From NCBI RefSeq assembly GCF_040784935.1, contig NZ_CP160680.1, forward strand, positions 6,677,802 to 6,741,801: a stretch of DNA of 64,000 nucleotides, given 5' to 3'. Below the pieces are notes generated by a model. That model worked only from the letters and a program-made list of their open reading frames with translations. It made no database searches and was not told where the DNA came from. Positions 1 through 64,000 of the stretch are shown one piece after another (within the stretch, counting starts at the first letter, position 1; each line of letters opens with the position of its first letter). The position numbers and the translations under genes were made by a program. Source of the stretch: Lewinella sp. LCG006. Its GTDB lineage: Bacteria; Bacteroidota; Bacteroidia; Chitinophagales; Saprospiraceae.

Positions 1-78
1 GTTAAGTTGCTCAACCAATTCTTCCCTTTCATCACCTATTACCTTAAAGGAATAAGCCCAATAAGCATGCTTATCCAT
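1..78 (-). CDS. Partial unknown ORF downstream of folD
   Basis: A reading frame on the minus strand opens with ATG at 78-76 and runs off the window edge; 26 codons are visible (MDKHAYWAYS...). Its start overlaps the last 8 bases of folD (TAA at 73-71), the usual arrangement for translational coupling in an operon. The visible residues do not identify a family. It could be a chance frame, but the tight overlap and lack of stops favour a real gene. Confidence 0.5.
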   Translation of the reverse strand, partial: MDKHAYWAYSFKVIGDEREELVEQLN

Positions 79-952
79 AAATGGCGTTTTGGCTCGCACT
101 TAGCGTATTCATTAACAAAGAAACTACCGTCATCTGCCCTACTCCTCCAGGGACAGGAGTGATATAGCTGGCTTTGGGGCTAACTCCCTCAAAATCTACA
201 TCCCCTACGAGGCGATAGCCACGAGCCGCCGCAGGATCTTCAATCCGGTTGATACCCACATCAATAATAACCACTCCTTCTTTTACCATATCGGCGGTAA
301 TGGTATTAGGATGACCAATAGAGGCGATGAGAATATCGGCACGGCGGGTATGCTCGGCCAGATTTTCCGTACGGCTATGACAAAGTGTTACGGTAGCATC
401 TCCAACCTTTCCTTTGCGGGAAAGAAGAATACTAATGGGTGTACCCACAATATTGGAACGGCCTACCACCACCACTTCTTTTCCCGAAGTAGGAATTTCG
501 TAACGCTTTAAGATTTCAACGATTCCACAGGGTGTCGCGGGTAGGTAACAAGGCAACCCAAGGGCCATTCGACCAATATTAACTGGATGAAAACCGTCTA
601 CATCTTTGGCAGGATCAATTGCTAAAGTAACTTTTTCTTCATCAAGGTGCGCAGGCAGAGGCAATTGTACGATAAATCCATCGATACCATCATCATGATT
701 TAATTCATGGATAATATGCAGCAATTCCGTTTCCGAAATATCGGCAGGCTTCTTGATGAGGGTAGAGTGGAATCCCACTTGTTCACAAGAACGCACCTTA
801 TTGCGAACATAGACCTGACTAGCTGGATTGTCTCCTACTAATACCGCAGCCAAATGAGGCACTTTCCCTCCAGCGGCAATTTGAGCAGTAGTTGCTTTTG
901 CTAATTCATCTTTAATCTGGCGAGCCAGTAATTTTCCGTCCAATAATTCCAT
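71..952 (-). CDS. folD: Bifunctional methylenetetrahydrofolate dehydrogenase / methenyltetrahydrofolate cyclohydrolase
   Basis: FolD interconverts 5,10-methylene-, 5,10-methenyl- and 10-formyl-tetrahydrofolate in the cytoplasm, supplying one-carbon units for purine and formyl-Met synthesis. The 293-residue length is normal for the family. The substrate motif with the catalytic lysine (YVRNKVRSCEQVGF) lies near residues 50-63. The NADP-binding segment VVVGRSNIVGTP and the C-terminal signature PVPGGVGQMT are intact. The ATG at 952 lies about 20 bases from a TATCTTTG element on the minus strand (980-973), giving a short leader. The next gene overlaps its stop codon by 8 bases. Identification is secure. 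Confidence 0.97.
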   Translation of the reverse strand: MELLDGKLLARQIKDELAKATTAQIAAGGKVPHLAAVLVGDNPASQVYVRNKVRSCEQVGFHSTLIKKPADISETELLHIIHELNHDDGIDGFIVQLPLPAHLDEEKVTLAIDPAKDVDGFHPVNIGRMALGLPCYLPATPCGIVEILKRYEIPTSGKEVVVVGRSNIVGTPISILLSRKGKVGDATVTLCHSRTENLAEHTRRADILIASIGHPNTITADMVKEGVVIIDVGINRIEDPAAARGYRLVGDVDFEGVSPKASYITPVPGGVGQMTVVSLLMNTLSASQNAIYG

Positions 953-972
953 GCCTTCTTATTATTAAGCTG

Positions 973-980
973 CAAAGATA
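973..980 (-). promoter_or_regulatory. Predicted -7 promoter element of folD
   Basis: Read on the minus strand this is TATCTTTG, a perfect match to the Bacteroidota -7 consensus TAnnTTTG. It would start transcription around 967, about 15 bases before the folD ATG. Confidence 0.6.
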
Positions 981-1202
981 AACTTTAGCTTTTGCTTAGC
1001 CGAACCACAAACAGCAATATTTCTTACTAATCGTCGGTAATTTACAATACTCGCGAATTTAGGTAAACGTGATCAACATTCTTTGCGCCAAGCAGCGAAT
1101 AGATCCTAGCGAGGGTCTAAACCTCGAGGAAGGAAATATCAAATGTCGGGTAACTATCCGAATCTTATAAGGAAAACAGCGTAGTAATCGGAAATAAAAA
1201 AA

Positions 1203-1280
1203 TACATTTGTCACCTGAGGATAGCGTATAAAACAAATGGGGGAATAATTAGGCTAATTAATCTGAGATGTTTACATTTG
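1203..1280 (+). promoter_or_regulatory. Two predicted -7 promoter elements upstream of the type B adhesin gene
   Basis: TACATTTG occurs at 1203-1210 and again at 1273-1280, both perfect matches to TAnnTTTG. Either would give a 5' leader of about 160 to 230 bases for the gene starting at 1444, long compared with most leaders in the window. Confidence 0.45.
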
Positions 1281-1443
1281 CTATGTACGTAGCAACTTTT
1301 CAAACTTCTCTTTACTGGATTCCCCGGTATTTATTTTGCCCTTCCCATGAACTGTACCCCAGTTCAATTTCCTGTATTTCTGACTGCACAGCAGCCAAGC
1401 TAGAGCTTTGTAACTCGTTAATTTGAAACAAAAAAGGTCATCC

Positions 1444-4400
1444 ATGGGACAACTTTTACCCAGACACATCTGGACATTCCTGTTTTTTTTGGGAATCTGT
1501 TCTTTCAGTCTCTCTGCGCAGAGCTACCTAATGAACGGCAACCCTATCACCGATTGTCAAGGCTTTTTCCAGGACAGTGGAGGTGGTTCAGGTAGCTACG
1601 GCGTCAATGAAAACTTCACTACCGTTATTTGTAGTGATGGGACGGAGGGTACGCATATACAGCTAATATTTTCGAGTATCGATATTGGTGATGGAGAAAC
1701 TATTACCTTTTACGATGCGAATAACCCTGATCCCAATTTTGCGTTCGACGGGGCCTTTCTCCTCGATCCTACTAATCCTTTCATCATTCAAGCTACTGCA
1801 GCCAATACCAGTGGTTGTATTACCGTCGTCTTCACCTCGGATGGAACAGATGAAGGAAATTCTGGCTGGAGCGCAGACATCAATTGTGTTGCCGCTTGCC
1901 AAATCATTCTGGCGGATTTGGTAAGTACCAATCCAATGGTTATGCCAGTTGATACAGGCTGGATAGATATTTGCCCTGGTGACCGAGTAGCTTTTACTGG
2001 CACGGGAATATATCCCCAAAACAACTTGGTCTATAATCATAGCAACCAGACCAGCACTTTCGAATGGGATTTCGGTAATGGTAATACGGCTATTGGCCCC
2101 AATGTTACCAACGTCTTTGATGAACCAGGTGGTTACATTGTGCAATTGGAGATCAGAGATCAATTTGGTTGTGAAAACACCAATTTCATTTCTCAGAGGA
2201 TCAGGGTATCGCCCTACCCCACTTATCAGTTTGGTGGTGAACTTGACCCCACTATTTGTAGTGGTGATTCCATTCGTGTAACTTCTTCTATTGATGTGAA
2301 CAGTAACTCCAATGTTACCGTTTTCCCCAATACCGGGACTTTTGCCCAGGCAGGTGTGCGTTCAGACACCCTTTTGCTACCGGATGGTAGTGGTGGTCAG
2401 TACCAGGAAAGCATCAGCTTTACGCAATTCCGCCCCGGAGCAACGTTGACAAACCCTTCAGATATCTGTTCGGTCACCCTCGACTTGGAACATTCTTACA
2501 GCGGAGACCTTGACATCGAACTCATTTGTCCAGACGGAACGTCTATTTTTATTTTGGACTTTCCATCAGGTTTAGGGTCGACCAATTTTGGAGAGCCTTT
2601 TGCTAGTAACCCTGTGGATGGGCAATCTAGTGATCTCACTCCGGGAATACCTTACACCTACACCTTTACAGAGACAGCCACCAATGGTACGCTGTCTCAA
2701 TTTGATGGCATGGCGCCCAATTATACCTATACGACCGTGCCAAGTAACAATACAGGCAATACCTTCACCTATACGGATAGTTATTTCCCGGAAGGAGAAT
2801 ACCGACCCGAGGAAAGTTTCGCCAACTTCCTGGGTTGTCCACTAAATGGCGATTGGACCATTAGGGTTACCGACAATTTGGGGCTTGATAATGGCTGGTT
2901 GTTTGAGTGGAGTATCACTTTCAAAGATTACTTGTTTCCTGATGTTGAAACCTTTACACCTAACTTTGTCGATTATGGCTGGGAAACCAATCCTACTGTC
3001 ATTAGTGCTACACAGGATAGTATTTTAGCGTCGCCAGTCAATGCAGGTGTTGCGGCTTACACATTTTTCGTATTGGATGATTTTGGCTGTTTGAACGATA
3101 CTACGCTCAACTTCGAGGTACTTCCTCCTACTCACCCGGATTGTTATAATTGTAACCTAGAATTTGAAGCACAAGAAGATGTGGTATTGTGTGAAGGAGA
3201 TGTAGCTAATCTCGACGTATCTCAGATTCCACCCATTGCTCAACCAATTACTTTTGAGCGGTTTCCACAGTATCCGGTTGGTTTTGCCAATCACCCTCCG
3301 GGAAATGCTTACCGAAGCCCTTTGAATGTAAATAGTATCAATCCACTGATAATTACCAACCCACTGGCGGATATTGAGTCGGTCTGTTTTAGTTTAAACA
3401 CTGATTTTGCAGCGGATGTAAATGTCAGCCTGGAGGCCCCTGATGGTAGTGTCGTCCCACTTTCGATAGCGAATGGAGGTGGCTCGAATTTAGGTTTTGT
3501 AAATACTTGCTTCTCCCCTACTGCTTTGATGTCTATCAATGGCGGTTCGCCACCTTACACGGGTTCCTTTCAGCCAGAAGGCAACTGGAATTCACTCATC
3601 GGATCGCCGATCAATGGAGAATGGGAGTTGTTGATCACCGATGCTTTTGGACCACTACAGTTTGGGGAACTCCTTGAATGGTCGATTACTTTCAATAACG
3701 AAAACGAATATACCTATACTTGGACGCCAGCAGCGGGGCTTAGTTGCTCTGACTGTCCAACGCCTGTGGCATCTCCTACATCTAGTACACTTTACGAAGT
3801 TCTTATCGAAGACGAGTATGGTTGTAGCACAATTGATACGGTATTCGTTGGGGTTATTGAAGATGTTCCGGCACCGGTAGTCTCCTGTGAGGAACAAGGC
3901 GAGGACTTACTATTCAGTTGGCTCCCTATCCCGGGCGTAACACAATACGAATACAATGTCATTTTACCCAGTGGACCACAAGGCTGGATGGGGCCCACTA
4001 CAGATTTAGGCTTACTGTTACAAAACCTCAACAATGGCGACGTGGTCACCATTGAAGTCCGTGCATATTTCAATGGTTCCAACAACAACTGTGTTGTCCC
4101 CATTGGCACTTCCACCTGTACTTCTACTTTCTGTGGTTTAGAAATATCCAATCCTGACTTGACTGGAGTAAGTTGCTTTGGTTTTTCCGATGGCCAAGCG
4201 GTGATAAATATTGATGCTGGAGAAGCTCCTTTCAATATCATTATTGATGGTGACAACTACACCAATACGACTATCAGCAACTTAGCGGCTGGTGACTATG
4301 ACTACACGGTGACTGATGCACTTGGATGCGAGATCATCTCTACTTTTACGATCAGTACACCCGATAGTTTGTTTGCCGATGTAACACAAACATTTCAGAG

Positions 4401-6072
4401 TTGCGCTGGGCTTAACGATAGTGAAACGACGGTTGTTGCTGGCGGCGGTGGAGGAAGTTATACCTACGCCTGGAGCAACGGACAAAGTAACACCGTAGCA
4501 ACGAATTTAGCGGTTGGTGCTTATGACGTAACCGTTACGGATAACCTTGGTTGCCAGGTTGTCGCTGCTACGACGGTGTCAGAATTAGCCCCCATTACCT
4601 TTAATTTTATTGCAGAACCACCTACTTGTAATGGATTTAGTGATGGTGGTGTAGGGATCAACCAAATCATGGGTGGTTTGGGAATGGCCGATACCGATTA
4701 TACCTACGAATGGGAAGATGGTTCAAGCAGCTTGGTCCGGACGGGAGTACCTGGTGGTATTTTATACGCCGTTACGGTTACCGACGCGCAAGGTTGTTCT
4801 GGCTCACGGGAGCGCTTACTTCCTGATCCTGAACCTGTAGCTTTTGATTTTATGGTCGCAGAACCCAGCTGTAATGGCTATGACGATGGTTCGATTGTTG
4901 TTGTCAATCCCAGTAGTCCCAACGGCAATAATTTCACTTTCCAGTGGGGACCTGCCGCAGGGAACCTAACTACTGCGAATGTTGATAATATTACTACCGG
5001 TACTTACACAGTGACGGTAAGAGACGAGGAAGGTTGTGAAACTACTCAATCCGTAAATGTTGACCAACCTACTGGTTTATCCGTTTCATTTAGTATCAAA
5101 GACAACGAGTGCTTTGGATACAATGATGGCTCCATAAGCATCAATGTAACTGGCGGTATTCCAGGCTACAGCTACAGCTGGCCCAATGGTGCTACCCAAC
5201 CTGCTTTATCTAATCTGATTGCGGGAGATTACCCTATTACCATTACTGACGCCAATGGTTGTGAAGTGATCCGTACAGCTACGGTTGATCAGCCCGTTGC
5301 ACTGATAGCTACCATTGAAACCCAGGACGTAAGTTGCTACGGGGAGCGCGATGGCATGCTGACGATTAATACCGAAGGTGGTACCCCACCTTTCCGTTTC
5401 AGTCTTGACAATCAAAACTACATTGGTAGCAATGTTTTGATTGGTCTGTTCGGGGGTGACTATAGCATTTTCATCCGTGATGCCAATGGATGTCAGTTCG
5501 TCACCAACGCTACGGTGGTAGAACCCGCTGAATTCATGGTAGATGCTGGCCCTGATTTGACCATGATTTATGGAGACAGTGTTGAGTTAGCAGGAACGAC
5601 AACAAATGCACAAGGAACAGTTGAGTTTGTATGGAATTCTCCTTATGAAGGAACTTTAAGCTGCAAAGAATGTCCCATGCCTTATGCTGATCCAGATTTC
5701 ACCATTGATTATGAACTCTACGCCATTGATGAAAACGGTTGTGAGGATACTGATTTGATCCGTGTATTTGTTGACAAACCGAAACTGGCTGTGGTCCCTA
5801 CGGGTTTCACGCCTAATGGTGACAGTGTCAATGACCTATTACTGGTTCACGGAAGACCGGGTACGCAAGTGCTTTTGTTCCAGGTTTTTGACCGTTGGGG
5901 CGAACTGCTCTACACGGGAGAAGATTTTCCTGTAAACGATCCGAATACGGGTTGGGACGGTACTTTCCGGGGCGAAATGCTCAACAGTGGGGTGTTTGTC
6001 TGGTCGCTTACGGTACTTCACGAAGACGGAACAGAAGAATTATTGAGAGGGCAAACCACCCTTATCCGCTAG
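1444..6072 (+). CDS. Giant secreted adhesin with CUB-like, PKD, P-type and SprB-repeat domains and type B T9SS sorting domain
   Basis: This is a 1542-residue exported protein, probably presented on the cell surface. From ATG 1444 there is a signal peptide (cleavage after SAQ, about residue 26), a CUB-like domain (27-155), a PKD domain (167-257), a proprotein-convertase P-like domain (331-494) and a second, weaker P-like domain (639-752). About six SprB repeats follow (905-1365, pattern C.G..DG...I...GG). The end is a gliding-motility-associated C-terminal domain (1450-1542, with FTPNGDSVND and FDRWGELLY). That last domain is the type B T9SS export signal. A TTG at 1423 in the same frame would put charged residues before the signal peptide, so ATG 1444 is preferred. 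The sprF-like gene follows after 64 bases, the standard partner arrangement. The ligand is unknown. Confidence 0.9.
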   Translation: MGQLLPRHIWTFLFFLGICSFSLSAQSYLMNGNPITDCQGFFQDSGGGSGSYGVNENFTTVICSDGTEGTHIQLIFSSIDIGDGETITFYDANNPDPNFAFDGAFLLDPTNPFIIQATAANTSGCITVVFTSDGTDEGNSGWSADINCVAACQIILADLVSTNPMVMPVDTGWIDICPGDRVAFTGTGIYPQNNLVYNHSNQTSTFEWDFGNGNTAIGPNVTNVFDEPGGYIVQLEIRDQFGCENTNFISQRIRVSPYPTYQFGGELDPTICSGDSIRVTSSIDVNSNSNVTVFPNTGTFAQAGVRSDTLLLPDGSGGQYQESISFTQFRPGATLTNPSDICSVTLDLEHSYSGDLDIELICPDGTSIFILDFPSGLGSTNFGEPFASNPVDGQSSDLTPGIPYTYTFTETATNGTLSQFDGMAPNYTYTTVPSNNTGNTFTYTDSYFPEGEYRPEESFANFLGCPLNGDWTIRVTDNLGLDNGWLFEWSITFKDYLFPDVETFTPNFVDYGWETNPTVISATQDSILASPVNAGVAAYTFFVLDDFGCLNDTTLNFEVLPPTHPDCYNCNLEFEAQEDVVLCEGDVANLDVSQIPPIAQPITFERFPQYPVGFANHPPGNAYRSPLNVNSINPLIITNPLADIESVCFSLNTDFAADVNVSLEAPDGSVVPLSIANGGGSNLGFVNTCFSPTALMSINGGSPPYTGSFQPEGNWNSLIGSPINGEWELLITDAFGPLQFGELLEWSITFNNENEYTYTWTPAAGLSCSDCPTPVASPTSSTLYEVLIEDEYGCSTIDTVFVGVIEDVPAPVVSCEEQGEDLLFSWLPIPGVTQYEYNVILPSGPQGWMGPTTDLGLLLQNLNNGDVVTIEVRAYFNGSNNNCVVPIGTSTCTSTFCGLEISNPDLTGVSCFGFSDGQAVINIDAGEAPFNIIIDGDNYTNTTISNLAAGDYDYTVTDALGCEIISTFTISTPDSLFADVTQTFQSCAGLNDSETTVVAGGGGGSYTYAWSNGQSNTVATNLAVGAYDVTVTDNLGCQVVAATTVSELAPITFNFIAEPPTCNGFSDGGVGINQIMGGLGMADTDYTYEWEDGSSSLVRTGVPGGILYAVTVTDAQGCSGSRERLLPDPEPVAFDFMVAEPSCNGYDDGSIVVVNPSSPNGNNFTFQWGPAAGNLTTANVDNITTGTYTVTVRDEEGCETTQSVNVDQPTGLSVSFSIKDNECFGYNDGSISINVTGGIPGYSYSWPNGATQPALSNLIAGDYPITITDANGCEVIRTATVDQPVALIATIETQDVSCYGERDGMLTINTEGGTPPFRFSLDNQNYIGSNVLIGLFGGDYSIFIRDANGCQFVTNATVVEPAEFMVDAGPDLTMIYGDSVELAGTTTNAQGTVEFVWNSPYEGTLSCKECPMPYADPDFTIDYELYAIDENGCEDTDLIRVFVDKPKLAVVPTGFTPNGDSVNDLLLVHGRPGTQVLLFQVFDRWGELLYTGEDFPVNDPNTGWDGTFRGEMLNSGVFVWSLTVLHEDGTEELLRGQTTLIR

Positions 6073-6136
6073 GTCAACCTTGTCATTCTATCTATCCGCA
6101 GCAGTGAACTGCTGCCCGGGTTACAAAACTTTCAGC

Positions 6137-7213
6137 ATGAAAATTAACTCTACCTTATATACGCTTCTTTTTATTTTAGGCTTAGGCTGTTTTATCCCCT
6201 CTGAACTGAGTGCTCAGGATCCTCATTTCAGCCAGTTCTATTCTTCTCCTTTGCAGATGAACCCCGCATTGACGGGCGTCTTTCCTGGGGAATATCGTTT
6301 TACAGCCAATTATCGGACACAGAATTATGCCGTGCTTGGCAACCAGGCCTATAAGAGTATTGCGGCTTCGTTTGAGAGTCGCCGTCCGGTAGGTCGCGAT
6401 GATTATTACAGCGTGGGTGTTGCCGTGCTGCGCGACCAGGTAGGTGAATCTCAGTTTAGTCAATCCCGTGCAGTTCTTAGTGGTTCTTACCTCAAGCAGG
6501 TCGGTAGTGGGCGCTCAAGAGGCTCAGGTCAGTTCTTGATTGGTGGTGCTCAATTAGGTGTCGCACAGTGGTCCTACGATTGGAACGAGCTGTGGTTTTC
6601 AGAACAATTTGACGTAACTGACAATCGAAATCCTTTCATCAACTTTGCGGCTTCTAATGGGGAGGCACTTAGCGCGATGGAAACCGATATCTTCATGGAA
6701 TTCAATGCGGGAGTCCTTTATTACAATGTTATTGACGAAGACAACAGCTTTTACCTGGGTGGTGCGATCCATCACCTTACCGAGCCTAATGTTTCTTTCC
6801 TTGATGACCAAAGCGAAAAGCTATACCGTCGCTGGGTAGGACAGGCGGGAGGGCAGATTAGCCTGACCAGAGAAGCCAGTCTATTGCCTGCGGTCGCTTT
6901 GATGGGGCAAGGCCCCTCTTTCCTGGGCATTGGCGGCTTGAACCTACGTTATAGCAACCGCGACTGGCGGGAGGTCGCCATCAGGGCAGGACTCTGGGGG
7001 CGCGTTGCTAAGCAAGGTGAAAGTGGCATGGGCTTAGACGCTATGGTTGTCAGTGCCATCTTGGAAGTTGAGCGCTGGCAATTTGGACTCAGCTACGATG
7101 TCACTGTTTCTGACCTTTCAAGTGCCAACAATTCTCGGGGAGCTTTCGAACTTTCCATGATTTATGTGCACCCAAGTAAGGAACGATTCAAGGTAATTTG
7201 CCCTAAATTTTAA
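6137..7213 (+). CDS. PorP/SprF family T9SS outer-membrane protein
   Basis: A 358-residue predicted outer-membrane barrel. After a signal peptide ending at LSAQ, the mature protein starts with the family hallmark DPHFSQFYSSPLQMNPALTG and continues as alternating aromatic/polar strands. PorP/SprF proteins attach to or help export type B sorting-domain proteins, and this gene directly follows such a gene, so the two are probably a dedicated pair and operon. The frame extends upstream to 6080, but the signal peptide begins at ATG 6137. The stop overlaps the convergent amidase gene by 4 bases. Family assignment is firm; the specific partner is inferred from position. Confidence 0.93.
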   Translation: MKINSTLYTLLFILGLGCFIPSELSAQDPHFSQFYSSPLQMNPALTGVFPGEYRFTANYRTQNYAVLGNQAYKSIAASFESRRPVGRDDYYSVGVAVLRDQVGESQFSQSRAVLSGSYLKQVGSGRSRGSGQFLIGGAQLGVAQWSYDWNELWFSEQFDVTDNRNPFINFAASNGEALSAMETDIFMEFNAGVLYYNVIDEDNSFYLGGAIHHLTEPNVSFLDDQSEKLYRRWVGQAGGQISLTREASLLPAVALMGQGPSFLGIGGLNLRYSNRDWREVAIRAGLWGRVAKQGESGMGLDAMVVSAILEVERWQFGLSYDVTVSDLSSANNSRGAFELSMIYVHPSKERFKVICPKF

Positions 7214-8481
7214 TCATCACCTTCATTCATCAATCCTTCCAGCATCCATTCTGCTAGCAGTTCGCGGTTGCGTTGGATAATGATGCGTTGTTGATCGGTG
7301 GTATTGCGAATATTAGCCAACTCGATATACACAGAAGTAGGCTTGCATTCCCGTAGCATGTGAAGATCGCGTGCCGTAACGGTGCCGTGGTATTCACCAT
7401 TGGAACGATAACGGCGATATTTGGCCCGCATGATTCGCTGCATCTGTCGGGCCAAATCACGGCCACTTTCGCTGGAAGGATGATGATAGAAGAACAAGTC
7501 CGTACGTTGACTTTGGCTGCGAGAATCTACATGTATGACCACCACCTTTTGATCGGTTACACCTTGCAAACGATGTTTATCATAAAGTTCATTGATGATA
7601 TCAGAACGCTGCGTTAATCGTACTTTTTGATTTGACGATTGCCGGATATCTCCCCAGATCACCTCGTCGGTATCACATTCGAGAAATTTATCATTACGAA
7701 TACCATCATCAGGATCACGGTTAATCATATAGGCCGTAGCTCCATTGGCGATTAGATTACGGCAAAGTCGAAGTGCAACATCATAAGCGTACTCGTCTTC
7801 ACAGAGACGATAATTTCCGCGCTGGCCAATGGCTCCGGGATCAGGCCCTCCGTGCCCACCTACCACATAAAAGACCTTTCCTCGTAGTTTTGTGCTGGCC
7901 AAAGGCGTGTAAGCATATTCTGGACCAAAAATCGGGAACAATCGCCGACCACCACTGCTTGAAATGCCATCATTCTCCGCGGTACTACCACTCCCCCCAC
8001 TTACTTCTTCCGGATCGGTCGATACGGGGGATGCGATATTGATGGTTTCCTCTTCACAATTCAAAATATGGTGAGGGACAAGCAGTTTCAGGCTTTTGTC
8101 ATAGCTTGAGGTCAGCAGCCCCAGATTGACCAAGGCCAGGTTATAATCACGAATTTTCACCGCCGTGTTCCAGTCGTTATTACCAATGGTAGAACGAATT
8201 GTGCGGCCATCGAAAGTATAGACTTGAATGGGTAGAAAATAGAGTCTACCCGCTCGTAATCCTGTATTCTTATCAATGCTGTTCAATTGGTAAAACTGAT
8301 CAAAATTACAGCGATGCCCATCTAGCTGATATCGCCGCAACATACTGTAGGTACCATCACCAGCAAGTGCTTTGGTTTGAAAATAAGTAACTTCTGCCCA
8401 ACTCATCCCCAGGCTGACAAGCAAGAAGATAGCAGTTAGAAAAAATGGACGCATTTTTTTAATAAATAGGTAGGTATTCAT
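7210..8481 (-). CDS. Secreted N-acetylmuramoyl-L-alanine amidase (Amidase_3 family)
   Basis: A zinc amidase that cleaves the bond between MurNAc and the stem peptide in the periplasm. The C-terminal half carries the Amidase_3 metal and catalytic pattern: the first histidine in GGHGGPDPGAIG, the glutamate in LCEDEYAYD, the second histidine in VVIHVDSR and the final glutamate in VYIELANIRN. The N-terminal ~180 residues after the signal peptide have no recognised domain and may bind the cell wall. Length is 423 residues from ATG 8481; a TTG at 8493 and an ATG at 8454 are alternative starts. GAGAGA precedes 8481 at a suitable distance. A TATATTTG element lies upstream. It converges with the SprF gene. 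Confidence 0.88.
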   Translation of the reverse strand: MNTYLFIKKMRPFFLTAIFLLVSLGMSWAEVTYFQTKALAGDGTYSMLRRYQLDGHRCNFDQFYQLNSIDKNTGLRAGRLYFLPIQVYTFDGRTIRSTIGNNDWNTAVKIRDYNLALVNLGLLTSSYDKSLKLLVPHHILNCEEETINIASPVSTDPEEVSGGSGSTAENDGISSSGGRRLFPIFGPEYAYTPLASTKLRGKVFYVVGGHGGPDPGAIGQRGNYRLCEDEYAYDVALRLCRNLIANGATAYMINRDPDDGIRNDKFLECDTDEVIWGDIRQSSNQKVRLTQRSDIINELYDKHRLQGVTDQKVVVIHVDSRSQSQRTDLFFYHHPSSESGRDLARQMQRIMRAKYRRYRSNGEYHGTVTARDLHMLRECKPTSVYIELANIRNTTDQQRIIIQRNRELLAEWMLEGLMNEGDD

Positions 8482-8525
8482 GTAATCTCTCAAAGTTGTC
8501 AGTAATTTGACGTAATAATGATCTG

Positions 8526-8533
8526 CAAATATA
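8526..8533 (-). promoter_or_regulatory. Predicted -7 promoter element of the amidase gene
   Basis: TATATTTG on the minus strand, a perfect TAnnTTTG match. Transcription would begin near 8520, leaving a leader of about 40 bases before ATG 8481. Confidence 0.55.
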
Positions 8534-8669
8534 CACCAGCCAAGGTATTAAATAGAAGTTGCGCGGAGAAACCTGTCATAGTGTTAGTAGTGCTGTAAAC
8601 ATTGCGATTTTTAGGTCATAAAACCAAGCATTTGGGGCTTACTAAGCCACTAGACAACAAGTGATTTAT

Positions 8670-8677
8670 TACCTTTG
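8670..8677 (+). promoter_or_regulatory. Predicted -7 promoter element of ccmB, almost touching the start codon
   Basis: TACCTTTG ends only 7 bases before ATG 8685, so the predicted transcript starts at or within a few bases of the start codon. This argues against the GTG at 8661, which lies upstream of the element. Confidence 0.55.
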
Positions 8678-8684
8678 TCGGCAG

Positions 8685-9344
8685 ATGAATATGTTACAAC
8701 AAACAATGCGCCTACTCTGGCGTGACTGGATTTTAGAATGGCGTACCCGATATGCCCTTAGTGGTATTGTGCTTTATGTACTCGCAACCATTGTGTTGGT
8801 TTACTCAGCATTGATTGATATTCAACCCAAGATTTGGAACGCCATCTTCTGGGTAATTATTCTTTTTGCCGCCATTAGTGCCATCGTCAAGAGTTTTGTC
8901 CAAGAGAGCCAAAGTCGTCAGTTGTATTACTATAATTTGGTGCATCCATTGGCATTGTTATTTGCAAAAATCATTTACAATACGACCCTACTCTTCCTCC
9001 TGAGTCTTTTAAGCTGGGCAGCATTAAGTTTACTCACCGGAAACCCGGTTAAGGAAACAGGATTATTTGTGCTGGCAATATTTCTTGGTAGCATGGGATT
9101 GTCTATTGCGTTTACTTTTGTTTCTGCCATTTCGGCCAAAGCACAAAATAGTGCGACACTAATGGCCATTTTGGGTTTCCCTGTGATCATCCCTATTTTA
9201 CTTACCTTGGTGAAAATTGGAGCAAACGCGTTACGGCTGATCCGAGATACTTCTATTTCCAGTGATATCCTTATCTTGGTCGCGATCAATTTGGTATTGC
9301 TCAGTGTAGCCCTATTACTTTACCCTTTTCTTTGGCGAGATTAA
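8685..9344 (+). CDS. ccmB: Heme exporter subunit CcmB
   Basis: CcmB is the membrane subunit of the CcmABCD machinery that hands heme to the periplasm for cytochrome c maturation. The 219-residue protein has about six transmembrane helices and the family N-terminus (LLWRDWILEWRTRYALSG). The FVQESQSRQLYYY segment after the second helix is also typical. Start ATG 8685 is chosen because the promoter element lies just upstream; ATG 8691 is a close alternative. It is followed 30 bases later by the ccsA/ccmC-type gene. The ATPase subunit CcmA is not in this window. Confidence 0.92.
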   Translation: MNMLQQTMRLLWRDWILEWRTRYALSGIVLYVLATIVLVYSALIDIQPKIWNAIFWVIILFAAISAIVKSFVQESQSRQLYYYNLVHPLALLFAKIIYNTTLLFLLSLLSWAALSLLTGNPVKETGLFVLAIFLGSMGLSIAFTFVSAISAKAQNSATLMAILGFPVIIPILLTLVKIGANALRLIRDTSISSDILILVAINLVLLSVALLLYPFLWRD

Positions 9345-9374
9345 ACGTCATTTCGTCACAAACTTAAAGCCATT

Positions 9375-10466
9375 ATGGAAAAACTCATCCGTCAATTTTG
9401 GTGGAAAGCACTAGGAGTTCTCATTCTGCTCTACGTTTTTGTTGTAGGACTACTGGTTCCTTTAAAGCCGGGCATCACGGTGGTGACGCCTTCTTCTGCG
9501 GTTACGGGTCAAGAGCTGATTTTGGACATAGAGGGGTACAATACCAATTTTGATAAAGCAGAGGATACCCTGCGCATGTGGTTAAAAATGGACAATGAGC
9601 GTAGCCTTGCGGCTAACCGTATCGAAATAAAAGGGCCTCGTCACGCTACCGTAGCATTTCTTATCCCCGACTATCTGCCAAGTACTCAGCGTGTTCAGGA
9701 TTTCGCGCTCGTCATTGACAACCCAATTGATGGTGCAGCGGTAAGGCCCAACGCCGTATTGGTCACGCAAGACTCGATTGATCCCGACCAGGGAAATCAG
9801 CTGTGGATAAACGAACCAATGAATGCCTTACACGAGCAGAAAGGTATTACGTTTCCCTTTCGAAACATTTTAGGAGAAACCATTCGCAATACTTATTTCC
9901 ATGTGTCCTTATGGCTGGCGATGATGATTATTTTCATTGCAGCTATGGTGTACAGTATCAAATATCTTCGCCGATTAGAAAGCCGTTATGACTACTGGGC
10001 TTCGGCGCTGACGAGTGTAGGCCTACTTTTAGGTGGCTTAGGCTTACTTACGGGGGCTATTTGGGCCGAATACACCTGGGGGAAATTCTGGAGTTGGGAC
10101 ATTAAACAGTTTACAACGCTGATTGCCCTACTCATATACATGGCGTACTTTGTTTTACGAAGTGCCTTCCCCGACGAGGCCCAACGTGCGCGGATTTCAG
10201 CAGTATATAACATCTTTGCTTTCATTGCTTTAATTCCGTTGATTTACGTCCTGCCTCGCCTTACAGACAGCCTTCACCCCGGCAACGGTGGCAATCCGGC
10301 CTTAGGAGGAGAAGACCTTGACAATACCATGCGGATGGTTTTTTACCCCGCTGTAATTGGCTGGACACTTATCAGTTGCTGGATCGCCAGTTTACTCTAT
10401 CGGGCCTCTCGCTTGGAAGAATATATTTGGGACAAATGGGACGAAGGTGACACTATCGAAAAATAG
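9375..10466 (+). CDS. ccmC: CcmC/CcsA-type heme-handling membrane protein
   Basis: A cytochrome c assembly protein that binds heme at the outer face of the membrane. The tryptophan-rich signature WGKFWSWD lies at about residues 235-242. Candidate axial heme ligands are His176 (YFHVS) and His301 (SLHPG), flanking that motif as in CcmC. The 363-residue length exceeds classical CcmC (about 240) because an extracytoplasmic domain of roughly 130 residues sits between the first helix and the conserved core. It lies in the ccmB-ccmC-ccmD order, probably one operon. Confidence 0.92.
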   Translation: MEKLIRQFWWKALGVLILLYVFVVGLLVPLKPGITVVTPSSAVTGQELILDIEGYNTNFDKAEDTLRMWLKMDNERSLAANRIEIKGPRHATVAFLIPDYLPSTQRVQDFALVIDNPIDGAAVRPNAVLVTQDSIDPDQGNQLWINEPMNALHEQKGITFPFRNILGETIRNTYFHVSLWLAMMIIFIAAMVYSIKYLRRLESRYDYWASALTSVGLLLGGLGLLTGAIWAEYTWGKFWSWDIKQFTTLIALLIYMAYFVLRSAFPDEAQRARISAVYNIFAFIALIPLIYVLPRLTDSLHPGNGGNPALGGEDLDNTMRMVFYPAVIGWTLISCWIASLLYRASRLEEYIWDKWDEGDTIEK

Positions 10467-10550
10467 TTCAGCCAAACAAACAAAAGAAAGCCTTTAAAAA
10501 GTGGCCGTTTTCTAAAAAATATCGACTTTAGCCGCGCAAAATAATCCATT

Positions 10551-10769
10551 ATGAAAGCTGCAAACTGGATCCTTACTGCATTCCTCGTATTTTCTTGCCT
10601 CACCACGGGTGCTGCTCAGACTGGTTCAACCGACTTTATGCGTAGCATGGGAAAAATGTACGTCGTAGTAGCGGTGATTGTAGCCGTATTTATTGGGCTT
10701 ATTTTGTTCTTGGTCGTGCTCGACCGAAGACTAACCAAAATTGAAAATCAAATTAATGACCATGGCTAA
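10551..10769 (+). CDS. CcmD-like small membrane protein
   Basis: A 72-residue protein with an N-terminal hydrophobic signal-like segment (residues 5-22) and one strong transmembrane helix (about 37-60), followed by a charged tail (DRRLTKIENQ). This fits the CcmD role as a small heme-exporter subunit. The call rests on the helix plus tail pattern and on position after ccmB and ccmC; sequence conservation in such short proteins is weak. Its stop overlaps the start of the dehydrogenase gene. Confidence 0.8.
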   Translation: MKAANWILTAFLVFSCLTTGAAQTGSTDFMRSMGKMYVVVAVIVAVFIGLILFLVVLDRRLTKIENQINDHG

Positions 10770-12189
10770 TAACCAGCCGGACGTATTTTACGAAAGTGTA
10801 CAAAAGTACTTTGACAATGCAGCCATCCATACGGGTCTACCCGATGGTTTACTGTCGCAGATTAAAGCGTGTAATGCTGTTTACCGAATTCATTTCCCGG
10901 TAAAATTCGGAAATGAGGTAAAGGTAATCGAAGCTTACCGTGTGCAGCATAGTCATCACCGTAGTCCAACCAAAGGAGGTATCCGTTACAGTAATCACGT
11001 CAACCAGGAAGAAGTAATGGCCCTGGCGACCTTGATGACTTACAAATGTGCTATTGTTGACGTACCTTTTGGTGGCGCCAAAGGCGGGGTAAAAATCAAC
11101 CCTTGGGAATACACCCCCGGGCAATTGGAAAAAATTACTCGCCGCTATACCACGGAATTGATTCGCCGTAACTTCATTGGCCCAGCCATTGATGTACCAG
11201 CGCCTGATTATGGAACGGGACCAAGGGAAATGTCGTGGATTTACGATACTTACCGTTCTTTTCACAGCGGCGACATTGATGCTGCGGGCTGTGTGACGGG
11301 AAAACCTGTTACCCAAAACGGTATTAGAGGTCGTACGGAAGCTACCGGACGGGGCGTATACTACGGTATTCGCGAAGCTTGTTCTGTTTCTGAAGACATG
11401 AAAAAACTGGGCCTTACTACTGGTACCGAAGGAAAAACGATGGTCGTTCAAGGCCTTGGTAATGTAGGCTCCTACACCGCCATGATCTCACAGGATGAAG
11501 GTGGTATCTCTATTGTAGGTGTTTCGGAAGTTGAAGGTGCTATTTACAAGAAGGACGGCATCGATATTCATGACTTGTTGAAGTTCCGCGCCGAAAACGG
11601 ATCTATTCTCAACTATCCAGGTGCGAAATCGTTCCCGAAAGAACGTCGCCGGGAAGTGATGGAATTTGAATGTGATATTCTCGTTCCAGCAGCACTAGAG
11701 AACCAGATCGATAAAGAAAACGCAAAGCGGATCAAAGCCAAAATTATTGCGGAAGCGGCAAATGGTCCAGTAACAGCCGAAGCTCAAAAAATTATGGTTG
11801 AAGCAGGTAAAATGATTTTACCTGATCTTTACCTTAATGCAGGTGGTGTTACGGTTTCATATTTCGAATGGTTGAAGAACCTATCGCACATGCGTTTTGG
11901 TAGAATGGACAAGCGATTTAACCAGCAAACTTACAGCAACATCATCAATGTTGTAGAAGAACTTACTGGCAAGTCCGTCAATGATGCCCAGCGTGCGATG
12001 ATTGCCCGTGGGGCCGATGAGATTGATCTCGTTCGCAGTGGTCTGGAAGAAACCATGATTGTTGCGTATCACCAAATTCGTGAAATCCAAAAGCGCAAGC
12101 GTAGTATCAAAGATTTACGTACAGCAGCTTTTGTCAATGCGATCAATAAAATAGCCAGCGATTATACCTCTTTTGGCATCTGGCCATAA
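10762..12189 (+). CDS. Glu/Leu/Phe/Val-type dehydrogenase, probably glutamate dehydrogenase
   Basis: This enzyme reversibly deaminates an amino acid, most likely glutamate to 2-oxoglutarate and ammonia, with NAD(P). The substrate-binding block SPTKGGIRY and the glycine-rich PFGGAKGGV with the catalytic lysine are present. DVPAPDYGTG and the Rossmann segment VVQGLGNVGSYTA are also intact. Length from ATG 10762 is 475 residues, slightly longer than many GDHs. ATG 10756 and TTG 10741 are alternatives in the same frame. The start overlaps the ccmD-like stop by 8 bases, so it is probably translated from the same message. A strong terminator follows at 12221. Confidence 0.9.
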   Translation: MANNQPDVFYESVQKYFDNAAIHTGLPDGLLSQIKACNAVYRIHFPVKFGNEVKVIEAYRVQHSHHRSPTKGGIRYSNHVNQEEVMALATLMTYKCAIVDVPFGGAKGGVKINPWEYTPGQLEKITRRYTTELIRRNFIGPAIDVPAPDYGTGPREMSWIYDTYRSFHSGDIDAAGCVTGKPVTQNGIRGRTEATGRGVYYGIREACSVSEDMKKLGLTTGTEGKTMVVQGLGNVGSYTAMISQDEGGISIVGVSEVEGAIYKKDGIDIHDLLKFRAENGSILNYPGAKSFPKERRREVMEFECDILVPAALENQIDKENAKRIKAKIIAEAANGPVTAEAQKIMVEAGKMILPDLYLNAGGVTVSYFEWLKNLSHMRFGRMDKRFNQQTYSNIINVVEELTGKSVNDAQRAMIARGADEIDLVRSGLEETMIVAYHQIREIQKRKRSIKDLRTAAFVNAINKIASDYTSFGIWP

Positions 12190-12220
12190 GATAATAAAGG
12201 TATTTTTCCTGCGTTTAGTT

Positions 12221-12261
12221 ACCCGTTGGTAGAGAAAGTCTCCGCCAACGGGTTTCTTTTT
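12221..12261 (+). terminator. Rho-independent terminator after the dehydrogenase gene
   Basis: ACCCGTTGG (12221-12229) pairs perfectly with CCAACGGGT (12245-12253) and is followed by a T-rich run. Confidence 0.85.
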
Positions 12262-12413
12262 ATATCAAGGTTTTACCGAATTTTATTAAAGTCTACCCCT
12301 CTAAATAAGATTGGAAATAAAATTTTGATAGGCTTTTTCTCAAAATGATTGTAATTTATTTCAAAGCTAACTATCTTAGCTTTTTCTTTTGATAATCGAA
12401 TAATAAACTTGTG

Positions 12414-12887
12414 ATGGCAGATAAACTGGATAAAATTGATCTCAAAATTTTGAAGATCCTCCAGGAGAACAGTAAAATAACCAACCTAGACCTCTCCAAA
12501 AAAATTGGCCTCTCGCCTGCACCTACCCTTGAGCGTGTCAAGAAGCTGGAACAGAGTGAGATTATCCAAAGCTACCATGCCCAGGTAAACCCTCAGTCTA
12601 TTGGGTTGAATGTCAAGACATTTGTGCTGGTATCCTTGGCTTGGCAAAAAGAAAACGCCCTTAATCATTTCCTCGAAAAGATTAAAGGAATTGAAGAGAT
12701 TGTGGAGTGTTACATCATTACCGGTGATGCTGATTTCCTCATCAAAATTGTTTGTCAGGATATTCCTACCTACGAGAAATTACTTTTCAAAACACTTTCT
12801 CAGATTGAAGAAATTGAGCGTCTAAAAACACTCATGACCCTTTCTTCGGTTAAAGACAGTAAAGTACTTCCGTTTAAGTACGAGTAA
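12414..12887 (+). CDS. Lrp/AsnC family transcriptional regulator
   Basis: A 157-residue one-domain-pair regulator. Residues 1-60 form the AsnC-type helix-turn-helix (LDKIDLKILKILQENSKI...LSKKIGLSPAPTLERVKKLE). Residues 65-150 form the RAM ligand-binding domain (VECYIITGDADFLIKI). Lrp-family members sense amino acids and assemble into octamers. Being next to the amino-acid dehydrogenase suggests that gene as one target, but this is inference. ATG 12414 is preferred over the GTG immediately before it. Confidence 0.93.
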   Translation: MADKLDKIDLKILKILQENSKITNLDLSKKIGLSPAPTLERVKKLEQSEIIQSYHAQVNPQSIGLNVKTFVLVSLAWQKENALNHFLEKIKGIEEIVECYIITGDADFLIKIVCQDIPTYEKLLFKTLSQIEEIERLKTLMTLSSVKDSKVLPFKYE

Positions 12888-12903
12888 CTGCCTTCTTTGC
12901 AGC

Positions 12904-12937
12904 CCAATAGCAGTGCCCTTATTTGCACTGCTATTGG
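12904..12937. repeat. Perfect 13-bp inverted repeat downstream of the Lrp gene
   Basis: CCAATAGCAGTGC (12904-12916) and GCACTGCTATTGG (12925-12937) form a perfect stem with an 8-base loop, 16 bases after the Lrp stop. There is no T-run on either side, so it is either a processing or 3'-end stability hairpin or a factor-assisted terminator. Confidence 0.7.
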
Positions 12938-13036
12938 ATACCTCCCCCCCATTGTACTTGTCCCTGTATTGAAAAAATCGGCCTCAATGGTCGAATTCCT
13001 ACCGTTACTATTTAGTGTGCTTCCCGTCAAATCTAG

Positions 13037-13044
13037 TATCTTTG
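13037..13044 (+). promoter_or_regulatory. Predicted -7 promoter element of the choice-of-anchor L gene
   Basis: TATCTTTG, a perfect TAnnTTTG match. The leader to ATG 13112 would be about 60 bases. Confidence 0.55.
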
Positions 13045-13111
13045 GACTACCCTTATCCAAGGACTTTGCTTGCATTTTTTGAATAGTTTTTATCAGGAAC
13101 ACAACTTCAAC

Positions 13112-16100
13112 ATGAACAAACTCCTAACTCAAAGGATGGTATTTATACTTCCTTTGGTGCTACTCCTTTGGGGTCCGAACAACCGAGTGCAGGCACAATC
13201 GGATACAATCTCGGCAGTAAGTAACACGGATGGTGAATACTTAATCAGAGAAATTTTCCTGGGAGGAGGAGAATGTTTCGAAGTATCTAATATTCAACTT
13301 CGAGGTGAGGTAGGTCAAGCAGGCGTTTTCACCAATGGTGCTGCCTCCATCGGCTTTGCAGAAGGGATCATCCTTTCTAATGGCAATGTGGAAGAAATTA
13401 TGGGGCCTAACCTTGGATATACTCTTGGTGATGCCAACACCCTTTCCACTGGTTATGGTGTTACCAATACTGATCCAGATCTAGCCACCCTATCCATGCT
13501 GGAAGGCGACAACAATTCTAATTTTTTCGACCCTGTAGTTCTTGAATTTGACTTTGTTCCTACCCTAGATAGCATCTCTTTTGAGTTTGTTTTTGCTTCT
13601 GAAGAATATTGCCAGTTTTCACTTAGCTCCTTCATTGATTTATTTGGCTTTTTTATCGACGGGCCTGGAATCACAGGCCCTTTCACGAATAATGGGATCA
13701 ATATTGCTATTGTTCCGGGTACTAACCAAGCAATAACAGCTAGAAGTATTAGCCCTTTTTTCAACAACACCTTCTATCGCAACAATATACCTCCCGGACA
13801 AGTAGGTTGTAGCCTCAACCAACCCGCACCGGCCTCTGATTTTAATGCCTTTGATGGGTTTACCGTCCCTTTGGTTGCTTCGGCAAGGGTCATTCCTTGT
13901 GAGACCTATCACATTAAATTGGTGGTGAGTGATCGTGGCTTTGACGATCAACTTGATGCGGCCGTTTTCCTGAAAGCCAACAGTTTTGCAGCAGGACTTA
14001 CTTCACGTATTGCTAGTCAGGTGACAGGGCCAAGCCAGACCAATGACACTTCTTATGAAGGGTGTGGCTCTACTTCCATAATTTTTACTCGAGGAGATTC
14101 AGTGCTCACCAATGATCTTACCGTCTTTTATAGCCTCCTACCGGGCAGCACCGCTACTCCTGGTGTAGATTTTACCGCACTCCCCGATTCTGTTGTTATT
14201 CCGGCTGGCGTCTTTGCTGATACGGTGGTCATTGATTTCTTTGCTGACGCAATTATTGAAGGTCCGGAGAGTTTTACGATAAAACTTAGAAATCCTTGTG
14301 ATTGTAGTGAATCCGAACTCACCATCACCATCCTGGAGACAACGCCTCTTACGGGTAGCATAATGGGCCCTAATACGGTCTGTGCCGGTGATGGATTGGA
14401 GTTGGTCGCAGTCCCCAGTGGAGGTACTGGAGAGATTTTCTATGAATGGTCTAATGGAGATCAGGATTCTATCTTTAACGGTATTCCCCTTACTGATGAC
14501 ACCATCCGCCTAGTGATCACCGACGAGTGTGGTACTACCCAAATTTTAGAACATATTGTCCATGCGCAATCTCCTCAGGGTATGCTAGATGGAGACTTTG
14601 TCCTATGCGATGGTCGCCCTGATGTTTCGCTTCCGATCACCTTGACGGACGGCACCAATTTTTCCTTCGATTTGCTGGATAATGGTTCACCCACCACTTA
14701 TACAAATATACCCGGTGGTGTTTTCCAAATCCCCATTACCAATACTGGCGTTTACCAACTGGCTAACCTCAGTGCCGATGGTTGTAACGGAACGACAGAA
14801 GGCGAAGCGCAGGTACTCGTTGTTGATATTACTACGACCGCCCAAATTGACACCATCGACTGCTTTGGTGCGGCAAATGGGACCATAGCGGTTGCCCCTA
14901 CTGGTGGAACTGGCGTTTACAATTATATATGGAGCCATCAGGCTGGATTAAATACGGCGATAGTTGACAATTTAGATGTTGGCACTTACAATATTTTCAT
15001 CAACGATAGCAATGGTTGTTTAGACACCCTGTCCGTCACGCTCAGTCAACCTCCCCTACTAGAAATTGCTATTGATACCCTCAACCTCTTGGCTGACTGC
15101 CAGACCTTAGGTAGTCTCCAAGGCCAGGCCAGCGGTGGTGTTGCCCCCTATACTTTTAGCTGGTCCGATGGCAGTATGAATGCGCTCAATGATAATTTGT
15201 CAAGTGGCACCTATACCCTTAGTGTAACGGATGCTAACAATTGTTTAAGCACCCAATCCACCACCATCGTTGGCGACAGCTTACTACCAGCAGTAATCAT
15301 CTCTGCACTGGATTCTTTAGATTGTGGCACTACCAGCATTATTCTTGATGCCAGTAACTCTAGCCAGAATGGGAATTACACCTATCAATGGACGGATGCT
15401 GCGAACAATGTGATCCCGGCGCCCGATCCTTTTATGCTAAATGTCAGTACACCTGACACTTACACTTTAAGTATTTTAGACAACGATAATAACTGTTCAG
15501 CTTCCAACAGTATCCAAGTTGATGTTTATCCCTCATCATTGGCTCCGGTCATTAGTGGACCGAACAGCCTCAACTGTACCCAAGATACCATCCAATTAGG
15601 CATTGCCAATCCTGATCCAGACTGGACGCTGAGCTGGGAAGATCTTAATGGTGTTGCTTTGGCTGGCAATGTCACCACTCTAGATGTTTTTACTCCAGCT
15701 ATGTATATACTGGTTGCTTCCCAAAATGGCACAACCTGTACGGGTAGAGATACCATCACCATCACAGGAGATTTTGTCGCGCCGGAGCTTATGCTTGTCA
15801 ATCTACCCGATACCCTGGATTGTGACCAAAATCAAGTGAGTATAGATGCTAACATCTTGAGTGGATCTGGCAGCTATAGTTATCAATGGTCAGGCCCCAA
15901 CGGAGGAATTGTGGGCAGTACCCAAACTGAAGATATAATAGTTGAGGAACCTGGCGACTATCAGCTCATCATTGAGGATCTTAGCAACGGCTGCACCGAT
16001 ACCTTAATGAGTACTGTTCTGGAAGATTTATCCTCACTGACCATCGCCCCCATACCAGATACGTTATTAAACTGTTTCTTCCCGATGATCAACCTGACAG

Positions 16101-18292
16101 CCACTAGTCCTAATACTGGCAACCTCAGTTTTAGTTGGGAGAATCCCCTGGGAGTGATCATTAGTAACTCCGCTACCGCACAAATCAGCACCCCTGGTAC
16201 TTATCAAGTCTTACTTTCCGATGCCGACAATGGATGTTCACAAATGGCTCAAGTGCAAGTAGCTATTGACACCATCGCCCCGAGTGTAACGCCCAATTTG
16301 CCTGGGGATCTTGATTGCCTTAATGATACGATAATCTTAAGCACCCTCCCCGGGTTGGCGCATTACACCCCTATTTGGAGAAATGCGATGGGAGATATTT
16401 TACCAAGCACTAGCTGGGAACAAGCTGTTGGTCAGGCGGGTGGATATTCCCTTACCATTAGAGATCAATTGAACGGTTGCCGCAGTACTATTCTTTTTGA
16501 TGTAGGTATCGATACTATTCCACCCGTGATTGATTTCTTACCGGTTGATACCTTGACCTGTAGTGTTGATACTACGGTATTGATTGCTGTCATAAGCAAT
16601 GGTTCTGGCAACTACGATTACCTGTGGACCAGCCAGCCCGGTGCTATTGTAAGCCCAACTGACTTGAGTAGTATTGAAGCGGTATCGGCGGCAGTTTATA
16701 CCTTAATCGTTACCGACCAACGCAACCATTGTACCGACACTTTAAGTATTGATGTCATAGAAGACAAACAACTCCCTGAATTGCCCCTTTTAAACGATAC
16801 TATCATCAACTGTTACGCACCTTCTGTTACGCTAATGGGTAGCAGTCCTTCCATGGTAAACCTCGCTTATAACTGGCAAGATGAGAATGAGCTCGTGTTG
16901 GGTAACACCCCGGATCTTTTCGTTGATCAGGCAGGAAATTATACCCTGCAAATAACCAATACAGACAATGACTGTACCGATGAAATCAGTATCGAAGTAA
17001 GTGATGACTTTTTGGCACCAATGGCCAACGCTGGAGAGGATTTAACGATAGGATGCTTTGCGACAACAGCTACTTTACAGGGAGAGGAAGGCCCTACCAA
17101 CTGGGTACCCAGCTGGATAGCTCCCGATGGTAGCATCCTGAGTACCGGCAACTGGCAATTGACGACTGGCCTCATTGGCAATTTCCAACTTAATGTCATC
17201 GACACCCTTAATGGTTGTGTTGCAAATGACCAAGCAAATATCGCACTTGATCAGGATGCCCCTATTGCTGAAGCTGGCCCCAGTACAACAATTCTGGATT
17301 GTTTTTCCGGTACTGCCCTCATTGATTTGAGCAATTCCAGCCAGGGAAATAATATCATTTATACCATTGTTGATGCTGGCGGAACCACGGTAGTAGAAAG
17401 TACCCTTCCCAGTTTTTCTACCAGTATCCCTGGCAACTATTCTCTCATCGTCACCAATACAGATAATGATTGCCAATCTACGGATGCCTTTAGCATTGTC
17501 ATGGAAGAGCCAAGCATTGATGCGCTGATTACCAACAACATTGCTTGTAATGAAGAAACGGGCAGTATCATTTTTGACGTGGTAAGCAGTGGTAGTCCGC
17601 CCTATTTGTACAGTATAGATGGCGGGGATACTTTTGTCAGTGAACCCGTCTTCTCTAATCTACCTACTGGCACTTACGACCTTGTAGTCCAGGACCTCAA
17701 TGGTTGCGAAGCACAAAGTGTGACCAGCATCAGTCAGGCACCAGGAATCGACATGGTATTGGAAGAGCAAGTGGAATTAAAGCTAGGCGATCAGTATACC
17801 CTGAAACCGCTTTTCAATCAACCCAATAACCAGATCGCCAGCATACAATGGAGCAGTGACCCACAATTGAGCTGTACGGATTGCCTAAACCCTATTTTCA
17901 CCGCAACGCAAACGACTTTTCTTGAAGTAGTAGTCACTGATCTTAACGGCTGTACCTCCACGGCGAGGATACTTCTACTGGTGGATGAATCCGTACCCGT
18001 TTTTGTGCCCAATGTGTTTTCACCAACCAACCAAGATGGTACTAATGACCGCTTTACCATTTATGGTGACCCACAACAAATCATCACTATATTATCCTTA
18101 AACATCTTTGATCGTTGGGGTAATCAAATTTTCGTTAACGAGAATTTTCAGGTCAACGATCCTTCTCAAGGTTGGGATGGAAAAGTACGGGGCCAAGCCC
18201 TTAACAAAGCCGTTTTTGTATACTGGGCAGAACTTTTACTCCAAAACGGAGAAAGGACAATTATCAAGGGAGATGTCTTCCTAATGAATTAA
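13112..18292 (+). CDS. Giant secreted repeat protein with choice-of-anchor L domain and type B T9SS sorting domain
   Basis: A 1726-residue exported protein. After a signal peptide ending near RVQAQ it has a choice-of-anchor L domain (about 30-293; FEFVFASEEYCQF is typical). A Calx-beta-like segment follows (300-410), then SprB-like repeats. Residues about 733-1470 are nine tandem units of ~82 residues, each opening with a (L/I)-x-C motif and containing a W pattern and N-G-C or N-D-C. One more SprB repeat and the gliding-motility C-terminal domain (1627-1726, FDRWGNQIF) close the protein. The C-terminal domain predicts export by T9SS. No SprF gene follows, unlike the first adhesin. ATG 13112 gives the signal peptide. 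Likely an adhesin or surface filament; the ligand is unknown. Confidence 0.9.
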   Translation: MNKLLTQRMVFILPLVLLLWGPNNRVQAQSDTISAVSNTDGEYLIREIFLGGGECFEVSNIQLRGEVGQAGVFTNGAASIGFAEGIILSNGNVEEIMGPNLGYTLGDANTLSTGYGVTNTDPDLATLSMLEGDNNSNFFDPVVLEFDFVPTLDSISFEFVFASEEYCQFSLSSFIDLFGFFIDGPGITGPFTNNGINIAIVPGTNQAITARSISPFFNNTFYRNNIPPGQVGCSLNQPAPASDFNAFDGFTVPLVASARVIPCETYHIKLVVSDRGFDDQLDAAVFLKANSFAAGLTSRIASQVTGPSQTNDTSYEGCGSTSIIFTRGDSVLTNDLTVFYSLLPGSTATPGVDFTALPDSVVIPAGVFADTVVIDFFADAIIEGPESFTIKLRNPCDCSESELTITILETTPLTGSIMGPNTVCAGDGLELVAVPSGGTGEIFYEWSNGDQDSIFNGIPLTDDTIRLVITDECGTTQILEHIVHAQSPQGMLDGDFVLCDGRPDVSLPITLTDGTNFSFDLLDNGSPTTYTNIPGGVFQIPITNTGVYQLANLSADGCNGTTEGEAQVLVVDITTTAQIDTIDCFGAANGTIAVAPTGGTGVYNYIWSHQAGLNTAIVDNLDVGTYNIFINDSNGCLDTLSVTLSQPPLLEIAIDTLNLLADCQTLGSLQGQASGGVAPYTFSWSDGSMNALNDNLSSGTYTLSVTDANNCLSTQSTTIVGDSLLPAVIISALDSLDCGTTSIILDASNSSQNGNYTYQWTDAANNVIPAPDPFMLNVSTPDTYTLSILDNDNNCSASNSIQVDVYPSSLAPVISGPNSLNCTQDTIQLGIANPDPDWTLSWEDLNGVALAGNVTTLDVFTPAMYILVASQNGTTCTGRDTITITGDFVAPELMLVNLPDTLDCDQNQVSIDANILSGSGSYSYQWSGPNGGIVGSTQTEDIIVEEPGDYQLIIEDLSNGCTDTLMSTVLEDLSSLTIAPIPDTLLNCFFPMINLTATSPNTGNLSFSWENPLGVIISNSATAQISTPGTYQVLLSDADNGCSQMAQVQVAIDTIAPSVTPNLPGDLDCLNDTIILSTLPGLAHYTPIWRNAMGDILPSTSWEQAVGQAGGYSLTIRDQLNGCRSTILFDVGIDTIPPVIDFLPVDTLTCSVDTTVLIAVISNGSGNYDYLWTSQPGAIVSPTDLSSIEAVSAAVYTLIVTDQRNHCTDTLSIDVIEDKQLPELPLLNDTIINCYAPSVTLMGSSPSMVNLAYNWQDENELVLGNTPDLFVDQAGNYTLQITNTDNDCTDEISIEVSDDFLAPMANAGEDLTIGCFATTATLQGEEGPTNWVPSWIAPDGSILSTGNWQLTTGLIGNFQLNVIDTLNGCVANDQANIALDQDAPIAEAGPSTTILDCFSGTALIDLSNSSQGNNIIYTIVDAGGTTVVESTLPSFSTSIPGNYSLIVTNTDNDCQSTDAFSIVMEEPSIDALITNNIACNEETGSIIFDVVSSGSPPYLYSIDGGDTFVSEPVFSNLPTGTYDLVVQDLNGCEAQSVTSISQAPGIDMVLEEQVELKLGDQYTLKPLFNQPNNQIASIQWSSDPQLSCTDCLNPIFTATQTTFLEVVVTDLNGCTSTARILLLVDESVPVFVPNVFSPTNQDGTNDRFTIYGDPQQIITILSLNIFDRWGNQIFVNENFQVNDPSQGWDGKVRGQALNKAVFVYWAELLLQNGERTIIKGDVFLMN

Positions 18293-18351
18293 AGATGACT
18301 CAGTAAGTCAAGAAAATCCCGTAGAATGCTCGTTTTTGGCAAATTTCTCAG

Positions 18352-18359
18352 CACCTTTG
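18352..18359 (+). promoter_or_regulatory. Near-consensus -7 element immediately before the rRNA methyltransferase gene
   Basis: CACCTTTG matches TAnnTTTG except at the first base. It ends 4 bases before ATG 18364, so transcription would start at about the start codon. Confidence 0.35.
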
Positions 18360-18363
18360 CGGG

Positions 18364-19497
18364 ATGGAAATGTTGGTAAAAACACTGGCGGGCCTGGAAG
18401 AGGTTCTTGCGGAAGAACTTCGGGCCTTAGGCGCAAAGAATATCACGGTACTTAATCGGGCCGTCAATTGTGAAGGAGATCAGGCACTGCTCTACCGAGC
18501 CAACCTGTGGTTGCGCTGTGGCGTACGTATATTAATTCCGATTAAGCAATTCCACGTTCCCAATGAACAGGGGCTTTATGATGCCCTACGGGAAATCGAT
18601 TGGTCGAAATACCTGCAACTGCACCAGACCTTTGCCATCCAGGCCGTCACGCAGTCGAACAGGATGACTCACAGCCAGTATTTGGCGCTAAAAACCAAAG
18701 ACGCCATTGCCGATTGGTTTCGAGATAAAACAGGGAAACGCCCAAGTGTAAATCCCAAATCACCTGATATTCGTTTCAATCTTCATCTCGACAATCGCGA
18801 AGAAGCTACCCTTTCGTTGGACAGCTCTGGTGATGGCTTGCACCGGCGTGGTTACCGTACCGATGGAGGCGCCGCGCCGCTTAATGAGGTATTGGCAGCC
18901 GGAATGGTACAGCTTTCTGGTTGGCAAGCTGACCAGCCTTTTGTTGATATGATGTGCGGATCAGGAACCATTCTTATTGAAGCGGCCATGGTAGCGGCAC
19001 GCCAGGCTCCGGGTATGTATCGGGATTTTGCCTTCCAAAACTGGCAGGATTTTTCCCCCGGCATTTGGAAAGAAATCAAAGCAGAAGCACGCGCACAACG
19101 CCGTCCTTACGATATCCCTATCCTTGGTTGTGACAAGGATTTCAAAGCTATTCGTATTGCTGAAAACAATATCAATGCGGCCAATCTGGGTAATTACGTA
19201 AGGGTAAAACGTAGTAGTTTCCAAAAGTTCCTCCCTCCTGAAGGTCCGGGCACGGTGGTGACTAACCCTCCTTACGGCCTCAGAATTGATCCTGAAGACA
19301 TCAATGGCCTTTACCAGGAGATCGGTGACAAACTCAAGACCGATTTCACGGGGTACCAAGCATGGATACTTTCTGGCAATTTGGATGCCATAAAAAGTGT
19401 CGGACTTCGACCTTCTCGTAAGATTCATTTGTTGAATAGCCAGATTCCATGTAAATTCCACAAATTCGAATTGTACGCCGGGTCGAAGAAAGTCTAG
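18364..19497 (+). CDS. THUMP-domain RlmL-type RNA guanine-N2-methyltransferase
   Basis: A 377-residue SAM-dependent RNA methyltransferase. Residues 1-150 carry the ferredoxin-like/THUMP RNA-binding part. Residues 160-377 form the Rossmann methyltransferase, with the SAM loop VDMMCGSGTILIEAAM and the catalytic NPPY motif in VVTNPPYGLRI. The pattern matches the N-terminal enzyme of RlmL (23S rRNA m2G2445) rather than the fused RlmKL. The exact target guanosine is not provable from sequence. ATG 18370 in the same frame is a possible alternative start, given the very close upstream promoter-like element. Confidence 0.88.
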   Translation: MEMLVKTLAGLEEVLAEELRALGAKNITVLNRAVNCEGDQALLYRANLWLRCGVRILIPIKQFHVPNEQGLYDALREIDWSKYLQLHQTFAIQAVTQSNRMTHSQYLALKTKDAIADWFRDKTGKRPSVNPKSPDIRFNLHLDNREEATLSLDSSGDGLHRRGYRTDGGAAPLNEVLAAGMVQLSGWQADQPFVDMMCGSGTILIEAAMVAARQAPGMYRDFAFQNWQDFSPGIWKEIKAEARAQRRPYDIPILGCDKDFKAIRIAENNINAANLGNYVRVKRSSFQKFLPPEGPGTVVTNPPYGLRIDPEDINGLYQEIGDKLKTDFTGYQAWILSGNLDAIKSVGLRPSRKIHLLNSQIPCKFHKFELYAGSKKV

Positions 19498-19597
19498 TGG
19501 ATAAATCAGGATAGAACACTGATCGAACGGATGAAACGGATTGACACTGCTTTTCTTCGCATAAATCAGAAAAATCTCACCTTTAAACAACTAGCGC

Positions 19598-20002
19598 ATG
19601 AACAAATATCTATTGGTCGGTTTGGTGTTCTTGCTACTTGGTTGTAATTCCTTATTTGGGCAAAGGAAGGAAGTACTTGAGCAACCTATGCTTTTGTTAC
19701 AAGAAGAAAAAGAAACAACTACTCCCCTTTCCTCCTCGATTGTGGTAACTCCTGGCGTTTTACCTCAACTTGCAGCAATAGCAGCTCCTCCAGCTTACCT
19801 GTCGTCTCTAACTTTGATTAATTCCTCACCTGTATTAAGGCAGCAACCCCTCTGCTATTCCACGGCCGATCTGGCCTTTTTTTGCCGATTGGAAGTAAAA
19901 ATAGAATCTGCCACTAAAATGCCCGTCCGTTTCCGGCTAGGTGACGTACAACAAGTTGATTATCTGGAAGGAAAATTCACTGGTTGGCGCTACGGTTATT
20001 AA
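19598..20002 (+). CDS. Small exported protein of unknown function
   Basis: A 134-residue protein beginning with a hydrophobic signal (residues 4-15). LLLGC could be a lipobox (Cys16), which would make it a lipoprotein; cleavage by signal peptidase I after LFGQ is the alternative. The middle is Thr/Ser/Pro/Ala-rich and looks disordered. The C-terminal 45 residues (FFCRLEVKIESATKMPVRFR...) may form a small beta domain. No family is recognised. It stands alone between the methyltransferase and pyruvate carboxylase genes. Confidence 0.65.
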   Translation: MNKYLLVGLVFLLLGCNSLFGQRKEVLEQPMLLLQEEKETTTPLSSSIVVTPGVLPQLAAIAAPPAYLSSLTLINSSPVLRQQPLCYSTADLAFFCRLEVKIESATKMPVRFRLGDVQQVDYLEGKFTGWRYGY

Positions 20003-20164
20003 TTGCTTTACAGTAGCTTTCGTAAAAACGAACAATTCAGATTTTTCTAACTTGAGGCTGTAAATTACCTTAACGAACTTGTAGTTTTACTACTGAGTTA
20101 AAGTAATTGAAGTAGCTACGTAATGCTACCAACAAACAGTCAACTGGTCCTTAAAAAATACCCC

Positions 20165-23100
20165 ATGCCCAAAGATATCCAACGATTCAAAAAAATTCTT
20201 GTCGCCAATAGAGGTGAAATTGCTATCCGTATTTTGCGTGCAGCTTCCGAGTTGAAATTGCGTACGATGGCCATGTACACCTTTGAAGATCGCTATAGTT
20301 TACACCGCTACAAAGCCGACGAAGCTTACCAAATCGGTCCCGATGATGAACCCCTGAAGCCCTATCTTGATATCGAGGCCATCATCAAACTGGCCAAACA
20401 AAAAGGAGTAGATGCCATCCATCCAGGCTACGGCTTTCTCAGCGAAAACGTGGACTTTGCCCGCCGATGTAGGGAAGAAGGGATAGCTTTTGTTGGGCCT
20501 AGTCCCGAAGTCATGGAACGCTTGGGTGACAAAATGGCGGCAAAAATTCTGGCTCGCTCTGTCAATGTTCCGCTGATTGAAGACTCTCAGAAAGACCTCG
20601 ATACTGCGGAGATCGCCCTTGCGGAAGCCCAAAGAATTGGCTACCCCATCATGATCAAAGCCGCCTCGGGTGGTGGTGGGCGCGGTATGAGGGTCGTGCG
20701 CAATGACGAGCAACTGGTCACTGAGTACCACGAAGCAAAGGGAGAAGCCAAAACTGCTTTTGGTGACGATACCGTATTCCTCGAAAAGTACATTGAAGAG
20801 CCTAAGCACATTGAAGTGCAAATTTTGGGCGATAAGCAAGGCAATATCGTACACCTCTACGAGCGCGACTGCTCGGTGCAGCGTCGTTTTCAGAAAGTAG
20901 TAGAAATAGCACCAAGTATTACCCTTTCGGAGGAAACCAGAGAAAAGCTTTACGAGTACGCTATCCGCATTGGCAAAGAAGTAAACTACAGCTGTGCTGG
21001 TACCGTAGAATTCCTGGTAGACAAGGAAGAGAACATCTACTTCATTGAGGTTAATCCGCGCATACAGGTCGAGCATACCATTACGGAAGAGATAACTGGT
21101 GTTGATTTGGTGCGATCTCAGATTCTCATTACGATGGGATATCCGCTGGCCCATAAGACCATTTTTATCCGGAGCCAGGACGATGTAAAAATCAATGGGT
21201 TTGCTATTCAGTGCCGCGTTACTACCGAAGATCCACAAGCAGGCTTTAAGCCGGATTATGGCACCTTGATTGCCTACCGCTCTGCCTCGGGGATGGGAAT
21301 TCGTCTTGATGCAGGCAGTGCATTCCCTGGAGCAAAAATCAGCCCGTATTTTGATTCCATGCTGGTGAAGGTAACAGCTTGGGGTAGGACACTCGAAGGC
21401 GCAAGCGAACGCCTGCACCGAGCACTCCGGGAATTCCGTATTCGCGGTGTCAAGACCAATATTGGCTTCCTACTCAACCTCTTGCAAAACCCTACTTTCA
21501 AAAAAGGACAGGCGACCGTGGGCTTCATTCCTGCTCACCCCGAACTCCTTCAAGCACCCAATTGGAAAGATCGAGGTACCAAGCTGATTAGCTATTTAGC
21601 GGAAGTCAACATAAATGGCAACGACGATGTGAAGTTTCATGATAAAACCAAGGTCTTTCTCAAGCCTCATGTTCCTTACCGGCAAGAAGATGGAATGTTT
21701 CCCGAGGGCAGCAAAAATCGACTCACTCATCTGGGACGGGAAGGCTTTATCGCCGACCTAAAGGCCGATCCTAAAATTCATTATACCGATACCACCTTCC
21801 GCGACGGCCACCAAAGCTTACTCGCTACCCGCATGCGTACTTTCGATATGCTACAAGTAGCAGAAAGCTTTGCTCAACAGCACGGCGCCGATATCTTCAG
21901 TATGGAAGTTTGGGGAGGGGCAACCTTTGACGTAGCCATGCGCTTCCTCAAGGAAGATCCATGGAAGCGATTGGCACAGCTACGCAAAGCGATGCCCAAT
22001 GTCCTGCTGCAAATGCTCTTGCGGGGCTCCAATGCCGTTGGCTATACCGCTTATCCCGACAATCTGGTCATTCGCTTTATTGAACAGGCGGCCGAAACGG
22101 GTATTGATGTTTTCCGCATTTTCGATTCCCTCAACTGGGTCGACAATATGGCTATCAGCATCAAGACCGTAAGAGAAAACACCAACAGTCTCGCAGAAGC
22201 ATGTATCTGTTATTCCGGAGACATTACTGACCCCACAAAGACCAAGTTTAATCTCCAGTACTACCTCGACATGGCCAAGCAACTGGAAGATGCGGGTGCT
22301 CACATTATTGCCATCAAAGACATGGCCGGGCTATTGAAACCGCTGGCAGCAGAGCTATTGGTCAGCAAGTTAAAAGAAACCGTTGACACGCCTATCCATT
22401 TGCATACACACGACACCAGCAGTATTCAGGCAGCTACTTACCTGAAAGCGATTGATGCCGGTGTGGATGTGGTGGATGTTGCTATAAGTGCCTTGTCGGG
22501 CCTCACCTCACAGCCCAACTTCAATTCGGTGGTGGGCATGATGCAGGGCCACCCGCGCGAAAATAAAATTGATCTGCACTCCTTGAATGCTTACAGTGCT
22601 TACTGGGAGAATGTCCGGGCTTACTACTACCCATTTGAAACGGAGTTGCGTGCCGGTACGGCAAGTGTTTACGAACACGAAATCCCCGGTGGGCAATACT
22701 CCAACCTGCGACCCCAAGCCCGGGGATTGGGCTTGGAAGAACAGTTTGAGACCATCAAAGCCAATTACGAGGCAGCAAATGAGCTCTTTGGTGGCTTGAT
22801 CAAAGTGACCCCCTCTTCGAAAGTGGTGGGAGATATGGCCATGTTCATGACCAGCAATGACCTGACCAAGGAAGATGTACTTGAGCGCGGCAACAAACTG
22901 GCTTTTCCCGATAGTGTTAAAGCACTGATGCGCGGCGATTTGGGGCAAATAAATGGTGGGTTCCCCAAAGAAATCCAGCAGTTGGTCCTTAAGGACGAAC
23001 AGCCCTATACCGATCGCCCCAATGCCCACATGGAGCCCATCGATTTTGAACAAGAACTCAAGGCATTCAAAAAGAAATTTGGTAAAGATTTAGGGATAAA

Positions 23101-23617
23101 AGACTTGCTGTCCTATCTGCTTTACCCCAAAGTTTACCAGGAATATTACGACTTCCGCGAAGAGTTTGGCGAAGTCAGCAATCTCCCGAGTCCGGCATTC
23201 TTCTACGGTTTAAAACCCAATGAAGAGATCATGGTATCCATTGCGCCAGGTAAGACCATTATGATCCGTTACCTCAACAGCACGGCGGCAGATGACTTGG
23301 GTAACCGACTGGTTTTCTTCACCTTAAATGGTCAAACAAGGTCGGTTCAGGTGCGTGACCGCAACCTTAAAGTAGATCGGGTCATGAACCGCAAAGCCAG
23401 CGGCGACAAAGAAATCGGTGTGCCGCTACAGGGTAACCTTAGCAAAATTCTGGTAAAAGAGGGACAGGAGATCAAGGAAAACGCTCCACTGTTCATCATC
23501 GAAGCCATGAAGATGGAGAGCACCATTACTTCCCCAGTAGCCGGAATAGTGAAGAAAATTCATTTGAAAGAAAAGACGCTGGTACAGCAGGATGATTTGG
23601 TGGTGGAGTTGGAGTAA
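20165..23617 (+). CDS. pyc: Pyruvate carboxylase
   Basis: Biotin enzyme that carboxylates pyruvate to oxaloacetate with ATP and bicarbonate, refilling the TCA cycle. At 1150 residues from ATG 20165 it has the single-chain length of bacterial Pyc. The order is biotin carboxylase (KKILVANRGEIAIRI, ATP-grasp loop KAASGGGGRGMR), carboxyltransferase (TTFRDGHQSLLATR, IKDMAGLL, HLHTHDTS) and the biotin carrier domain with EAMKMES (biotinyl Lys about 1116). An upstream in-frame ATG at 20123 would add 14 residues not expected for the family. The upstream gap (20003-20164) contains a weak nested inverted repeat around 20069-20103. Confidence 0.96.
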   Translation: MPKDIQRFKKILVANRGEIAIRILRAASELKLRTMAMYTFEDRYSLHRYKADEAYQIGPDDEPLKPYLDIEAIIKLAKQKGVDAIHPGYGFLSENVDFARRCREEGIAFVGPSPEVMERLGDKMAAKILARSVNVPLIEDSQKDLDTAEIALAEAQRIGYPIMIKAASGGGGRGMRVVRNDEQLVTEYHEAKGEAKTAFGDDTVFLEKYIEEPKHIEVQILGDKQGNIVHLYERDCSVQRRFQKVVEIAPSITLSEETREKLYEYAIRIGKEVNYSCAGTVEFLVDKEENIYFIEVNPRIQVEHTITEEITGVDLVRSQILITMGYPLAHKTIFIRSQDDVKINGFAIQCRVTTEDPQAGFKPDYGTLIAYRSASGMGIRLDAGSAFPGAKISPYFDSMLVKVTAWGRTLEGASERLHRALREFRIRGVKTNIGFLLNLLQNPTFKKGQATVGFIPAHPELLQAPNWKDRGTKLISYLAEVNINGNDDVKFHDKTKVFLKPHVPYRQEDGMFPEGSKNRLTHLGREGFIADLKADPKIHYTDTTFRDGHQSLLATRMRTFDMLQVAESFAQQHGADIFSMEVWGGATFDVAMRFLKEDPWKRLAQLRKAMPNVLLQMLLRGSNAVGYTAYPDNLVIRFIEQAAETGIDVFRIFDSLNWVDNMAISIKTVRENTNSLAEACICYSGDITDPTKTKFNLQYYLDMAKQLEDAGAHIIAIKDMAGLLKPLAAELLVSKLKETVDTPIHLHTHDTSSIQAATYLKAIDAGVDVVDVAISALSGLTSQPNFNSVVGMMQGHPRENKIDLHSLNAYSAYWENVRAYYYPFETELRAGTASVYEHEIPGGQYSNLRPQARGLGLEEQFETIKANYEAANELFGGLIKVTPSSKVVGDMAMFMTSNDLTKEDVLERGNKLAFPDSVKALMRGDLGQINGGFPKEIQQLVLKDEQPYTDRPNAHMEPIDFEQELKAFKKKFGKDLGIKDLLSYLLYPKVYQEYYDFREEFGEVSNLPSPAFFYGLKPNEEIMVSIAPGKTIMIRYLNSTAADDLGNRLVFFTLNGQTRSVQVRDRNLKVDRVMNRKASGDKEIGVPLQGNLSKILVKEGQEIKENAPLFIIEAMKMESTITSPVAGIVKKIHLKEKTLVQQDDLVVELE

Positions 23618-23627
23618 GGCAAGTTGG

Positions 23628-23704
23628 TAAGGTGTAGGTCACTAATTGGTGAAATAATTATTGATTTTTAATATTGATTAGTATTTTTAGTGACTTACAT
23701 CTTA
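23628..23704. repeat. Long inverted repeat between pyc and the type A secreted protein gene
   Basis: The 18-base arms at 23628-23645 and 23687-23704 pair along their whole length with only two G-U wobbles, around a 41-base AT-rich loop. The right arm ends 15 bases before ATG 23720, so the structure would sit in the 5' leader of that gene if the promoter is upstream. Confidence 0.7.
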
Positions 23705-23719
23705 ACAAAACACCAAACC

Positions 23720-25675
23720 ATGCGCACTCTCCAGATTTTTCTCTCTGCTCTATTCCTTTTCCCAGGTATTCAACACTCACTCCATGCCCAGGATTACATC
23801 ATGGACGGCACCCCAATCACCGATTGTGGTGGTGTGTTTTTTGATCCAGGAGGAGAAGATGACTACGAACAGAACACTACCGTTTCCACCTTGATTTGCA
23901 GTGATCCCAGTGAAAATAGCCATAGCCTACTGCAATTTTCCAACATTCAGCTGCTGCCGGGTGACACCCTGAGGTTTTATGATGGTACCGACGCTTCGGC
24001 GCCATTGATCATCCCTCCCGTAAGTATTCATGCGGGTATACCCTTCTCGGTGCAAGCAACAGCAGCTAATTTTAGTGGTTGTCTTTACGTTGAATTCAAT
24101 AGCGATGAGGACGGAGAAAGTGCTGGCTGGGAAGCCACTATTGCCTGTTTGTTCTCGTGCCAGCCCATTTTAGCAGATATAGGAAGTACACCTCCCGCGA
24201 TACCCAACACGCCCTTTATCGACATCTGCCCAGGAGATACGGTACGCTTTGATGCGCAAGCCATATTTCCGCAAAATGACTTTTTTTATTCACAAGATTT
24301 GACGACCAGCACCATCAACTGGCAATTTGGGGACGGAACCGTTGCTAATAGCCCCCAAGTGGAGAAGGTATTTACCGAACCTGGGTTCTATTTGGTACAG
24401 CTGAATATTACCGATGACTGGGGCTGCCCTACGGTAAACCTGCCTTACCGTTTCGTCAGGGTATCACCGGGGATTAGCGTTGTCGCCAGTGAGTTCCTGC
24501 AAGACACCTACTGCTGGGGAGATACCATTTTACTTTACACTTTGCTTGACTCGCTTAGTAACATTCCTGGCTTTACATTCTTGCCTTCGACACTGCTTAC
24601 CTACAATGTGGGCGCAAATGGTGATACCATCTTACTACCAGATGGGACAGGGGGGCAATACGAATCAGTGATTAATTTCAATCTTTTCCCAGCAGGAGCT
24701 ACCGTCAGTGAAGAAAACCCGATTGACAGCATTTGGATGAACATTGAACATTCTTACGCTGGCGACTTAGACATAGAATTGATTTGTCCCAACGGGAGTA
24801 GTGTTTTCTTACTTGATTTTCCAAGTGGAACAGGAAGCACTAATTTTGGGGAGCCTTTTGCGAGCAATCCTGTTGATGGAGTGTCGTCTTTAGACACCAC
24901 TTATGGAATTCCTTACCGGTATACCTTCGTACCGGAAAGTGCTAATGGTACCTTGATTGAATTTGATGTCAATGCTCCTACCTATACTTACACCACCGTA
25001 CCCAGTGATATAGATGGTTCAGTTTATACCTACACTGACACCTATTTCCCGGCAGGAAGTTACGAACCTGAAGATAGTTTTTCGGTCTTGGAAGGTTGCC
25101 CCTTAAATGGAGAATGGGAGATGAGAATTAGGGATAATATAGGCCTGGACAATGGCGTCATTTTTTCCTGGGGAATCAGTATGAAAGGCGAAATCGAAGC
25201 TAATGGCGAAGAAATCGTAAGTGCCGCCACCTGGTACTGGGAAAATAGCGACGACATCCTGTTTCAAAATTCAGACAGCATTCTTATTCTCCCCCAGGAT
25301 ATTGGCTTGACCAGCCTTCAATTAACGATTGAAGATAATTTAGGTTGCCTGACCGATACCACCATTACATTCGAAATTCTCCCCAGCGATGACCCAAATT
25401 GTATGGTCAACGATGCAGAATATCTTCTAGAAGACAAGGCTTGGGCCATCTACCCCAACCCTACCAAGGACAATTTCACGGTCAAGATGAACGATTCTTC
25501 AGCCCGCTACCAGCTGGAAGTGTATAATGCTTTAGGTGAAAAAATAATAAGCAAGATTTTTCTAAATGAGGAAAATATTTCTTCAGAAAAATGGGCCGCA
25601 GGCGTATATTTCCTGCGAATCAGCGATGAAGCAGGTCATGTTTTGGCCACTGATCAGTTGGTGAAGGTGCGGTAA
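23720..25675 (+). CDS. Secreted CUB/PKD/P-domain protein with type A T9SS sorting domain
   Basis: A 651-residue exported protein and clear paralogue of the N-terminal third of the 1542-residue adhesin. It has a signal peptide to LHAQ, a CUB-like domain (24-145), a PKD domain (170-250) and a P-like domain (323-490) that contains STNFGEPFASNPVDG, identical in both proteins. Instead of SprB repeats and a type B tail it ends with a type A T9SS sorting domain (about 570-651, YPNPTKDNF, AAGVYFLRI, VKVR end). Type A tails are cleaved and the protein is secreted or anchored through A-LPS-like lipid. ATG 23720 is chosen over 23690 because the signal peptide starts there. Function unknown. Confidence 0.9.
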   Translation: MRTLQIFLSALFLFPGIQHSLHAQDYIMDGTPITDCGGVFFDPGGEDDYEQNTTVSTLICSDPSENSHSLLQFSNIQLLPGDTLRFYDGTDASAPLIIPPVSIHAGIPFSVQATAANFSGCLYVEFNSDEDGESAGWEATIACLFSCQPILADIGSTPPAIPNTPFIDICPGDTVRFDAQAIFPQNDFFYSQDLTTSTINWQFGDGTVANSPQVEKVFTEPGFYLVQLNITDDWGCPTVNLPYRFVRVSPGISVVASEFLQDTYCWGDTILLYTLLDSLSNIPGFTFLPSTLLTYNVGANGDTILLPDGTGGQYESVINFNLFPAGATVSEENPIDSIWMNIEHSYAGDLDIELICPNGSSVFLLDFPSGTGSTNFGEPFASNPVDGVSSLDTTYGIPYRYTFVPESANGTLIEFDVNAPTYTYTTVPSDIDGSVYTYTDTYFPAGSYEPEDSFSVLEGCPLNGEWEMRIRDNIGLDNGVIFSWGISMKGEIEANGEEIVSAATWYWENSDDILFQNSDSILILPQDIGLTSLQLTIEDNLGCLTDTTITFEILPSDDPNCMVNDAEYLLEDKAWAIYPNPTKDNFTVKMNDSSARYQLEVYNALGEKIISKIFLNEENISSEKWAAGVYFLRISDEAGHVLATDQLVKVR

Positions 25676-25717
25676 AAGCTAACAGAATAAGTAATACCTC
25701 GTAGAGGACAAATAACT

Positions 25718-26446
25718 ATGAAAATCATCAACCTATGGTCCAGCCCGAGAAATATATCGACGGCATTGATGTACAGCTTTGCGCAAAGGCCAGACACTAC
25801 GGTAGTCGATGAGCCTTTGTATGCTTACTATTTAGCGAATACCAACAGTGAGGCAGCGCATCCGGGCGTTCCTGACATCATGGCCAGTCAATCGGCAGAT
25901 GGAGACGAAGTGGTCACACAGGTAATTCTTGGGAGCCACTACCCTACTCCTGTGGTTGTCCATAAGCAAATGACGCACCACTTGCTGGATTTGAATCGAA
26001 GTTTCCTACACCAGTGCGCTAATGTGATGTTGATCCGTGACCCAAGGGCGATATTGGCCTCCTATACCAAAGTCATCCAGCAGCCAACGCCCTTTGATAT
26101 TGGCATTCCTCAACAAGATGATTTGTACGCCTACCTTAAAGAGCACCAATTGCTGAAAGCCATCGTGGATGCTCGCGTATTGTTGCAAAACCCCAGGGGT
26201 ATTCTGCAAAAGCTTTGTGACCGCCTGGAAATTCCTTTCACGGAAAAGATGCTCACATGGCCCGCAGGTGCCCTTCCAGAGGATGGCGTTTGGGCCAAAT
26301 ACTGGTACAGCAATGTTCATGCTTCTACAGGATTCAAACCCTATCAGGAGAAGCTTATTGAGCTTCCCGCGCACTTGGAGGAAATTGCCCGCGAATGCCA
26401 GCCTGCTTACGAGCGGTTGCTGAGAGAGGAGTTATTGGTGAGATGA
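25718..26446 (+). CDS. Sulfotransferase-like P-loop protein
   Basis: A 242-residue cytoplasmic protein. The N-terminal strand-loop-helix (LWSSPRNISTALMYSFAQRP) corresponds to the PAPS 5'-phosphate loop of sulfotransferases, and VMLIRDPRAILASY matches the 3'-phosphate-binding motif. These are the two family hallmarks. The substrate is unknown. Related proteins in other organisms are annotated only as sulfotransferase family. It starts 42 bases after the type A secreted protein gene, but a functional link is not evident. Confidence 0.75.
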   Translation: MKIINLWSSPRNISTALMYSFAQRPDTTVVDEPLYAYYLANTNSEAAHPGVPDIMASQSADGDEVVTQVILGSHYPTPVVVHKQMTHHLLDLNRSFLHQCANVMLIRDPRAILASYTKVIQQPTPFDIGIPQQDDLYAYLKEHQLLKAIVDARVLLQNPRGILQKLCDRLEIPFTEKMLTWPAGALPEDGVWAKYWYSNVHASTGFKPYQEKLIELPAHLEEIARECQPAYERLLREELLVR

Positions 26447-26452
26447 GGTTTT

Positions 26453-26480
26453 GGTACATGGTACTTGGTACTTGGTACTT
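26453..26480. repeat. Four tandem copies of a 7-base unit (GGTACTT)
   Basis: Four head-to-tail heptamers, the first being GGTACAT, start 6 bases after the sulfotransferase stop. A GTGCTC/GAGCAC hairpin (26492-26508) follows. Confidence 0.8.
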
Positions 26481-26530
26481 GGATTCAAAAAGTGCTCCAT
26501 CCGAGCACCAAGTATATACTACAAAAAAAA

Positions 26531-26555
26531 CTCCGTGTCACCGTGCCTCCGTGGC
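26531..26555. repeat. Short CCGTG repeat (three units, period 8)
   Basis: CCGTG recurs at 8-base spacing three times in the gap between the convergent sulfotransferase and dapF genes. Together with the heptamers it gives this 147-bp gap an unusually repetitive character. Confidence 0.6.
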
Positions 26556-26593
26556 TATAAAAAGTCAAAATGAGAGTTACTCCTTAATACCGT

Positions 26594-27373
26594 TCAAACT
26601 TTTATTTCTCCCTCAAAAACAAAGGTTGACGGGCCACACAGCCAGGAGGAAAAGACCTGGCCATCGTAATTTACTTTCACCTCCAGCTGCCCTCCCTTCG
26701 CCTCGACGGGTACGGTAAATTGCCCGGTCTGACCATTGCGCTGCACCGCGACGATGGCCGCTGCGGTCACCCCCGTACCACAGGCCAGCGTCTCCGCTTC
26801 TACGCCCCGCTCATAGGTTGCAATGGTCAAGCCATGGATATCTCCTTTTATGAAATTCACATTGGTACCACCGGGAGAGAATACTTCGTTGTTTCTCAGG
26901 GTTCGGCCTTGGGTATTCACATCAATGGTGGCTAAATCATCGTGCCATTCCAAATAATGCGGAGATCCCGTATTCAGAAAACAGCCATCGAGAACAGCCT
27001 CTATTTTATTCACTTGCCCCATTTCCAACTCAATCCAATCCGGGCGCTCAACGATCGCTCGGTGAATACCATCCACGGCGTGGAAAACCGTTTCCTTCGT
27101 GATAACTCCCAGCCGGTGAGCATAAGCCACCAGACAACGCCCGCCATTGCCACACATGGTGCTAGGTCGGCCATCTGAGTTGTAGTATTTCATCTCGAAG
27201 TCCAGCTCGGGATGTGGTTCCAATAGCATTAAGCCGTCGCCACCGATACCGAAGCGACGATCGCATAAACGGGCAATATTTGCGACGGAAAGATCCTTAA
27301 GGAGAGCACCTTCCAAATGGTTGACAATTACAAAATCATTGCCCGCGCCCTGGTATTTCACGAAAGGGATCAT
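26594..27373 (-). CDS. dapF: Diaminopimelate epimerase
   Basis: DapF converts LL- to meso-diaminopimelate for lysine and peptidoglycan synthesis without a cofactor. The two catalytic cysteines are visible as Cys74 (TMCGNGGRC) and Cys198 (LACGTGVTAAA). The N-terminal KYQGAGNDFV and the GIGGDGLMLL segment are conserved. Length of 259 residues is normal. Its ATG overlaps the stop of the upstream pseudouridine synthase gene by 4 bases (27370-27373), so the two are co-translated. Confidence 0.97.
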   Translation of the reverse strand: MIPFVKYQGAGNDFVIVNHLEGALLKDLSVANIARLCDRRFGIGGDGLMLLEPHPELDFEMKYYNSDGRPSTMCGNGGRCLVAYAHRLGVITKETVFHAVDGIHRAIVERPDWIELEMGQVNKIEAVLDGCFLNTGSPHYLEWHDDLATIDVNTQGRTLRNNEVFSPGGTNVNFIKGDIHGLTIATYERGVEAETLACGTGVTAAAIVAVQRNGQTGQFTVPVEAKGGQLEVKVNYDGQVFSSWLCGPSTFVFEGEIKV

Positions 27374-28065
27374 CGTTGCCAGAAGCCTTTAAACAGGTCC
27401 CAAATGTCTTCTTTTGGAGGATTGGCGTAGATGGTCACGCGCTCTTTCTTGATGGGGTGGATGAACGAAAGTTCGCGACAGTGCAGGTTGATGTTACCAT
27501 CTGTATTGGTGGCCGACGCACCATATTTGACATCTCCTCGAATTGGTGTATTGTTCTTTGACAATTGTACTCGAATCTGGTGCGGGCGCCCCGTTTTAGG
27601 TTTTACTTCCTGCAAAACATAAGTGCTGATCCGGCCCAGCATTTTGTACTTCAATTCTGCTTTTTTAGCGCCGTCGGCCCGGTTGCTCATAAAGTCGTAA
27701 GCGCGGGCAAGGTTCTTTTCTTTGTCCTTTTTGATAAAGTGCACCAACTCACCCTCCATAGGATCGGGCTGGGCTTCCGTGACGGCCCAATAGGTTTTTT
27801 CAACTTCGCGTTCCTTGAACAACTCATTCATCCGCGTCAGTCCTTTACTCGTCCGAGCAAAAAGCAGTACACCGCTTACCGGGCGATCCAGGCGGTGGAT
27901 GACGCCAAGGAAGACATCGCCAGGTTTATTGTATTGGATCTTTATGTAATTCTTTACATATTCCGCCAAAGTAGTATCTCCCGTCTGGTCACCTTGAACC
28001 AGGTAGCCCGCAGGCTTGTTAATGGCAATGAGGTGATTGTCCTCATAAAGCACTTGTAAGTGCAT
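27370..28065 (-). CDS. RluA-family RNA pseudouridine synthase
   Basis: A 231-residue uridine isomerase acting on rRNA or tRNA. It has the RluA catalytic motif HRLDRPVSG with the nucleophilic aspartate at residue 60, the N-terminal NKPAGYLV and the C-terminal KTGRPHQIRVQL. It lacks an N-terminal S4 domain, like the short RluA/RluC-type enzymes. The target position cannot be assigned. It is the first gene of a two-gene unit with dapF, read from a promoter element at 28094-28087. Confidence 0.92.
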   Translation of the reverse strand: MHLQVLYEDNHLIAINKPAGYLVQGDQTGDTTLAEYVKNYIKIQYNKPGDVFLGVIHRLDRPVSGVLLFARTSKGLTRMNELFKEREVEKTYWAVTEAQPDPMEGELVHFIKKDKEKNLARAYDFMSNRADGAKKAELKYKMLGRISTYVLQEVKPKTGRPHQIRVQLSKNNTPIRGDVKYGASATNTDGNINLHCRELSFIHPIKKERVTIYANPPKEDIWDLFKGFWQR

Positions 28066-28086
28066 AGTTTCTTAGAATTTAGGCCA

Positions 28087-28094
28087 CAAAATTA
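28087..28094 (-). promoter_or_regulatory. Predicted -7 promoter element of the pseudouridine synthase-dapF unit
   Basis: TAATTTTG on the minus strand, a perfect TAnnTTTG match. Its upstream edge touches the first base of the divergent mqnD start codon at 28094. Confidence 0.5.
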
Positions 28095-28936
28095 TGAAAT
28101 TATCTCTAGGGTTTTCCCCTTGTCCTAACGACACCTTCATTTTTGATGCTTTGGTGCACCAAAAAATCGATACCGAAGGGCTAACCTTCGAAGTATTGCT
28201 GGCGGATGTGGAGGAGCTCAACCAGAAAGCCCTGAAGGGAGTATTGGATATTACCAAGCTTAGCTACCACGCTTACGCGCACCTCACCGATAAATATGTC
28301 TTATTAGATGCAGGATCGGCCCTGGGGCGCAACTGTGGGCCCCTATTGATCGCCAAACGCCCACTTAGCAATGCGGAAATAGCAGAAGGCCCCATTGCTA
28401 TCCCCGGTAAGTTGACTACTGCCAATTTTTTGTTAAGCCTCGCCTATCCTGATGCTCAAAATAAACAAGCATTTCTTTTTTCCGATATTGAACAGGCCGT
28501 CTTGCGAGAAGAGGTTGTTGCCGGCCTTATCATTCACGAGAATCGCTTTACCTACCAGGACAAAGGTTTGGTAAAAATTCAGGACTTGGGTGAGTTCTGG
28601 GAAAGCACCACGGGCCACCCTATCCCCTTGGGAGGCATTGTTGTCCACCGGCGTTTACCGACGGACATTCAGCAAAAAATAAACCGCGTGCTGGCGCGCA
28701 GTGTGGCTTACGCCCAACAAACGCCTTCCGCTACCCGCGACTACGTGCGCGCTCATGCCCAGGAAATGGACGAAGAAGTCATGTTTGCTCATATCGGACT
28801 GTACGTCAATGACTTTACCCGCAACCTTGGTACAGAAGGCCGGGCCGCTGTGGCTACCTTATTTGATCGTGCGGAAGCACTGCAAATCGTACCGAAAATC
28901 AGAGAAGATATTTTCTTAAAACAGCCAATTAACTGA
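28094..28936 (+). CDS. mqnD: 1,4-dihydroxy-6-naphthoate synthase of the futalosine menaquinone pathway
   Basis: MqnD makes 1,4-dihydroxy-6-naphthoate from cyclic de-hypoxanthine futalosine, a late step of the alternative menaquinone route. The 280-residue protein has the periplasmic-binding-protein-like fold hallmarks of the family: LGFSPCPNDTFIFDALV at the N-terminus, DITKLSYHAY, the GSALGRNCGPLL loop, and a conserved histidine in GLIIHENRFTY. It diverges from the pseudouridine synthase-dapF unit and its last 8 bases overlap the 3' end of the convergent pyruvate kinase-like gene. Confidence 0.93.
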   Translation: MKLSLGFSPCPNDTFIFDALVHQKIDTEGLTFEVLLADVEELNQKALKGVLDITKLSYHAYAHLTDKYVLLDAGSALGRNCGPLLIAKRPLSNAEIAEGPIAIPGKLTTANFLLSLAYPDAQNKQAFLFSDIEQAVLREEVVAGLIIHENRFTYQDKGLVKIQDLGEFWESTTGHPIPLGGIVVHRRLPTDIQQKINRVLARSVAYAQQTPSATRDYVRAHAQEMDEEVMFAHIGLYVNDFTRNLGTEGRAAVATLFDRAEALQIVPKIREDIFLKQPIN

Positions 28937-30761
28937 TACTCAACTTTGTCCGCTTGGCCAGCATGATTTCTTTTTTGTCGTGGTATTGCTCCATGTCCTT
29001 GAGGATGGTGTCCAGCAAATCAATAGCGTCATTGATGTAGGCTCCTTTATTCAACATGACACATTCTGCCCGTAAAGAAATGGTTGCGTCCGTCATTTCA
29101 GAACGGGAAGGCAAGCCATTTTTGGCCATATTTTCCAGTACCTGCGTGGCCCACACCACAGGAAGATGAGCCGCACTGCAATGGGCTAGAATCTCATCTT
29201 GCACCAAGCCTATATTGTCCCATCCAGTCTCCACGGCGAGGTCGCCGCGAGCAATCATTACCCCTACCTGCTTGGCTTGCATGGCTGCCATCAGTATTTC
29301 CGAAAGGTTGTTATAGGCCAAACGGGTCTCAATTTTAAAAATCACACCCAGCCTATTAAATGCACCAAGCTCCTGCAAAACGGCAAATAATTCTTCCACA
29401 TCAGCTTTGGAATTCACGAAGGAAAAATTGACCATATCGGCGTGTTCGGCCACAAACTTCAAATCCTCATTATCCTTGCTCGTCAGACCGCTAATACCCA
29501 GTGTTGTTTTAGGGAAATTTATCCCTTTTTCAGACCTTAGTTTGGCCCCTTTTTCTGAGGCCCGAAGAATGCTTACCCGAAAACAATCTTCCTTCACTTC
29601 GATGACTTTGCTCTTGATCTTCCCATCATCGAATAAGACAGGATGTCCCTTTTTTATTTTCTTAAAAATCTCCGGTACCTGGCAAGAAATATGGGCTTCC
29701 TGGATACAATTACCTTGATCATCATATTGGGCCGATTCACCAGCAACGGCGGTGCGATCTACCCTTAAAACATCTCCTTCCTTTAACAGAATAAAATGTT
29801 CCACCGCGGGTAATGCTCCTACTACAAAAACCTTCTCAGGTAAAGTAGAAAGCTGTAAGACCGTGCCCGTCTTCACGTAAGTTGTCTTTTCGCAGATGGC
29901 TACCAGATAGCCGTCTTTGTCCCGCTCTTGAATAATGAGTTTTCTTTTTTTGCCACGGGTATCCCGAAAAGTTAATTCATCTCCTCTATTCAGACCTTCC
30001 AGGGCAGCAGCCCCAATGGGTAGGGCATTATCAGCTGAACCTTCCTCCAACTCAGGGACCAGTAATACACTAGCCGCTTGTATAATCTCGCCCAAATCAT
30101 TCTTGAGGGGCTTAAATTTTCGCACTTGCGGGCCTGGCTGGATGGCCCCTGTTCTGATTTTTGGCCCTGCCAGGTCCATTGCTATCTTCACATTTCTCCC
30201 TGAAGCTTTGGCCGCTACCTGTATATTTTTGATGATGGACAACCAGATATCCGGGGTATCGTGGGCACAATTGATTCGAGCAACATTCATCCCTTTCCTT
30301 ACCATCTGTTCGACCAATTCATAATTATTGGCAGCTTCGCTGGGTTGGGTCACCATAATCCTTACGCGCCTCCCCGGAGAGCGATAGCCCAGTAAGTCTT
30401 TGGTATGGCTCACTAGCAAACGCCGGGCACTCTTGATGGATAAACCCGATTTTAGCATTTTCTTGCCCTCATCCTTAATGAGTGCTTGTAAAATCAAGCG
30501 GGTATTGAGCAAACTGGCTTTGATATGCCCTTCCGCATTGGCAAACCGAGACAAGCCCAATTGCCGCATACTCTTCTGAAAATCACGCAGATCAAACTTT
30601 CGGAGTGCGCGGTAGTAAACCAGGTTGCGAGCACTTTTTCGGTACGGTTTGGCGATCTTAGCCAAGCTATCTGTCTGGCTATTCTCTGCCTCTTTGATTG
30701 CTACCAGGAACCCATCAATTTGCACAAGCAAGTTCTTTATCTTCTCAGCCTGGATTTTCAT
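28929..30761 (-). CDS. Atypical pyruvate kinase with N-terminal extension and no C-terminal domain
   Basis: The core resembles pyruvate kinase, which makes ATP and pyruvate from phosphoenolpyruvate and ADP. Present are MNVARINCAHD (ADP/PEP site), DLAGPKIRTG, the catalytic lysine in VIFKIETR (about 473), the metal site MIARGDLAVE (about 500) and WATQVLENM. Three features are unusual. There is an N-terminal extension of about 130 helical, basic residues. The B (lid) domain carries extra sequence. The chain ends about 70 residues after ATQ, so the regulatory C domain is missing, and the usual GETA block is replaced by LNKGAYINDA. A canonical enzyme could be encoded elsewhere. Family is clear; kinase activity is likely but unproven. 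Confidence 0.82.
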   Translation of the reverse strand: MKIQAEKIKNLLVQIDGFLVAIKEAENSQTDSLAKIAKPYRKSARNLVYYRALRKFDLRDFQKSMRQLGLSRFANAEGHIKASLLNTRLILQALIKDEGKKMLKSGLSIKSARRLLVSHTKDLLGYRSPGRRVRIMVTQPSEAANNYELVEQMVRKGMNVARINCAHDTPDIWLSIIKNIQVAAKASGRNVKIAMDLAGPKIRTGAIQPGPQVRKFKPLKNDLGEIIQAASVLLVPELEEGSADNALPIGAAALEGLNRGDELTFRDTRGKKRKLIIQERDKDGYLVAICEKTTYVKTGTVLQLSTLPEKVFVVGALPAVEHFILLKEGDVLRVDRTAVAGESAQYDDQGNCIQEAHISCQVPEIFKKIKKGHPVLFDDGKIKSKVIEVKEDCFRVSILRASEKGAKLRSEKGINFPKTTLGISGLTSKDNEDLKFVAEHADMVNFSFVNSKADVEELFAVLQELGAFNRLGVIFKIETRLAYNNLSEILMAAMQAKQVGVMIARGDLAVETGWDNIGLVQDEILAHCSAAHLPVVWATQVLENMAKNGLPSRSEMTDATISLRAECVMLNKGAYINDAIDLLDTILKDMEQYHDKKEIMLAKRTKLSIS

Positions 30762-30917
30762 AGATCAGTCATTGATTGGTATTACAGTGTAAACAATCGA
30801 AGGAGAAGTTCGATAGGTCAAGGTTAGTAAATCAATAGCTTTTTCTTGGTGATAAATGTTAGTCCTCAAGCCTAAGCTACGTTATTTGCCAATTTTGGGT
30901 AAAAAGTAGAGACGTCC

Positions 30918-33677
30918 CTAAAAAGCCCGACTCCCATCGGCATTATTCCGCTGATAAGGCACTTTGAGGAAATCGAGCGTACCAGGCTTCACTCTGAGGT
31001 AGAAAGAATAGGTATTCCGCGTAGGCGCCCAATTGAAGCCCAACTCCCAGCAGTGCAGGTCGCGGCGTAAGCCCAGGTAAGGATAAGTGGTTTGCTTGCG
31101 CGCAAAATCGTAGCCTATTGAGCCAATGTCGACATTCCAGTTCGGGGTAAGGCCCAGACTTCCCCGCAGTTCGATACTGTGCGTGGTCACCGAAAAAGTA
31201 TCGCGATCGGCAGAAACGGGGTTGATCCCAAAGGCCATGTTGTGCCGGATGGAGAAGTTTTCAAACAGGCTTAAAAAGTCGGTTTCATCTACAGGGCGAA
31301 GATCATTACCTTCGATATCAACTTCCTCTATAACTTCTTCTTCCTTTCCCTGGAAGAGGGCACGAATTTTTGCTACTGTCAAATTGGTATTCAGGCGAAA
31401 GGTTGCATTGACGAACTCAAAGGGTTTACCACTTTGTTGCCAGGTTGTTTGATTTATTCGGCGAAAGACGCCAGACCCTTCGCTGGTTTCTTGCCTTACC
31501 TGTGGATCAAAGGTGGTATTAAACGAAAACGTTGTTGCTCCCTTAAATAGTCGAGTTGTACCAGAAACCGCAATGGGCGTCCACTTTAGGGAATCCGCTG
31601 CGAAATTGTAGCTTCCGTTGATATAAATGTTATCAAAAAGCTTGATGTTTTTTTCAGTGGAGTCGCGCCGCGAAAAAATCTTGGCTTCAAAAATATTGGT
31701 GATACTGTAATTGAGCGCCATCTGCATTTCCGAGCTGGGAGGGCCTCCAAAAATACCGTTTTGATAGCGCGAAATCAATCGGTTAGTGGTTTCATCCAAG
31801 GTATCCTGAACCGAGTTGAAGTAATTGTCATTGTTGATATAATCCGGCTGGTAGCCAACGGATATATTGGGCTTGATGACATGACGAAGGCCACGTATTT
31901 TTCCCTTATCAAAAAGGTAAGTACCAAAGATCTGGGTATTCAAACTCAGGTTGGCATTATAAGTTCGGTAGGAAGAAAAGCCAGGGGCCGTTTCTTGATC
32001 CCAGGTACCAAAGTCAACCGTCTCTATCTGGATGGAGCCATCGGGAAGGATGGTGGTGTCTTGTACTACGCCATTTTCGGGGTCAAAAGTTACGTCCAGA
32101 GCTTCCATGTACCAAACCTCTTTAAAGTTGACCCCGGGGTTGAGGTTAAAGTATTTGAGTACTTTGAAAGAGGTTCCGGCGCTGGCGGTTTGCTGCATCC
32201 CATAGCGGGCATTTTCCAGGGTTTGACGTTCGAAGAAAGCAGTATCCGGAGCGGTGAAATTGGCTCTCGCTTCATTGGTGTAGCGCAGGGTGATGTCTTC
32301 ATACCAGCGCTTGGCGCCTACTCTTTCCTTGCGTCGGAAGGGGTACAGTGCCTGAGTTTGAAACTGAAAGGTTGGAAAATCCACGTTCATGCTCCGCGTA
32401 CGCGTGTTTTGACTGTGGCGGAAAGCTACACTCATCGAGATCGGCTTATCCAGCCAATTCCGAGAAAAAGTAAAGTTGGAGTTGATCACATTGGTTCCTA
32501 CCGAACGTGCATCATTGAAGACCCTTTGCTGGAAGTTATTGGTCTGAAAATTGATCGAACCGCCCAACCTGTTCATCGGGTGCGCAGCCGCGTCCTGGTT
32601 GTGCGACCAGTTGAGTAAGATACCGTTGGCGCGGCGAAAAATAGATTCCTGAACAATATTACCATTGGGGCCCGTCATGGTTTCTCCGGTTACCGGATCA
32701 AGCACATTGACGATCTCTTCCTGGCGACGGCTATCAAAACGGAAGTTAAAATTACCATTGTAGCCATATCTTTTGCGGTACTGCACCGTAGCCCCCAGGC
32801 CGTAGGTACCTTCTAGATAAATATCACCCGCTACCGTAAGGTTAAAATTATCCCCAAGGGGAAAGAACCAACCTATTTGTTTCAAGCCAAAGCCCCATTG
32901 TTCGGAATATTCGTAGTCCCTGGGGAAAATGAGCCCCGTGCTGCGACCGCCCGAAACCGGAAAAAACCCGAAAGGTAACCACAGCGGTGTGGGGACATCC
33001 ATAATTTCCAGGTTGGAAGGCCCAACAATGACTAATTTATTAGGAATTACTTTCTGCTTGCTACTCCGAATACCGAAGTGCGGATGGTCTGCGGTACAGG
33101 TGGTGAAGATGGCATCTTCGCTATAGATGACATCGTTGGCGGTGGTATCTCCGGGAGGGGCGCTGATAAACTTGGAACGAGCGCCTTTCACCATAATGTC
33201 GTCTTGCTGCGTCGTCACATCGTAGACAATGCCTTTACGGGTTTCGAAGTTGTAGCGCATTCGTTCGGCCAAAAAGGTATTCTCCCCTTCTTGGAACTCC
33301 GGTATTCCTTCCAAGACACCCGTCGTATCATTCAAGACACCTTGAGCCAACACCTCACTTTTTGCCCAATCCAGTTCAATATAATCGGCTTTTAGCGTAA
33401 TATTGGTATAGGAAACAAAAGCATTGCCGTACAGGTAAATTTTCTGCTTACGGGCATTAAGCTTCATGGTATCCGCGTTATACTCAACGGCATCTTCCAG
33501 GGCATCTTGAGAGACAGGTACCCCCAAACTAATGCTAAGGCTGGAATCTTGCCCCAAGGTGTCTACCTGAATAGTTGAAGTAGGGAAGGTATCCTGCCGT
33601 ACCAATGTAGTATCCTGAGCAGACAAGATGCTGAATACTAGGAAGAACCAAAATGAAAAGAGTAACTTTGTCTTCAA
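30918..33677 (-). CDS. lptD: LptD-like LPS assembly outer-membrane protein
   Basis: Predicted LptD, the barrel that inserts lipopolysaccharide into the outer leaflet. A periplasmic OstA-like beta-jellyroll (about residues 60-200: DTMKLNARKQKIYLYG, YIELDWAKSE) is followed by a ~700-residue barrel. The barrel includes the conserved PLWLPFGFFPVSGGRSTGL segment. The length of 919 residues fits Bacteroidota LptD. No ATG fits the start: the TTG at 33677 gives a clean signal peptide (MKTKLLFSFWFFL...SAQ), whereas the TTG at 33734 would add a Cys/His-rich stretch. It diverges from an amidase gene only 48 bases away. Confidence 0.9.
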   Translation of the reverse strand: MKTKLLFSFWFFLVFSILSAQDTTLVRQDTFPTSTIQVDTLGQDSSLSISLGVPVSQDALEDAVEYNADTMKLNARKQKIYLYGNAFVSYTNITLKADYIELDWAKSEVLAQGVLNDTTGVLEGIPEFQEGENTFLAERMRYNFETRKGIVYDVTTQQDDIMVKGARSKFISAPPGDTTANDVIYSEDAIFTTCTADHPHFGIRSSKQKVIPNKLVIVGPSNLEIMDVPTPLWLPFGFFPVSGGRSTGLIFPRDYEYSEQWGFGLKQIGWFFPLGDNFNLTVAGDIYLEGTYGLGATVQYRKRYGYNGNFNFRFDSRRQEEIVNVLDPVTGETMTGPNGNIVQESIFRRANGILLNWSHNQDAAAHPMNRLGGSINFQTNNFQQRVFNDARSVGTNVINSNFTFSRNWLDKPISMSVAFRHSQNTRTRSMNVDFPTFQFQTQALYPFRRKERVGAKRWYEDITLRYTNEARANFTAPDTAFFERQTLENARYGMQQTASAGTSFKVLKYFNLNPGVNFKEVWYMEALDVTFDPENGVVQDTTILPDGSIQIETVDFGTWDQETAPGFSSYRTYNANLSLNTQIFGTYLFDKGKIRGLRHVIKPNISVGYQPDYINNDNYFNSVQDTLDETTNRLISRYQNGIFGGPPSSEMQMALNYSITNIFEAKIFSRRDSTEKNIKLFDNIYINGSYNFAADSLKWTPIAVSGTTRLFKGATTFSFNTTFDPQVRQETSEGSGVFRRINQTTWQQSGKPFEFVNATFRLNTNLTVAKIRALFQGKEEEVIEEVDIEGNDLRPVDETDFLSLFENFSIRHNMAFGINPVSADRDTFSVTTHSIELRGSLGLTPNWNVDIGSIGYDFARKQTTYPYLGLRRDLHCWELGFNWAPTRNTYSFYLRVKPGTLDFLKVPYQRNNADGSRAF
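33663..33670 (+). promoter_or_regulatory. Predicted -7 promoter element of the amidase-mlaD unit, inside the lptD coding start
   Basis: TAACTTTG, a perfect TAnnTTTG match on the plus strand, lies within the first codons of lptD on the opposite strand. Transcription would begin near 33677, about 50 bases before ATG 33726. Confidence 0.5.
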
Positions 33678-33725
33678 TTGTCTATGATTCGAAATCAAAA
33701 CATCCCCGGACTCAACGTGCCAACA

Positions 33726-35306
33726 ATGACACAAACCCTGAAACTAATCCTTCTTCCAACGCTGTTGCTATTGTTTTCGCCGCTCAAAGCGACATTTTTT
33801 AACAATTCTTTAGCAAGCGTTAATACGGTACTTCCTACGGAAAAGCACCCCTTTGTCCACTTGGAAGCCTTGGCTTTAGCAGAACGGCTCAAAGGTACCT
33901 TAAAGCTGGCAAACACCAAGCCTCCTTTTCGTATAAAAACCATTGTTATCGATGCTGGCCACGGTGGGCATGATCCTGGTTGCTCTGGTGCTGGCTCTCA
34001 GGAAAAGCATCTGGCCTTGGCAATCGCCAAAGCTTTTGCAGCAAATATTCAGGCCAATTATACTGATATTCAGGTGATTCTCACCCGTGATGAAGATGTA
34101 TTTATCCCCCTACACGAAAGGGCAGCCATCGCTAATCGGGCCCACGCCGACCTTTTTATTTCTATCCATTGTAATGCGATGCCACCTAATAATGGAGGCA
34201 CTTCTGGCACGGAAACCTACGTCATGGGGCTGCATACAGCAGGGCATAACCTCGATGTTGCAAAACGGGAAAACAATGCTATCCTTTTGGAAGAAAACTA
34301 CGAACGCAATTACGATTATGACCCCAACTCACCGGAGGGGCACATCTTGCTGAGTATGTTCCAAAATGCCTTCCTCGAACAAAGTATCCTCTTTGCCGAA
34401 AGAGTAGAACACCATTTTCATCTTACGGCCGAAAGAAAGAGCAGAGGCGTGAAACAAGCAGGTTTTGTTGTGCTTAAAGAAACGGCCATGCCCAGCGTGC
34501 TGATTGAGACAGGTTTTTTGACCAACAAAGGAGACGAAGCTTTTCTCGATTCACCAGAAGGGCAAGCCACCATGGCCAATGCTCTACTAGCAGCTTTCAG
34601 TGAATACAAGGCACTCCTTGAAGGAGAAGATATTGCCGCTGTACAGCCCGTGAAGTTTGCAGCAACGCAACAACCATCCCTTAGCACCCCCAAGGGGAAT
34701 CCTACACCTCAAGCAAATACCATTCGCCCACAGGTTAATACCTCCCCTCAGGTACCCGGGAAGAACAATACCAGCTCATCTGTTGCAGTGACTTACACAC
34801 CACCGCCAACCGTCACCACTCGTCCGGAGGTGCCAGGAAATTACAATTATTCCACTACCCCCTCCTCGCCTTCTTCTACCGTGAAAGCAGAGCCCGTCAT
34901 TACTCCTGCTATAGCTACCCAGGAGCGATACAGTGCCCCGGTACCTGCCCGCGAAAGAGCATTACAACCGAAGGGGTCTACAGATACCAGTTGGGCCGCA
35001 AAATTGGGCCAGGATGACAACGTTAAAGCCACCAACGGGCTCATTTTCTGTGTTCAGTTGGCGGCAGCACCACAACCACTTGATACCAGATCACCCGTAT
35101 GGCAAGACGCCAATTATCTGATCGAAGTCGTTCAAGAAGCAAATATGTATAAATACCAAGTCAGAAATTTTCGCTATTTAAACGAAGCGAGTAATGCCCG
35201 GGAAATTCTGCAAGCGCATGGTTTTCAGGATGCTTTCCTCGTAGCTTACTACCAAGGCCAACGAATAAGTCTGGCCGAAGCAAAGGCTTTGTTGAATGGC
35301 AATTAA
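33726..35306 (+). CDS. N-acetylmuramoyl-L-alanine amidase with C-terminal SPOR-like domain
   Basis: A 526-residue periplasmic cell-wall hydrolase. After the signal peptide (MTQTLKLILLP...LKA) the Amidase_3 domain shows the zinc histidine in DAGHGGHDPG, the glutamate after it (SQEKHL), SIHCNA, and the catalytic glutamate in VLIETGFLTN. A Pro/Thr/Ser-rich linker of about 100 residues follows. The last ~85 residues (FCVQLAAAPQ...YQVRNF...DAFLVAYYQGQRISL) look like a SPOR-type domain, which binds denuded glycan at the septum. Upstream in-frame starts at 33678 and 33684 would precede the signal peptide. mlaD follows on the same strand. Confidence 0.9.
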   Translation: MTQTLKLILLPTLLLLFSPLKATFFNNSLASVNTVLPTEKHPFVHLEALALAERLKGTLKLANTKPPFRIKTIVIDAGHGGHDPGCSGAGSQEKHLALAIAKAFAANIQANYTDIQVILTRDEDVFIPLHERAAIANRAHADLFISIHCNAMPPNNGGTSGTETYVMGLHTAGHNLDVAKRENNAILLEENYERNYDYDPNSPEGHILLSMFQNAFLEQSILFAERVEHHFHLTAERKSRGVKQAGFVVLKETAMPSVLIETGFLTNKGDEAFLDSPEGQATMANALLAAFSEYKALLEGEDIAAVQPVKFAATQQPSLSTPKGNPTPQANTIRPQVNTSPQVPGKNNTSSSVAVTYTPPPTVTTRPEVPGNYNYSTTPSSPSSTVKAEPVITPAIATQERYSAPVPARERALQPKGSTDTSWAAKLGQDDNVKATNGLIFCVQLAAAPQPLDTRSPVWQDANYLIEVVQEANMYKYQVRNFRYLNEASNAREILQAHGFQDAFLVAYYQGQRISLAEAKALLNGN

Positions 35307-35435
35307 ACCTAGACGAGATAAATACTGTTTCTCTTCCGACAGAGAAAATGTTCTCTAAACCACACACTTAATCTTAGGCGGCGCATCTGTGCAGCTCGTA
35401 GCGAAACTGCTCCTGTCGCCCCAAACTAACAATGC

Positions 35436-36473
35436 ATGTCTTCAGAAGTACGTACCGGAATTTTAGCCCTTGTGGCTATTGCACTTACCTTGTGGGGAAT
35501 TAAATACATCCAGGGAAGTAATATTCTAAGCTCCTCCAAGACCTTTTATGCCTATTATGACGACATCATGGGTGTACAAGTGGGTACTCCCGTACAAATC
35601 AGTGGGGTAAGCGTAGGCTCTGTTTCCGCCCGTGATTTGGGTGTGGAAGATCGTCGGGTCCGCCTCACATTCACACTGGAACGCGAAGTTCCCCTCCCCA
35701 AAGATACCAAAGCAGTCCTGGCTACTACCAGCCCTTTGGGGGATATGGCCATCATTTTTGAATACGACCACCCCTGCCAAGGCGGAGCAGATTGTGCGGA
35801 AGACGGCGATACATTTACCGGAATAACCCGTGGATTGGTAGCATCCTTGTTGGGCGATGGAGGTCTAACAACCTATATTGAACAGCTCAAAGAAGGGATG
35901 AAGGACATCGTTGACTCTCTTAACAATGGTCTCCTCAGTGAGGATGCCGAAGGCCCTCTGGCGGAATCGGTTCGGGACTTGCGCGGAACCATGTCTAACC
36001 TGAAGGAAGCGACCGGTCGGATGAATTTGATGCTTCAGCGCTCTTCCCCTGCACTGGAAGCTTCTCTCAATAACATGGCAGCGCTCACCAGCACGTTGGA
36101 AGAACAGAAGGCCAATATTGCTAACATTATTGCCAATACCGATAGTTTAAGTCAACAAATGGTTGATGCCCGCCTGGATGAGGCAGTCAATCAGGCTAAA
36201 GCTACCATTAATGAACTCAACGCAACTTTGGTTACTGCCAATTCTGCCCTGAGCGGAGTAGACGAATTGGTGGGGCAATTGAAGGCCGGCGAGGGCACTT
36301 TAGGAATGCTGCTCCAGGACGAGGAACTTTACAACAACTTGAACGCACTATCCTTCTCCATGGACTCCCTGATGATGGATATCCAGGAAAAACCTTACCG
36401 TTATGTTCCCCTCAAAAGTCGCCGTAAGGTAGAGAAATATGATCGCCAGGATGAGCAAGAAGATAATAACTAG
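35436..36473 (+). CDS. mlaD: MlaD-type MCE family lipid transport protein
   Basis: A 345-residue inner-membrane-anchored periplasmic protein. One N-terminal helix (residues 7-24) precedes the MCE domain (about 35-120: YDDIMGVQVGTPVQISGVSVG and SPLGDMAIIFEY). The rest is predicted coiled coil with many Asn/Ala/Leu heptads. MlaD forms hexameric rings that move phospholipids between membranes with an MlaEF ABC transporter, whose genes are not here. It follows the SPOR amidase and the divergent lptD, so the region is an envelope-maintenance block. Confidence 0.92.
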   Translation: MSSEVRTGILALVAIALTLWGIKYIQGSNILSSSKTFYAYYDDIMGVQVGTPVQISGVSVGSVSARDLGVEDRRVRLTFTLEREVPLPKDTKAVLATTSPLGDMAIIFEYDHPCQGGADCAEDGDTFTGITRGLVASLLGDGGLTTYIEQLKEGMKDIVDSLNNGLLSEDAEGPLAESVRDLRGTMSNLKEATGRMNLMLQRSSPALEASLNNMAALTSTLEEQKANIANIIANTDSLSQQMVDARLDEAVNQAKATINELNATLVTANSALSGVDELVGQLKAGEGTLGMLLQDEELYNNLNALSFSMDSLMMDIQEKPYRYVPLKSRRKVEKYDRQDEQEDNN

Positions 36474-36482
36474 TGCCTTCGG

Positions 36483-37118
36483 CTACACTTTCTTCCCAAT
36501 AAACAGGAGATACTTCCAGATCCCAAAATAAGCGTTTCTGACTTCCTTTTTGATGGGATAGAAATTGTCTTTTAAAACAGGTAACAAATGGCTGTCCATC
36601 TTCACATGATGGCCAGCCATATGTTTTTTAAAGAACGGCCAAGGGCTATCATGAAAATCAACGACTGCAATGTAGCCGCCGGGCCTAAGGTCTTTATAAG
36701 CTTGGTGTATCAGTGTTTCCCACTGCGGGTTGATCATGGTTAGCGCGTAGGAGAACAGTATTGCATCCAATTTTCCTGTCCAGGTATAGCAATTATCCCC
36801 GTAGGGTTGTTCCAGAAAAACGACCTCTTGCGACGCAGAAAAACGGCTTTTAGCTTTTGCCAGCATATCGGCAGAAACATCCATCCCCGTCAATTTTACT
36901 TCTGCAAAAAGTCGTTTGGCACGAACCAGGTTATGCCCTGTGCCACAGCCTACCTCCAATAAATGAAAAGGCTCCTCGTATTCATAAGGGAGTTCGTTCA
37001 AAATAGCCGACCGCCCAAACAGGAAAGACCAGCGGGTGAGATCATAAATGCGAGATTGAAAAGCATAATATTGCTGAATTCGCTTTGCCTGTTGTTGGTG
37101 TGCCTCCTGATTGGTCAT
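36483..37118 (-). CDS. btaB: BtaB-like diacylglyceryl-homoserine N-methyltransferase
   Basis: A 211-residue SAM methyltransferase with the Rossmann motif LLEVGCGTGHNLV, DMS-type acidic loop LTGMDVSADML and an N-terminal RIYDLTRWSFLFGRSAIL block seen in BtaB proteins. BtaB adds three methyl groups to diacylglyceryl-homoserine to give the betaine lipid DGTS. The call is strengthened by the btaA gene ending 17 bases upstream. GTG 37127 is an alternative start, but ATG 37118 has the purine-rich GTGGAAA in front of it. Acts at the cytoplasmic face of the membrane. Confidence 0.85.
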   Translation of the reverse strand: MTNQEAHQQQAKRIQQYYAFQSRIYDLTRWSFLFGRSAILNELPYEYEEPFHLLEVGCGTGHNLVRAKRLFAEVKLTGMDVSADMLAKAKSRFSASQEVVFLEQPYGDNCYTWTGKLDAILFSYALTMINPQWETLIHQAYKDLRPGGYIAVVDFHDSPWPFFKKHMAGHHVKMDSHLLPVLKDNFYPIKKEVRNAYFGIWKYLLFIGKKV

Positions 37119-37135
37119 TATTTCCACGTGATGAT

Positions 37136-38296
37136 CTATTTGACGATTCCCAACTGAACGCTGGCATAAGTAGCTACCCGGTCTGCAGCATGAATATCGG
37201 CCAATTCCATGTTTGATTTGAAATCAACTCGTTGATGAACGAACGCGGGTATAAAATCGATTTTATCCGCAGCAGAACGCATGAGAATGCGCGTACCCGA
37301 TCGGCTGTTTTCCAGTATCAGTTCCCATTCTTCTACCAATCCGGCAAGATCGTGCGCCGCGAGCCAATCCTGATGATCCAGTAATATGTATTGGGTGTAA
37401 GCACCAGGGTTTTCTTTCAAAAAACCGCTCAGGGTGTTGTTGTACGTCTGAATTCGTTCCTGGCGGTTTTTCAAGGTTTCAAAATGCTGCTCTTGCAAAT
37501 AATTGGGCGCACAATCAGGTTGGTAGTAGCCCTGGTAGTACAACTGCCAAAAGTAATTGTCTTTGATGGGTAAGGTGCGAAAGACTCTTCTCAGACAGTC
37601 TTGGAGAAAGCCCGTGATACCTCTTTCGTATTCGTCCTTGAAAAGTGCTTGCTGACTCTGAGGGACACCAATCAAGCACATTGTAAAATGCCGATTGACC
37701 GCCCAATGCACCAGTTGATTCAATAAGCGAGGCTCCAATGCATCATAAATCCGAATCTGCTCTTCCAGGGTATCCGCAGCAAAAAGTGCTTTTAGATCGC
37801 GATTTATTTTGGGTCGTGCTTTCAGGTAACCTCTTAACAACCATGCCAGCATCCCAGAGGTACCGTAGTAGTACATTGTTTTCCGACCTGCCTTTCCAGA
37901 AAAGTAATTGCCCGAACGATCCCATATCTCTTGGGCATAGGCAGGTAATTGTTGTCTTAGCTGCTGGGTATACAGCGTAGAAAAATCCGGGTGCTTGCCC
38001 GCACCAAAAAGGGTAAAATGATCCTCAAAATACAGTTGACTAAGGCTGGCTTTCTTTAAGTCCAGCAAAGCATTCTGCCGCGGATTCATATCTATAGCAT
38101 GAATCGCCTTGGGATCATCCAGCAAATAATCCAGGGCATTACAACCGGCACTGGTGATCATGACCACCTCACTGTCCTGGTTAAACCCCAGCATTTGTCG
38201 GTCACAACGCGGGTCTTCCCAGCAAGTATTATAGATGAGGTTATTCTGGTGAACGAGGCGAAAAAGCCAGTCTTGAAGATGGTCGACGTATTTCAC
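37136..38296 (-). CDS. btaA: BtaA-like S-adenosylmethionine:diacylglycerol 3-amino-3-carboxypropyltransferase
   Basis: BtaA moves the 3-amino-3-carboxypropyl group of SAM onto diacylglycerol, the first step of DGTS betaine-lipid synthesis. The 386-residue protein has the family N-terminus with the WEDP motif (IYNTCWEDPRCDRQML). The SAM-site pattern follows: VMITSAGCNALDYLL and AIDMNPRQNALLDLK. YYYGTSGMLAW and a C-terminal RSGTRILMRSAA segment are also present. The only usable start is GTG 38296, because a stop lies six codons upstream and the next Met is internal. btaB follows at once, and ppk1 is upstream on the same strand. Confidence 0.87.
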   Translation of the reverse strand: MKYVDHLQDWLFRLVHQNNLIYNTCWEDPRCDRQMLGFNQDSEVVMITSAGCNALDYLLDDPKAIHAIDMNPRQNALLDLKKASLSQLYFEDHFTLFGAGKHPDFSTLYTQQLRQQLPAYAQEIWDRSGNYFSGKAGRKTMYYYGTSGMLAWLLRGYLKARPKINRDLKALFAADTLEEQIRIYDALEPRLLNQLVHWAVNRHFTMCLIGVPQSQQALFKDEYERGITGFLQDCLRRVFRTLPIKDNYFWQLYYQGYYQPDCAPNYLQEQHFETLKNRQERIQTYNNTLSGFLKENPGAYTQYILLDHQDWLAAHDLAGLVEEWELILENSRSGTRILMRSAADKIDFIPAFVHQRVDFKSNMELADIHAADRVATYASVQLGIVK

Positions 38297-38328
38297 GGAT
38301 AATGTATTGGTCTAAAATTCCCGTGAAA
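38291..38328. repeat. 8-bp inverted repeat spanning the btaA start
   Basis: TTTCACGG (38291-38298) and CCGTGAAA (38321-38328) are perfect inverted copies separated by 22 bases. The left arm covers the GTG start of btaA, so it could be an operator or an RNA hairpin that hides the start. An 8-bp match can also arise by chance. Confidence 0.35.
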
Positions 38329-38418
38329 TTAAGGCATACTCCAGCCGGGGGCAGCCATTTAAGCTTTATGAAAAGACTAAGTTTTCGTTAATTAAAACAC
38401 TTGAAGATCAAGCTAATG

Positions 38419-40464
38419 TTAAACATCTCCGCTTGAAAGCTTACTGAGATACTCATAATACGCTACCTGCGAACGGATCAACCTCTCCCCTGGTCTTGGC
38501 TGGCGATAGCGATTATCCAGCTCCTGGTTAATGATTCTCGCCTTGCGATTGTCAGACCATTGTATATCTAGTAGGTCAATAAGTTCCCGGCGTAGGCGGG
38601 GGTCATAGATAGGAATAGCTACTTCTACACGCCGGAAAAGATTGCGACTCATCCAGTCGGCAGAGGCCGTAAATAGTTCTTCTTTGCCATCGTTGAAAAA
38701 GTAATAGATGCGCGCATGCTCCAAAAAGCGATCCAGTACACTGATCACTTCAATGTTTTCACTCTGCCCTTTCACACCTGGCACCAAACAACAGATACCG
38801 CGGATGATCAATTGAATTTTCACCCCGGCATTACTCGCCTGGTACAGTTTATCAATCATACCCGGCTCTTCCAGGCTATTCATTTTCAAGCGAATAAAAG
38901 CCTCCCGGCCTGCTTTCGCATGCTTTATTTCCCGGTTGATTTTCTTAATGAGCTTGTCTCTAAGGTCGAAGGGGGCTACCAGAAGGTGCTTGGTTGCCGG
39001 CAAGATCAAACGCCCCATCAATAACTCAAAAACTTGACGGACATCAAAGGCCAACTCCTGGTTAGCGGTCAACAAAGCATGGTCAGCGTAGGTGCGAGCC
39101 GTTTGCTCATTAAAATTACCAGTCCCTAAATAACTGATATTCAAATTATTAGAACACTCTATTAAAAGTAACTTTGAATGCACTTTGATACCAGGAAAAC
39201 TGAAACGAACATCAGCACCTGCCTTTTTCAATTCTTCTCCCCAGTAAAGGTTAGCAGCTTCGTCAAAACGCGCTTTTGCTTCCACAAAAACTTCCACTTT
39301 CTTTCCGAGCGCCAAAGCTTGTAACAAACCATCAACCACATCCGATTGCTTAGCTACACGGTAAAGTGTAATCCGTAGGGTATGCACATCAGGGTCATTG
39401 GCCGCTTCCTTGATCAGGCGCGGAATGTAATTGTATTTTTGGTAAGGAAAATGCAACCACTCGTCTTGCTCACGTATGGTTTTCAGTAAAAATGCTGCAT
39501 GTTCAAGGCGTGGATGCGCAAGTGGAATCAGCGGCTTATCATGCAGATTGTCCTTGTCTGCAGGTATTGGGAACCCAAAATAGTCATTAAAATTGTGGTA
39601 TCGCCCCCCTGGAATCAAGTCATATTTTGACAATCCATAAGCTTTACGGACCCGGGTAACCAGGTTTTCCGGCATGGTCTGGTCAAATAAAAAGCGCGTG
39701 GGCAGACCAGCACGGCGTTCTGCTAAAGATGCTTTGATCTTGTCCAGCAAATCACCGCTGTATTCATCATCAATATAAAGTTCAGCATCTCTGGATACCT
39801 TGACACAATATACGCGAGGCTCTTGCTCTCCCAAATACTGAGGTAAAGCAGCCCTGATCACATCATCAAGGTACATCACCACATAATCATCGTTGGAGGA
39901 AGGTACTACCAGGAACCTTGACAATATATTGCTGGGAATATTGATGACTTCCCACGGTTTTTCTTCCCCGTGGTCAACGATAAAATAGAGCTGGCGATTT
40001 TCTAAAAAAGGAGCCTTTTCGCCTTCAAGATAACTTCTTCGCTCTAATAGTGGCAATACCTTTTCTTGAAAATACTGATGGATAAATTCCAGTTGTTTGG
40101 CACCTAACCGGTCTTGGGTAACGAGATAAATCCCCTCTTCTTGCAGGGCCGGAATAATTTCTTCTCTGAAAACACGACCGAATTGACGTTGCTGCTGCTG
40201 TACCAGTGCTAATATCTCTTTGAGTACTTTCTTCGGCTTGATGTCCAACAGACGTTTACGATCTTCCTTGCGCAACGATTTAAAAGAACGAATGTATGCT
40301 ACCCTCACCCGGAAAAATTCGTCCAGGTTGGAGCTGTAAATCGCAAGAAACTTAATTCGCTCATAGAGTGGAACCGACTTGTCCATCGCCTCTTGAAGCA
40401 CTCGATAGTTAAAATGCAGCCAGCTAATGTCTCTTGATATATAAGTAAAGCCCGTATTTTCCAT
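38419..40464 (-). CDS. ppk1: Polyphosphate kinase 1
   Basis: PPK1 polymerises the gamma-phosphate of ATP into inorganic polyphosphate. The 681-residue protein has the N-domain (ISRDISWLHFNYRVLQEA, SNLDEFFRVRV), and the two phospholipase-D-like catalytic domains. The phosphorylated histidine is expected at His429 in KVHSKLLLIE, with TGNFNE (448-453) after it and a second conserved histidine at 462 in YADHALL. The ATG at 40464 lies under two overlapping-range promoter elements (40488-40470). btaA and btaB follow on the same strand after 122 bases. Confidence 0.96.
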   Translation of the reverse strand: MENTGFTYISRDISWLHFNYRVLQEAMDKSVPLYERIKFLAIYSSNLDEFFRVRVAYIRSFKSLRKEDRKRLLDIKPKKVLKEILALVQQQQRQFGRVFREEIIPALQEEGIYLVTQDRLGAKQLEFIHQYFQEKVLPLLERRSYLEGEKAPFLENRQLYFIVDHGEEKPWEVINIPSNILSRFLVVPSSNDDYVVMYLDDVIRAALPQYLGEQEPRVYCVKVSRDAELYIDDEYSGDLLDKIKASLAERRAGLPTRFLFDQTMPENLVTRVRKAYGLSKYDLIPGGRYHNFNDYFGFPIPADKDNLHDKPLIPLAHPRLEHAAFLLKTIREQDEWLHFPYQKYNYIPRLIKEAANDPDVHTLRITLYRVAKQSDVVDGLLQALALGKKVEVFVEAKARFDEAANLYWGEELKKAGADVRFSFPGIKVHSKLLLIECSNNLNISYLGTGNFNEQTARTYADHALLTANQELAFDVRQVFELLMGRLILPATKHLLVAPFDLRDKLIKKINREIKHAKAGREAFIRLKMNSLEEPGMIDKLYQASNAGVKIQLIIRGICCLVPGVKGQSENIEVISVLDRFLEHARIYYFFNDGKEELFTASADWMSRNLFRRVEVAIPIYDPRLRRELIDLLDIQWSDNRKARIINQELDNRYRQPRPGERLIRSQVAYYEYLSKLSSGDV

Positions 40465-40469
40465 AAAAC

Positions 40470-40488
40470 CAAATATAGCTCAAATGTA
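40470..40488 (-). promoter_or_regulatory. Two predicted -7 promoter elements at the ppk1 start
   Basis: On the minus strand TACATTTG (40488-40481) and TATATTTG (40477-40470) both match TAnnTTTG perfectly. The nearer one ends 5 bases before the ATG, predicting a leaderless transcript, the other a leader of about 10 bases. Confidence 0.5.
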
Positions 40489-40649
40489 ATTGCACGAAGG
40501 TAATTTATTCTATGGCTTCCCTCTTTGGAGTTTTTAGAAAATTTGAATTCCATATTGAATTGCATCCACCTGTGTTAATCTAGTGTAAACCATTTATTAA
40601 ATATTAACCGAATTTTACCTGATTGTTACCTCAATATAAAGAAGCCCTC

Positions 40650-40657
40650 TACTTTTG
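40650..40657 (+). promoter_or_regulatory. Predicted -7 promoter element of the TonB receptor gene
   Basis: TACTTTTG, a perfect TAnnTTTG match, 32 bases before ATG 40690. Confidence 0.55.
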
Positions 40658-40689
40658 TTACATCTTTTCACTCACAACTTTCTTCTATT

Positions 40690-43600
40690 ATGAAAGTCTT
40701 ACGTCTACAACTATTACTCCTGGTGATACTGTTCGTAGGAACCAGTGCATTATTTGCACAAGTTACTACGGCGACCATCACTGGTAGCATTTCCGACAAT
40801 GGTGGCGAGCCATTAATCGGTGCTACTATCGTTGCGATTAATACCGCTACCGGTACCCAGTACGGAACGACAACCAACACTGATGGCCGTTTCACGCTAC
40901 CCAACTTACGGGTGGGTGGCCCTTATGATGTTACAGCTTCTTACGTTGGCTACAACGATGAAAAGCAAGGTAATATCTTCCTGTCATTGGGGCAGACAGC
41001 TCGCCTTGATTTTGAATTAGCTTCCGGGGTTGCACTGGATGAAATCGTGGTTACGGGCACCGTTGACCCTGATGTCAACCGTGATCGTACGGGGGTAGCC
41101 ACTTTAGTGGGAAGTACGGAATTACAACGCCTACCAACCATTACGCGTTCTGCTTCCGACTACACGCGCTTGACTCCCTCTTCTGACGGCAACAGTTTTG
41201 GCGGTCGTAATGACCAATTCAACAACTTTAGTCTTGATGGTTCCATTTTCAACAACCCCTTTGGTCTGGATGCTGCTACCCCTGGAGGGCAAACGGATGC
41301 CCAGCCTATTTCGCTGGATGCCATTGATCAAATTCAGGTCAATATCGCACCTTATGATGTGACCCAGGCGGGCTTTACGGGTGCTTCAGTAAATGCCGTG
41401 ACCAAAAGTGGTACCAACCAGTTCAAGGGTACCGTTTTTGGGTTTACCCGAAACGAGCAAATGACGGGTTCTAAAGTTGCCGGGCAGGATATTTTTGTTC
41501 CAGAGCTAAGCCAGCTGCAGACTGGATTCAGCTTGGGTGGCCCCATCATCAAGAACAAGCTTTTCTTTTTCGTCAATGCTGAAATCGAAAACCGTGATGA
41601 TCTTGGTTCCAACTTCATCGCGGCACGTAGTGGTGTGGGCGGAGAGCAAGTTTCACGGGTAGAAGCTTCGGATTTGGACGCCGTTTCGGCAGCTTTGTTT
41701 GAGCGTTATGGCTACGAAACCGGGCCTTACGAAAACTTCCTTTTCAATCAGAATAACACCAAGGGTATTCTTAAGCTAGACTGGAACATTGGACAAAACC
41801 AAACGCTGACAGCTACTTATAATTTCCTTGATGCTACCAAGGAAAAGCCTGCTCACCCTTTCGCGTTGGGTCGTCGTGGTCCTGATGCAACTACTTTGCA
41901 GTTCCGCAACAGTGGTTACACCATCAACAACGTTATCCACTCTGCCATTGTAGAGCACCGTACTTTGTTTAGTGATAAAATATCGAACAAATTACAATTG
42001 GGCTATACTGCTTTCCGCGATTCTCGTGATCCGTTTAGTACACCGTTTCCTTCTATTTTAATCCAACGGGATGGTATCAACTACATCGTAGCCGGACACG
42101 AGCCTTTCTCGATCAACAATAACCTTGATCAGGACGTGTACCAGGTGACCAACAACTTGAATATCTTCCTCAAAAAGCATACCCTTACCGTGGGAGCAAG
42201 TTTGGAGCGTTTCGAATTTGACAACAGCTTCAACCTGGGTGCTTATGATGGTGCCTTCGGGCCGTTTTTACCAGGTGCACAAAGCCCTGCTGCATTTGTA
42301 GACAGTATCCAGGCAGGCGCACTCGACGCAGCTGTAGCAGCAGCGCAGGCGACTTTTGAGAATGGTAATGGAGCAGGCAATGGCTATGATGGCACCAACT
42401 GGGCACTGGCAGAGACCAATGTTGGTCAGTTCGCTTTCTACCTTCAGGATGAAATCGACGTTACCGATCAGTTTAAACTGACGGTTGGCGTGCGTATGGA
42501 TATGCCCTTGTACTTTGATACGGAAGAAAAAATCCAGGAGAACATTGATCGCAATTGTTGCTATGACCCTAGCATTGTTTACTACGATACCGAGGGAAAT
42601 GAAGTCCTTTTTGACTCCAAGCAACTTCCTGACAATACGCCGCTGATTTCTCCGCGTGTTGGCTTTAATTACGATGTTACCGGGAAACAAAATTTCATCC
42701 TTCGGGGAGGATCAGGTTTATTTACCGGTCGTTTTCCTTTTGTTTGGTTAGGCAACCAGGTGGCGAACCCCAACTTTTTCTTCTACACCATTACCGAACC
42801 TAGCTTCCAGTTTCCACAAGTTTGGCGATCTAACTTGGGTATTGACCACAAATCAAATGGCTGGACCCTATCAGCAGATTTCCTTTACACCAAGGATCTT
42901 AACGCAATGATGGTTAGGAATTACGGTCTCAAGCCACCTAGCGGCAAACTAGAGGGTGTAGATGACCGTGAGATTTACACAGCCGACGACCGTGCTACTG
43001 TTTTTGGCGGTGCGACCAATGCCTACGTATTCTCTAATACTGACATTGGCTATTCTTTCAATGCTTCTTTGCAAATTCGCAAAAACTGGAACAATGGCTG
43101 GTTCACGAGCTTAGGCTACAACTTCCTGGATGCCCAGGATGCCAGCTCTATCGAAGCAGAAATCTCTAGCGATGCTTACGAGCGTAACCCAGCTATTGGC
43201 AATGTCAATCAGGCTCGCCTTACACCTTCGCTGTACGGTAATCGTCATCGTTTTGTGGGTAGTGCCCACAAGAAATTTGAGTACGGAAGCTGGGCAACTA
43301 CCCTTGCTGCCTTCTTTGAATACGCTCAAGGTGGTCGCTTCTCTTACACTTACTCGGGTGACATCAATAATGATGCCTCTGGTTTGAACGACCTGATTTA
43401 CATCCCTACTACAACGGAGATCAACCAGATGAACTTCACCGGCAATGATGCCGAGCAGGAAGCACAGCGTCGTGCTTTGGAGAATTTCATCCAGCAAGAC
43501 GAATACCTCAATGGTAATCGCGGCAATTACGCAGAGAAATACGATATTCTCAGCCCTTGGTACAGCCGCTGGGACGTACGTGTTTTGCAAGATTACATTT

Positions 43601-43833
43601 TGCCTAACCAGAACACCATACAGGTAAGCCTTGACATGTTGAACATTGGTAATTTCGTCAACAGCAAATGGGGCGTTCGTCAATTTCCTACCAACACGCA
43701 GCCAATTGGCGTAAGTGTTGCGGATGGCGTACCTACCTACAGCTTTGATACCAACTTACGCAGTACCTTCACCAACGACTTTAGCCTTGGCTCACGCTGG
43801 CAGTTGCAGGTTGGTTTGCGTTACATTTTCTAA
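40690..43833 (+). CDS. Oar-like TonB-dependent outer-membrane receptor
   Basis: A 1047-residue outer-membrane protein. After the signal peptide (cleavage after LFAQ) comes a carboxypeptidase-regulatory-like domain (about 27-110, ITGSISDNGGEPLIGATI). The plug follows (VALDEIVVTGTVD, NFSLDGSIFNNPFG, DQIQVNIAPYDV, GASVNAVTKSGTN) and then a large barrel ending in an aromatic residue (LRYIF). The plug features match the Oar group, whose substrates are mostly peptides, proteins or unknown. No SusD partner is adjacent, so glycan uptake of the SusCD type is not indicated. A strong terminator follows. Confidence 0.92.
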   Translation: MKVLRLQLLLLVILFVGTSALFAQVTTATITGSISDNGGEPLIGATIVAINTATGTQYGTTTNTDGRFTLPNLRVGGPYDVTASYVGYNDEKQGNIFLSLGQTARLDFELASGVALDEIVVTGTVDPDVNRDRTGVATLVGSTELQRLPTITRSASDYTRLTPSSDGNSFGGRNDQFNNFSLDGSIFNNPFGLDAATPGGQTDAQPISLDAIDQIQVNIAPYDVTQAGFTGASVNAVTKSGTNQFKGTVFGFTRNEQMTGSKVAGQDIFVPELSQLQTGFSLGGPIIKNKLFFFVNAEIENRDDLGSNFIAARSGVGGEQVSRVEASDLDAVSAALFERYGYETGPYENFLFNQNNTKGILKLDWNIGQNQTLTATYNFLDATKEKPAHPFALGRRGPDATTLQFRNSGYTINNVIHSAIVEHRTLFSDKISNKLQLGYTAFRDSRDPFSTPFPSILIQRDGINYIVAGHEPFSINNNLDQDVYQVTNNLNIFLKKHTLTVGASLERFEFDNSFNLGAYDGAFGPFLPGAQSPAAFVDSIQAGALDAAVAAAQATFENGNGAGNGYDGTNWALAETNVGQFAFYLQDEIDVTDQFKLTVGVRMDMPLYFDTEEKIQENIDRNCCYDPSIVYYDTEGNEVLFDSKQLPDNTPLISPRVGFNYDVTGKQNFILRGGSGLFTGRFPFVWLGNQVANPNFFFYTITEPSFQFPQVWRSNLGIDHKSNGWTLSADFLYTKDLNAMMVRNYGLKPPSGKLEGVDDREIYTADDRATVFGGATNAYVFSNTDIGYSFNASLQIRKNWNNGWFTSLGYNFLDAQDASSIEAEISSDAYERNPAIGNVNQARLTPSLYGNRHRFVGSAHKKFEYGSWATTLAAFFEYAQGGRFSYTYSGDINNDASGLNDLIYIPTTTEINQMNFTGNDAEQEAQRRALENFIQQDEYLNGNRGNYAEKYDILSPWYSRWDVRVLQDYILPNQNTIQVSLDMLNIGNFVNSKWGVRQFPTNTQPIGVSVADGVPTYSFDTNLRSTFTNDFSLGSRWQLQVGLRYIF

Positions 43834-43858
43834 ACCAACTTTTGATGGTTTGATACAG

Positions 43859-43898
43859 AAAAGGCCCACGTTGAGAAGCGTGGGCCTTTTCTTTTTTC
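43859..43898. terminator. Bidirectional Rho-independent terminator between the TonB receptor and ArsC-like genes
   Basis: AAGGCCCACG (43861-43870) pairs with CGTGGGCCTT (43879-43888) around an 8-base loop, with a T-run on the plus strand and A-rich sequence on the other side. It serves the convergent genes. Confidence 0.9.
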
Positions 43899-43912
43899 TA
43901 TACTGACATGGA

Positions 43913-44356
43913 TTAATATTCCAAGGAAGATTCTCCTAAGACATGAAATTCATCTCGTTGCCCAATAAAACGCAGCATTCTGCGCTTAACTTCTTCACGT
44001 ACTTTCAAAAAAACGGTAAGTGGATCTTCCTGGCTTACTGCCTCAGGGTTAGGAATATCGTAAAAAAAATGATGATCGGCAGTGATGTCTGCTGGTCGGC
44101 AATCTTCGGCTTTCTTGCACACCGTGATGAGGTAATCGAAATGCTGCCCGGAAAACTCGTCCAAATGCTTAGACTGAGCGAAAGACATGTCGATATTGTC
44201 TTCGAGCATCACTTCCACCGCTAAAGGGTGGACTTGATGGGGTTTGAGGCCCGCACTAAAAATTTCTGCTTTACCTCTGGTAAAATACCTAAGGTAGGCT
44301 TCCGCCATTTGACTCCGACAAGCATTGCCCGTACAGAGCACCAAAATTTTTCTCAT
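43913..44356 (-). CDS. ArsC-type arsenate reductase / low-molecular-weight phosphatase family protein
   Basis: A 147-residue LMW-phosphatase-fold protein. The P-loop is Cys8-x5-Arg14 (LCTGNACRS). A second cysteine pair, Cys80 and Cys86, lies where thioredoxin-coupled arsenate reductases keep their redox relay, although the usual spacing is one residue longer. This favours arsenate reductase over tyrosine phosphatase. The frame extends to 44386, but a TAACTTTG element at 44382-44375 lies inside that extension, so ATG 44356 is preferred. No other arsenic genes are adjacent. Confidence 0.78.
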   Translation of the reverse strand: MRKILVLCTGNACRSQMAEAYLRYFTRGKAEIFSAGLKPHQVHPLAVEVMLEDNIDMSFAQSKHLDEFSGQHFDYLITVCKKAEDCRPADITADHHFFYDIPNPEAVSQEDPLTVFLKVREEVKRRMLRFIGQRDEFHVLGESSLEY

Positions 44357-44374
44357 TGCAGTATGGTTACTCGG

Positions 44375-44382
44375 CAAAGTTA
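44375..44382 (-). promoter_or_regulatory. Predicted -7 promoter element of the ArsC-like gene
   Basis: TAACTTTG on the minus strand, perfect TAnnTTTG match, about 20 bases upstream of ATG 44356. It decides the start codon. Confidence 0.5.
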
Positions 44383-44492
44383 ACATTAACTTTACATAGA
44401 TGTAGCATACTCAACTCAAAAAAAATGAACGGTCTGCTCAGTAGCTACTGCTTTTGCTTGACTACAAGGACCTTAGTGATTGAAGTTTTTTT

Positions 44493-45317
44493 TTAGAAAG
44501 TAGGGCATCCGATTCCTCTTCCGTTTACACCACTCCCCTCTCCAAAAGCAAACGAGAAGGAGATCCCGCCCATAAAGTACCAGTCTTTGTATTCTCCTCC
44601 ACGGCGGTATTGCAGATCTTCTACTTCGGGGTCTTTGATACTGGGGTTACTCAATTGAGCAGCAAGAGAGCCGGTGTTTTCTAATACGTCGAGGTAATTA
44701 ACACTCGTCGCTGACACATCGTCCAGGTAATCAGTGAAGGTCTTTCGTCCTCCCAATTCCAGTCCAATCGTGAATCGTTCCTTGATGATAAACTTGATGC
44801 CACCACCAGCAAGAAGTGCAAAATTGGTTAAAGAATAAGGGTCATCATAGCCAGGTGCTCCCTGGGCTTCGGTCGCTAGCGGCTGCAGCTCAACCCAGTT
44901 CCCATCGAAGTTAGCTTCAGGATTGAAACGAAATACACTGGCTCCTCCCATGATGTAAGGAACAACCTGTGTTGCTCTAGGATTGCCAAGGCGAAACAAA
45001 TGGAGGTCTGCCTTTAAGGCCAACTCGGTTATATTGCTGCGGAAATTCAACATCCGGTTGGTGTTATCGTTGGTTACACCGTCTTGTGCGCTCACCTTAC
45101 CCAAATTGAGGCCAAATTCTAAAGAAATTGGCTTAGCAGGATTCATTCGTAAGAAAATTCCGCCTCCGGGTTCTATCGATTTAGTGTAAAGTCCAAATTC
45201 TTGTGGAGAAAGATCACCGGAATAAATCGTTCCGCCGCCCCACAAACCGAGTTCCAGGTTTTGAGCGGTAACAGCGATAGATAGAGACAATAGACAAAGG
45301 GAGAGTAAGAATCTCAT
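44493..45317 (-). CDS. Outer-membrane beta-barrel protein of unknown function (DUF6089-like)
   Basis: A 274-residue exported protein with a signal peptide ending at VTAQ and a mature start NLELGLWGGGTIYSGDLSP that is typical of a Bacteroidota family of small outer-membrane barrels. Glycine- and aromatic-rich amphipathic strands continue to the end (WYFMGGISFSFAFGEG). The role is unknown; no neighbour gives a clue. ATG 45317 is chosen because the signal peptide begins there; the frame opens further upstream at 45374. Confidence 0.8.
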   Translation of the reverse strand: MRFLLSLCLLSLSIAVTAQNLELGLWGGGTIYSGDLSPQEFGLYTKSIEPGGGIFLRMNPAKPISLEFGLNLGKVSAQDGVTNDNTNRMLNFRSNITELALKADLHLFRLGNPRATQVVPYIMGGASVFRFNPEANFDGNWVELQPLATEAQGAPGYDDPYSLTNFALLAGGGIKFIIKERFTIGLELGGRKTFTDYLDDVSATSVNYLDVLENTGSLAAQLSNPSIKDPEVEDLQYRRGGEYKDWYFMGGISFSFAFGEGSGVNGRGIGCPTF

Positions 45318-45445
45318 AGATGGAATATTGTTTTTCAGGATTATATGACACAGTAACGGAAAAAAGTAACACAATCTTTTATCGCAATAAATAAAAAACG
45401 ACAGTAAGATGATTAAAAAACATAGCCATCACTGAATAAGTGCGG

Positions 45446-45453
45446 CAAAATTA
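45446..45453 (-). promoter_or_regulatory. Possible -7 promoter element for the DUF6089-like gene
   Basis: TAATTTTG on the minus strand matches TAnnTTTG. The leader would be about 120 bases. It sits within the near-palindrome GCAAAA...TTTTGC. Confidence 0.35.
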
Positions 45454-45524
45454 GTGATTTTTGCATTTGCAACTCCTACCCTCTTTACAATGTTATACGA
45501 GGTATAAAATGAAACAGGCACAGC

Positions 45525-47360
45525 ATGGCAGATAATTCTGAAGCAACCGAAAAGAAAAGCTTGAACAAAGAACGCCTCAACCAAGGGCTAAGGATTTTCA
45601 GGTATGTACTGCCATACAAGTGGCCTTTCATCATGGGCATGCTGTCATTGGTAGTGGGAAGTTTAATCTTTCTGGTGATCATGTTGGTACCCGGCGAGAT
45701 GCTCAATATTTTAAATGGAGCTTCCACCGAAGGATTAAGCAGTATTTCGGAGCGTCTTCCTGGCAATTCTGGCTTAGGGATGAATATCAACCAGCTTTTT
45801 CTTGCCGCTATGATTTTGCTAGGCGTTCAGGGGTTGCTATCCTTTTGGAGAGTTAATCTCTTTGCGATTGTCAGTGAAAAAGGCATGGCCAATTTACGCA
45901 CAGACATCTACGGAAAACTCATTGGTCTGAGCATTCCTTTTTTTGAGAAACGTCGCGTTGGCGAACTTACCTCGCGCATTACTACGGATGTCACTCAGGT
46001 GCAAAACGTTATTAGTGTAACACTAGCTGAGTTTATCCGCCAAATCATCATCCTTTTTGGAGGTATCGCGATTATTGTTTTTACGATGCCCCGCCTTGCA
46101 CTCACCATGCTTCTTACTTTCCCCGTGGTAGTGGTTGGTGCCATGTTTTTTGGACGCTATATCCGTCGGCTAATGAAAGCACGCCAGGATCAACTTGCGG
46201 AGACCAATGTGGTGGTAGAAGAAACCATGCAGACCATTCAAACCGTAAAAGCCTACACCAACGAATGGTTTGAAGTGGGCCGATACACACAGAAACTACA
46301 AGGAGCAGTAGACCTTGCGCTCAAAGCAGCGAAAATGAGGGGGCTATTTGCTGCTTTCATCATTTTTGTGATGTTTGGCGCCCTGTTTTTTATCATGTGG
46401 CGTGCCGCACTTATGGTGCAAGCCGGCACCCTTGATCCAGGCGACCTTGTCCACTTTGTAGTTTTCACAGGCACCATCGGTGCTGCCATTGCCAGCTTGG
46501 GTAATTTTTATGCTGAAATAGTTTCAGCGATCGGTGCTACAGAACGAATTTTTGATATCCTAGATGAAAATTCCGAAATAGAGCCCTTGACGGTGCCCAC
46601 TGAAAATATCCGTCTAAATGGTGCCATTCGTTATGAGCAAGTCCATTTCACCTACCCGACCCGTCCGGACATTGACGTTCTTAAAGGGATTGATCTGGAA
46701 ATCCAACCAGGCAAAAAGATAGCACTGGTGGGAGCTAGTGGCAGTGGTAAATCTACTATTGTTGCGCTATTACAACGCTTCTACCCATTGGTGGATGGAA
46801 AGATCACCATTGGAGGAACGGACATTAAAGATCTCCCCTTAAGTGCTTACCGGCGAAATATTGGTATCGTCCCTCAAGAAGTCTTACTTTTTGGTGGTAC
46901 TATCCGAGAAAATATCCTTTACGGAAAACCCGATGCGGAAGAAGCGGAAATTGTTGACGCAGCCAAAAAAGCAAATGCCTGGGAATTTATCAGCGGTTTT
47001 CCCGAAGGGCTAGATACCATTGTTGGAGAACGAGGCGTGAAATTATCTGGTGGTCAAAGACAAAGGGTGGCGATTGCGCGTGCCATCTTAAAAGATCCGG
47101 CCATCTTACTCCTTGACGAAGCCACCTCCAGTCTTGACGCAGAGAGCGAACGTTTGGTGCAGGCCGCCTTGGATGGACTCATGGAAGGTCGTACCAGCAT
47201 TATCATCGCACACCGCCTCAGTACCATCAGAGAAGTAGATCAAATTTACGTGATTGACGACGGAAAAATTGTGGAACAAGGCACTCACCAGGAGCTGTCT
47301 CTTCAGGAAGATGGTGTGTACAACAACTTGGCAAAATTGCAATTTGAAATGACGGAATAA
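45525..47360 (+). CDS. MsbA-like ABC transporter, fused permease and ATPase
   Basis: A 611-residue half-transporter expected to work as a homodimer. Residues 20-340 are the six-helix exporter-type membrane domain. The ATPase part has Walker A GASGSGKST (about 403), the signature LSGGQRQR (about 507), Walker B ILLLDEATSS (about 527) and the H-loop IIIAHRLS. This is the type I exporter architecture used for lipids, peptides or drugs; the substrate cannot be read from sequence. A small membrane protein gene follows after 10 bases. Confidence 0.92.
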   Translation: MADNSEATEKKSLNKERLNQGLRIFRYVLPYKWPFIMGMLSLVVGSLIFLVIMLVPGEMLNILNGASTEGLSSISERLPGNSGLGMNINQLFLAAMILLGVQGLLSFWRVNLFAIVSEKGMANLRTDIYGKLIGLSIPFFEKRRVGELTSRITTDVTQVQNVISVTLAEFIRQIIILFGGIAIIVFTMPRLALTMLLTFPVVVVGAMFFGRYIRRLMKARQDQLAETNVVVEETMQTIQTVKAYTNEWFEVGRYTQKLQGAVDLALKAAKMRGLFAAFIIFVMFGALFFIMWRAALMVQAGTLDPGDLVHFVVFTGTIGAAIASLGNFYAEIVSAIGATERIFDILDENSEIEPLTVPTENIRLNGAIRYEQVHFTYPTRPDIDVLKGIDLEIQPGKKIALVGASGSGKSTIVALLQRFYPLVDGKITIGGTDIKDLPLSAYRRNIGIVPQEVLLFGGTIRENILYGKPDAEEAEIVDAAKKANAWEFISGFPEGLDTIVGERGVKLSGGQRQRVAIARAILKDPAILLLDEATSSLDAESERLVQAALDGLMEGRTSIIIAHRLSTIREVDQIYVIDDGKIVEQGTHQELSLQEDGVYNNLAKLQFEMTE

Positions 47361-47370
47361 GCCCCTGAGG

Positions 47371-47904
47371 ATGAATAAAGTAAGGTGGATAATTATTGGG
47401 GTTGTTATTTTAGGATTGGTAGCTGCTTACACCCAGGAGTTGCCGATCATGATGAATTATCTACAAGTGGATGCCTTTTGGCAAACAGGTCTATTGATCG
47501 GTTTATTGGTTGGGATAACAACGCTACTGCTTCTCTTTTTTTACTCAAATCTCGTTCCCGATGACGTTGTTACGAAAATGCGTTGGGGCAGTAGTATTTT
47601 GTTTACGTCGATGTTGCTTTGCCCACTTTTCCTTAGTTGGACCAATCGCTTAGGTATTCCTGACACAAATGCCAAAGATGTACCTATCGTCTATGAATCC
47701 GAGCAAGCACGTTATTCAAGTCGCTTCGGTAATATTGGTGGTGAAAAGCAACAAGCTAACCAGTTTATTCTTTTCTTTTTCCAGGATGGTCAGTTACATC
47801 GTGTCAATGGAGTGCATCCCTTTTTCCCCGGCGCGCAGGCAGGCGACACCCTCCAGCTCCGCATCAATACCGGCCGCTGGCACTACCAATGGGTCGTAAA
47901 ATAG
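47371..47904 (+). CDS. Small membrane protein of unknown function
   Basis: A 177-residue protein with three predicted helices (about 5-20, 38-58 and 74-92) followed by a ~80-residue soluble tail (FILFFFQDGQLHRVNGVHPFF...). No family is recognised. It starts 10 bases after the ABC transporter stop, with CTGAGG just before the ATG, so it is almost certainly co-transcribed and may assist or depend on the transporter. Its stop lies 8 bases from the convergent aminopeptidase stop. Confidence 0.8.
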   Translation: MNKVRWIIIGVVILGLVAAYTQELPIMMNYLQVDAFWQTGLLIGLLVGITTLLLLFFYSNLVPDDVVTKMRWGSSILFTSMLLCPLFLSWTNRLGIPDTNAKDVPIVYESEQARYSSRFGNIGGEKQQANQFILFFFQDGQLHRVNGVHPFFPGAQAGDTLQLRINTGRWHYQWVVK

Positions 47905-47912
47905 TTTTCACC

Positions 47913-50525
47913 TCATTTTTGACTTCGAAAAAGCAAATCTGCGGCCATGAGTATCTTATTCCTAAGTCGAGGAGGATAAGCAGGGCGATCAGCTAAAAAC
48001 TTGCGCACAATTTCGGCTGCCTCCGTTGATTGGTGGCCTGCTAAAGTAGCCGTAATAAACTGCCTTGGAAAGAAAATATCTCCCGTTGCTTGAATTTCCT
48101 CCAGCAGTGCCAGGCTTGGTTGCAAATACTCAATAGCAAGCTCAGCCCTTAGCGGATGATTTAAATAGCCTACGGCATCGACCACCCAAGGCTCGGTAGC
48201 ACGATTTTTCAAGAGGGTCAAACTTGCGAAAAAACTATCCCTTTCCTCTTTTTGCGGTGACCATGCAGGTTGAATAAATTGGAGTCGATCTATCCGGTCC
48301 TGGTTTTTGGTACGTGCTATTTGGGTTTTAGCCATTTCCACGGCATCATCAGGAAGGCGTATGGCCAATTCCGCCATTAAATCAATAGCTTCTGTTTCCG
48401 AAAGGGGAAGTGATGCCGTCACTTGCTGACTTTCCCATACTTGCTGCAACTGGGAAACAGCTTGCGCTGATAAAGCTATGTTATAATAGGTTCGAAAATA
48501 GACCAGCTGCGCGGATGGTTCCAGCGCACTTGTATATGCTTGGCGTAATGTTTCTTCCAAAGCAGGGCCATATTGTTCGCGCTGGTTTGCATCAAAAAAC
48601 TGCCAAAAAACCACCTCCGTCAGGTCTAGCAAATAATTCCTGTTCAGCGCCTCCTCTTCCTGGGCAATGCCTTCCAATAAAGCTTGATAAAAGGCTTCAA
48701 CAGGTAATCGGTGCTGGAGAACATCCTCATAGAGACAAATCCACGCTGCACCACGCAACAAGGGGTCTTCTAATTTGGAAACATGATGCAAAAGATAGTC
48801 TTGAGATTGTTCCGTCAAGGGAAAATAGCCATAAGCCAGCGCAGAAGCATGAGGAAGTATGGCCAGCGGTTTTGCTGACAACGATACCAAGGTATCCTGT
48901 GCCTTTGCAGCCAACGATATGGGCAATAAGCTTACCGAATCTTGATAAAACAAGGCCAAAGTGGTCGATTCTGACCAATATTTTCCTTTGCTTCCTTCTT
49001 GTTCAACGAAAATTATTTGCTGGCCTTCCGCTTCCTTTGTTTGCACATTAAACACGGGCATGCCAGCTGATTTCACCCAGACTTCACTCCAGCTCTTTAA
49101 ATCCTGATCGGTACGACCATCTAGTATATTAATCAAATCATCCCAAGTAGCGTTTCCATAAGCAAAGCTGTGCAGATAGGTACGCAGACCATTTCGAAGA
49201 CCGTCTTCGCCCAGTTGTTCTTCCAGTTGGCGCATGACCACTGGTGCCTTTTGGTAGATGATACGACCATAAAGGGTGCCCGCTTCCCGCAAGTTTTCCA
49301 AAGGTTGCTGTATGGGATGGCTACCTCCTGAGCGATCTTCACCGTAAGCAGCAGGCTGATGGCGTAGCATAAAGTTAAGCTCGTGGTTGAGTTCGGGGAA
49401 ACCTGGGTTAACAATTTTCGCAGCCATAAAATTAGCGAATACCTCCTTCAACCAAACATCTGAGAACCAATCCATTGTCACCAGATCACCGAACCACATA
49501 TGGGCAGTTTCATGCGCAATGAGAGACGCTCTGCCAATCTGCTGATTTTCCGTAGCGTATTCATCAAGCAACAAACTCGACTCTCGATAAAAAATCGCAC
49601 CCACATGCTCCATCCCGCCATACTGGAAATCAGGGATCAAGGCAAAATCAAACTTTTCAAAAGGCAGTGGTATCGACGTGTACTGCTCCATCCAGCTAAT
49701 GGCTTCCTGGTGTAGTGCAAAAACCTTTTCCAGGTTTTGTTGCACTTTCAAACTATCACTTTCACGGTAGAGCATCCGCATCGTACGCCCTTTCATTTTT
49801 TTGTTCGCTTCGCGGAAATCTCCCGCTGTAAAAGCAAAAAGATAGGTGCTTATGGGTGCTGTTTCTTTAAACTGGATCGTCTTGCGCTCACCAGCTAATG
49901 TCGTTTCCAAAATAGGCCCATTGCCCAGGGCCTCCCATTCAGCGGGAATCTCCAGCGCAAGGGTAAAGTTTGCTTTTAGGTTAGGTTGATCAAAACAAGG
50001 AAATAAGGTGGAGGCCCGATCCGGCACTAACAAGGTGTAAAGAAACGCTTGCTTGCGATTTAAACTTAGATCACCAGCGATGAAGTCGATGCTTACTACG
50101 TTCTCGCCAACTTGTAGCGCATTTTCGGGAAGCACTAAGTGCCCCTTCTCAAATTGAATGAAGGTCTCTTCTCCATTAACGACTACCCTTTGAATTTGCT
50201 CCAACTCCGCACGAAAATCCAGTTGTAAACCCTGATCTATTGCCGCTAATTGAAAAGAGATTGCTACGTTAGCCGGAATACTATCCTCCAAGGCTGCCGG
50301 GATTTTAAAGGCCAGATCGTAAGCCAGTTCCGTAATTTTCTCTTTGCGAAAATTTGCCAGCTCTAAACTCACACCTTCTTCTATCATGTCGTTGGATTTG
50401 TGAGGATTACAGCTCGTTAGGAGACTAACCAAGAACAGGGCTAGTAAGCTGAATAAATTATCAGGGCTTCCGATAACATTCCTAATGGTAGTGGGGTAAT
50501 TCAAAACTGACTTTACTTTGATCAT
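47913..50525 (-). CDS. M1-family zinc aminopeptidase lipoprotein
   Basis: An 870-residue metallopeptidase that removes N-terminal residues from peptides. The lipobox LLTSC places the lipidated cysteine at residue 39, so it is membrane-anchored outside the cytoplasm. The exopeptidase motif is GGMEHVGA (303-310), a variant of GAMEN. The zinc site is HETAH (338-342) with the third ligand Glu361 in KEVFANF. The ~400-residue C-terminal part is helical, as in M1 ERAP-like domains. The ATG at 50525 gives the lipoprotein signal directly. Probably used for scavenging peptides in the periplasm. Confidence 0.93.
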   Translation of the reverse strand: MIKVKSVLNYPTTIRNVIGSPDNLFSLLALFLVSLLTSCNPHKSNDMIEEGVSLELANFRKEKITELAYDLAFKIPAALEDSIPANVAISFQLAAIDQGLQLDFRAELEQIQRVVVNGEETFIQFEKGHLVLPENALQVGENVVSIDFIAGDLSLNRKQAFLYTLLVPDRASTLFPCFDQPNLKANFTLALEIPAEWEALGNGPILETTLAGERKTIQFKETAPISTYLFAFTAGDFREANKKMKGRTMRMLYRESDSLKVQQNLEKVFALHQEAISWMEQYTSIPLPFEKFDFALIPDFQYGGMEHVGAIFYRESSLLLDEYATENQQIGRASLIAHETAHMWFGDLVTMDWFSDVWLKEVFANFMAAKIVNPGFPELNHELNFMLRHQPAAYGEDRSGGSHPIQQPLENLREAGTLYGRIIYQKAPVVMRQLEEQLGEDGLRNGLRTYLHSFAYGNATWDDLINILDGRTDQDLKSWSEVWVKSAGMPVFNVQTKEAEGQQIIFVEQEGSKGKYWSESTTLALFYQDSVSLLPISLAAKAQDTLVSLSAKPLAILPHASALAYGYFPLTEQSQDYLLHHVSKLEDPLLRGAAWICLYEDVLQHRLPVEAFYQALLEGIAQEEEALNRNYLLDLTEVVFWQFFDANQREQYGPALEETLRQAYTSALEPSAQLVYFRTYYNIALSAQAVSQLQQVWESQQVTASLPLSETEAIDLMAELAIRLPDDAVEMAKTQIARTKNQDRIDRLQFIQPAWSPQKEERDSFFASLTLLKNRATEPWVVDAVGYLNHPLRAELAIEYLQPSLALLEEIQATGDIFFPRQFITATLAGHQSTEAAEIVRKFLADRPAYPPRLRNKILMAADLLFRSQK

Positions 50526-50593
50526 TGTAAACTGTAGCTATTAATCCACTCTAAATTAAAATAAATAAAATCATCTCGTGAGAATACCCAAAC

Positions 50594-50635
50594 AAAGAAA
50601 GCCAATCTGGTCATTTGATCAGATTGGCTTTCTTT
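50594..50635 (-). terminator. Rho-independent terminator after the TPR protein gene
   Basis: The 16-base arms at 50594-50609 and 50620-50635 pair perfectly and end in a TTTCTTT run on the minus strand, 30 bases after the TPR stop. Confidence 0.85.
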
Positions 50636-50665
50636 ATTCAAAGCACTTCGTTGGTACTTAGATGC

Positions 50666-52042
50666 TTATTTATTCAAGAAGTAAGACTCTAACTCTCCAC
50701 CTGCCTGAACCGTTTCCAAGCGAGCTTTGAACTCGTTAGACATTGTGAAATCGCTCTTACGAGCATAGATTTCTTTCAAGGCGATTAAGGTATTGATATC
50801 TGAAGGCTTTTGCTTCTCTACCGTGATAAAGTAAGGAAGCGCAGTCTCAAACACTTCTGCTACTTCCGCCTGGAGCGCATCGTATTTGCGTTGTCCTTCT
50901 TTAGAGAAATCATCCGCAAGCGTTGACAACTCCTGGGTCATATTCGCAGCTTTGTTGAAGTAAAGTGCACCAATGCTGTAGGTTGCATCCGTGTAGGCAG
51001 GATCTTTTTCCAGTGCCTGCTTGTAATACTTCAGAGATGAATCGAAGTGAGCAGCTGCTGCTTCATCATTTCCGGCCTTGGCCTCGCGCTGATAAAGGTT
51101 ATCATAAACGTTACCCATCGTCGTATAGAGGGAAATGTTGTCTGGCTCTTTCTCCAAAGCACTTTCCAACTTGGTAATCAGCACATCAAGTTTGTTGATA
51201 CGCAGGAAGTGGTTGATTTCAGCAAATAAAATAGACACATCATCGGGAAACTGCGCACGACCTTCTTGCAGATTGACGTATGCTTTTTCCAAAAGTGCCG
51301 TCTTTTCTTGCTCTGACAACTTGGAATCAGGATTAAGTGCATCGGCTGCTTCGATTTTATACAAAGCTTCGTAGATCGCAGCTTTATCCGTGCCGCTATT
51401 TTTCAACTTGATAAACAGAGGAGCAGCAGCATCAATTTTATTGGCATTCAGTGCTGCCAAGCCAGTAATGTAAACTTGGTCATTAACTGCTTCCTCTGAC
51501 TCCAGCATACTTTCTTCGCCGTTTTGAGTAAGCAACTCGTGCGCAGTCAAAACACCGTTAAAGTTGTTGTAAGCGTTAGTAAACTCACCAGCTTCATAGG
51601 CGTAAATGCCCATGTTGTTCAAGTTGGTCTGTACGGCACGAATACCTTTAAGGGCATCTTTAGACTGGTATTTTTTCTCAGCCATTGAGAGCGCTTTCTG
51701 GTAAGCATTAAAAGCTACCAATGCCGGCGTTTCTACTTTAGGCAGTGCATCTAGAGAACCGATATTAAGTTGTTGGATGCTAACAATTTGGTTAGCGATG
51801 GTATTGTAAATATCCCCCTGGGATTGCCAGGTAGATGCATCACCATTGGTTTCGCTAGCTGCTACAGCGATGGTGATCATATCTACTGCTTCGTGCAGTT
51901 TATCCAAATTAGCCGTTTGGTCTAATTCGAAAGATTTCAAGGCATTTCCGGCTTTCTTCAAAGCCTTGGCAGGATCTTCCTGAGCTTGCACAGTGAAGGT
52001 CAGTGCTAGAAATGTTAGGCAGCCAAAAATAAGCTTCTTCAT
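50666..52042 (-). CDS. Exported TPR-repeat protein
   Basis: A 458-residue protein with a signal peptide (MKKLIFGCLTFLALTFTVQAQ). The remainder is almost all alpha-helical and built of degenerate tetratricopeptide repeats; the clearest units are near residues 290-360 (DNISLYTTMGNVYDNLY and DPAYTDATYSIGALYFNKA). Such proteins are scaffolds in the periplasm; no catalytic motif is present. It lies 105 bases after gyrA on the same strand, with no terminator between, so it may be transcribed from the gyrA promoter. ATG 52048 is a near-equal alternative. Confidence 0.85.
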   Translation of the reverse strand: MKKLIFGCLTFLALTFTVQAQEDPAKALKKAGNALKSFELDQTANLDKLHEAVDMITIAVAASETNGDASTWQSQGDIYNTIANQIVSIQQLNIGSLDALPKVETPALVAFNAYQKALSMAEKKYQSKDALKGIRAVQTNLNNMGIYAYEAGEFTNAYNNFNGVLTAHELLTQNGEESMLESEEAVNDQVYITGLAALNANKIDAAAPLFIKLKNSGTDKAAIYEALYKIEAADALNPDSKLSEQEKTALLEKAYVNLQEGRAQFPDDVSILFAEINHFLRINKLDVLITKLESALEKEPDNISLYTTMGNVYDNLYQREAKAGNDEAAAAHFDSSLKYYKQALEKDPAYTDATYSIGALYFNKAANMTQELSTLADDFSKEGQRKYDALQAEVAEVFETALPYFITVEKQKPSDINTLIALKEIYARKSDFTMSNEFKARLETVQAGGELESYFLNK

Positions 52043-52147
52043 AGTCATTTTGAATTATTTGGTGATTTAAACCACCCTTACGACGGAGTAGTCAATTTAA
52101 AGGCTCTTAATGAAATCTTAAAACTTTTTTAGAGCCTGGATGAAATA

Positions 52148-54703
52148 TTATTCTTCTTCCTCGCTAACTTCTTCGCGAGCCACTACAGTAACGTCAGCAA
52201 TTTCGTCTTTAGCATCCAGACGGATCACTTTTACCCCTTGAGTTGCTCGTCCCATGACACGGATATCGTCTGCCCGCATACGGATAACAACGCCAGATTT
52301 ACTGGTAATCATCAGGTCGTTTTCATCCTTGACGGCTTTGATTGCAACGACGGCACCCGTTTTCTTGGTGACACTCATGGTACGAACGCCCTTTCCACCA
52401 CGGTTGGTGAGGCGGTATTCATTGAAGTCAGACCGCTTGCCCATTCCCTGTTCCGAGATTACCATTACCGAGATTTCCTGGTCCGTAGCATCGATACAGA
52501 TCATGCCGACCACTTTATCGTCTTCATCGTCCAGTGAGATACCTCGAACCCCGGCTGCAGTACGCCCCATTGGCCGTACTTTCGATTCTTCGAAGTGAAT
52601 GGCGTTGCCCGAACGGGTAGCTAAAAATACGTGGCTATCTCCCGTAGTGAGGCGAGCTTCCAACAATTGATCACCATCATTGATCGTGATGGCATTAATG
52701 CCTCCTACCCTTGGTCGAGAATAGGCTTCGACGAGGGTTTTCTTCACCACACCGTTCCGGGTACAGAACATAATGTAGTGGTTTTTCAGAAATTCCTCAT
52801 CATTGAGATCTTTTACAATGATATAAGCTTTGACGCTATCTTCTTTGGGGATGGCCAAAATATTTTGGATCACGCGCCCACCGGAATTTTTCGAAGCCTC
52901 TGGAATCTCAAAAATACGTATCCAGTAACATCGTCCCTGCTCTGTAAATAGCATCAGATAGTTGTGGTTGGTAGCACCAAACATATGCTCTACAAAGTCA
53001 GCATCACGAGTTTTGCTGCCCTGGCTGCCTCGACCGCCTCGGCTTTGTATCCGATACTCAGACATAGGTGTACGCTTGATGTAGCCCAAATGACTGATGG
53101 TCACCACAACGTCTTCATCTTTGATCAGGTCTTCAATGGAGATGTCACCTGCTTCGAGGCTAATCTCTGATCGACGTTCATCACCGTAACGTTCTTTGAT
53201 CTCGCGAAGTTCTTCCTTAATGATATCTCGCTGCATCTCTTCACTGGCAAGGATAGCGCGAAGATGATCGATCAATGCTTTGATCTCATTGTATTCCTCC
53301 TTGATCTTGTCGCGCTCAAGCCCCGTCAGTTTTTGGAGACGCATTTCCAAAATAGCTTTGGCTTGCTGCTCCGAAAGCACATTGCCTTCGAGGACAATGA
53401 ATTCGCCAGTTTGTGCTTCTTGAACAAGATCTCCGAATTTCTTCCAGAAAGCCTCTTTGTCGTCAATGAAATCGCCATTGATCAGGCCCTGCTTAGCATC
53501 ATCAGGGGTGGGTGATCTACGGATCAAGGCAATTACCTCATCAAGGTAATCAAGCGCAATCAATAGACCGACAAGGATGTGAGCCCGGCTCAATGCCTTA
53601 TTCAGATCGTATCTCGTACGCCGAACGATGACCTCTATCCGGAACTTAATAAACTCCTCGATAATGTCCTTCAGGTTCAACACCATCGGGCGACCGTCCA
53701 CCAAAGCGATATTATTAACACCGTAACTCGTCTGTAGTGGCGTATATTTATAAAGCTTACTCAGTACGACCGATGCCATCGCATCCCGCTTGATCTCGAT
53801 AACAATACGTAACCCATCACGATCCGACTCGTCACGAACATCACTGATACCATCAACGCGGTCACCTACCAATTCGGCAATTTTCGTTACCAGAGTAGCT
53901 TTATTGACTTGGTAAGGGATTTCAGAGATGATGATGGTTTCCCGATCTCTTTCATCCGTGATGATTTCTGCCTTACCACGCACCACTACTCGTCCTCGAC
54001 CAGTATGGAAAGCATCTTTGATACCTTGGTAATCAAAAATGATCCCTCCAGTAGGAAAATCTGGTGCTTTGATGAAATTCATCAATTCATCAATGGTAAT
54101 TTCCGGATTTTCGATGGTAGCAACCACGCCATCAATGACCTCCGTAAGGTTATGCGGAAGCATATTAGTCGCCATTCCTACAGCGATCCCGGAAGCGCCA
54201 TTGATCAGAAGGTTAGGTATCCTGGCAGGTAGAACGGTAGGTTCCTGAAGGGTATCATCGAAATTGTAGGCAAAATCAACGGTATCTTTACCGATATCTG
54301 CTAGCAATTCGTCACTGATTCGGCGCAAACGTGCTTCGGTATAACGCATTGCGGCCGGGCTATCGCCGTCCATACTACCGAAGTTTCCTTGACCGTCGAC
54401 CAGTGGGTACCTCAATGACCAATCTTGGGCCATCCTCACCATGGTATCATAAACTGAAGAGTCGCCGTGAGGGTGATATTTACCAAGTACCTCCCCGACA
54501 ATACGAGCAGACTTTTTGTGAGATTTATTATAGGCCAGTCCAAGATCCGACATACCGTATAAAACACGGCGGTGTACAGGTTTGAGGCCATCCCTGACAT
54601 CTGGCAGGGCACGAGAAACAATCACCGACATAGAATAATCTATGTAGGCAGATTTCATCTGTTCCTCAATATTTACGGGGATAATTCGCTGATTAGAAGG
54701 CAT
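52148..54703 (-). CDS. gyrA: DNA gyrase subunit A
   Basis: GyrA breaks and rejoins DNA in the GyrA2B2 enzyme that adds negative supercoils. The 851-residue length is normal. The active-site tyrosine is Tyr121 ([10 protein letters not shown]). The quinolone-determining region reads [10 protein letters not shown], so the positions equal to E. coli Ser83 and Asp87 are Ser82 and Asp86, the sensitive residues. The wrapping domain carries the GyrA-box relative QSRGGRG, with Ser in place of the usual basic second residue. A TATCTTTG element lies 96 bases upstream on the minus strand. Confidence 0.97.
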
Positions 54704-54798
54704 CTAGCGGTATAAAGATTTTTGATGAATACTTGCTGAACAGCTACTCAAGACAGCAAGCCAAAATATGCGTACAAGGCTTGGTTTCAAGAAGCGGA

Positions 54799-54806
54799 CA
54801 AAGATA
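54799..54806 (-). promoter_or_regulatory. Predicted -7 promoter element of gyrA
   Basis: TATCTTTG on the minus strand, perfect TAnnTTTG match, predicting a leader of about 90 bases before the ATG at 54703. Confidence 0.5.
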
Positions 54807-54963
54807 ACAAAATATTAGCGATGAACGAAGCCTTGGGTAAAGTGTTTATACCCTCATCCGAGTGATTTGGATGATGACCAACAAGTGCTAGTAAGGGATA
54901 CATTATTAGCGCGTTTGGATAAGTTTATTGGAGAACTTCATCTTTGTTTGAAAAATGAGCGTG

Positions 54964-54971
54964 TATCTTTG
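54964..54971 (+). promoter_or_regulatory. Predicted -7 promoter element of the ubiE-porT unit
   Basis: TATCTTTG, perfect TAnnTTTG match, 18 bases before ATG 54990. It makes the longer frame starting at 54867 unlikely. Confidence 0.55.
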
Positions 54972-54989
54972 CGCGCACAAAATGTGGAC

Positions 54990-55721
54990 ATGAAAGAACA
55001 AGTGACGCCCTACGGTGATGGGGATGCAAAAAAAAGCCAGGTTTCCCGCATGTTTAACCGGATAGCTGCCAGCTATGACCTGCTCAACCGAATGACTTCT
55101 TTAGGTATTGACGTTATCTGGCGCAAGCGAGCCATAGCCCAACTCAACCCCCAGGAACATAAAAAAATTCTGGATGTAGCTACTGGCACGGCAGATGTAG
55201 CCTTGGAGATTCGTAAGCAAATGCCAGGAGTAACGCATATTACCGGTCTGGATATCAGTTCAGAAATGTTGGCTTTTGGCCGAGAGAAAGTAAGTAAAAA
55301 AGGCTGGGATGATCAAATCACGCTGATCGAAGGAGATTCAGAAGATTTACCTTTTGAAGACAATACTTTTGATGCCGTTACCGTTGCCTTTGGTGTTCGT
55401 AATTTTGAGCACTTGGAGGTAGGATTAAAAGAAATCCACCGGGTGATTCGGCCAGGGGGAAAATTGGTGGTGCTGGAATTTAGTCATCCACAAGCATTTC
55501 CCATCAAACAGCTCTTTAATTTATACTTCAAGTATATACTTCCGAGCATCGGGCGCGTTATCTCCAAAGACAAAAAAGCTTACCAGTATCTTTACGAATC
55601 GGTACAGGCATTCCTCAACCAGGAGGCTTTTTTAGAACAATTATCTCAAATAGGCTTTAAATCAAACCAATGCAGGTCGCTAACCTTCGGCATTTCGTCG
55701 CTTTACACGGGTATAAAATAA
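54990..55721 (+). CDS. ubiE: Demethylmenaquinone methyltransferase (UbiE/MenG)
   Basis: This SAM enzyme methylates demethylmenaquinone, the last step of menaquinone synthesis. The 243-residue protein shows MFNRIAASYDLLNRMTSLG, the SAM site ILDVATGTADVALE and the family signatures VAFGVRNFEH and VIRPGGKLVVLEFSHP. The frame opens at 54867, but those 41 residues have no family counterpart and overlap the promoter element, so ATG 54990 is chosen. It shares a pathway with mqnD in this window. Its 3' end overlaps porT by 52 bases in another frame. Confidence 0.95.
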   Translation: MKEQVTPYGDGDAKKSQVSRMFNRIAASYDLLNRMTSLGIDVIWRKRAIAQLNPQEHKKILDVATGTADVALEIRKQMPGVTHITGLDISSEMLAFGREKVSKKGWDDQITLIEGDSEDLPFEDNTFDAVTVAFGVRNFEHLEVGLKEIHRVIRPGGKLVVLEFSHPQAFPIKQLFNLYFKYILPSIGRVISKDKKAYQYLYESVQAFLNQEAFLEQLSQIGFKSNQCRSLTFGISSLYTGIK

Positions 55722-56413
55722 CGCTGATTTGTTTGCTCTTGATGAGCAGCATGGCTGTTCGGGCACAAATTGGCGGTAAAGGAAACTATAACTTTTTCGA
55801 GTTTCAACAGAAGCCTTATTATTTCGGAATCACGCTAGGGATAAACAACAGTAGTTTCACCCCCTTTCGTTCAGAAGAATTTCTGTATTCCGACAGTATC
55901 CAGGCAGTGCAAGCACTCCGCGGGCCTGGCTTCAACCTAGGTATTGTCACTAACCTCAAGATTGGAGATTATTTTGACTTCCGCTTCCTCCCTACCCTCT
56001 CTTTTGGAGAACGCCAACTCGTTTATGATCAAACACGGCGCGGTGCCCTCCCTAATCAGCGGAGGGTAGAGTCCGTTTTTGTAGAGATGCCTTTCCACTT
56101 CCGCTACAAATCTGCTCCATATAAAGACAAAAGACTCTTTGTCCTGACCGGTGTAAAATACAGCTTTGACGTAGCCAGCGATTCGCGTGCCCGGCAAGCG
56201 GAAAGTCTCGTAAAGATTTCTCCCCACGATTTTGCTTTGGAATACGGTGCTGGCGTGCAATTCTTTTTCCCTTACTTTATTTTCTCTCCAGAGATAAAAT
56301 TCAGCCATGGCATTGGCAATACATTGATATTCAATCCTTCACTGGAAGAATCAACTGTCTTGGAGAAAGTATTGAGCCGTACCTTCACCCTTAGCTTTCA
56401 TTTTGAAGGGTAA
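55670..56413 (+). CDS. porT: PorT-like T9SS outer-membrane protein
   Basis: A 247-residue outer-membrane barrel with a signal peptide whose cleavage is predicted after VRAQ (about residue 33). The segments YYFGITLGINNSSF, GPGFNLGIVTNLKIGDYFDFRFLPTLSFGERQL (quoted here in part) and the final aromatic strand FTLSFHFEG fit the PorT/SprT family, which is needed for type IX secretion. The ubiE-porT order supports the call. ATG 55670 lies inside ubiE; no in-frame start after the ubiE stop would leave a full signal peptide. Confidence 0.85.
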   Translation: MQVANLRHFVALHGYKITLICLLLMSSMAVRAQIGGKGNYNFFEFQQKPYYFGITLGINNSSFTPFRSEEFLYSDSIQAVQALRGPGFNLGIVTNLKIGDYFDFRFLPTLSFGERQLVYDQTRRGALPNQRRVESVFVEMPFHFRYKSAPYKDKRLFVLTGVKYSFDVASDSRARQAESLVKISPHDFALEYGAGVQFFFPYFIFSPEIKFSHGIGNTLIFNPSLEESTVLEKVLSRTFTLSFHFEG

Positions 56414-56452
56414 AAAATTAAGGGAGCTATTGTGCAGTTTCAAAAAAAGCTA

Positions 56453-56460
56453 TACATTTG
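56453..56460 (+). promoter_or_regulatory. Predicted -7 promoter element of tRNA-Leu(CAA)
   Basis: TACATTTG, perfect TAnnTTTG match, about 70 bases upstream of the mature tRNA 5' end and after the porT stop. Confidence 0.55.
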
Positions 56461-56530
56461 CCCCGCGCTGATTCAAAGGGGTCAGTTGTAGGCTAAGAAA
56501 GGTATTAATTTCATCTTTTTACCCTCATTA

Positions 56531-56612
56531 GCCGATGTGGCGGAATTGGTAGACGCGCTGGATTCAAAATCCAGTTCCTTCGGGAGTGTGGGTTCGATTC
56601 CCACCGTCGGTA
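56531..56612 (+). tRNA. tRNA-Leu (anticodon CAA)
   Basis: Class II tRNA of 82 bases with a long variable arm. The acceptor GCCGATG pairs with CGTCGGT (first pair G-U). The anticodon stem CTGGA/TCCAG encloses loop TTCAAAA, giving anticodon CAA (reads UUG). The T arm is GTGGG-TTCGATT-CCCAC. CCA is not encoded. A terminator follows directly. Confidence 0.95.
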
Positions 56613-56616
56613 CTAA

Positions 56617-56650
56617 AAGCTCAATAGACCAGTCTATTGGGCTTTTTTTA
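56617..56650 (+). terminator. Terminator after tRNA-Leu(CAA)
   Basis: AAGCTCAATAGA and TCTATTGGGCTT pair (one G-U) around a 4-base loop, then a T-run. Confidence 0.85.
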
Positions 56651-56661
56651 TTTTTAAACCT

Positions 56662-56790
56662 ATGTACTTTGTCTACGCATTAAAATCTCACGATCGCAAT
56701 TATATCTACGTTGGACTAACCAATAACATTGACAGAAGGATCAATGAACACAACGCAGGCTACAACAAAACACATTTCTTTCAAAAATAA
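56662..56790 (+). pseudogene. Truncated GIY-YIG nuclease gene
   Basis: From ATG 56662 the frame encodes 42 residues with the GIY-YIG N-terminal pattern (MYFVYALKSH...NYIYVGLTNNIDRRINEHN), then stops at 56790. Intact relatives need about 80 residues and end with a helix carrying a conserved glutamate. That half is absent in all three frames downstream; in its place lies the promoter of the next tRNA. The gene begins 50 bases after the end of tRNA-Leu(CAA), nearly the same spacing as its intact neighbour has from tRNA-Leu(CAG). Confidence 0.8.
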
Positions 56791-56814
56791 TTTGGAGAAC
56801 AATTCGGTATTTAC

Positions 56815-56822
56815 CATCTTTG
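56815..56822 (+). promoter_or_regulatory. Near-consensus -7 element upstream of tRNA-Leu(CAG)
   Basis: CATCTTTG matches TAnnTTTG except at the first base; it is 25 bases before the mature tRNA 5' end. Confidence 0.35.
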
Positions 56823-56846
56823 CGCACCGCAAAAGAATGCGGTCTC

Positions 56847-56928
56847 GCCGAAGTGGTGAAATTGGTAGACACGCACGTTTCAGAGGCGTGTGCAGCAATG
56901 CGTGCGGGTTCAAGTCCCGCCTTCGGCA
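56847..56928 (+). tRNA. tRNA-Leu (anticodon CAG)
   Basis: Class II tRNA of 82 bases. The acceptor GCCGAAG pairs perfectly with CTTCGGC. The anticodon stem CACGT/GCGTG encloses loop TTCAGAG, so the anticodon is CAG (reads CUG). The T arm is GCGGG-TTCAAGT-CCCGC. CCA is not encoded. Bases 56878-56928 recur as a broken copy downstream at 57220-57315. Confidence 0.95.
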
Positions 56929-56930
56929 CT

Positions 56931-56960
56931 AAAAGCCGCTCATTTTTGAGCGGCTTTTTT
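56931..56960 (+). terminator. Terminator after tRNA-Leu(CAG)
   Basis: AGCCGCTCA and TGAGCGGCT form a perfect 9-bp stem, followed by a T-run. Confidence 0.9.
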
Positions 56961-56978
56961 CGTTTAACTCATTATGGA

Positions 56979-57218
56979 ATGTATTTTGTCTACGTTTTAC
57001 AGTCGTTAAATCACAATTTTCGCTACACTGGGATGACCCAAAACCTTGAACGACGCTTAAATCAGCATAATCGGGGAAACACTTCTTCTACTCAATTTTA
57101 TGCTCCTTTTATGATAATCCATTCAGAAGCATTTGATGACTCTAACGAAGCCAGAACACGCGAAAAATATCTCAAATCAGCCGCTGGCAGAAGATGGATT
57201 AAAGAAAAGTATCTCTAA
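56979..57218 (+). CDS. GIY-YIG nuclease domain protein (UPF0213-like)
   Basis: A 79-residue single-domain GIY-YIG protein: MYFVYVLQS supplies the first strand, YTGMTQNLERRLNQHNRG the second motif with the catalytic arginine, and EARTREKYLK the conserved glutamate helix. Stand-alone GIY-YIG proteins of this size are common in Bacteroidota; their roles are unclear, and some families are homing or DNA-processing nucleases. It starts 51 bases after tRNA-Leu(CAG). Its stop codon is followed within two bases by a partial copy of that tRNA. The track-length frame runs back through the tRNA, which cannot be coding. Confidence 0.88.
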   Translation: MYFVYVLQSLNHNFRYTGMTQNLERRLNQHNRGNTSSTQFYAPFMIIHSEAFDDSNEARTREKYLKSAAGRRWIKEKYL

Positions 57219-57219
57219 A

Positions 57220-57315
57220 TTTCAGAGGCGTGTGCAGCAATGCGTGCGCCCGCCTGGACAGTCGGACAGGCCCGCCTGGACAGTCGGACAGGGGTTCAAG
57301 TCCCGCCCTTCGGCA
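57220..57315 (+). pseudogene. 3' fragment of tRNA-Leu(CAG), split by a 44-bp insertion
   Basis: Bases 57220-57248 are identical to 56878-56906 of tRNA-Leu(CAG), from the anticodon loop through the variable arm. Two copies of a 22-bp unit follow, then GGTTCAAGTCCCGCC and the acceptor strand CTTCGGC resume at 57293, with one extra C. The 5' half, D arm and 5' anticodon strand are absent, so no functional tRNA can form. The insertion falls exactly at one position (between CGTGCG and GGTTC) without deleting any tRNA base. Confidence 0.9.
57249..57292. repeat. Two perfect tandem copies of a 22-bp unit
   Basis: Units at 57249-57270 and 57271-57292 are identical (CCCGCCTGGACAGTCGGACA plus GG). Each contains GGACAG twice. 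They sit inside the tRNA-Leu fragment. I did not see the unit elsewhere in the window. Confidence 0.9.
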
Positions 57316-57322
57316 CTTACAC

Positions 57323-57364
57323 AAAAGCACCTATCAGACTAGCGTCTGGCAGGTGCTTTTTTTT
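57323..57364 (+). terminator. Strong terminator after the tRNA-Leu fragment
   Basis: AAAAGCACCT (57323-57332) pairs with AGGTGCTTTT (57351-57360), with an inner CAGAC/GTCTG stem and an eight-T tail. Confidence 0.9.
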
Positions 57365-57407
57365 AGCGTCATTACAAAATTGTAATGAACCGACATCCAT
57401 TAGTTCC

Positions 57408-58403
57408 TTAAGCATCCTCATACTTCAGTAAGAAACCAGGGTTGATCACTTTGAAAGAAACTCGACCGATTTGGTCGATCTGCTCTTTTAATGGACGGAT
57501 AACAATACCTTCTCGTCGTGTTTCTTTTCTCAAAACGGAGCCTCCCACGGACAAATCAACCAAGGTATTGATATCTGACACCAGGGAAAAATTCTCCTCT
57601 AAAACGGGTACTATTGGCAGTGCCAGGGCCTCCAATAGCTTTCTAAAATCCACATAGTCGAGGTATTGATTATTGCTAATGGCAAAAGCATTGAAAAACC
57701 GGACGGTTTGGCCTTTTAGCTTATACTTATTGCTTTGAATACCTTCTCCAATTAATTCCCCTTGAATAGCAATATGCTGTCCGAGTTGTTTAAGTTTGGC
57801 CTCAATATCCAAGTCGATCGCCACCTTCCAAAATGAATTATCTACGGATTTCTCCAACTCCATGTTCCGGCTGCACACCCCAAATTCACCTTCATTCCAG
57901 TAGTAGGTAACACTGGAACCATCCAGTTTTTCGGTAATAAAGCAGCGTTCACCCTCATACTTTTCTAGCAAGTCGGCTAAAATTTGTACGCGCGTTTCAT
58001 CTGTTTTCGGAATAAAAGAAGGAAAACCTCCCTTCATAATCCCCGACAACTGTGCAGGAATCGGTGGCTCATATTTCTCGATGTCCAGTACCGTAGTAAC
58101 ATCCAGGCCTTCCGCTACTTCAACGCTGTCAGGTAAAATAGACAAGGGGAAACAAACGCCCTGCGAGATTTGACCACGTAGACGAACCGTACGAATTCGA
58201 TTACTCTTCGCTCTGAGAAATTCAAACTCAGGACGATCGGGTAGAATACTATCAATTTCAACATAAACACAAAGATCTCCTACGGAGAACTCCCCTTTCT
58301 TAACGACCAGTTGCCAACCCAAAACCGTAGCTTTCAAGATACTGTCCGCATTTGGAATGGGTTCGAGCGCGGTAATTCTTTGGAGAGATGCTAATTTCCT
58401 CAT
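57408..58403 (-). CDS. RNA ligase of the DRB0094/Rnl5-like type
   Basis: A 331-residue ATP-dependent RNA ligase. The N-terminal ~110 residues form an OB-like domain (ASLQRITALEPIPNADSI... VGDLCVYVEIDSILP), as in the Deinococcus DraRnl group. The nucleotidyl-transferase domain has motif I EKLDGSS with the adenylated lysine at 159, motif III-like FFNAFAI, motif IV REGIVIRP and motif V SFKVINPGFLLKY. Such enzymes seal 3'-OH/5'-phosphate nicks in RNA, through an adenylated intermediate. Its natural substrate is unknown. It converges on the tRNA-Leu/GIY-YIG cluster, 92 bases past the tRNA fragment. Confidence 0.88.
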   Translation of the reverse strand: MRKLASLQRITALEPIPNADSILKATVLGWQLVVKKGEFSVGDLCVYVEIDSILPDRPEFEFLRAKSNRIRTVRLRGQISQGVCFPLSILPDSVEVAEGLDVTTVLDIEKYEPPIPAQLSGIMKGGFPSFIPKTDETRVQILADLLEKYEGERCFITEKLDGSSVTYYWNEGEFGVCSRNMELEKSVDNSFWKVAIDLDIEAKLKQLGQHIAIQGELIGEGIQSNKYKLKGQTVRFFNAFAISNNQYLDYVDFRKLLEALALPIVPVLEENFSLVSDINTLVDLSVGGSVLRKETRREGIVIRPLKEQIDQIGRVSFKVINPGFLLKYEDA

Positions 58404-58505
58404 TGGTACAAAATAGGTTCGCCTACTATACTGATTCGTTGAGAAAATAGTTCCTCAGCAAGCACCATAAACAATAGCTATTTTGTCTATTGCTACTCAA
58501 TCCCC

Positions 58506-60941
58506 CTACTCCACCCCAATCACCGTCTCCCCCGCAGCCAGCTTTGGCGAAGTGGCCTTCAGTCTCATCTTTCCGGCTTGCGGACTGCTCTTCAAGATCA
58601 CCATGGCTTTGCCGTAAAATAGCGCTACTTCCGTAGCCTGAAAGGGTGCAAACGATTGGGGGTTGCCGTTGCCAACTCCGGCGATGGTACCCGCACCGGT
58701 GAGCTCCAACTGGATGTTATCCATGGCCAGTGGGGCTAAATTGCCCTTGGCGTCGAGGGCTTCTACGAGGACGTAGCTGAGATCCTGGCCATTTTTGCTG
58801 ATGGTATTACGATCGGGGGTAAGCCTAAGTTGGGTAGGTTCACCAGCCGTTTGCAGACGCTGCTCGCCCATCTTGCGGCCTGCTTTGTAGGCCACGACCA
58901 GCAACTCGCCTGGTTCGTAAATCACATCGTTCCACATTAAGCGGAAGCGGTCGACCGAGTTATCAGACTTGGGTTGCTTGCGGCGGCGGCCTTGTGATAT
59001 TCCGTTGAGGAACAATTCCGCCTCATCACCATTGGTGTACACAAAGACGGGAACCGCCTCCCCCACCCGCTCGGGCCAGTTCCAGTGTGGAAGGATATGA
59101 ATCATGTTTTCTTCGGGCAGCCAGTAGCTTTTGTAGAGGTAGTAGCGATCCTTGGGGATGCCCACCAGATCAACGATACCAAAATAGGAGCTACGCGAAG
59201 CGGCCTCGTCCGTAAAGCCCATTTCTTTTACGGTGGTATTGTCGTAAGGCGTGGGTTCGCCGAGGTAGTCGAAACCAGTCCAGACAAATTCTCCGGCAAT
59301 GTAGGGCTCGTCTTGTTGCCACATGAAATCATCGTCGGCAATCTCAGCCCACCAGGGAGCATTGAGGTCGTAGGAACTTACCTGTAAGGATTTTGTGAAT
59401 GCCGTTTTGTCTTCCGGCAAGGGCAACTCGTAAAAGCCACGTGTGCTCAAGGTAGAAGCCGACTCACTAATAATCACCGACTTGTTGGGCTCCATTTGGC
59501 GAGCCAGTCGGTAGCGGCGACCGTAGTTCCAACTGTGTACATCATAATAGTCAAAATGCCGGCGGGCAGCATTGCCCAGTTGGTCATTCACCAGCGTTAC
59601 CGGGCGGGTAGGATCGTACTTACGTACATAATTGACCATAGTGTGCAAGCGCTGGAAGCCATTGTTATCGTTGTTCTGAACGTCGGGAATTTCATTGCCT
59701 ACCGACCATAAAAACACACTGGGATGATTGCGGTCACGCACGATGAAATTGTGGATATTTCGCTGGGCGAAGGTTTCAAAATCAGTGTCCTCAAGGATGC
59801 CAGCTTTGGCGTCATATTTATCAAAAGCTTCGTCAAAAAACAATAGGCCCATACGGTCACACATCTCCAACAATTCAGGAGCGGCAACATTATGGCTGTT
59901 ACGGATAGCATTTACCCCCATTGATTTCATGATCTCCAACTGGCGCTCCATTGCCCGTGGGTAAAAAGCCGCGCCGAGTGGGCCGTGATCATGGTGGAGG
60001 TTGACACCTTTGAGTTGTACACGCCGATCATTAAGATAGAAACCGTGATCAGGATCAAAACGGATGGTACGGACACCAAAATGGGTGCTGTATTCATCTA
60101 CGACCACTCCGTCTTTTAGCACCCTTGTCAGTAGGCGGTACAAATAGGGATTATCAATATCCCAGCGGATAGGGTCAAGTACTGTAAGTGTAGTCTCCAG
60201 GGTAGACTGCTGACCAGCGTTGATCGACTTACCGAAGGTACCTTTGGCCAGCACTAGCCCACCATCACTCAATATCTCGTGCTCAACGGTGATGTCAGAA
60301 CGTTCTTCCCCGTAGTTATTGACCTGGGTGCTGACCCTCACATCTGCGTAGTTAGGCTTAATGATTGGCGTGGTCACGTAAGTGCCCCAGATGGCTACGT
60401 GTACGGGTGCGACGGTAAGCAATTGTACCTTACGGTAAATACCTGCCCCTGGATACCAGCGGCTGTCGAAGTTGCGCGTATCCGCATGCACAGCCAGGAT
60501 ATTTTTACCGCCAGGTATAACATAGTCGGTAATATCTACATAAAACGAGTTGTAGCCATAATCCCACTCTCCAGCCAACTTGCCATTGACATATACTTTA
60601 GGGAAGGCCATCACTCCGTCAAAAATCAAATACATGCGCTGGCCAGCAGCCGTAGCAGGAATTGCCAAATCCCTACGGTACCAGCCCTCTCCTTGCCAGG
60701 GAAGCTTTCCGGTACTGCCATTACCATCCAAAATAAATGGCTGGGAAATTGCCCAGTCGTGGGGCACGCTAACCTTTTCCCAAGCGGCATCTTTCAGGTT
60801 AATGGATGGAGCATCTTTGCTTGCTCCTTGTTTAAATTTCCAACCATCAGAAAGGGTCACAATCGTTCGCTGTTGTGCACGGAGCGTAAACAGACAAGCA
60901 AACAACAAAAACAGTAGCATGGGCGATTTTACAGGTAGCAT
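58506..60941 (-). CDS. Secreted GH2 family beta-galactosidase
   Basis: An 811-residue exported glycoside hydrolase. After the signal peptide (MLLFLLFACLFTLRAQ) come the GH2 sugar-binding domain (WYRRDLAIP...), the Ig-like domain and the TIM barrel. The acid/base glutamate is in NHPSVFLWSVGNE and the nucleophile in VIISESAST. FVWTGFDYLGEPTPYD fits the galactosidase subgroup. C-terminal domains after about 600 (VFVYTNGDEAELFLNG and a following Ig-like part) match the GH2 DUF4982-type tail. It lies 37 bases after the GH53 gene, so the pair is an operon that would release galactose from galacto-oligosaccharides. Confidence 0.88.
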   Translation of the reverse strand: MLPVKSPMLLFLLFACLFTLRAQQRTIVTLSDGWKFKQGASKDAPSINLKDAAWEKVSVPHDWAISQPFILDGNGSTGKLPWQGEGWYRRDLAIPATAAGQRMYLIFDGVMAFPKVYVNGKLAGEWDYGYNSFYVDITDYVIPGGKNILAVHADTRNFDSRWYPGAGIYRKVQLLTVAPVHVAIWGTYVTTPIIKPNYADVRVSTQVNNYGEERSDITVEHEILSDGGLVLAKGTFGKSINAGQQSTLETTLTVLDPIRWDIDNPYLYRLLTRVLKDGVVVDEYSTHFGVRTIRFDPDHGFYLNDRRVQLKGVNLHHDHGPLGAAFYPRAMERQLEIMKSMGVNAIRNSHNVAAPELLEMCDRMGLLFFDEAFDKYDAKAGILEDTDFETFAQRNIHNFIVRDRNHPSVFLWSVGNEIPDVQNNDNNGFQRLHTMVNYVRKYDPTRPVTLVNDQLGNAARRHFDYYDVHSWNYGRRYRLARQMEPNKSVIISESASTLSTRGFYELPLPEDKTAFTKSLQVSSYDLNAPWWAEIADDDFMWQQDEPYIAGEFVWTGFDYLGEPTPYDNTTVKEMGFTDEAASRSSYFGIVDLVGIPKDRYYLYKSYWLPEENMIHILPHWNWPERVGEAVPVFVYTNGDEAELFLNGISQGRRRKQPKSDNSVDRFRLMWNDVIYEPGELLVVAYKAGRKMGEQRLQTAGEPTQLRLTPDRNTISKNGQDLSYVLVEALDAKGNLAPLAMDNIQLELTGAGTIAGVGNGNPQSFAPFQATEVALFYGKAMVILKSSPQAGKMRLKATSPKLAAGETVIGVE

Positions 60942-60978
60942 AATCTATGGTTAGGGCATAAATAAATCAATACGCAAA

Positions 60979-62115
60979 TTACTCACCAGCGAAATAATCC
61001 ATTCCTTTTAGGGCTTGCTTATTTTGGTCAAATAAAGTAGCATTGTCCCAATGGGAGCCTTGCCCCCAGCGAGTGGAACAGGAAGTAGAGACCCAGGCAG
61101 GTTCCCAATAGACCAAGCCTTTACCACCTCCCGCAGTAATTTTTTCTTCGAGGGCTTTGAGGAAATCGTATTGGCCTTGTTCACTGATCGGAAAGTCTGG
61201 TACCGCAGCATCTTCTCCCAGAATATTATTGGCTCCGTCGAGGTTATCCAAGGTGTAGGGGTAAGCCGTTTCAACGACCATGAGTTGTTTGTTGTAAGTC
61301 GTGGTAAGGGTGCTGATCGCTGCTGATAAATCATTCAATGCTACATCTGACCACAGGGGGTAGTAAGAAATGCCGATCCAATCAAAATTCGTTAAGCCAT
61401 TTTCCTTAGCTTCTGCAAACCACCACAGGGCATTCTCAGGCTGAGCTACATGAAGCATGGTGGCTATTTCTTTGTCCGCAGCAGTAGCAGCGGCGCGAAC
61501 GGCAGACAGACCTTTGTTCAATAAAAAAGCATTCCTGTTCCAGTTAATGGTCGTATAGCTACCGTCAGGATCTTGCAAAATTTCTGAGTTGGTTTCGTTG
61601 CCCACTTGTACGTATTCGGGCAGTAAATCAAGGGCATTTAATTGGCTCAACACCCGAAAAGTGTAGTTGTAAACAGAATCACCCAATGCTGTCATGTCAT
61701 TTACAACGGGCAACCAGGCAGCAGGTACTTCCTGCTTGGCAGGATCCGCCCAATCGTCGGAATAATGAAAATCAAGGAGCACTTTCATATCTGCAGATTT
61801 TGCACGAGCAATAGCCTTGACAATGTCTGCATAGTTGGAGTAATCAGTCCAGTCGGGCTGGTACCAAAGCCGAAGACGTACCAAGTCAGTTCCTGCATCC
61901 TTAAAAATGGTATAAGGATCTTTTGCGGCACCTGCAGCATCCAGGTAAACCGCACCACAATCTTCCATCTCATTAACGTAAGAAAGATCTGCCCCTCGAA
62001 GGAATGGCTGCTCGGGCGCTGGTGTGGGGGGCGTAAAATCAGGACGTTCCTTGTCGGTTTCACAAGCACTGCCCAGCAAAATCAAAAGACATAAAAGGGG
62101 GAATATCTTTTTCAT
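60979..62115 (-). CDS. GH53 endo-beta-1,4-galactanase lipoprotein
   Basis: A 378-residue glycoside hydrolase that cuts beta-1,4-galactan, the side chain of pectin and type I arabinogalactan. The lipobox LLGSAC gives a lipidated cysteine at residue 18, so it is membrane-anchored. The barrel shows FLRGADLSYV, LVRLRLWYQP, LLDFHYSDDWADP, the acid/base glutamate in YVQVGNETN and the nucleophile in MVVETAYPY. The frame opens at 62163, but the lipoprotein signal starts at ATG 62115. It is the first gene of the pair with the GH2 enzyme. Confidence 0.92.
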   Translation of the reverse strand: MKKIFPLLCLLILLGSACETDKERPDFTPPTPAPEQPFLRGADLSYVNEMEDCGAVYLDAAGAAKDPYTIFKDAGTDLVRLRLWYQPDWTDYSNYADIVKAIARAKSADMKVLLDFHYSDDWADPAKQEVPAAWLPVVNDMTALGDSVYNYTFRVLSQLNALDLLPEYVQVGNETNSEILQDPDGSYTTINWNRNAFLLNKGLSAVRAAATAADKEIATMLHVAQPENALWWFAEAKENGLTNFDWIGISYYPLWSDVALNDLSAAISTLTTTYNKQLMVVETAYPYTLDNLDGANNILGEDAAVPDFPISEQGQYDFLKALEEKITAGGGKGLVYWEPAWVSTSCSTRWGQGSHWDNATLFDQNKQALKGMDYFAGE

Positions 62116-62226
62116 AATGCACTGAATATTTTTTGAGTGATCTCTTTTCAAAAACTGGCGCAAAGGAGATTATAAATAAAACTCTTCTTTGCGCCATGTG
62201 TACAATGTCCTAAATTTAAACCACTA

Positions 62227-62234
62227 CAAATATA
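62227..62234 (-). promoter_or_regulatory. Predicted -7 promoter element of the galactan unit
   Basis: TATATTTG on the minus strand, perfect TAnnTTTG match, with a predicted leader of about 105 bases before ATG 62115. Confidence 0.45.
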
Positions 62235-62300
62235 AGCGTAAATTTTACATTTATTTAATATACCTGCTTTTTATAAGGCATAATAAACCACCGAATCAAC

Positions 62301-62354
62301 TATCTTTGTGCATCCATTATGTTACTGTAAATTAGTAAAGCCTGCTTACTTTTG
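62301..62354 (+). promoter_or_regulatory. Two predicted -7 promoter elements of the terminal pseudouridine synthase gene
   Basis: TATCTTTG (62301-62308) and TACTTTTG (62347-62354) both match TAnnTTTG. The second would start transcription near 62360, about 20 bases before the chosen TTG start at 62379. Confidence 0.5.
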
Positions 62355-62378
62355 TCGAATCGTTCCTCTTTACCCACT

Positions 62379-64000
62379 TTGTTCACTGCTTTTCGTTCAG
62401 CTATTTCCAGCATTGAACTTCCTGAGAAGTTTACCTTCCCCTTTTATTACGAGCCACATCCTCTGGCTTTAATCGCTGCAAAAGAACTTCAGGAACATTT
62501 GTTGACTCAAACCGATTGGACCCATAATTTCGGCAGTGACGACAACAAACAAGATAATGCTATTGGCAAAATGTTTGGGGTACTGGTGGTCAAAGATCAA
62601 TCAGGAACATTGGGCTACCTCTCCGCTTTTTCTGGAAAATTGGCGGAAAGCAATCAACATCCCGGCTTTGTGCCACCGCTTTTCGACATGCTCAACGAAG
62701 GAAGCTTTTTTCTGACTGGCATGGACATTCTCAATCAGATCAATGATCAAATTGAGCAATTGGAAAGGGCTCCAGCCTTGGAGCAAGCCCGCCAGGCATT
62801 GGCCCAGACGCAGGACGAAGCGACCGAGAAGGTGGAAGGTTTCCGCGCACAAATGAAAGCTGCTAAAAAAGCTCGCAAAGTAAACCGAGAGAATGCACGA
62901 ATAACCATGGAGGCGAAGGAGTTTGTGGCATTTAACGAGACCTTGCGACAGGAAAGCCTTCAGCACCAGTTTTATTTCAAAGACCTCGTAAAGCACTGGA
63001 CAGAAAGAGTAGCCCAAGCGCAGGAACAGCACGATCATTATCAATCAGAGATCGACAAGCTCAAGGAGGAACGGAAAAACCGCTCCAACGCCTTACAGCA
63101 GTTGCTTTTTGCCGAATATCGATTTTTGAATCAAGCTGGAGAAACACGCAGCCTACAAGATATTTTCAAGCATACCGCACTGAAAAAGCCACCTGCTGGT
63201 GCCGGCGAATGTGCTGCTCCAAAATTATTGCAATATGCTTTTGAGCACCAGCTGCAACCCGTGACTATGGCCGAATTTTGGTGGGGGCAGTCGCCTAAAT
63301 CAGAAGTTCGAAAACATGGCAATTTTTACCCTGCCTGTCGGGGTAAATGCGAGCCTATTTTAGGTCACATGTTGGCGGGTATGGCGTTGGATGACAACCC
63401 CATGCTCAGCAACCGTAATCAGGTGCAAGACATTCCAGTCGTTTATGAAGATGAACACCTGCTGCTGATCAACAAACCTCCTGAATTTCTTTCGGTTCCC
63501 GGCCGCCACATACAAGATTCTATTCAGTGGCGGATGAAACAAAAATATCCTGAAGCGACTGGACCCATGGTTGCTCACCGGCTAGATATGTCGACTTCTG
63601 GTCTGATGATTATCGCCAAGACCATGGATGTTTACAAATTTCTCCAGCGCCATTTTATGAAACGTACGGTTAGTAAACGCTACGAAGCACTACTAGATGG
63701 AATAGTAGCGGAAGATGAAGGAACCATTGATCTTCCGCTACGACTCGATATTGACGACCGCCCTCGGCAGATGGTTTGTTATGAGCACGGCAAAGCTGCA
63801 CGAACGCACTGGAAAGTAATAGATCGGAAGGACGGAAAAACCCGGGTACACTTTTTTCCCATCACGGGCCGTACCCATCAGTTGCGCGTCCACGCAGCGC
63901 ATACCCTGGGCCTCAATGCCCCCATTATCGGTGATGACCTTTACGGACAGATAGGGACTCGCCTACACCTGCACGCCGCCGCCATCACTTTCAAGCATCC
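62379..64000 (+). CDS. Long RluA-type pseudouridine synthase with coiled-coil N-terminus, cut by the window edge
   Basis: The frame is open from the stop at 62328 to the window end, giving 540 residues without a stop. The first ~85 residues (SSIELPEKFTFPFYYEPHPLA... FGVLVVKDQSGTLGYLSAFSG, in part) form a domain common in Bacteroidota members of this family. A long coiled coil follows (about 120-235). The catalytic domain has NKPPEFLSVPG, the aspartate motif HRLDMSTSGL and TGRTHQLRVHAAH. Only a few C-terminal residues should be missing. No ATG fits: TTG 62379 gives the expected N-terminus and TTG 62352 overlaps the promoter element. Likely targets are 23S rRNA or tRNA uridines. Confidence 0.87.
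   Translation, partial: MFTAFRSAISSIELPEKFTFPFYYEPHPLALIAAKELQEHLLTQTDWTHNFGSDDNKQDNAIGKMFGVLVVKDQSGTLGYLSAFSGKLAESNQHPGFVPPLFDMLNEGSFFLTGMDILNQINDQIEQLERAPALEQARQALAQTQDEATEKVEGFRAQMKAAKKARKVNRENARITMEAKEFVAFNETLRQESLQHQFYFKDLVKHWTERVAQAQEQHDHYQSEIDKLKEERKNRSNALQQLLFAEYRFLNQAGETRSLQDIFKHTALKKPPAGAGECAAPKLLQYAFEHQLQPVTMAEFWWGQSPKSEVRKHGNFYPACRGKCEPILGHMLAGMALDDNPMLSNRNQVQDIPVVYEDEHLLLINKPPEFLSVPGRHIQDSIQWRMKQKYPEATGPMVAHRLDMSTSGLMIIAKTMDVYKFLQRHFMKRTVSKRYEALLDGIVAEDEGTIDLPLRLDIDDRPRQMVCYEHGKAARTHWKVIDRKDGKTRVHFFPITGRTHQLRVHAAHTLGLNAPIIGDDLYGQIGTRLHLHAAAITFKH

Follow-up and report, generated by a model that had tools for sequence, protein, structure and literature searches.

A probable homing-like GIY-YIG nuclease element of 342 bp carrying a replacement piece of its target tRNA gene in Lewinella sp. 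LCG006

Our analysis of the window, by which we mean the whole stretch of 64,000 nucleotides from Lewinella sp. LCG006, showed that its two tRNAs, both tRNA-Leu and both on the + strand according to ARAGORN, are each followed by a terminator hairpin and then by a GIY-YIG ORF that matches PF01541, as the initial annotation had proposed. The intact tRNA-Leu(CAA) (56531..56613, +) precedes a hairpin with a T run (56615..56646, +; fold -15.8 kcal/mol, z -5.2) and ORF1 (56662..56790, +; PF01541 E 2.2e-11), a 42-aa remnant of the N-terminal part of a GIY-YIG gene. The complete tRNA-Leu(CAG) (56847..56929, +) precedes a terminator of the rho-independent type (56931..56958, +; hairpin and T run, fold -19.1 kcal/mol, z -6.1) and ORF2 (56979..57218, +; PF01541 E 6e-17), an intact 79-aa GIY-YIG nuclease. 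The proposal that the first ORF is truncated at 42 residues and the second intact held up on both counts. The last six codons of ORF1, from about 56773, are native intergenic DNA common to the congener G002, in which the site is empty (56773-56931 aligns with G002 at 95.6% identity), and ORF1 is thus a 3'-deleted remnant. ORF2 scores 62.2 bits against PF01541 (cut-off 22.6), which places it in the GIY-YIG superfamily, and has all residues that are invariant in 21 aligned members (Y5, Y16, G18, R26, H30, T38, E62 and K66), which we take to be the GIY-YIG core (Tyr, Tyr-x-Gly, Arg, Glu). Among solved structures only 1ywl (3.3e-5) and 1zg2 (1.2e-4) matched in phmmer at E<=0.01, and the only NCBIfam model to match at that threshold was TIGR01453. 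A group I intron with a GIY-YIG endonuclease was rejected, since TIGR01453 reached 18 bits against a cut-off of 56 and the tRNA is unsplit.

The two ORFs do not appear to be products of a recent duplication. Their near-equal spacing was correctly noted in the initial annotation, with distances of 49 and 50 bases from the ARAGORN tRNA ends rather than 50 and 51, but it is not special: in relatives whose tRNA precedes the ORF, the two are 1 to 146 nt apart, and 63 of 77 gaps measure between 33 and 74 nt, a usual length that accommodates the terminator. At the nucleotide level, the ORF1 and ORF2 stretches share 71 nt at the ORF start with 69% identity and elsewhere only chance-like matches of <=10 nt, so that the suggested duplication of a tRNA, terminator and nuclease module was abandoned. 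In the collected set, ORF1 is best matched by elements at tRNA-Arg and tRNA-Leu(taa) (51 bits), with ORF2 in fifth place (44.7 bits).

The ends of the intact unit are defined by a feature that had escaped the initial annotation: directly after ORF2 (57220..57316, +), positions 32-83 of tRNA-Leu(CAG) recur as a displaced 3' part, identical at 52/52 aligned positions. The distance from the start of one repeat to the start of the other gives an element of 342 bp (56878..57219, +) that consists, in order, of the tRNA 3' part (positions 32-83; 56878..56929, +; direct repeat with 57220-57316), which would complete the functional tRNA, the terminator and ORF2. It lies between the displaced copy and tRNA positions 1-31 (56847..56877, +), which, judging from the repeat boundary, would be the native 5' part left of the insertion point. 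A further terminator hairpin 3' of the displaced piece (57323..57360, +) is presumably the original one. It differs from the hairpin of G002 and G003, and the fact that the downstream flank and terminator of the window are unlike those of its congeners counts against our main reading, set out below.

The displaced copy is itself interrupted: a 29-nt exact match is followed by a 44-nt insert and then by the T arm and 3' end of tRNA-Leu(CAG). The insert consists of two tandem copies of a 22-nt repeat in the T arm (57249..57292, +), and this repeat occurs at 9 places in the window genome with <=2 mismatches, two of them those of the window (reversed control, 0). Because the insert is dispersed in its own genome and folds no better than shuffles, we treat such inserts as secondary arrivals, and the idea that the palindromes of displaced pieces belong to the element was dropped. 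Over the whole set, 31/55 inserts contain a perfect stem of 6 or more, compared with 5% of shuffles and 7% of random segments.

Both tRNAs are present in the congeners G002 and G003, whereas the nuclease gene is absent from both at the window site; such presence and absence at the same site in close relatives is the pattern expected of a free-standing homing endonuclease. The tRNA-Leu(CAG) of the window is 100% identical to that of G002 and is an ordinary copy at its old place rather than an extra one. Occupancy is also polymorphic in genus g60, which has sites without the nuclease gene at Leu(taa), Arg(acg) and Ala(ggc) (the Ala site of G057, L197, was left out, as the element there seems inverted at a contig end). 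Together, the two congeners and genus g60 refute stable inheritance of the locus, which the initial annotation had named as the outcome that would speak against a mobile element. The empty Leu(taa) site in G057, the sole locus with an outgroup, is more simply explained as a loss than as the original state, and its native terminator differs from the terminator of the element. Occupied, decayed, tandem and empty states are all found within one genus. At the Leu(taa) locus of G044 there is a single hint of a host-foreign carried piece.

Elements like this one sit at a wide range of tRNA genes, in related bacteria and also in certain other phyla. We collected the loci of our main sample by their similarity to the window protein or the A1 profile, itself derived largely from tRNA-linked members; those from one broad genome search, in which 97/148 genomes matched and some matches belong to a second GIY-YIG clade, comprise 80 stretches plus automatically chosen loci among the matches listed. 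After removal of duplicate loci and of hits below 60 of 76 profile columns (36/207), a tRNA was found within 150 nt of 102/171 near-full-length ORFs (176 loci), on the same strand in 102/102 cases; since the loci were drawn by similarity to the window protein or A1, this proportion should not be read as a genome-wide rate. Of the remaining 69 ORFs, 41 have a tRNA or a piece of one within 500 nt, and the 28/171 ORFs that lack any tRNA trace count against the main reading. A control sample drawn with Pfam (50 loci, 64 hits) is free of the window-similarity bias; 30 of its loci are the best match per genome and 20 were hand-picked, with their surroundings unseen, among the matches listed from seven genomes. 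In this sample, 12/29 window-type hits (A1 E<1e-18) lie within 150 nt of a tRNA, all 12 on the same strand, compared with 0/35 more distant GIY-YIG hits, and the 30 best-match loci alone gave 7/11 and 0/21, respectively. For the other 17/29 window-type hits, many of which belong to arrays, no tRNA lies that close, again to the detriment of the main reading. Over all loci, 4/53 distant hits (1e-18<E<=1e-9) did fall within 150 nt of a tRNA, at L056, L098, L137 and L197, loci that mostly hold a window-type copy too. The concentration at tRNAs that the initial annotation had asked for in relatives is seen for GIY-YIG ORFs of this clade.

The duplicated tRNA end is equally widespread. A piece of the same tRNA is present on the far side of the ORF in 87/101 testable cases and, with tRNA genes masked, in 98/127, compared with 10/65 flanks of tRNAs lying >900 nt from any such ORF. 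Three observations weigh on the other side: the displaced piece is missing in 14/101 testable cases; in 42/128 masked cases a tRNA piece also turns up on the side opposite the ORF (as it does in 43/101 unmasked control flanks, a figure due to neighbouring tRNAs having been left in); and, among the 83 displaced "pieces" with scores of at least 30, some amount to almost complete copies of the tRNA. A displaced tmRNA piece was also sought behind L046, the copy linked to tmRNA, and none was found. A terminator is present in 74/82 of the spacers between tRNA and ORF, where shuffles predict 1.1. The elements come in two mirror-image layouts, either with the tRNA upstream and the displaced 3' part behind the ORF (type A), or with a displaced 5' part, then the ORF, then an intact tRNA. 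These data support the earlier idea of a small nuclease element of about 300 bp that repeatedly lands 3' of tRNA genes; its restriction to the 3' side of tRNA-Leu was too narrow, as many other tRNAs are occupied and, in the mirror layout, the 5' side as well.

The phylogeny of the nuclease tracks the target tRNA more than the host. On a tree without identical proteins, ORFs further than 150 nt from any tRNA or tRNAs that could not be named clearly, isotype requires 38 changes, compared with 71.8 with shuffled labels (0/200 as low). When the best match is sought in other host families, it shares the isotype in 41/92 cases (7.5 expected); when it is sought among other isotypes, it comes from the same host family in 15/92 (12.4 expected). 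In an ORF-only DNA search in which at most 2 candidates per genome were scored, relatives of the Met element were found in nine genomes of other host families, with a tRNA-Met in each best locus. This clustering by isotype indicates a specific target that is conserved across hosts, as in free-standing homing endonucleases. It is also difficult to reconcile with passive hitch-hiking, in which these small genes would be leftovers of larger elements drawn to tRNA genes as general integrase and island sites. Such an origin is brought to mind by G001, where the same tRNA-Leu(CAG) is joined to an apparent tyrosine-recombinase island (the integrase was recognised by eye), but the 342-bp unit has room for ORF2 alone, so that an integrase island was rejected for it. 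Units across the set mostly measure 300-450 bp and hold no other gene, tandem units repeat the same length, and ORF and tRNA share a strand in all 102 cases within 150 nt. Nor are relatives of the window protein common on vehicles that could have carried them: 2/50,697 phage records and 1/72,556 plasmid records gave matches, all weak, and two single-protein queries found none in viral contigs. Phage or plasmid cargo was rejected on this basis, and we regard hitch-hiking as very unlikely.

The ORFs are under purifying selection: pN/pS is 0.13 for 6 between-genome pairs and 0.14 for 8 tandem pairs (14 of the 25 pairs with >=78% nt identity). This would suit a host-beneficial pair, with a nuclease that acts on tRNA or invading DNA under stress or in defence against phages and a linked tRNA gene or tRNA piece that shields the host. 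So would the intact tRNA linked to the ORF and the existence of a tRNA-cutting defence system, Septu, mentioned in the part of the source available to us (PMC13096335). However, the nuclease gene decays and is lost inside one genus, the linked tRNA in the window is the ordinary copy, and the conserved ORF residues are those of the GIY-YIG core; we regard a benefit to the host as very unlikely to explain these loci.

Of the 25 ORF pairs with >=78% nt identity, 24 do not reach beyond a single locus, genome or genus, and the last, at 78%, stays within a single family code. None of them joins near-identical copies from distant hosts or from different tRNAs, which leaves recent movement between hosts or tRNA types unsupported. 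Tandem neighbours occur for 57/178 ORFs, many of them 98-100% identical. Vertical inheritance with local duplication and loss could explain part of the pattern. That it explains all of it, with the gene inherited vertically at tRNA loci, breaks of its own making or spontaneous ones duplicating tRNA part and gene, and empty alleles that were never invaded, seems unlikely to us, even with SegB of phage T6 as a precedent in the text available to us (PMC13096335). Presence is patchy and the orthologous sites of the congeners lack the gene; at the empty Leu(taa) site, the native terminator is unlike that of the element; and the same nuclease lineage sits at the same tRNA in many host families, yet the searched genomes with a match hold few copies, 1 to 11 each.

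Taken from the arrangement of these loci, the reading that we favour is that the intact copy is probably a site-specific, homing-like, minimal selfish element that carries a replacement piece of its target tRNA gene. The nuclease would make its cut close to the insertion point (in the window, position 31/32 in the anticodon arm) of a tRNA gene that is of its own type and still free of the element. Recombination with an occupied copy would then repair the break, with the tRNA pieces on either side of the ORF as homology arms. Since a replacement 3' (or 5') piece would come with the insert, the essential tRNA would still work and the cell would survive. In the type A layout, the terminator before the ORF should hold expression of the nuclease low; in the mirror layout, the ORF would be on the transcript of the tRNA. 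Recombination between the two tRNA pieces would remove the element precisely, giving a life cycle of gain, decay, loss and re-gain, and re-insertion at the rebuilt tRNA, or unequal recombination there, would produce tandem arrays. That the rebuilt tRNA keeps the presumed target counts against this model; it may indeed remain a target, as the tandem arrays suggest.

If this is correct, units of roughly 340 bp at many bacterial tRNA genes would represent an overlooked class of mobile DNA whose nuclease lineages keep to their tRNA type, and would account for the tRNA fragments and odd GIY-YIG gene calls beside tRNAs in Bacteroidota. They would also provide a ready-made set of small nucleases whose target specificity has evolved naturally, and a testable case of a selfish nuclease living in an essential gene without killing its host. 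We suggest more tentatively, as a possible but doubtful extension, that the small GIY-YIG nucleases of Bacteroidota and other phyla form a general selfish class homing to hairpins, each lineage on one kind of DNA rich in hairpins, whether a particular tRNA gene, the P3 helix of RNase P RNA or REP-like palindromes, and with a spare piece carried where the target is an essential RNA gene. Its members, at about 340 bp, would rank with the smallest known autonomous mobile elements, and the class would tie elements that target tRNA genes to repeats of the REP type.

REP sequences are short palindromes tied to a small enzyme gene, TnpA-REP/RAYT; these enzymes are HUH/Y1 transposases and are not known to sit at tRNA genes. 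The second GIY-YIG clade found here resembles them in that it often sits between palindrome arms, with a GIY-YIG rather than an HUH/Y1 enzyme. Integrative elements and islands with attachment sites in tRNA genes make the tRNA whole again from a piece that they bring along, and a partial copy stays behind, but they have an integrase gene and are kilobases long; the window element would likewise restore its tRNA, with a nuclease as its only gene. The UPF0213-type proteins (PDB 1ywl and 1zg2, with chains of 96 and 107 residues) share the stand-alone GIY-YIG domain, and we know of no link between them and tRNA. Our searches of an open-licence library brought up no account of elements like the present ones in bacterial chromosomes, and to our knowledge homing elements that rebuild their target are known from fungal mitochondria and, at tRNA loci, only as phage SegB.

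SegB of T4-like phages is a free-standing GIY-YIG homing endonuclease that cuts in tRNA genes and drives tandem amplification, as described in the part of the account available to us (PMC13096335). It shares with the present elements an enzyme gene beside tRNAs and the amplification of tRNA and nuclease gene in tandem, and in our reading its 9-base motif resembles a tRNA T-loop in reverse complement. It differs in belonging to a phage genome with one tRNA cluster and in having no known pattern of one enzyme to one tRNA across bacteria. The same portion of the account describes no displaced tRNA piece (PMC13096335). Closer in architecture are the mORFs of fungal mitochondria, which, in the text accessible to us, swap the 3' end of their target gene, atp6 in Allomyces and atp6, atp9, cox2 and nad3 in Glomus (PMC3630166). 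They too combine an endonuclease ORF with a replacement 3' part, have the displaced original 3' part downstream and are absent in close relatives, and the Glomus atp9 case is likewise GIY-YIG (PMC3630166). As far as that text goes, they differ in lying in protein genes of fungal mitochondria, in the LAGLIDADG enzymes of the other three Glomus cases and in a visibly foreign carried piece (PMC3630166). The window and 87/101 cases in its relatives have the arrangement of an mORF, with the end of the target duplicated and the nuclease ORF between the copies, set in tRNA genes of bacterial chromosomes, with a 79-aa enzyme, an internal terminator and mirror variants.

Our analysis bore out the initial annotation that each tRNA-Leu gene in the window is followed by a hairpin and then by a GIY-YIG frame. 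ARAGORN calls two tRNAs in the window, both Leu (CAA, 56531-56613; CAG, 56847-56929), directly behind which lie terminator-type hairpins (z of -5.2 and -6.1, respectively) and then two frames matching PF01541, ORF1 and ORF2. ORF2 is intact (56979-57218, 79 aa), and immediately past its stop codon begins a displaced copy of tRNA-Leu(CAG) from position 32 to the 3' end (57220-57316; 52 of 52 aligned positions identical), its T arm split by a 44-nt insert, with a further terminator hairpin on its 3' side (57323-57360). The two tRNA-Leu(CAG) repeats start 342 bp apart. On the simplest reading, a 342-bp unit made up of a tRNA 3' part, a terminator and the nuclease ORF would sit between the two parts of the original tRNA-Leu(CAG) gene, and the unit's own tRNA part would now complete the functional tRNA. 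The open frame of ORF2 also extends upstream across the entire tRNA-Leu(CAG) gene (156 open codons; 56820-57218, 132 aa from a TTG), a read-on that is likely to lead annotation to misplace the gene's start.

Two other genomes of the genus, G002 and G003, possess both tRNA-Leu genes, and the nuclease model has no match in the 3-kb locus of either. The G002 tRNA-Leu(CAG) is 100% identical to that of the window, the stretch 56773-56931 is 95.6% identical and the upstream gene region 84% over 1055 bp. The comparison covers the left side of the site only, the right-hand junction falling outside it because the downstream flanks of G002 and G003 are unlike the window's. The last six codons of ORF1 belong to the native spacer as seen in G002, so ORF1 is what a 3' deletion has left of another such element, one following tRNA-Leu(CAA). 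In a further congener, positions 28-83 of tRNA-Leu(CAG) are joined to an apparent tyrosine-recombinase island, its integrase recognised by eye (L181; no tRNA called in this locus), which looks like an element of the conventional kind occupying this very anticodon arm.

Elsewhere the association takes two mirror-image forms, either intact tRNA, terminator, ORF and displaced 3' part (type A) or displaced 5' part, ORF and intact tRNA (type B). Of 101 testable cases, 87 have a piece of the same tRNA beyond the ORF. When every tRNA gene is masked, a piece is found on the ORF side in 98/127 and on the opposite flank of those tRNAs in 42/128, compared with 10/65, some of them scars, in similarly masked control flanks whose tRNAs are over 900 nt away from the nearest such ORF. 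Among the 83 pieces scoring at least 30 (62 type A, 21 type B), type A pieces extend to the tRNA 3' end in 53/62, with a median start 3 nt before the ORF stop codon, and type B pieces begin at tRNA position 1-3 in 17/21. As a rule, then, the missing side of the piece is the one that faces the ORF, matching the prediction for insertion; the exceptions are a few displaced pieces that are nearly whole tRNA copies. Terminators are present in 74 of 82 type A spacers (1.1 expected).

In many loci the D, anticodon or T arm of the displaced piece holds a GC-rich insert, frequently a palindrome (stem of at least 6 in 31/55), and at four Ala loci four different TCCCG...CGGGA hairpins stand in place of the anticodon arm. 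The 22-nt insert of the window is a dispersed repeat of its genome, found in nine places, two of them at 57249-57292 and others including L260-L265; no tRNA was called in the six other loci examined. An array in G219 (L248) consists of eight nuclease units, each about 364 bp long and 77-95% identical, with tRNA-Met pieces that bear TCCGCC/GGCGGA palindromes lying between them, and no intact tRNA was called in that locus.

The window's own genome has five PF01541 matches: ORF1, ORF2, a third small frame 59 nt after tRNA-Asn, and two long frames, of 515 and 607 codons, whose 3-kb loci contain no tRNA. One sample, which is biased towards the window type, comprises 176 loci of relatives and of members of other phyla; in it, 102 of the 171 near-full-length window-type ORFs have a tRNA within 150 nt, on the same strand in 102/102, with 77 ORFs behind the tRNA and 25 in front; among the other 69, a tRNA or tRNA piece lies within 500 nt of 41 and 28 are without one (6 of these at a contig edge). 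A second sample, drawn by Pfam match (50 loci, 64 hits; 118/118 genomes of the phylum have a match), splits into two groups. Its 29 window-type hits (E<1e-18 with A1, a model of this clade built largely from tRNA-linked members) have a tRNA within 150 nt in 12 cases, on the same strand in 12/12, and its 35 more distant hits have no tRNA anywhere in the locus (0/35). Such links also occur in loci of Leeuwenhoekiella, Verrucomicrobia, Omnitrophota, Ignavibacteriales and Patescibacteria; none was found in those of Aminicenantes and Terriglobia.

Three genomes of one genus (G057, G084 and G091), whose long flank matches are 90-98% identical, show occupied, decayed and empty sites. At Leu(taa), G057 is empty, its own terminator directly following the tRNA, G091 has a decayed unit, and G084 has an intact unit plus a decayed one, with the same native terminator 3' of both. 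Because the more distant G044 also carries a decayed unit there, G057 would, by parsimony, have precisely lost its element; the intact unit of G084 may either have been gained or have been kept while the others lost theirs. For Arg(acg), the ORF is present in G084 and only the displaced tRNA piece in G057; the Ala(ggc) site is occupied in G084 and contains no ORF or tRNA piece in G091. The functional tRNA-Leu(taa) of G044 (L283) shares variable-arm letters with the displaced pieces of G084 and G091, a hint that the tRNA gene and the piece carried by the element have exchanged sequence.

A tree of 97 tRNA-linked proteins, made by a quick method from 75 columns and leaving 50 of its 94 inner branches open, requires 38 changes of tRNA isotype, compared with 71.8 when isotype labels, the only ones shuffled, are permuted (0/200 as low); for host family it requires 50. 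In 41/92 the best match from another host family shares the isotype (7.5 expected), and the best match with another isotype comes from the same host family in 15/92 (12.4 expected). As judged from these proteins, the nuclease lineage follows its tRNA. When 395 genomes were searched at the DNA level with six ORF queries that included no tRNA letters, the matches beyond the query genomes fell in nine genomes from other host families, all via the ORF of the Met element, and the best locus of each contains tRNA-Met; the locus of a second copy in G330 (L278) is without a tRNA. Pooled pN/pS was calculated from 14 out of 25 high-identity ORF pairs; the six pairs between genomes give 0.13 and the eight tandem pairs 0.14, and the nuclease protein is thus selected for. 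No recent spread between distant hosts or tRNA types was seen among the ORF pairs compared.

Other structured targets may be involved. In G230, the RNase P RNA gene holds a GIY-YIG ORF in its 5' part (L252:1286-1944), and the flanks of this ORF pair as a perfect 24-bp helix (24-nt inverted repeat) before the conserved RNase P core. This helix is apparently P3, a reading that is ours and not Rfam's because the RF00010 match begins within the last stretch of the ORF frame, has several non-standard pairs at that end and leaves out the upstream strand. In Omnitrophota, an ORF follows a tmRNA gene by about 110 nt on the same strand, with no displaced tmRNA piece found (L046). The second, more distant clade of small GIY-YIG proteins has no tRNA nearby in the Pfam-drawn sample; its ORFs are often flanked by the two arms of a REP-like palindrome (L213, L218, L233, L236, L251 and others), with an inverted flank match of at least 10 nt in 18/46 (mismatched flanks, 6.7%). 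Taken together, these RNase P, tmRNA and palindrome cases suggest, in our boldest and unproven reading, that small GIY-YIG nucleases are specialised on hairpin-forming DNA.

Among the top-ranked papers of the open-licence literature, we found none that describes GIY-YIG elements rebuilding a tRNA gene in a bacterial chromosome. A specific target, patchy presence, decay and tandem re-occupation, and a selected nuclease make up what is, in the genomes compared, the pattern of a homing endonuclease gene. From this pattern and two known parallels, we infer that the nuclease would cut the tRNA gene and that the break would be repaired with the two tRNA pieces as homology arms. Like the tRNA-linked units, the fungal mitochondrial mORFs carry a replacement piece of their target gene (PMC3630166). 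Phage SegB cuts tRNA genes, with tandem amplification (PMC13096335).
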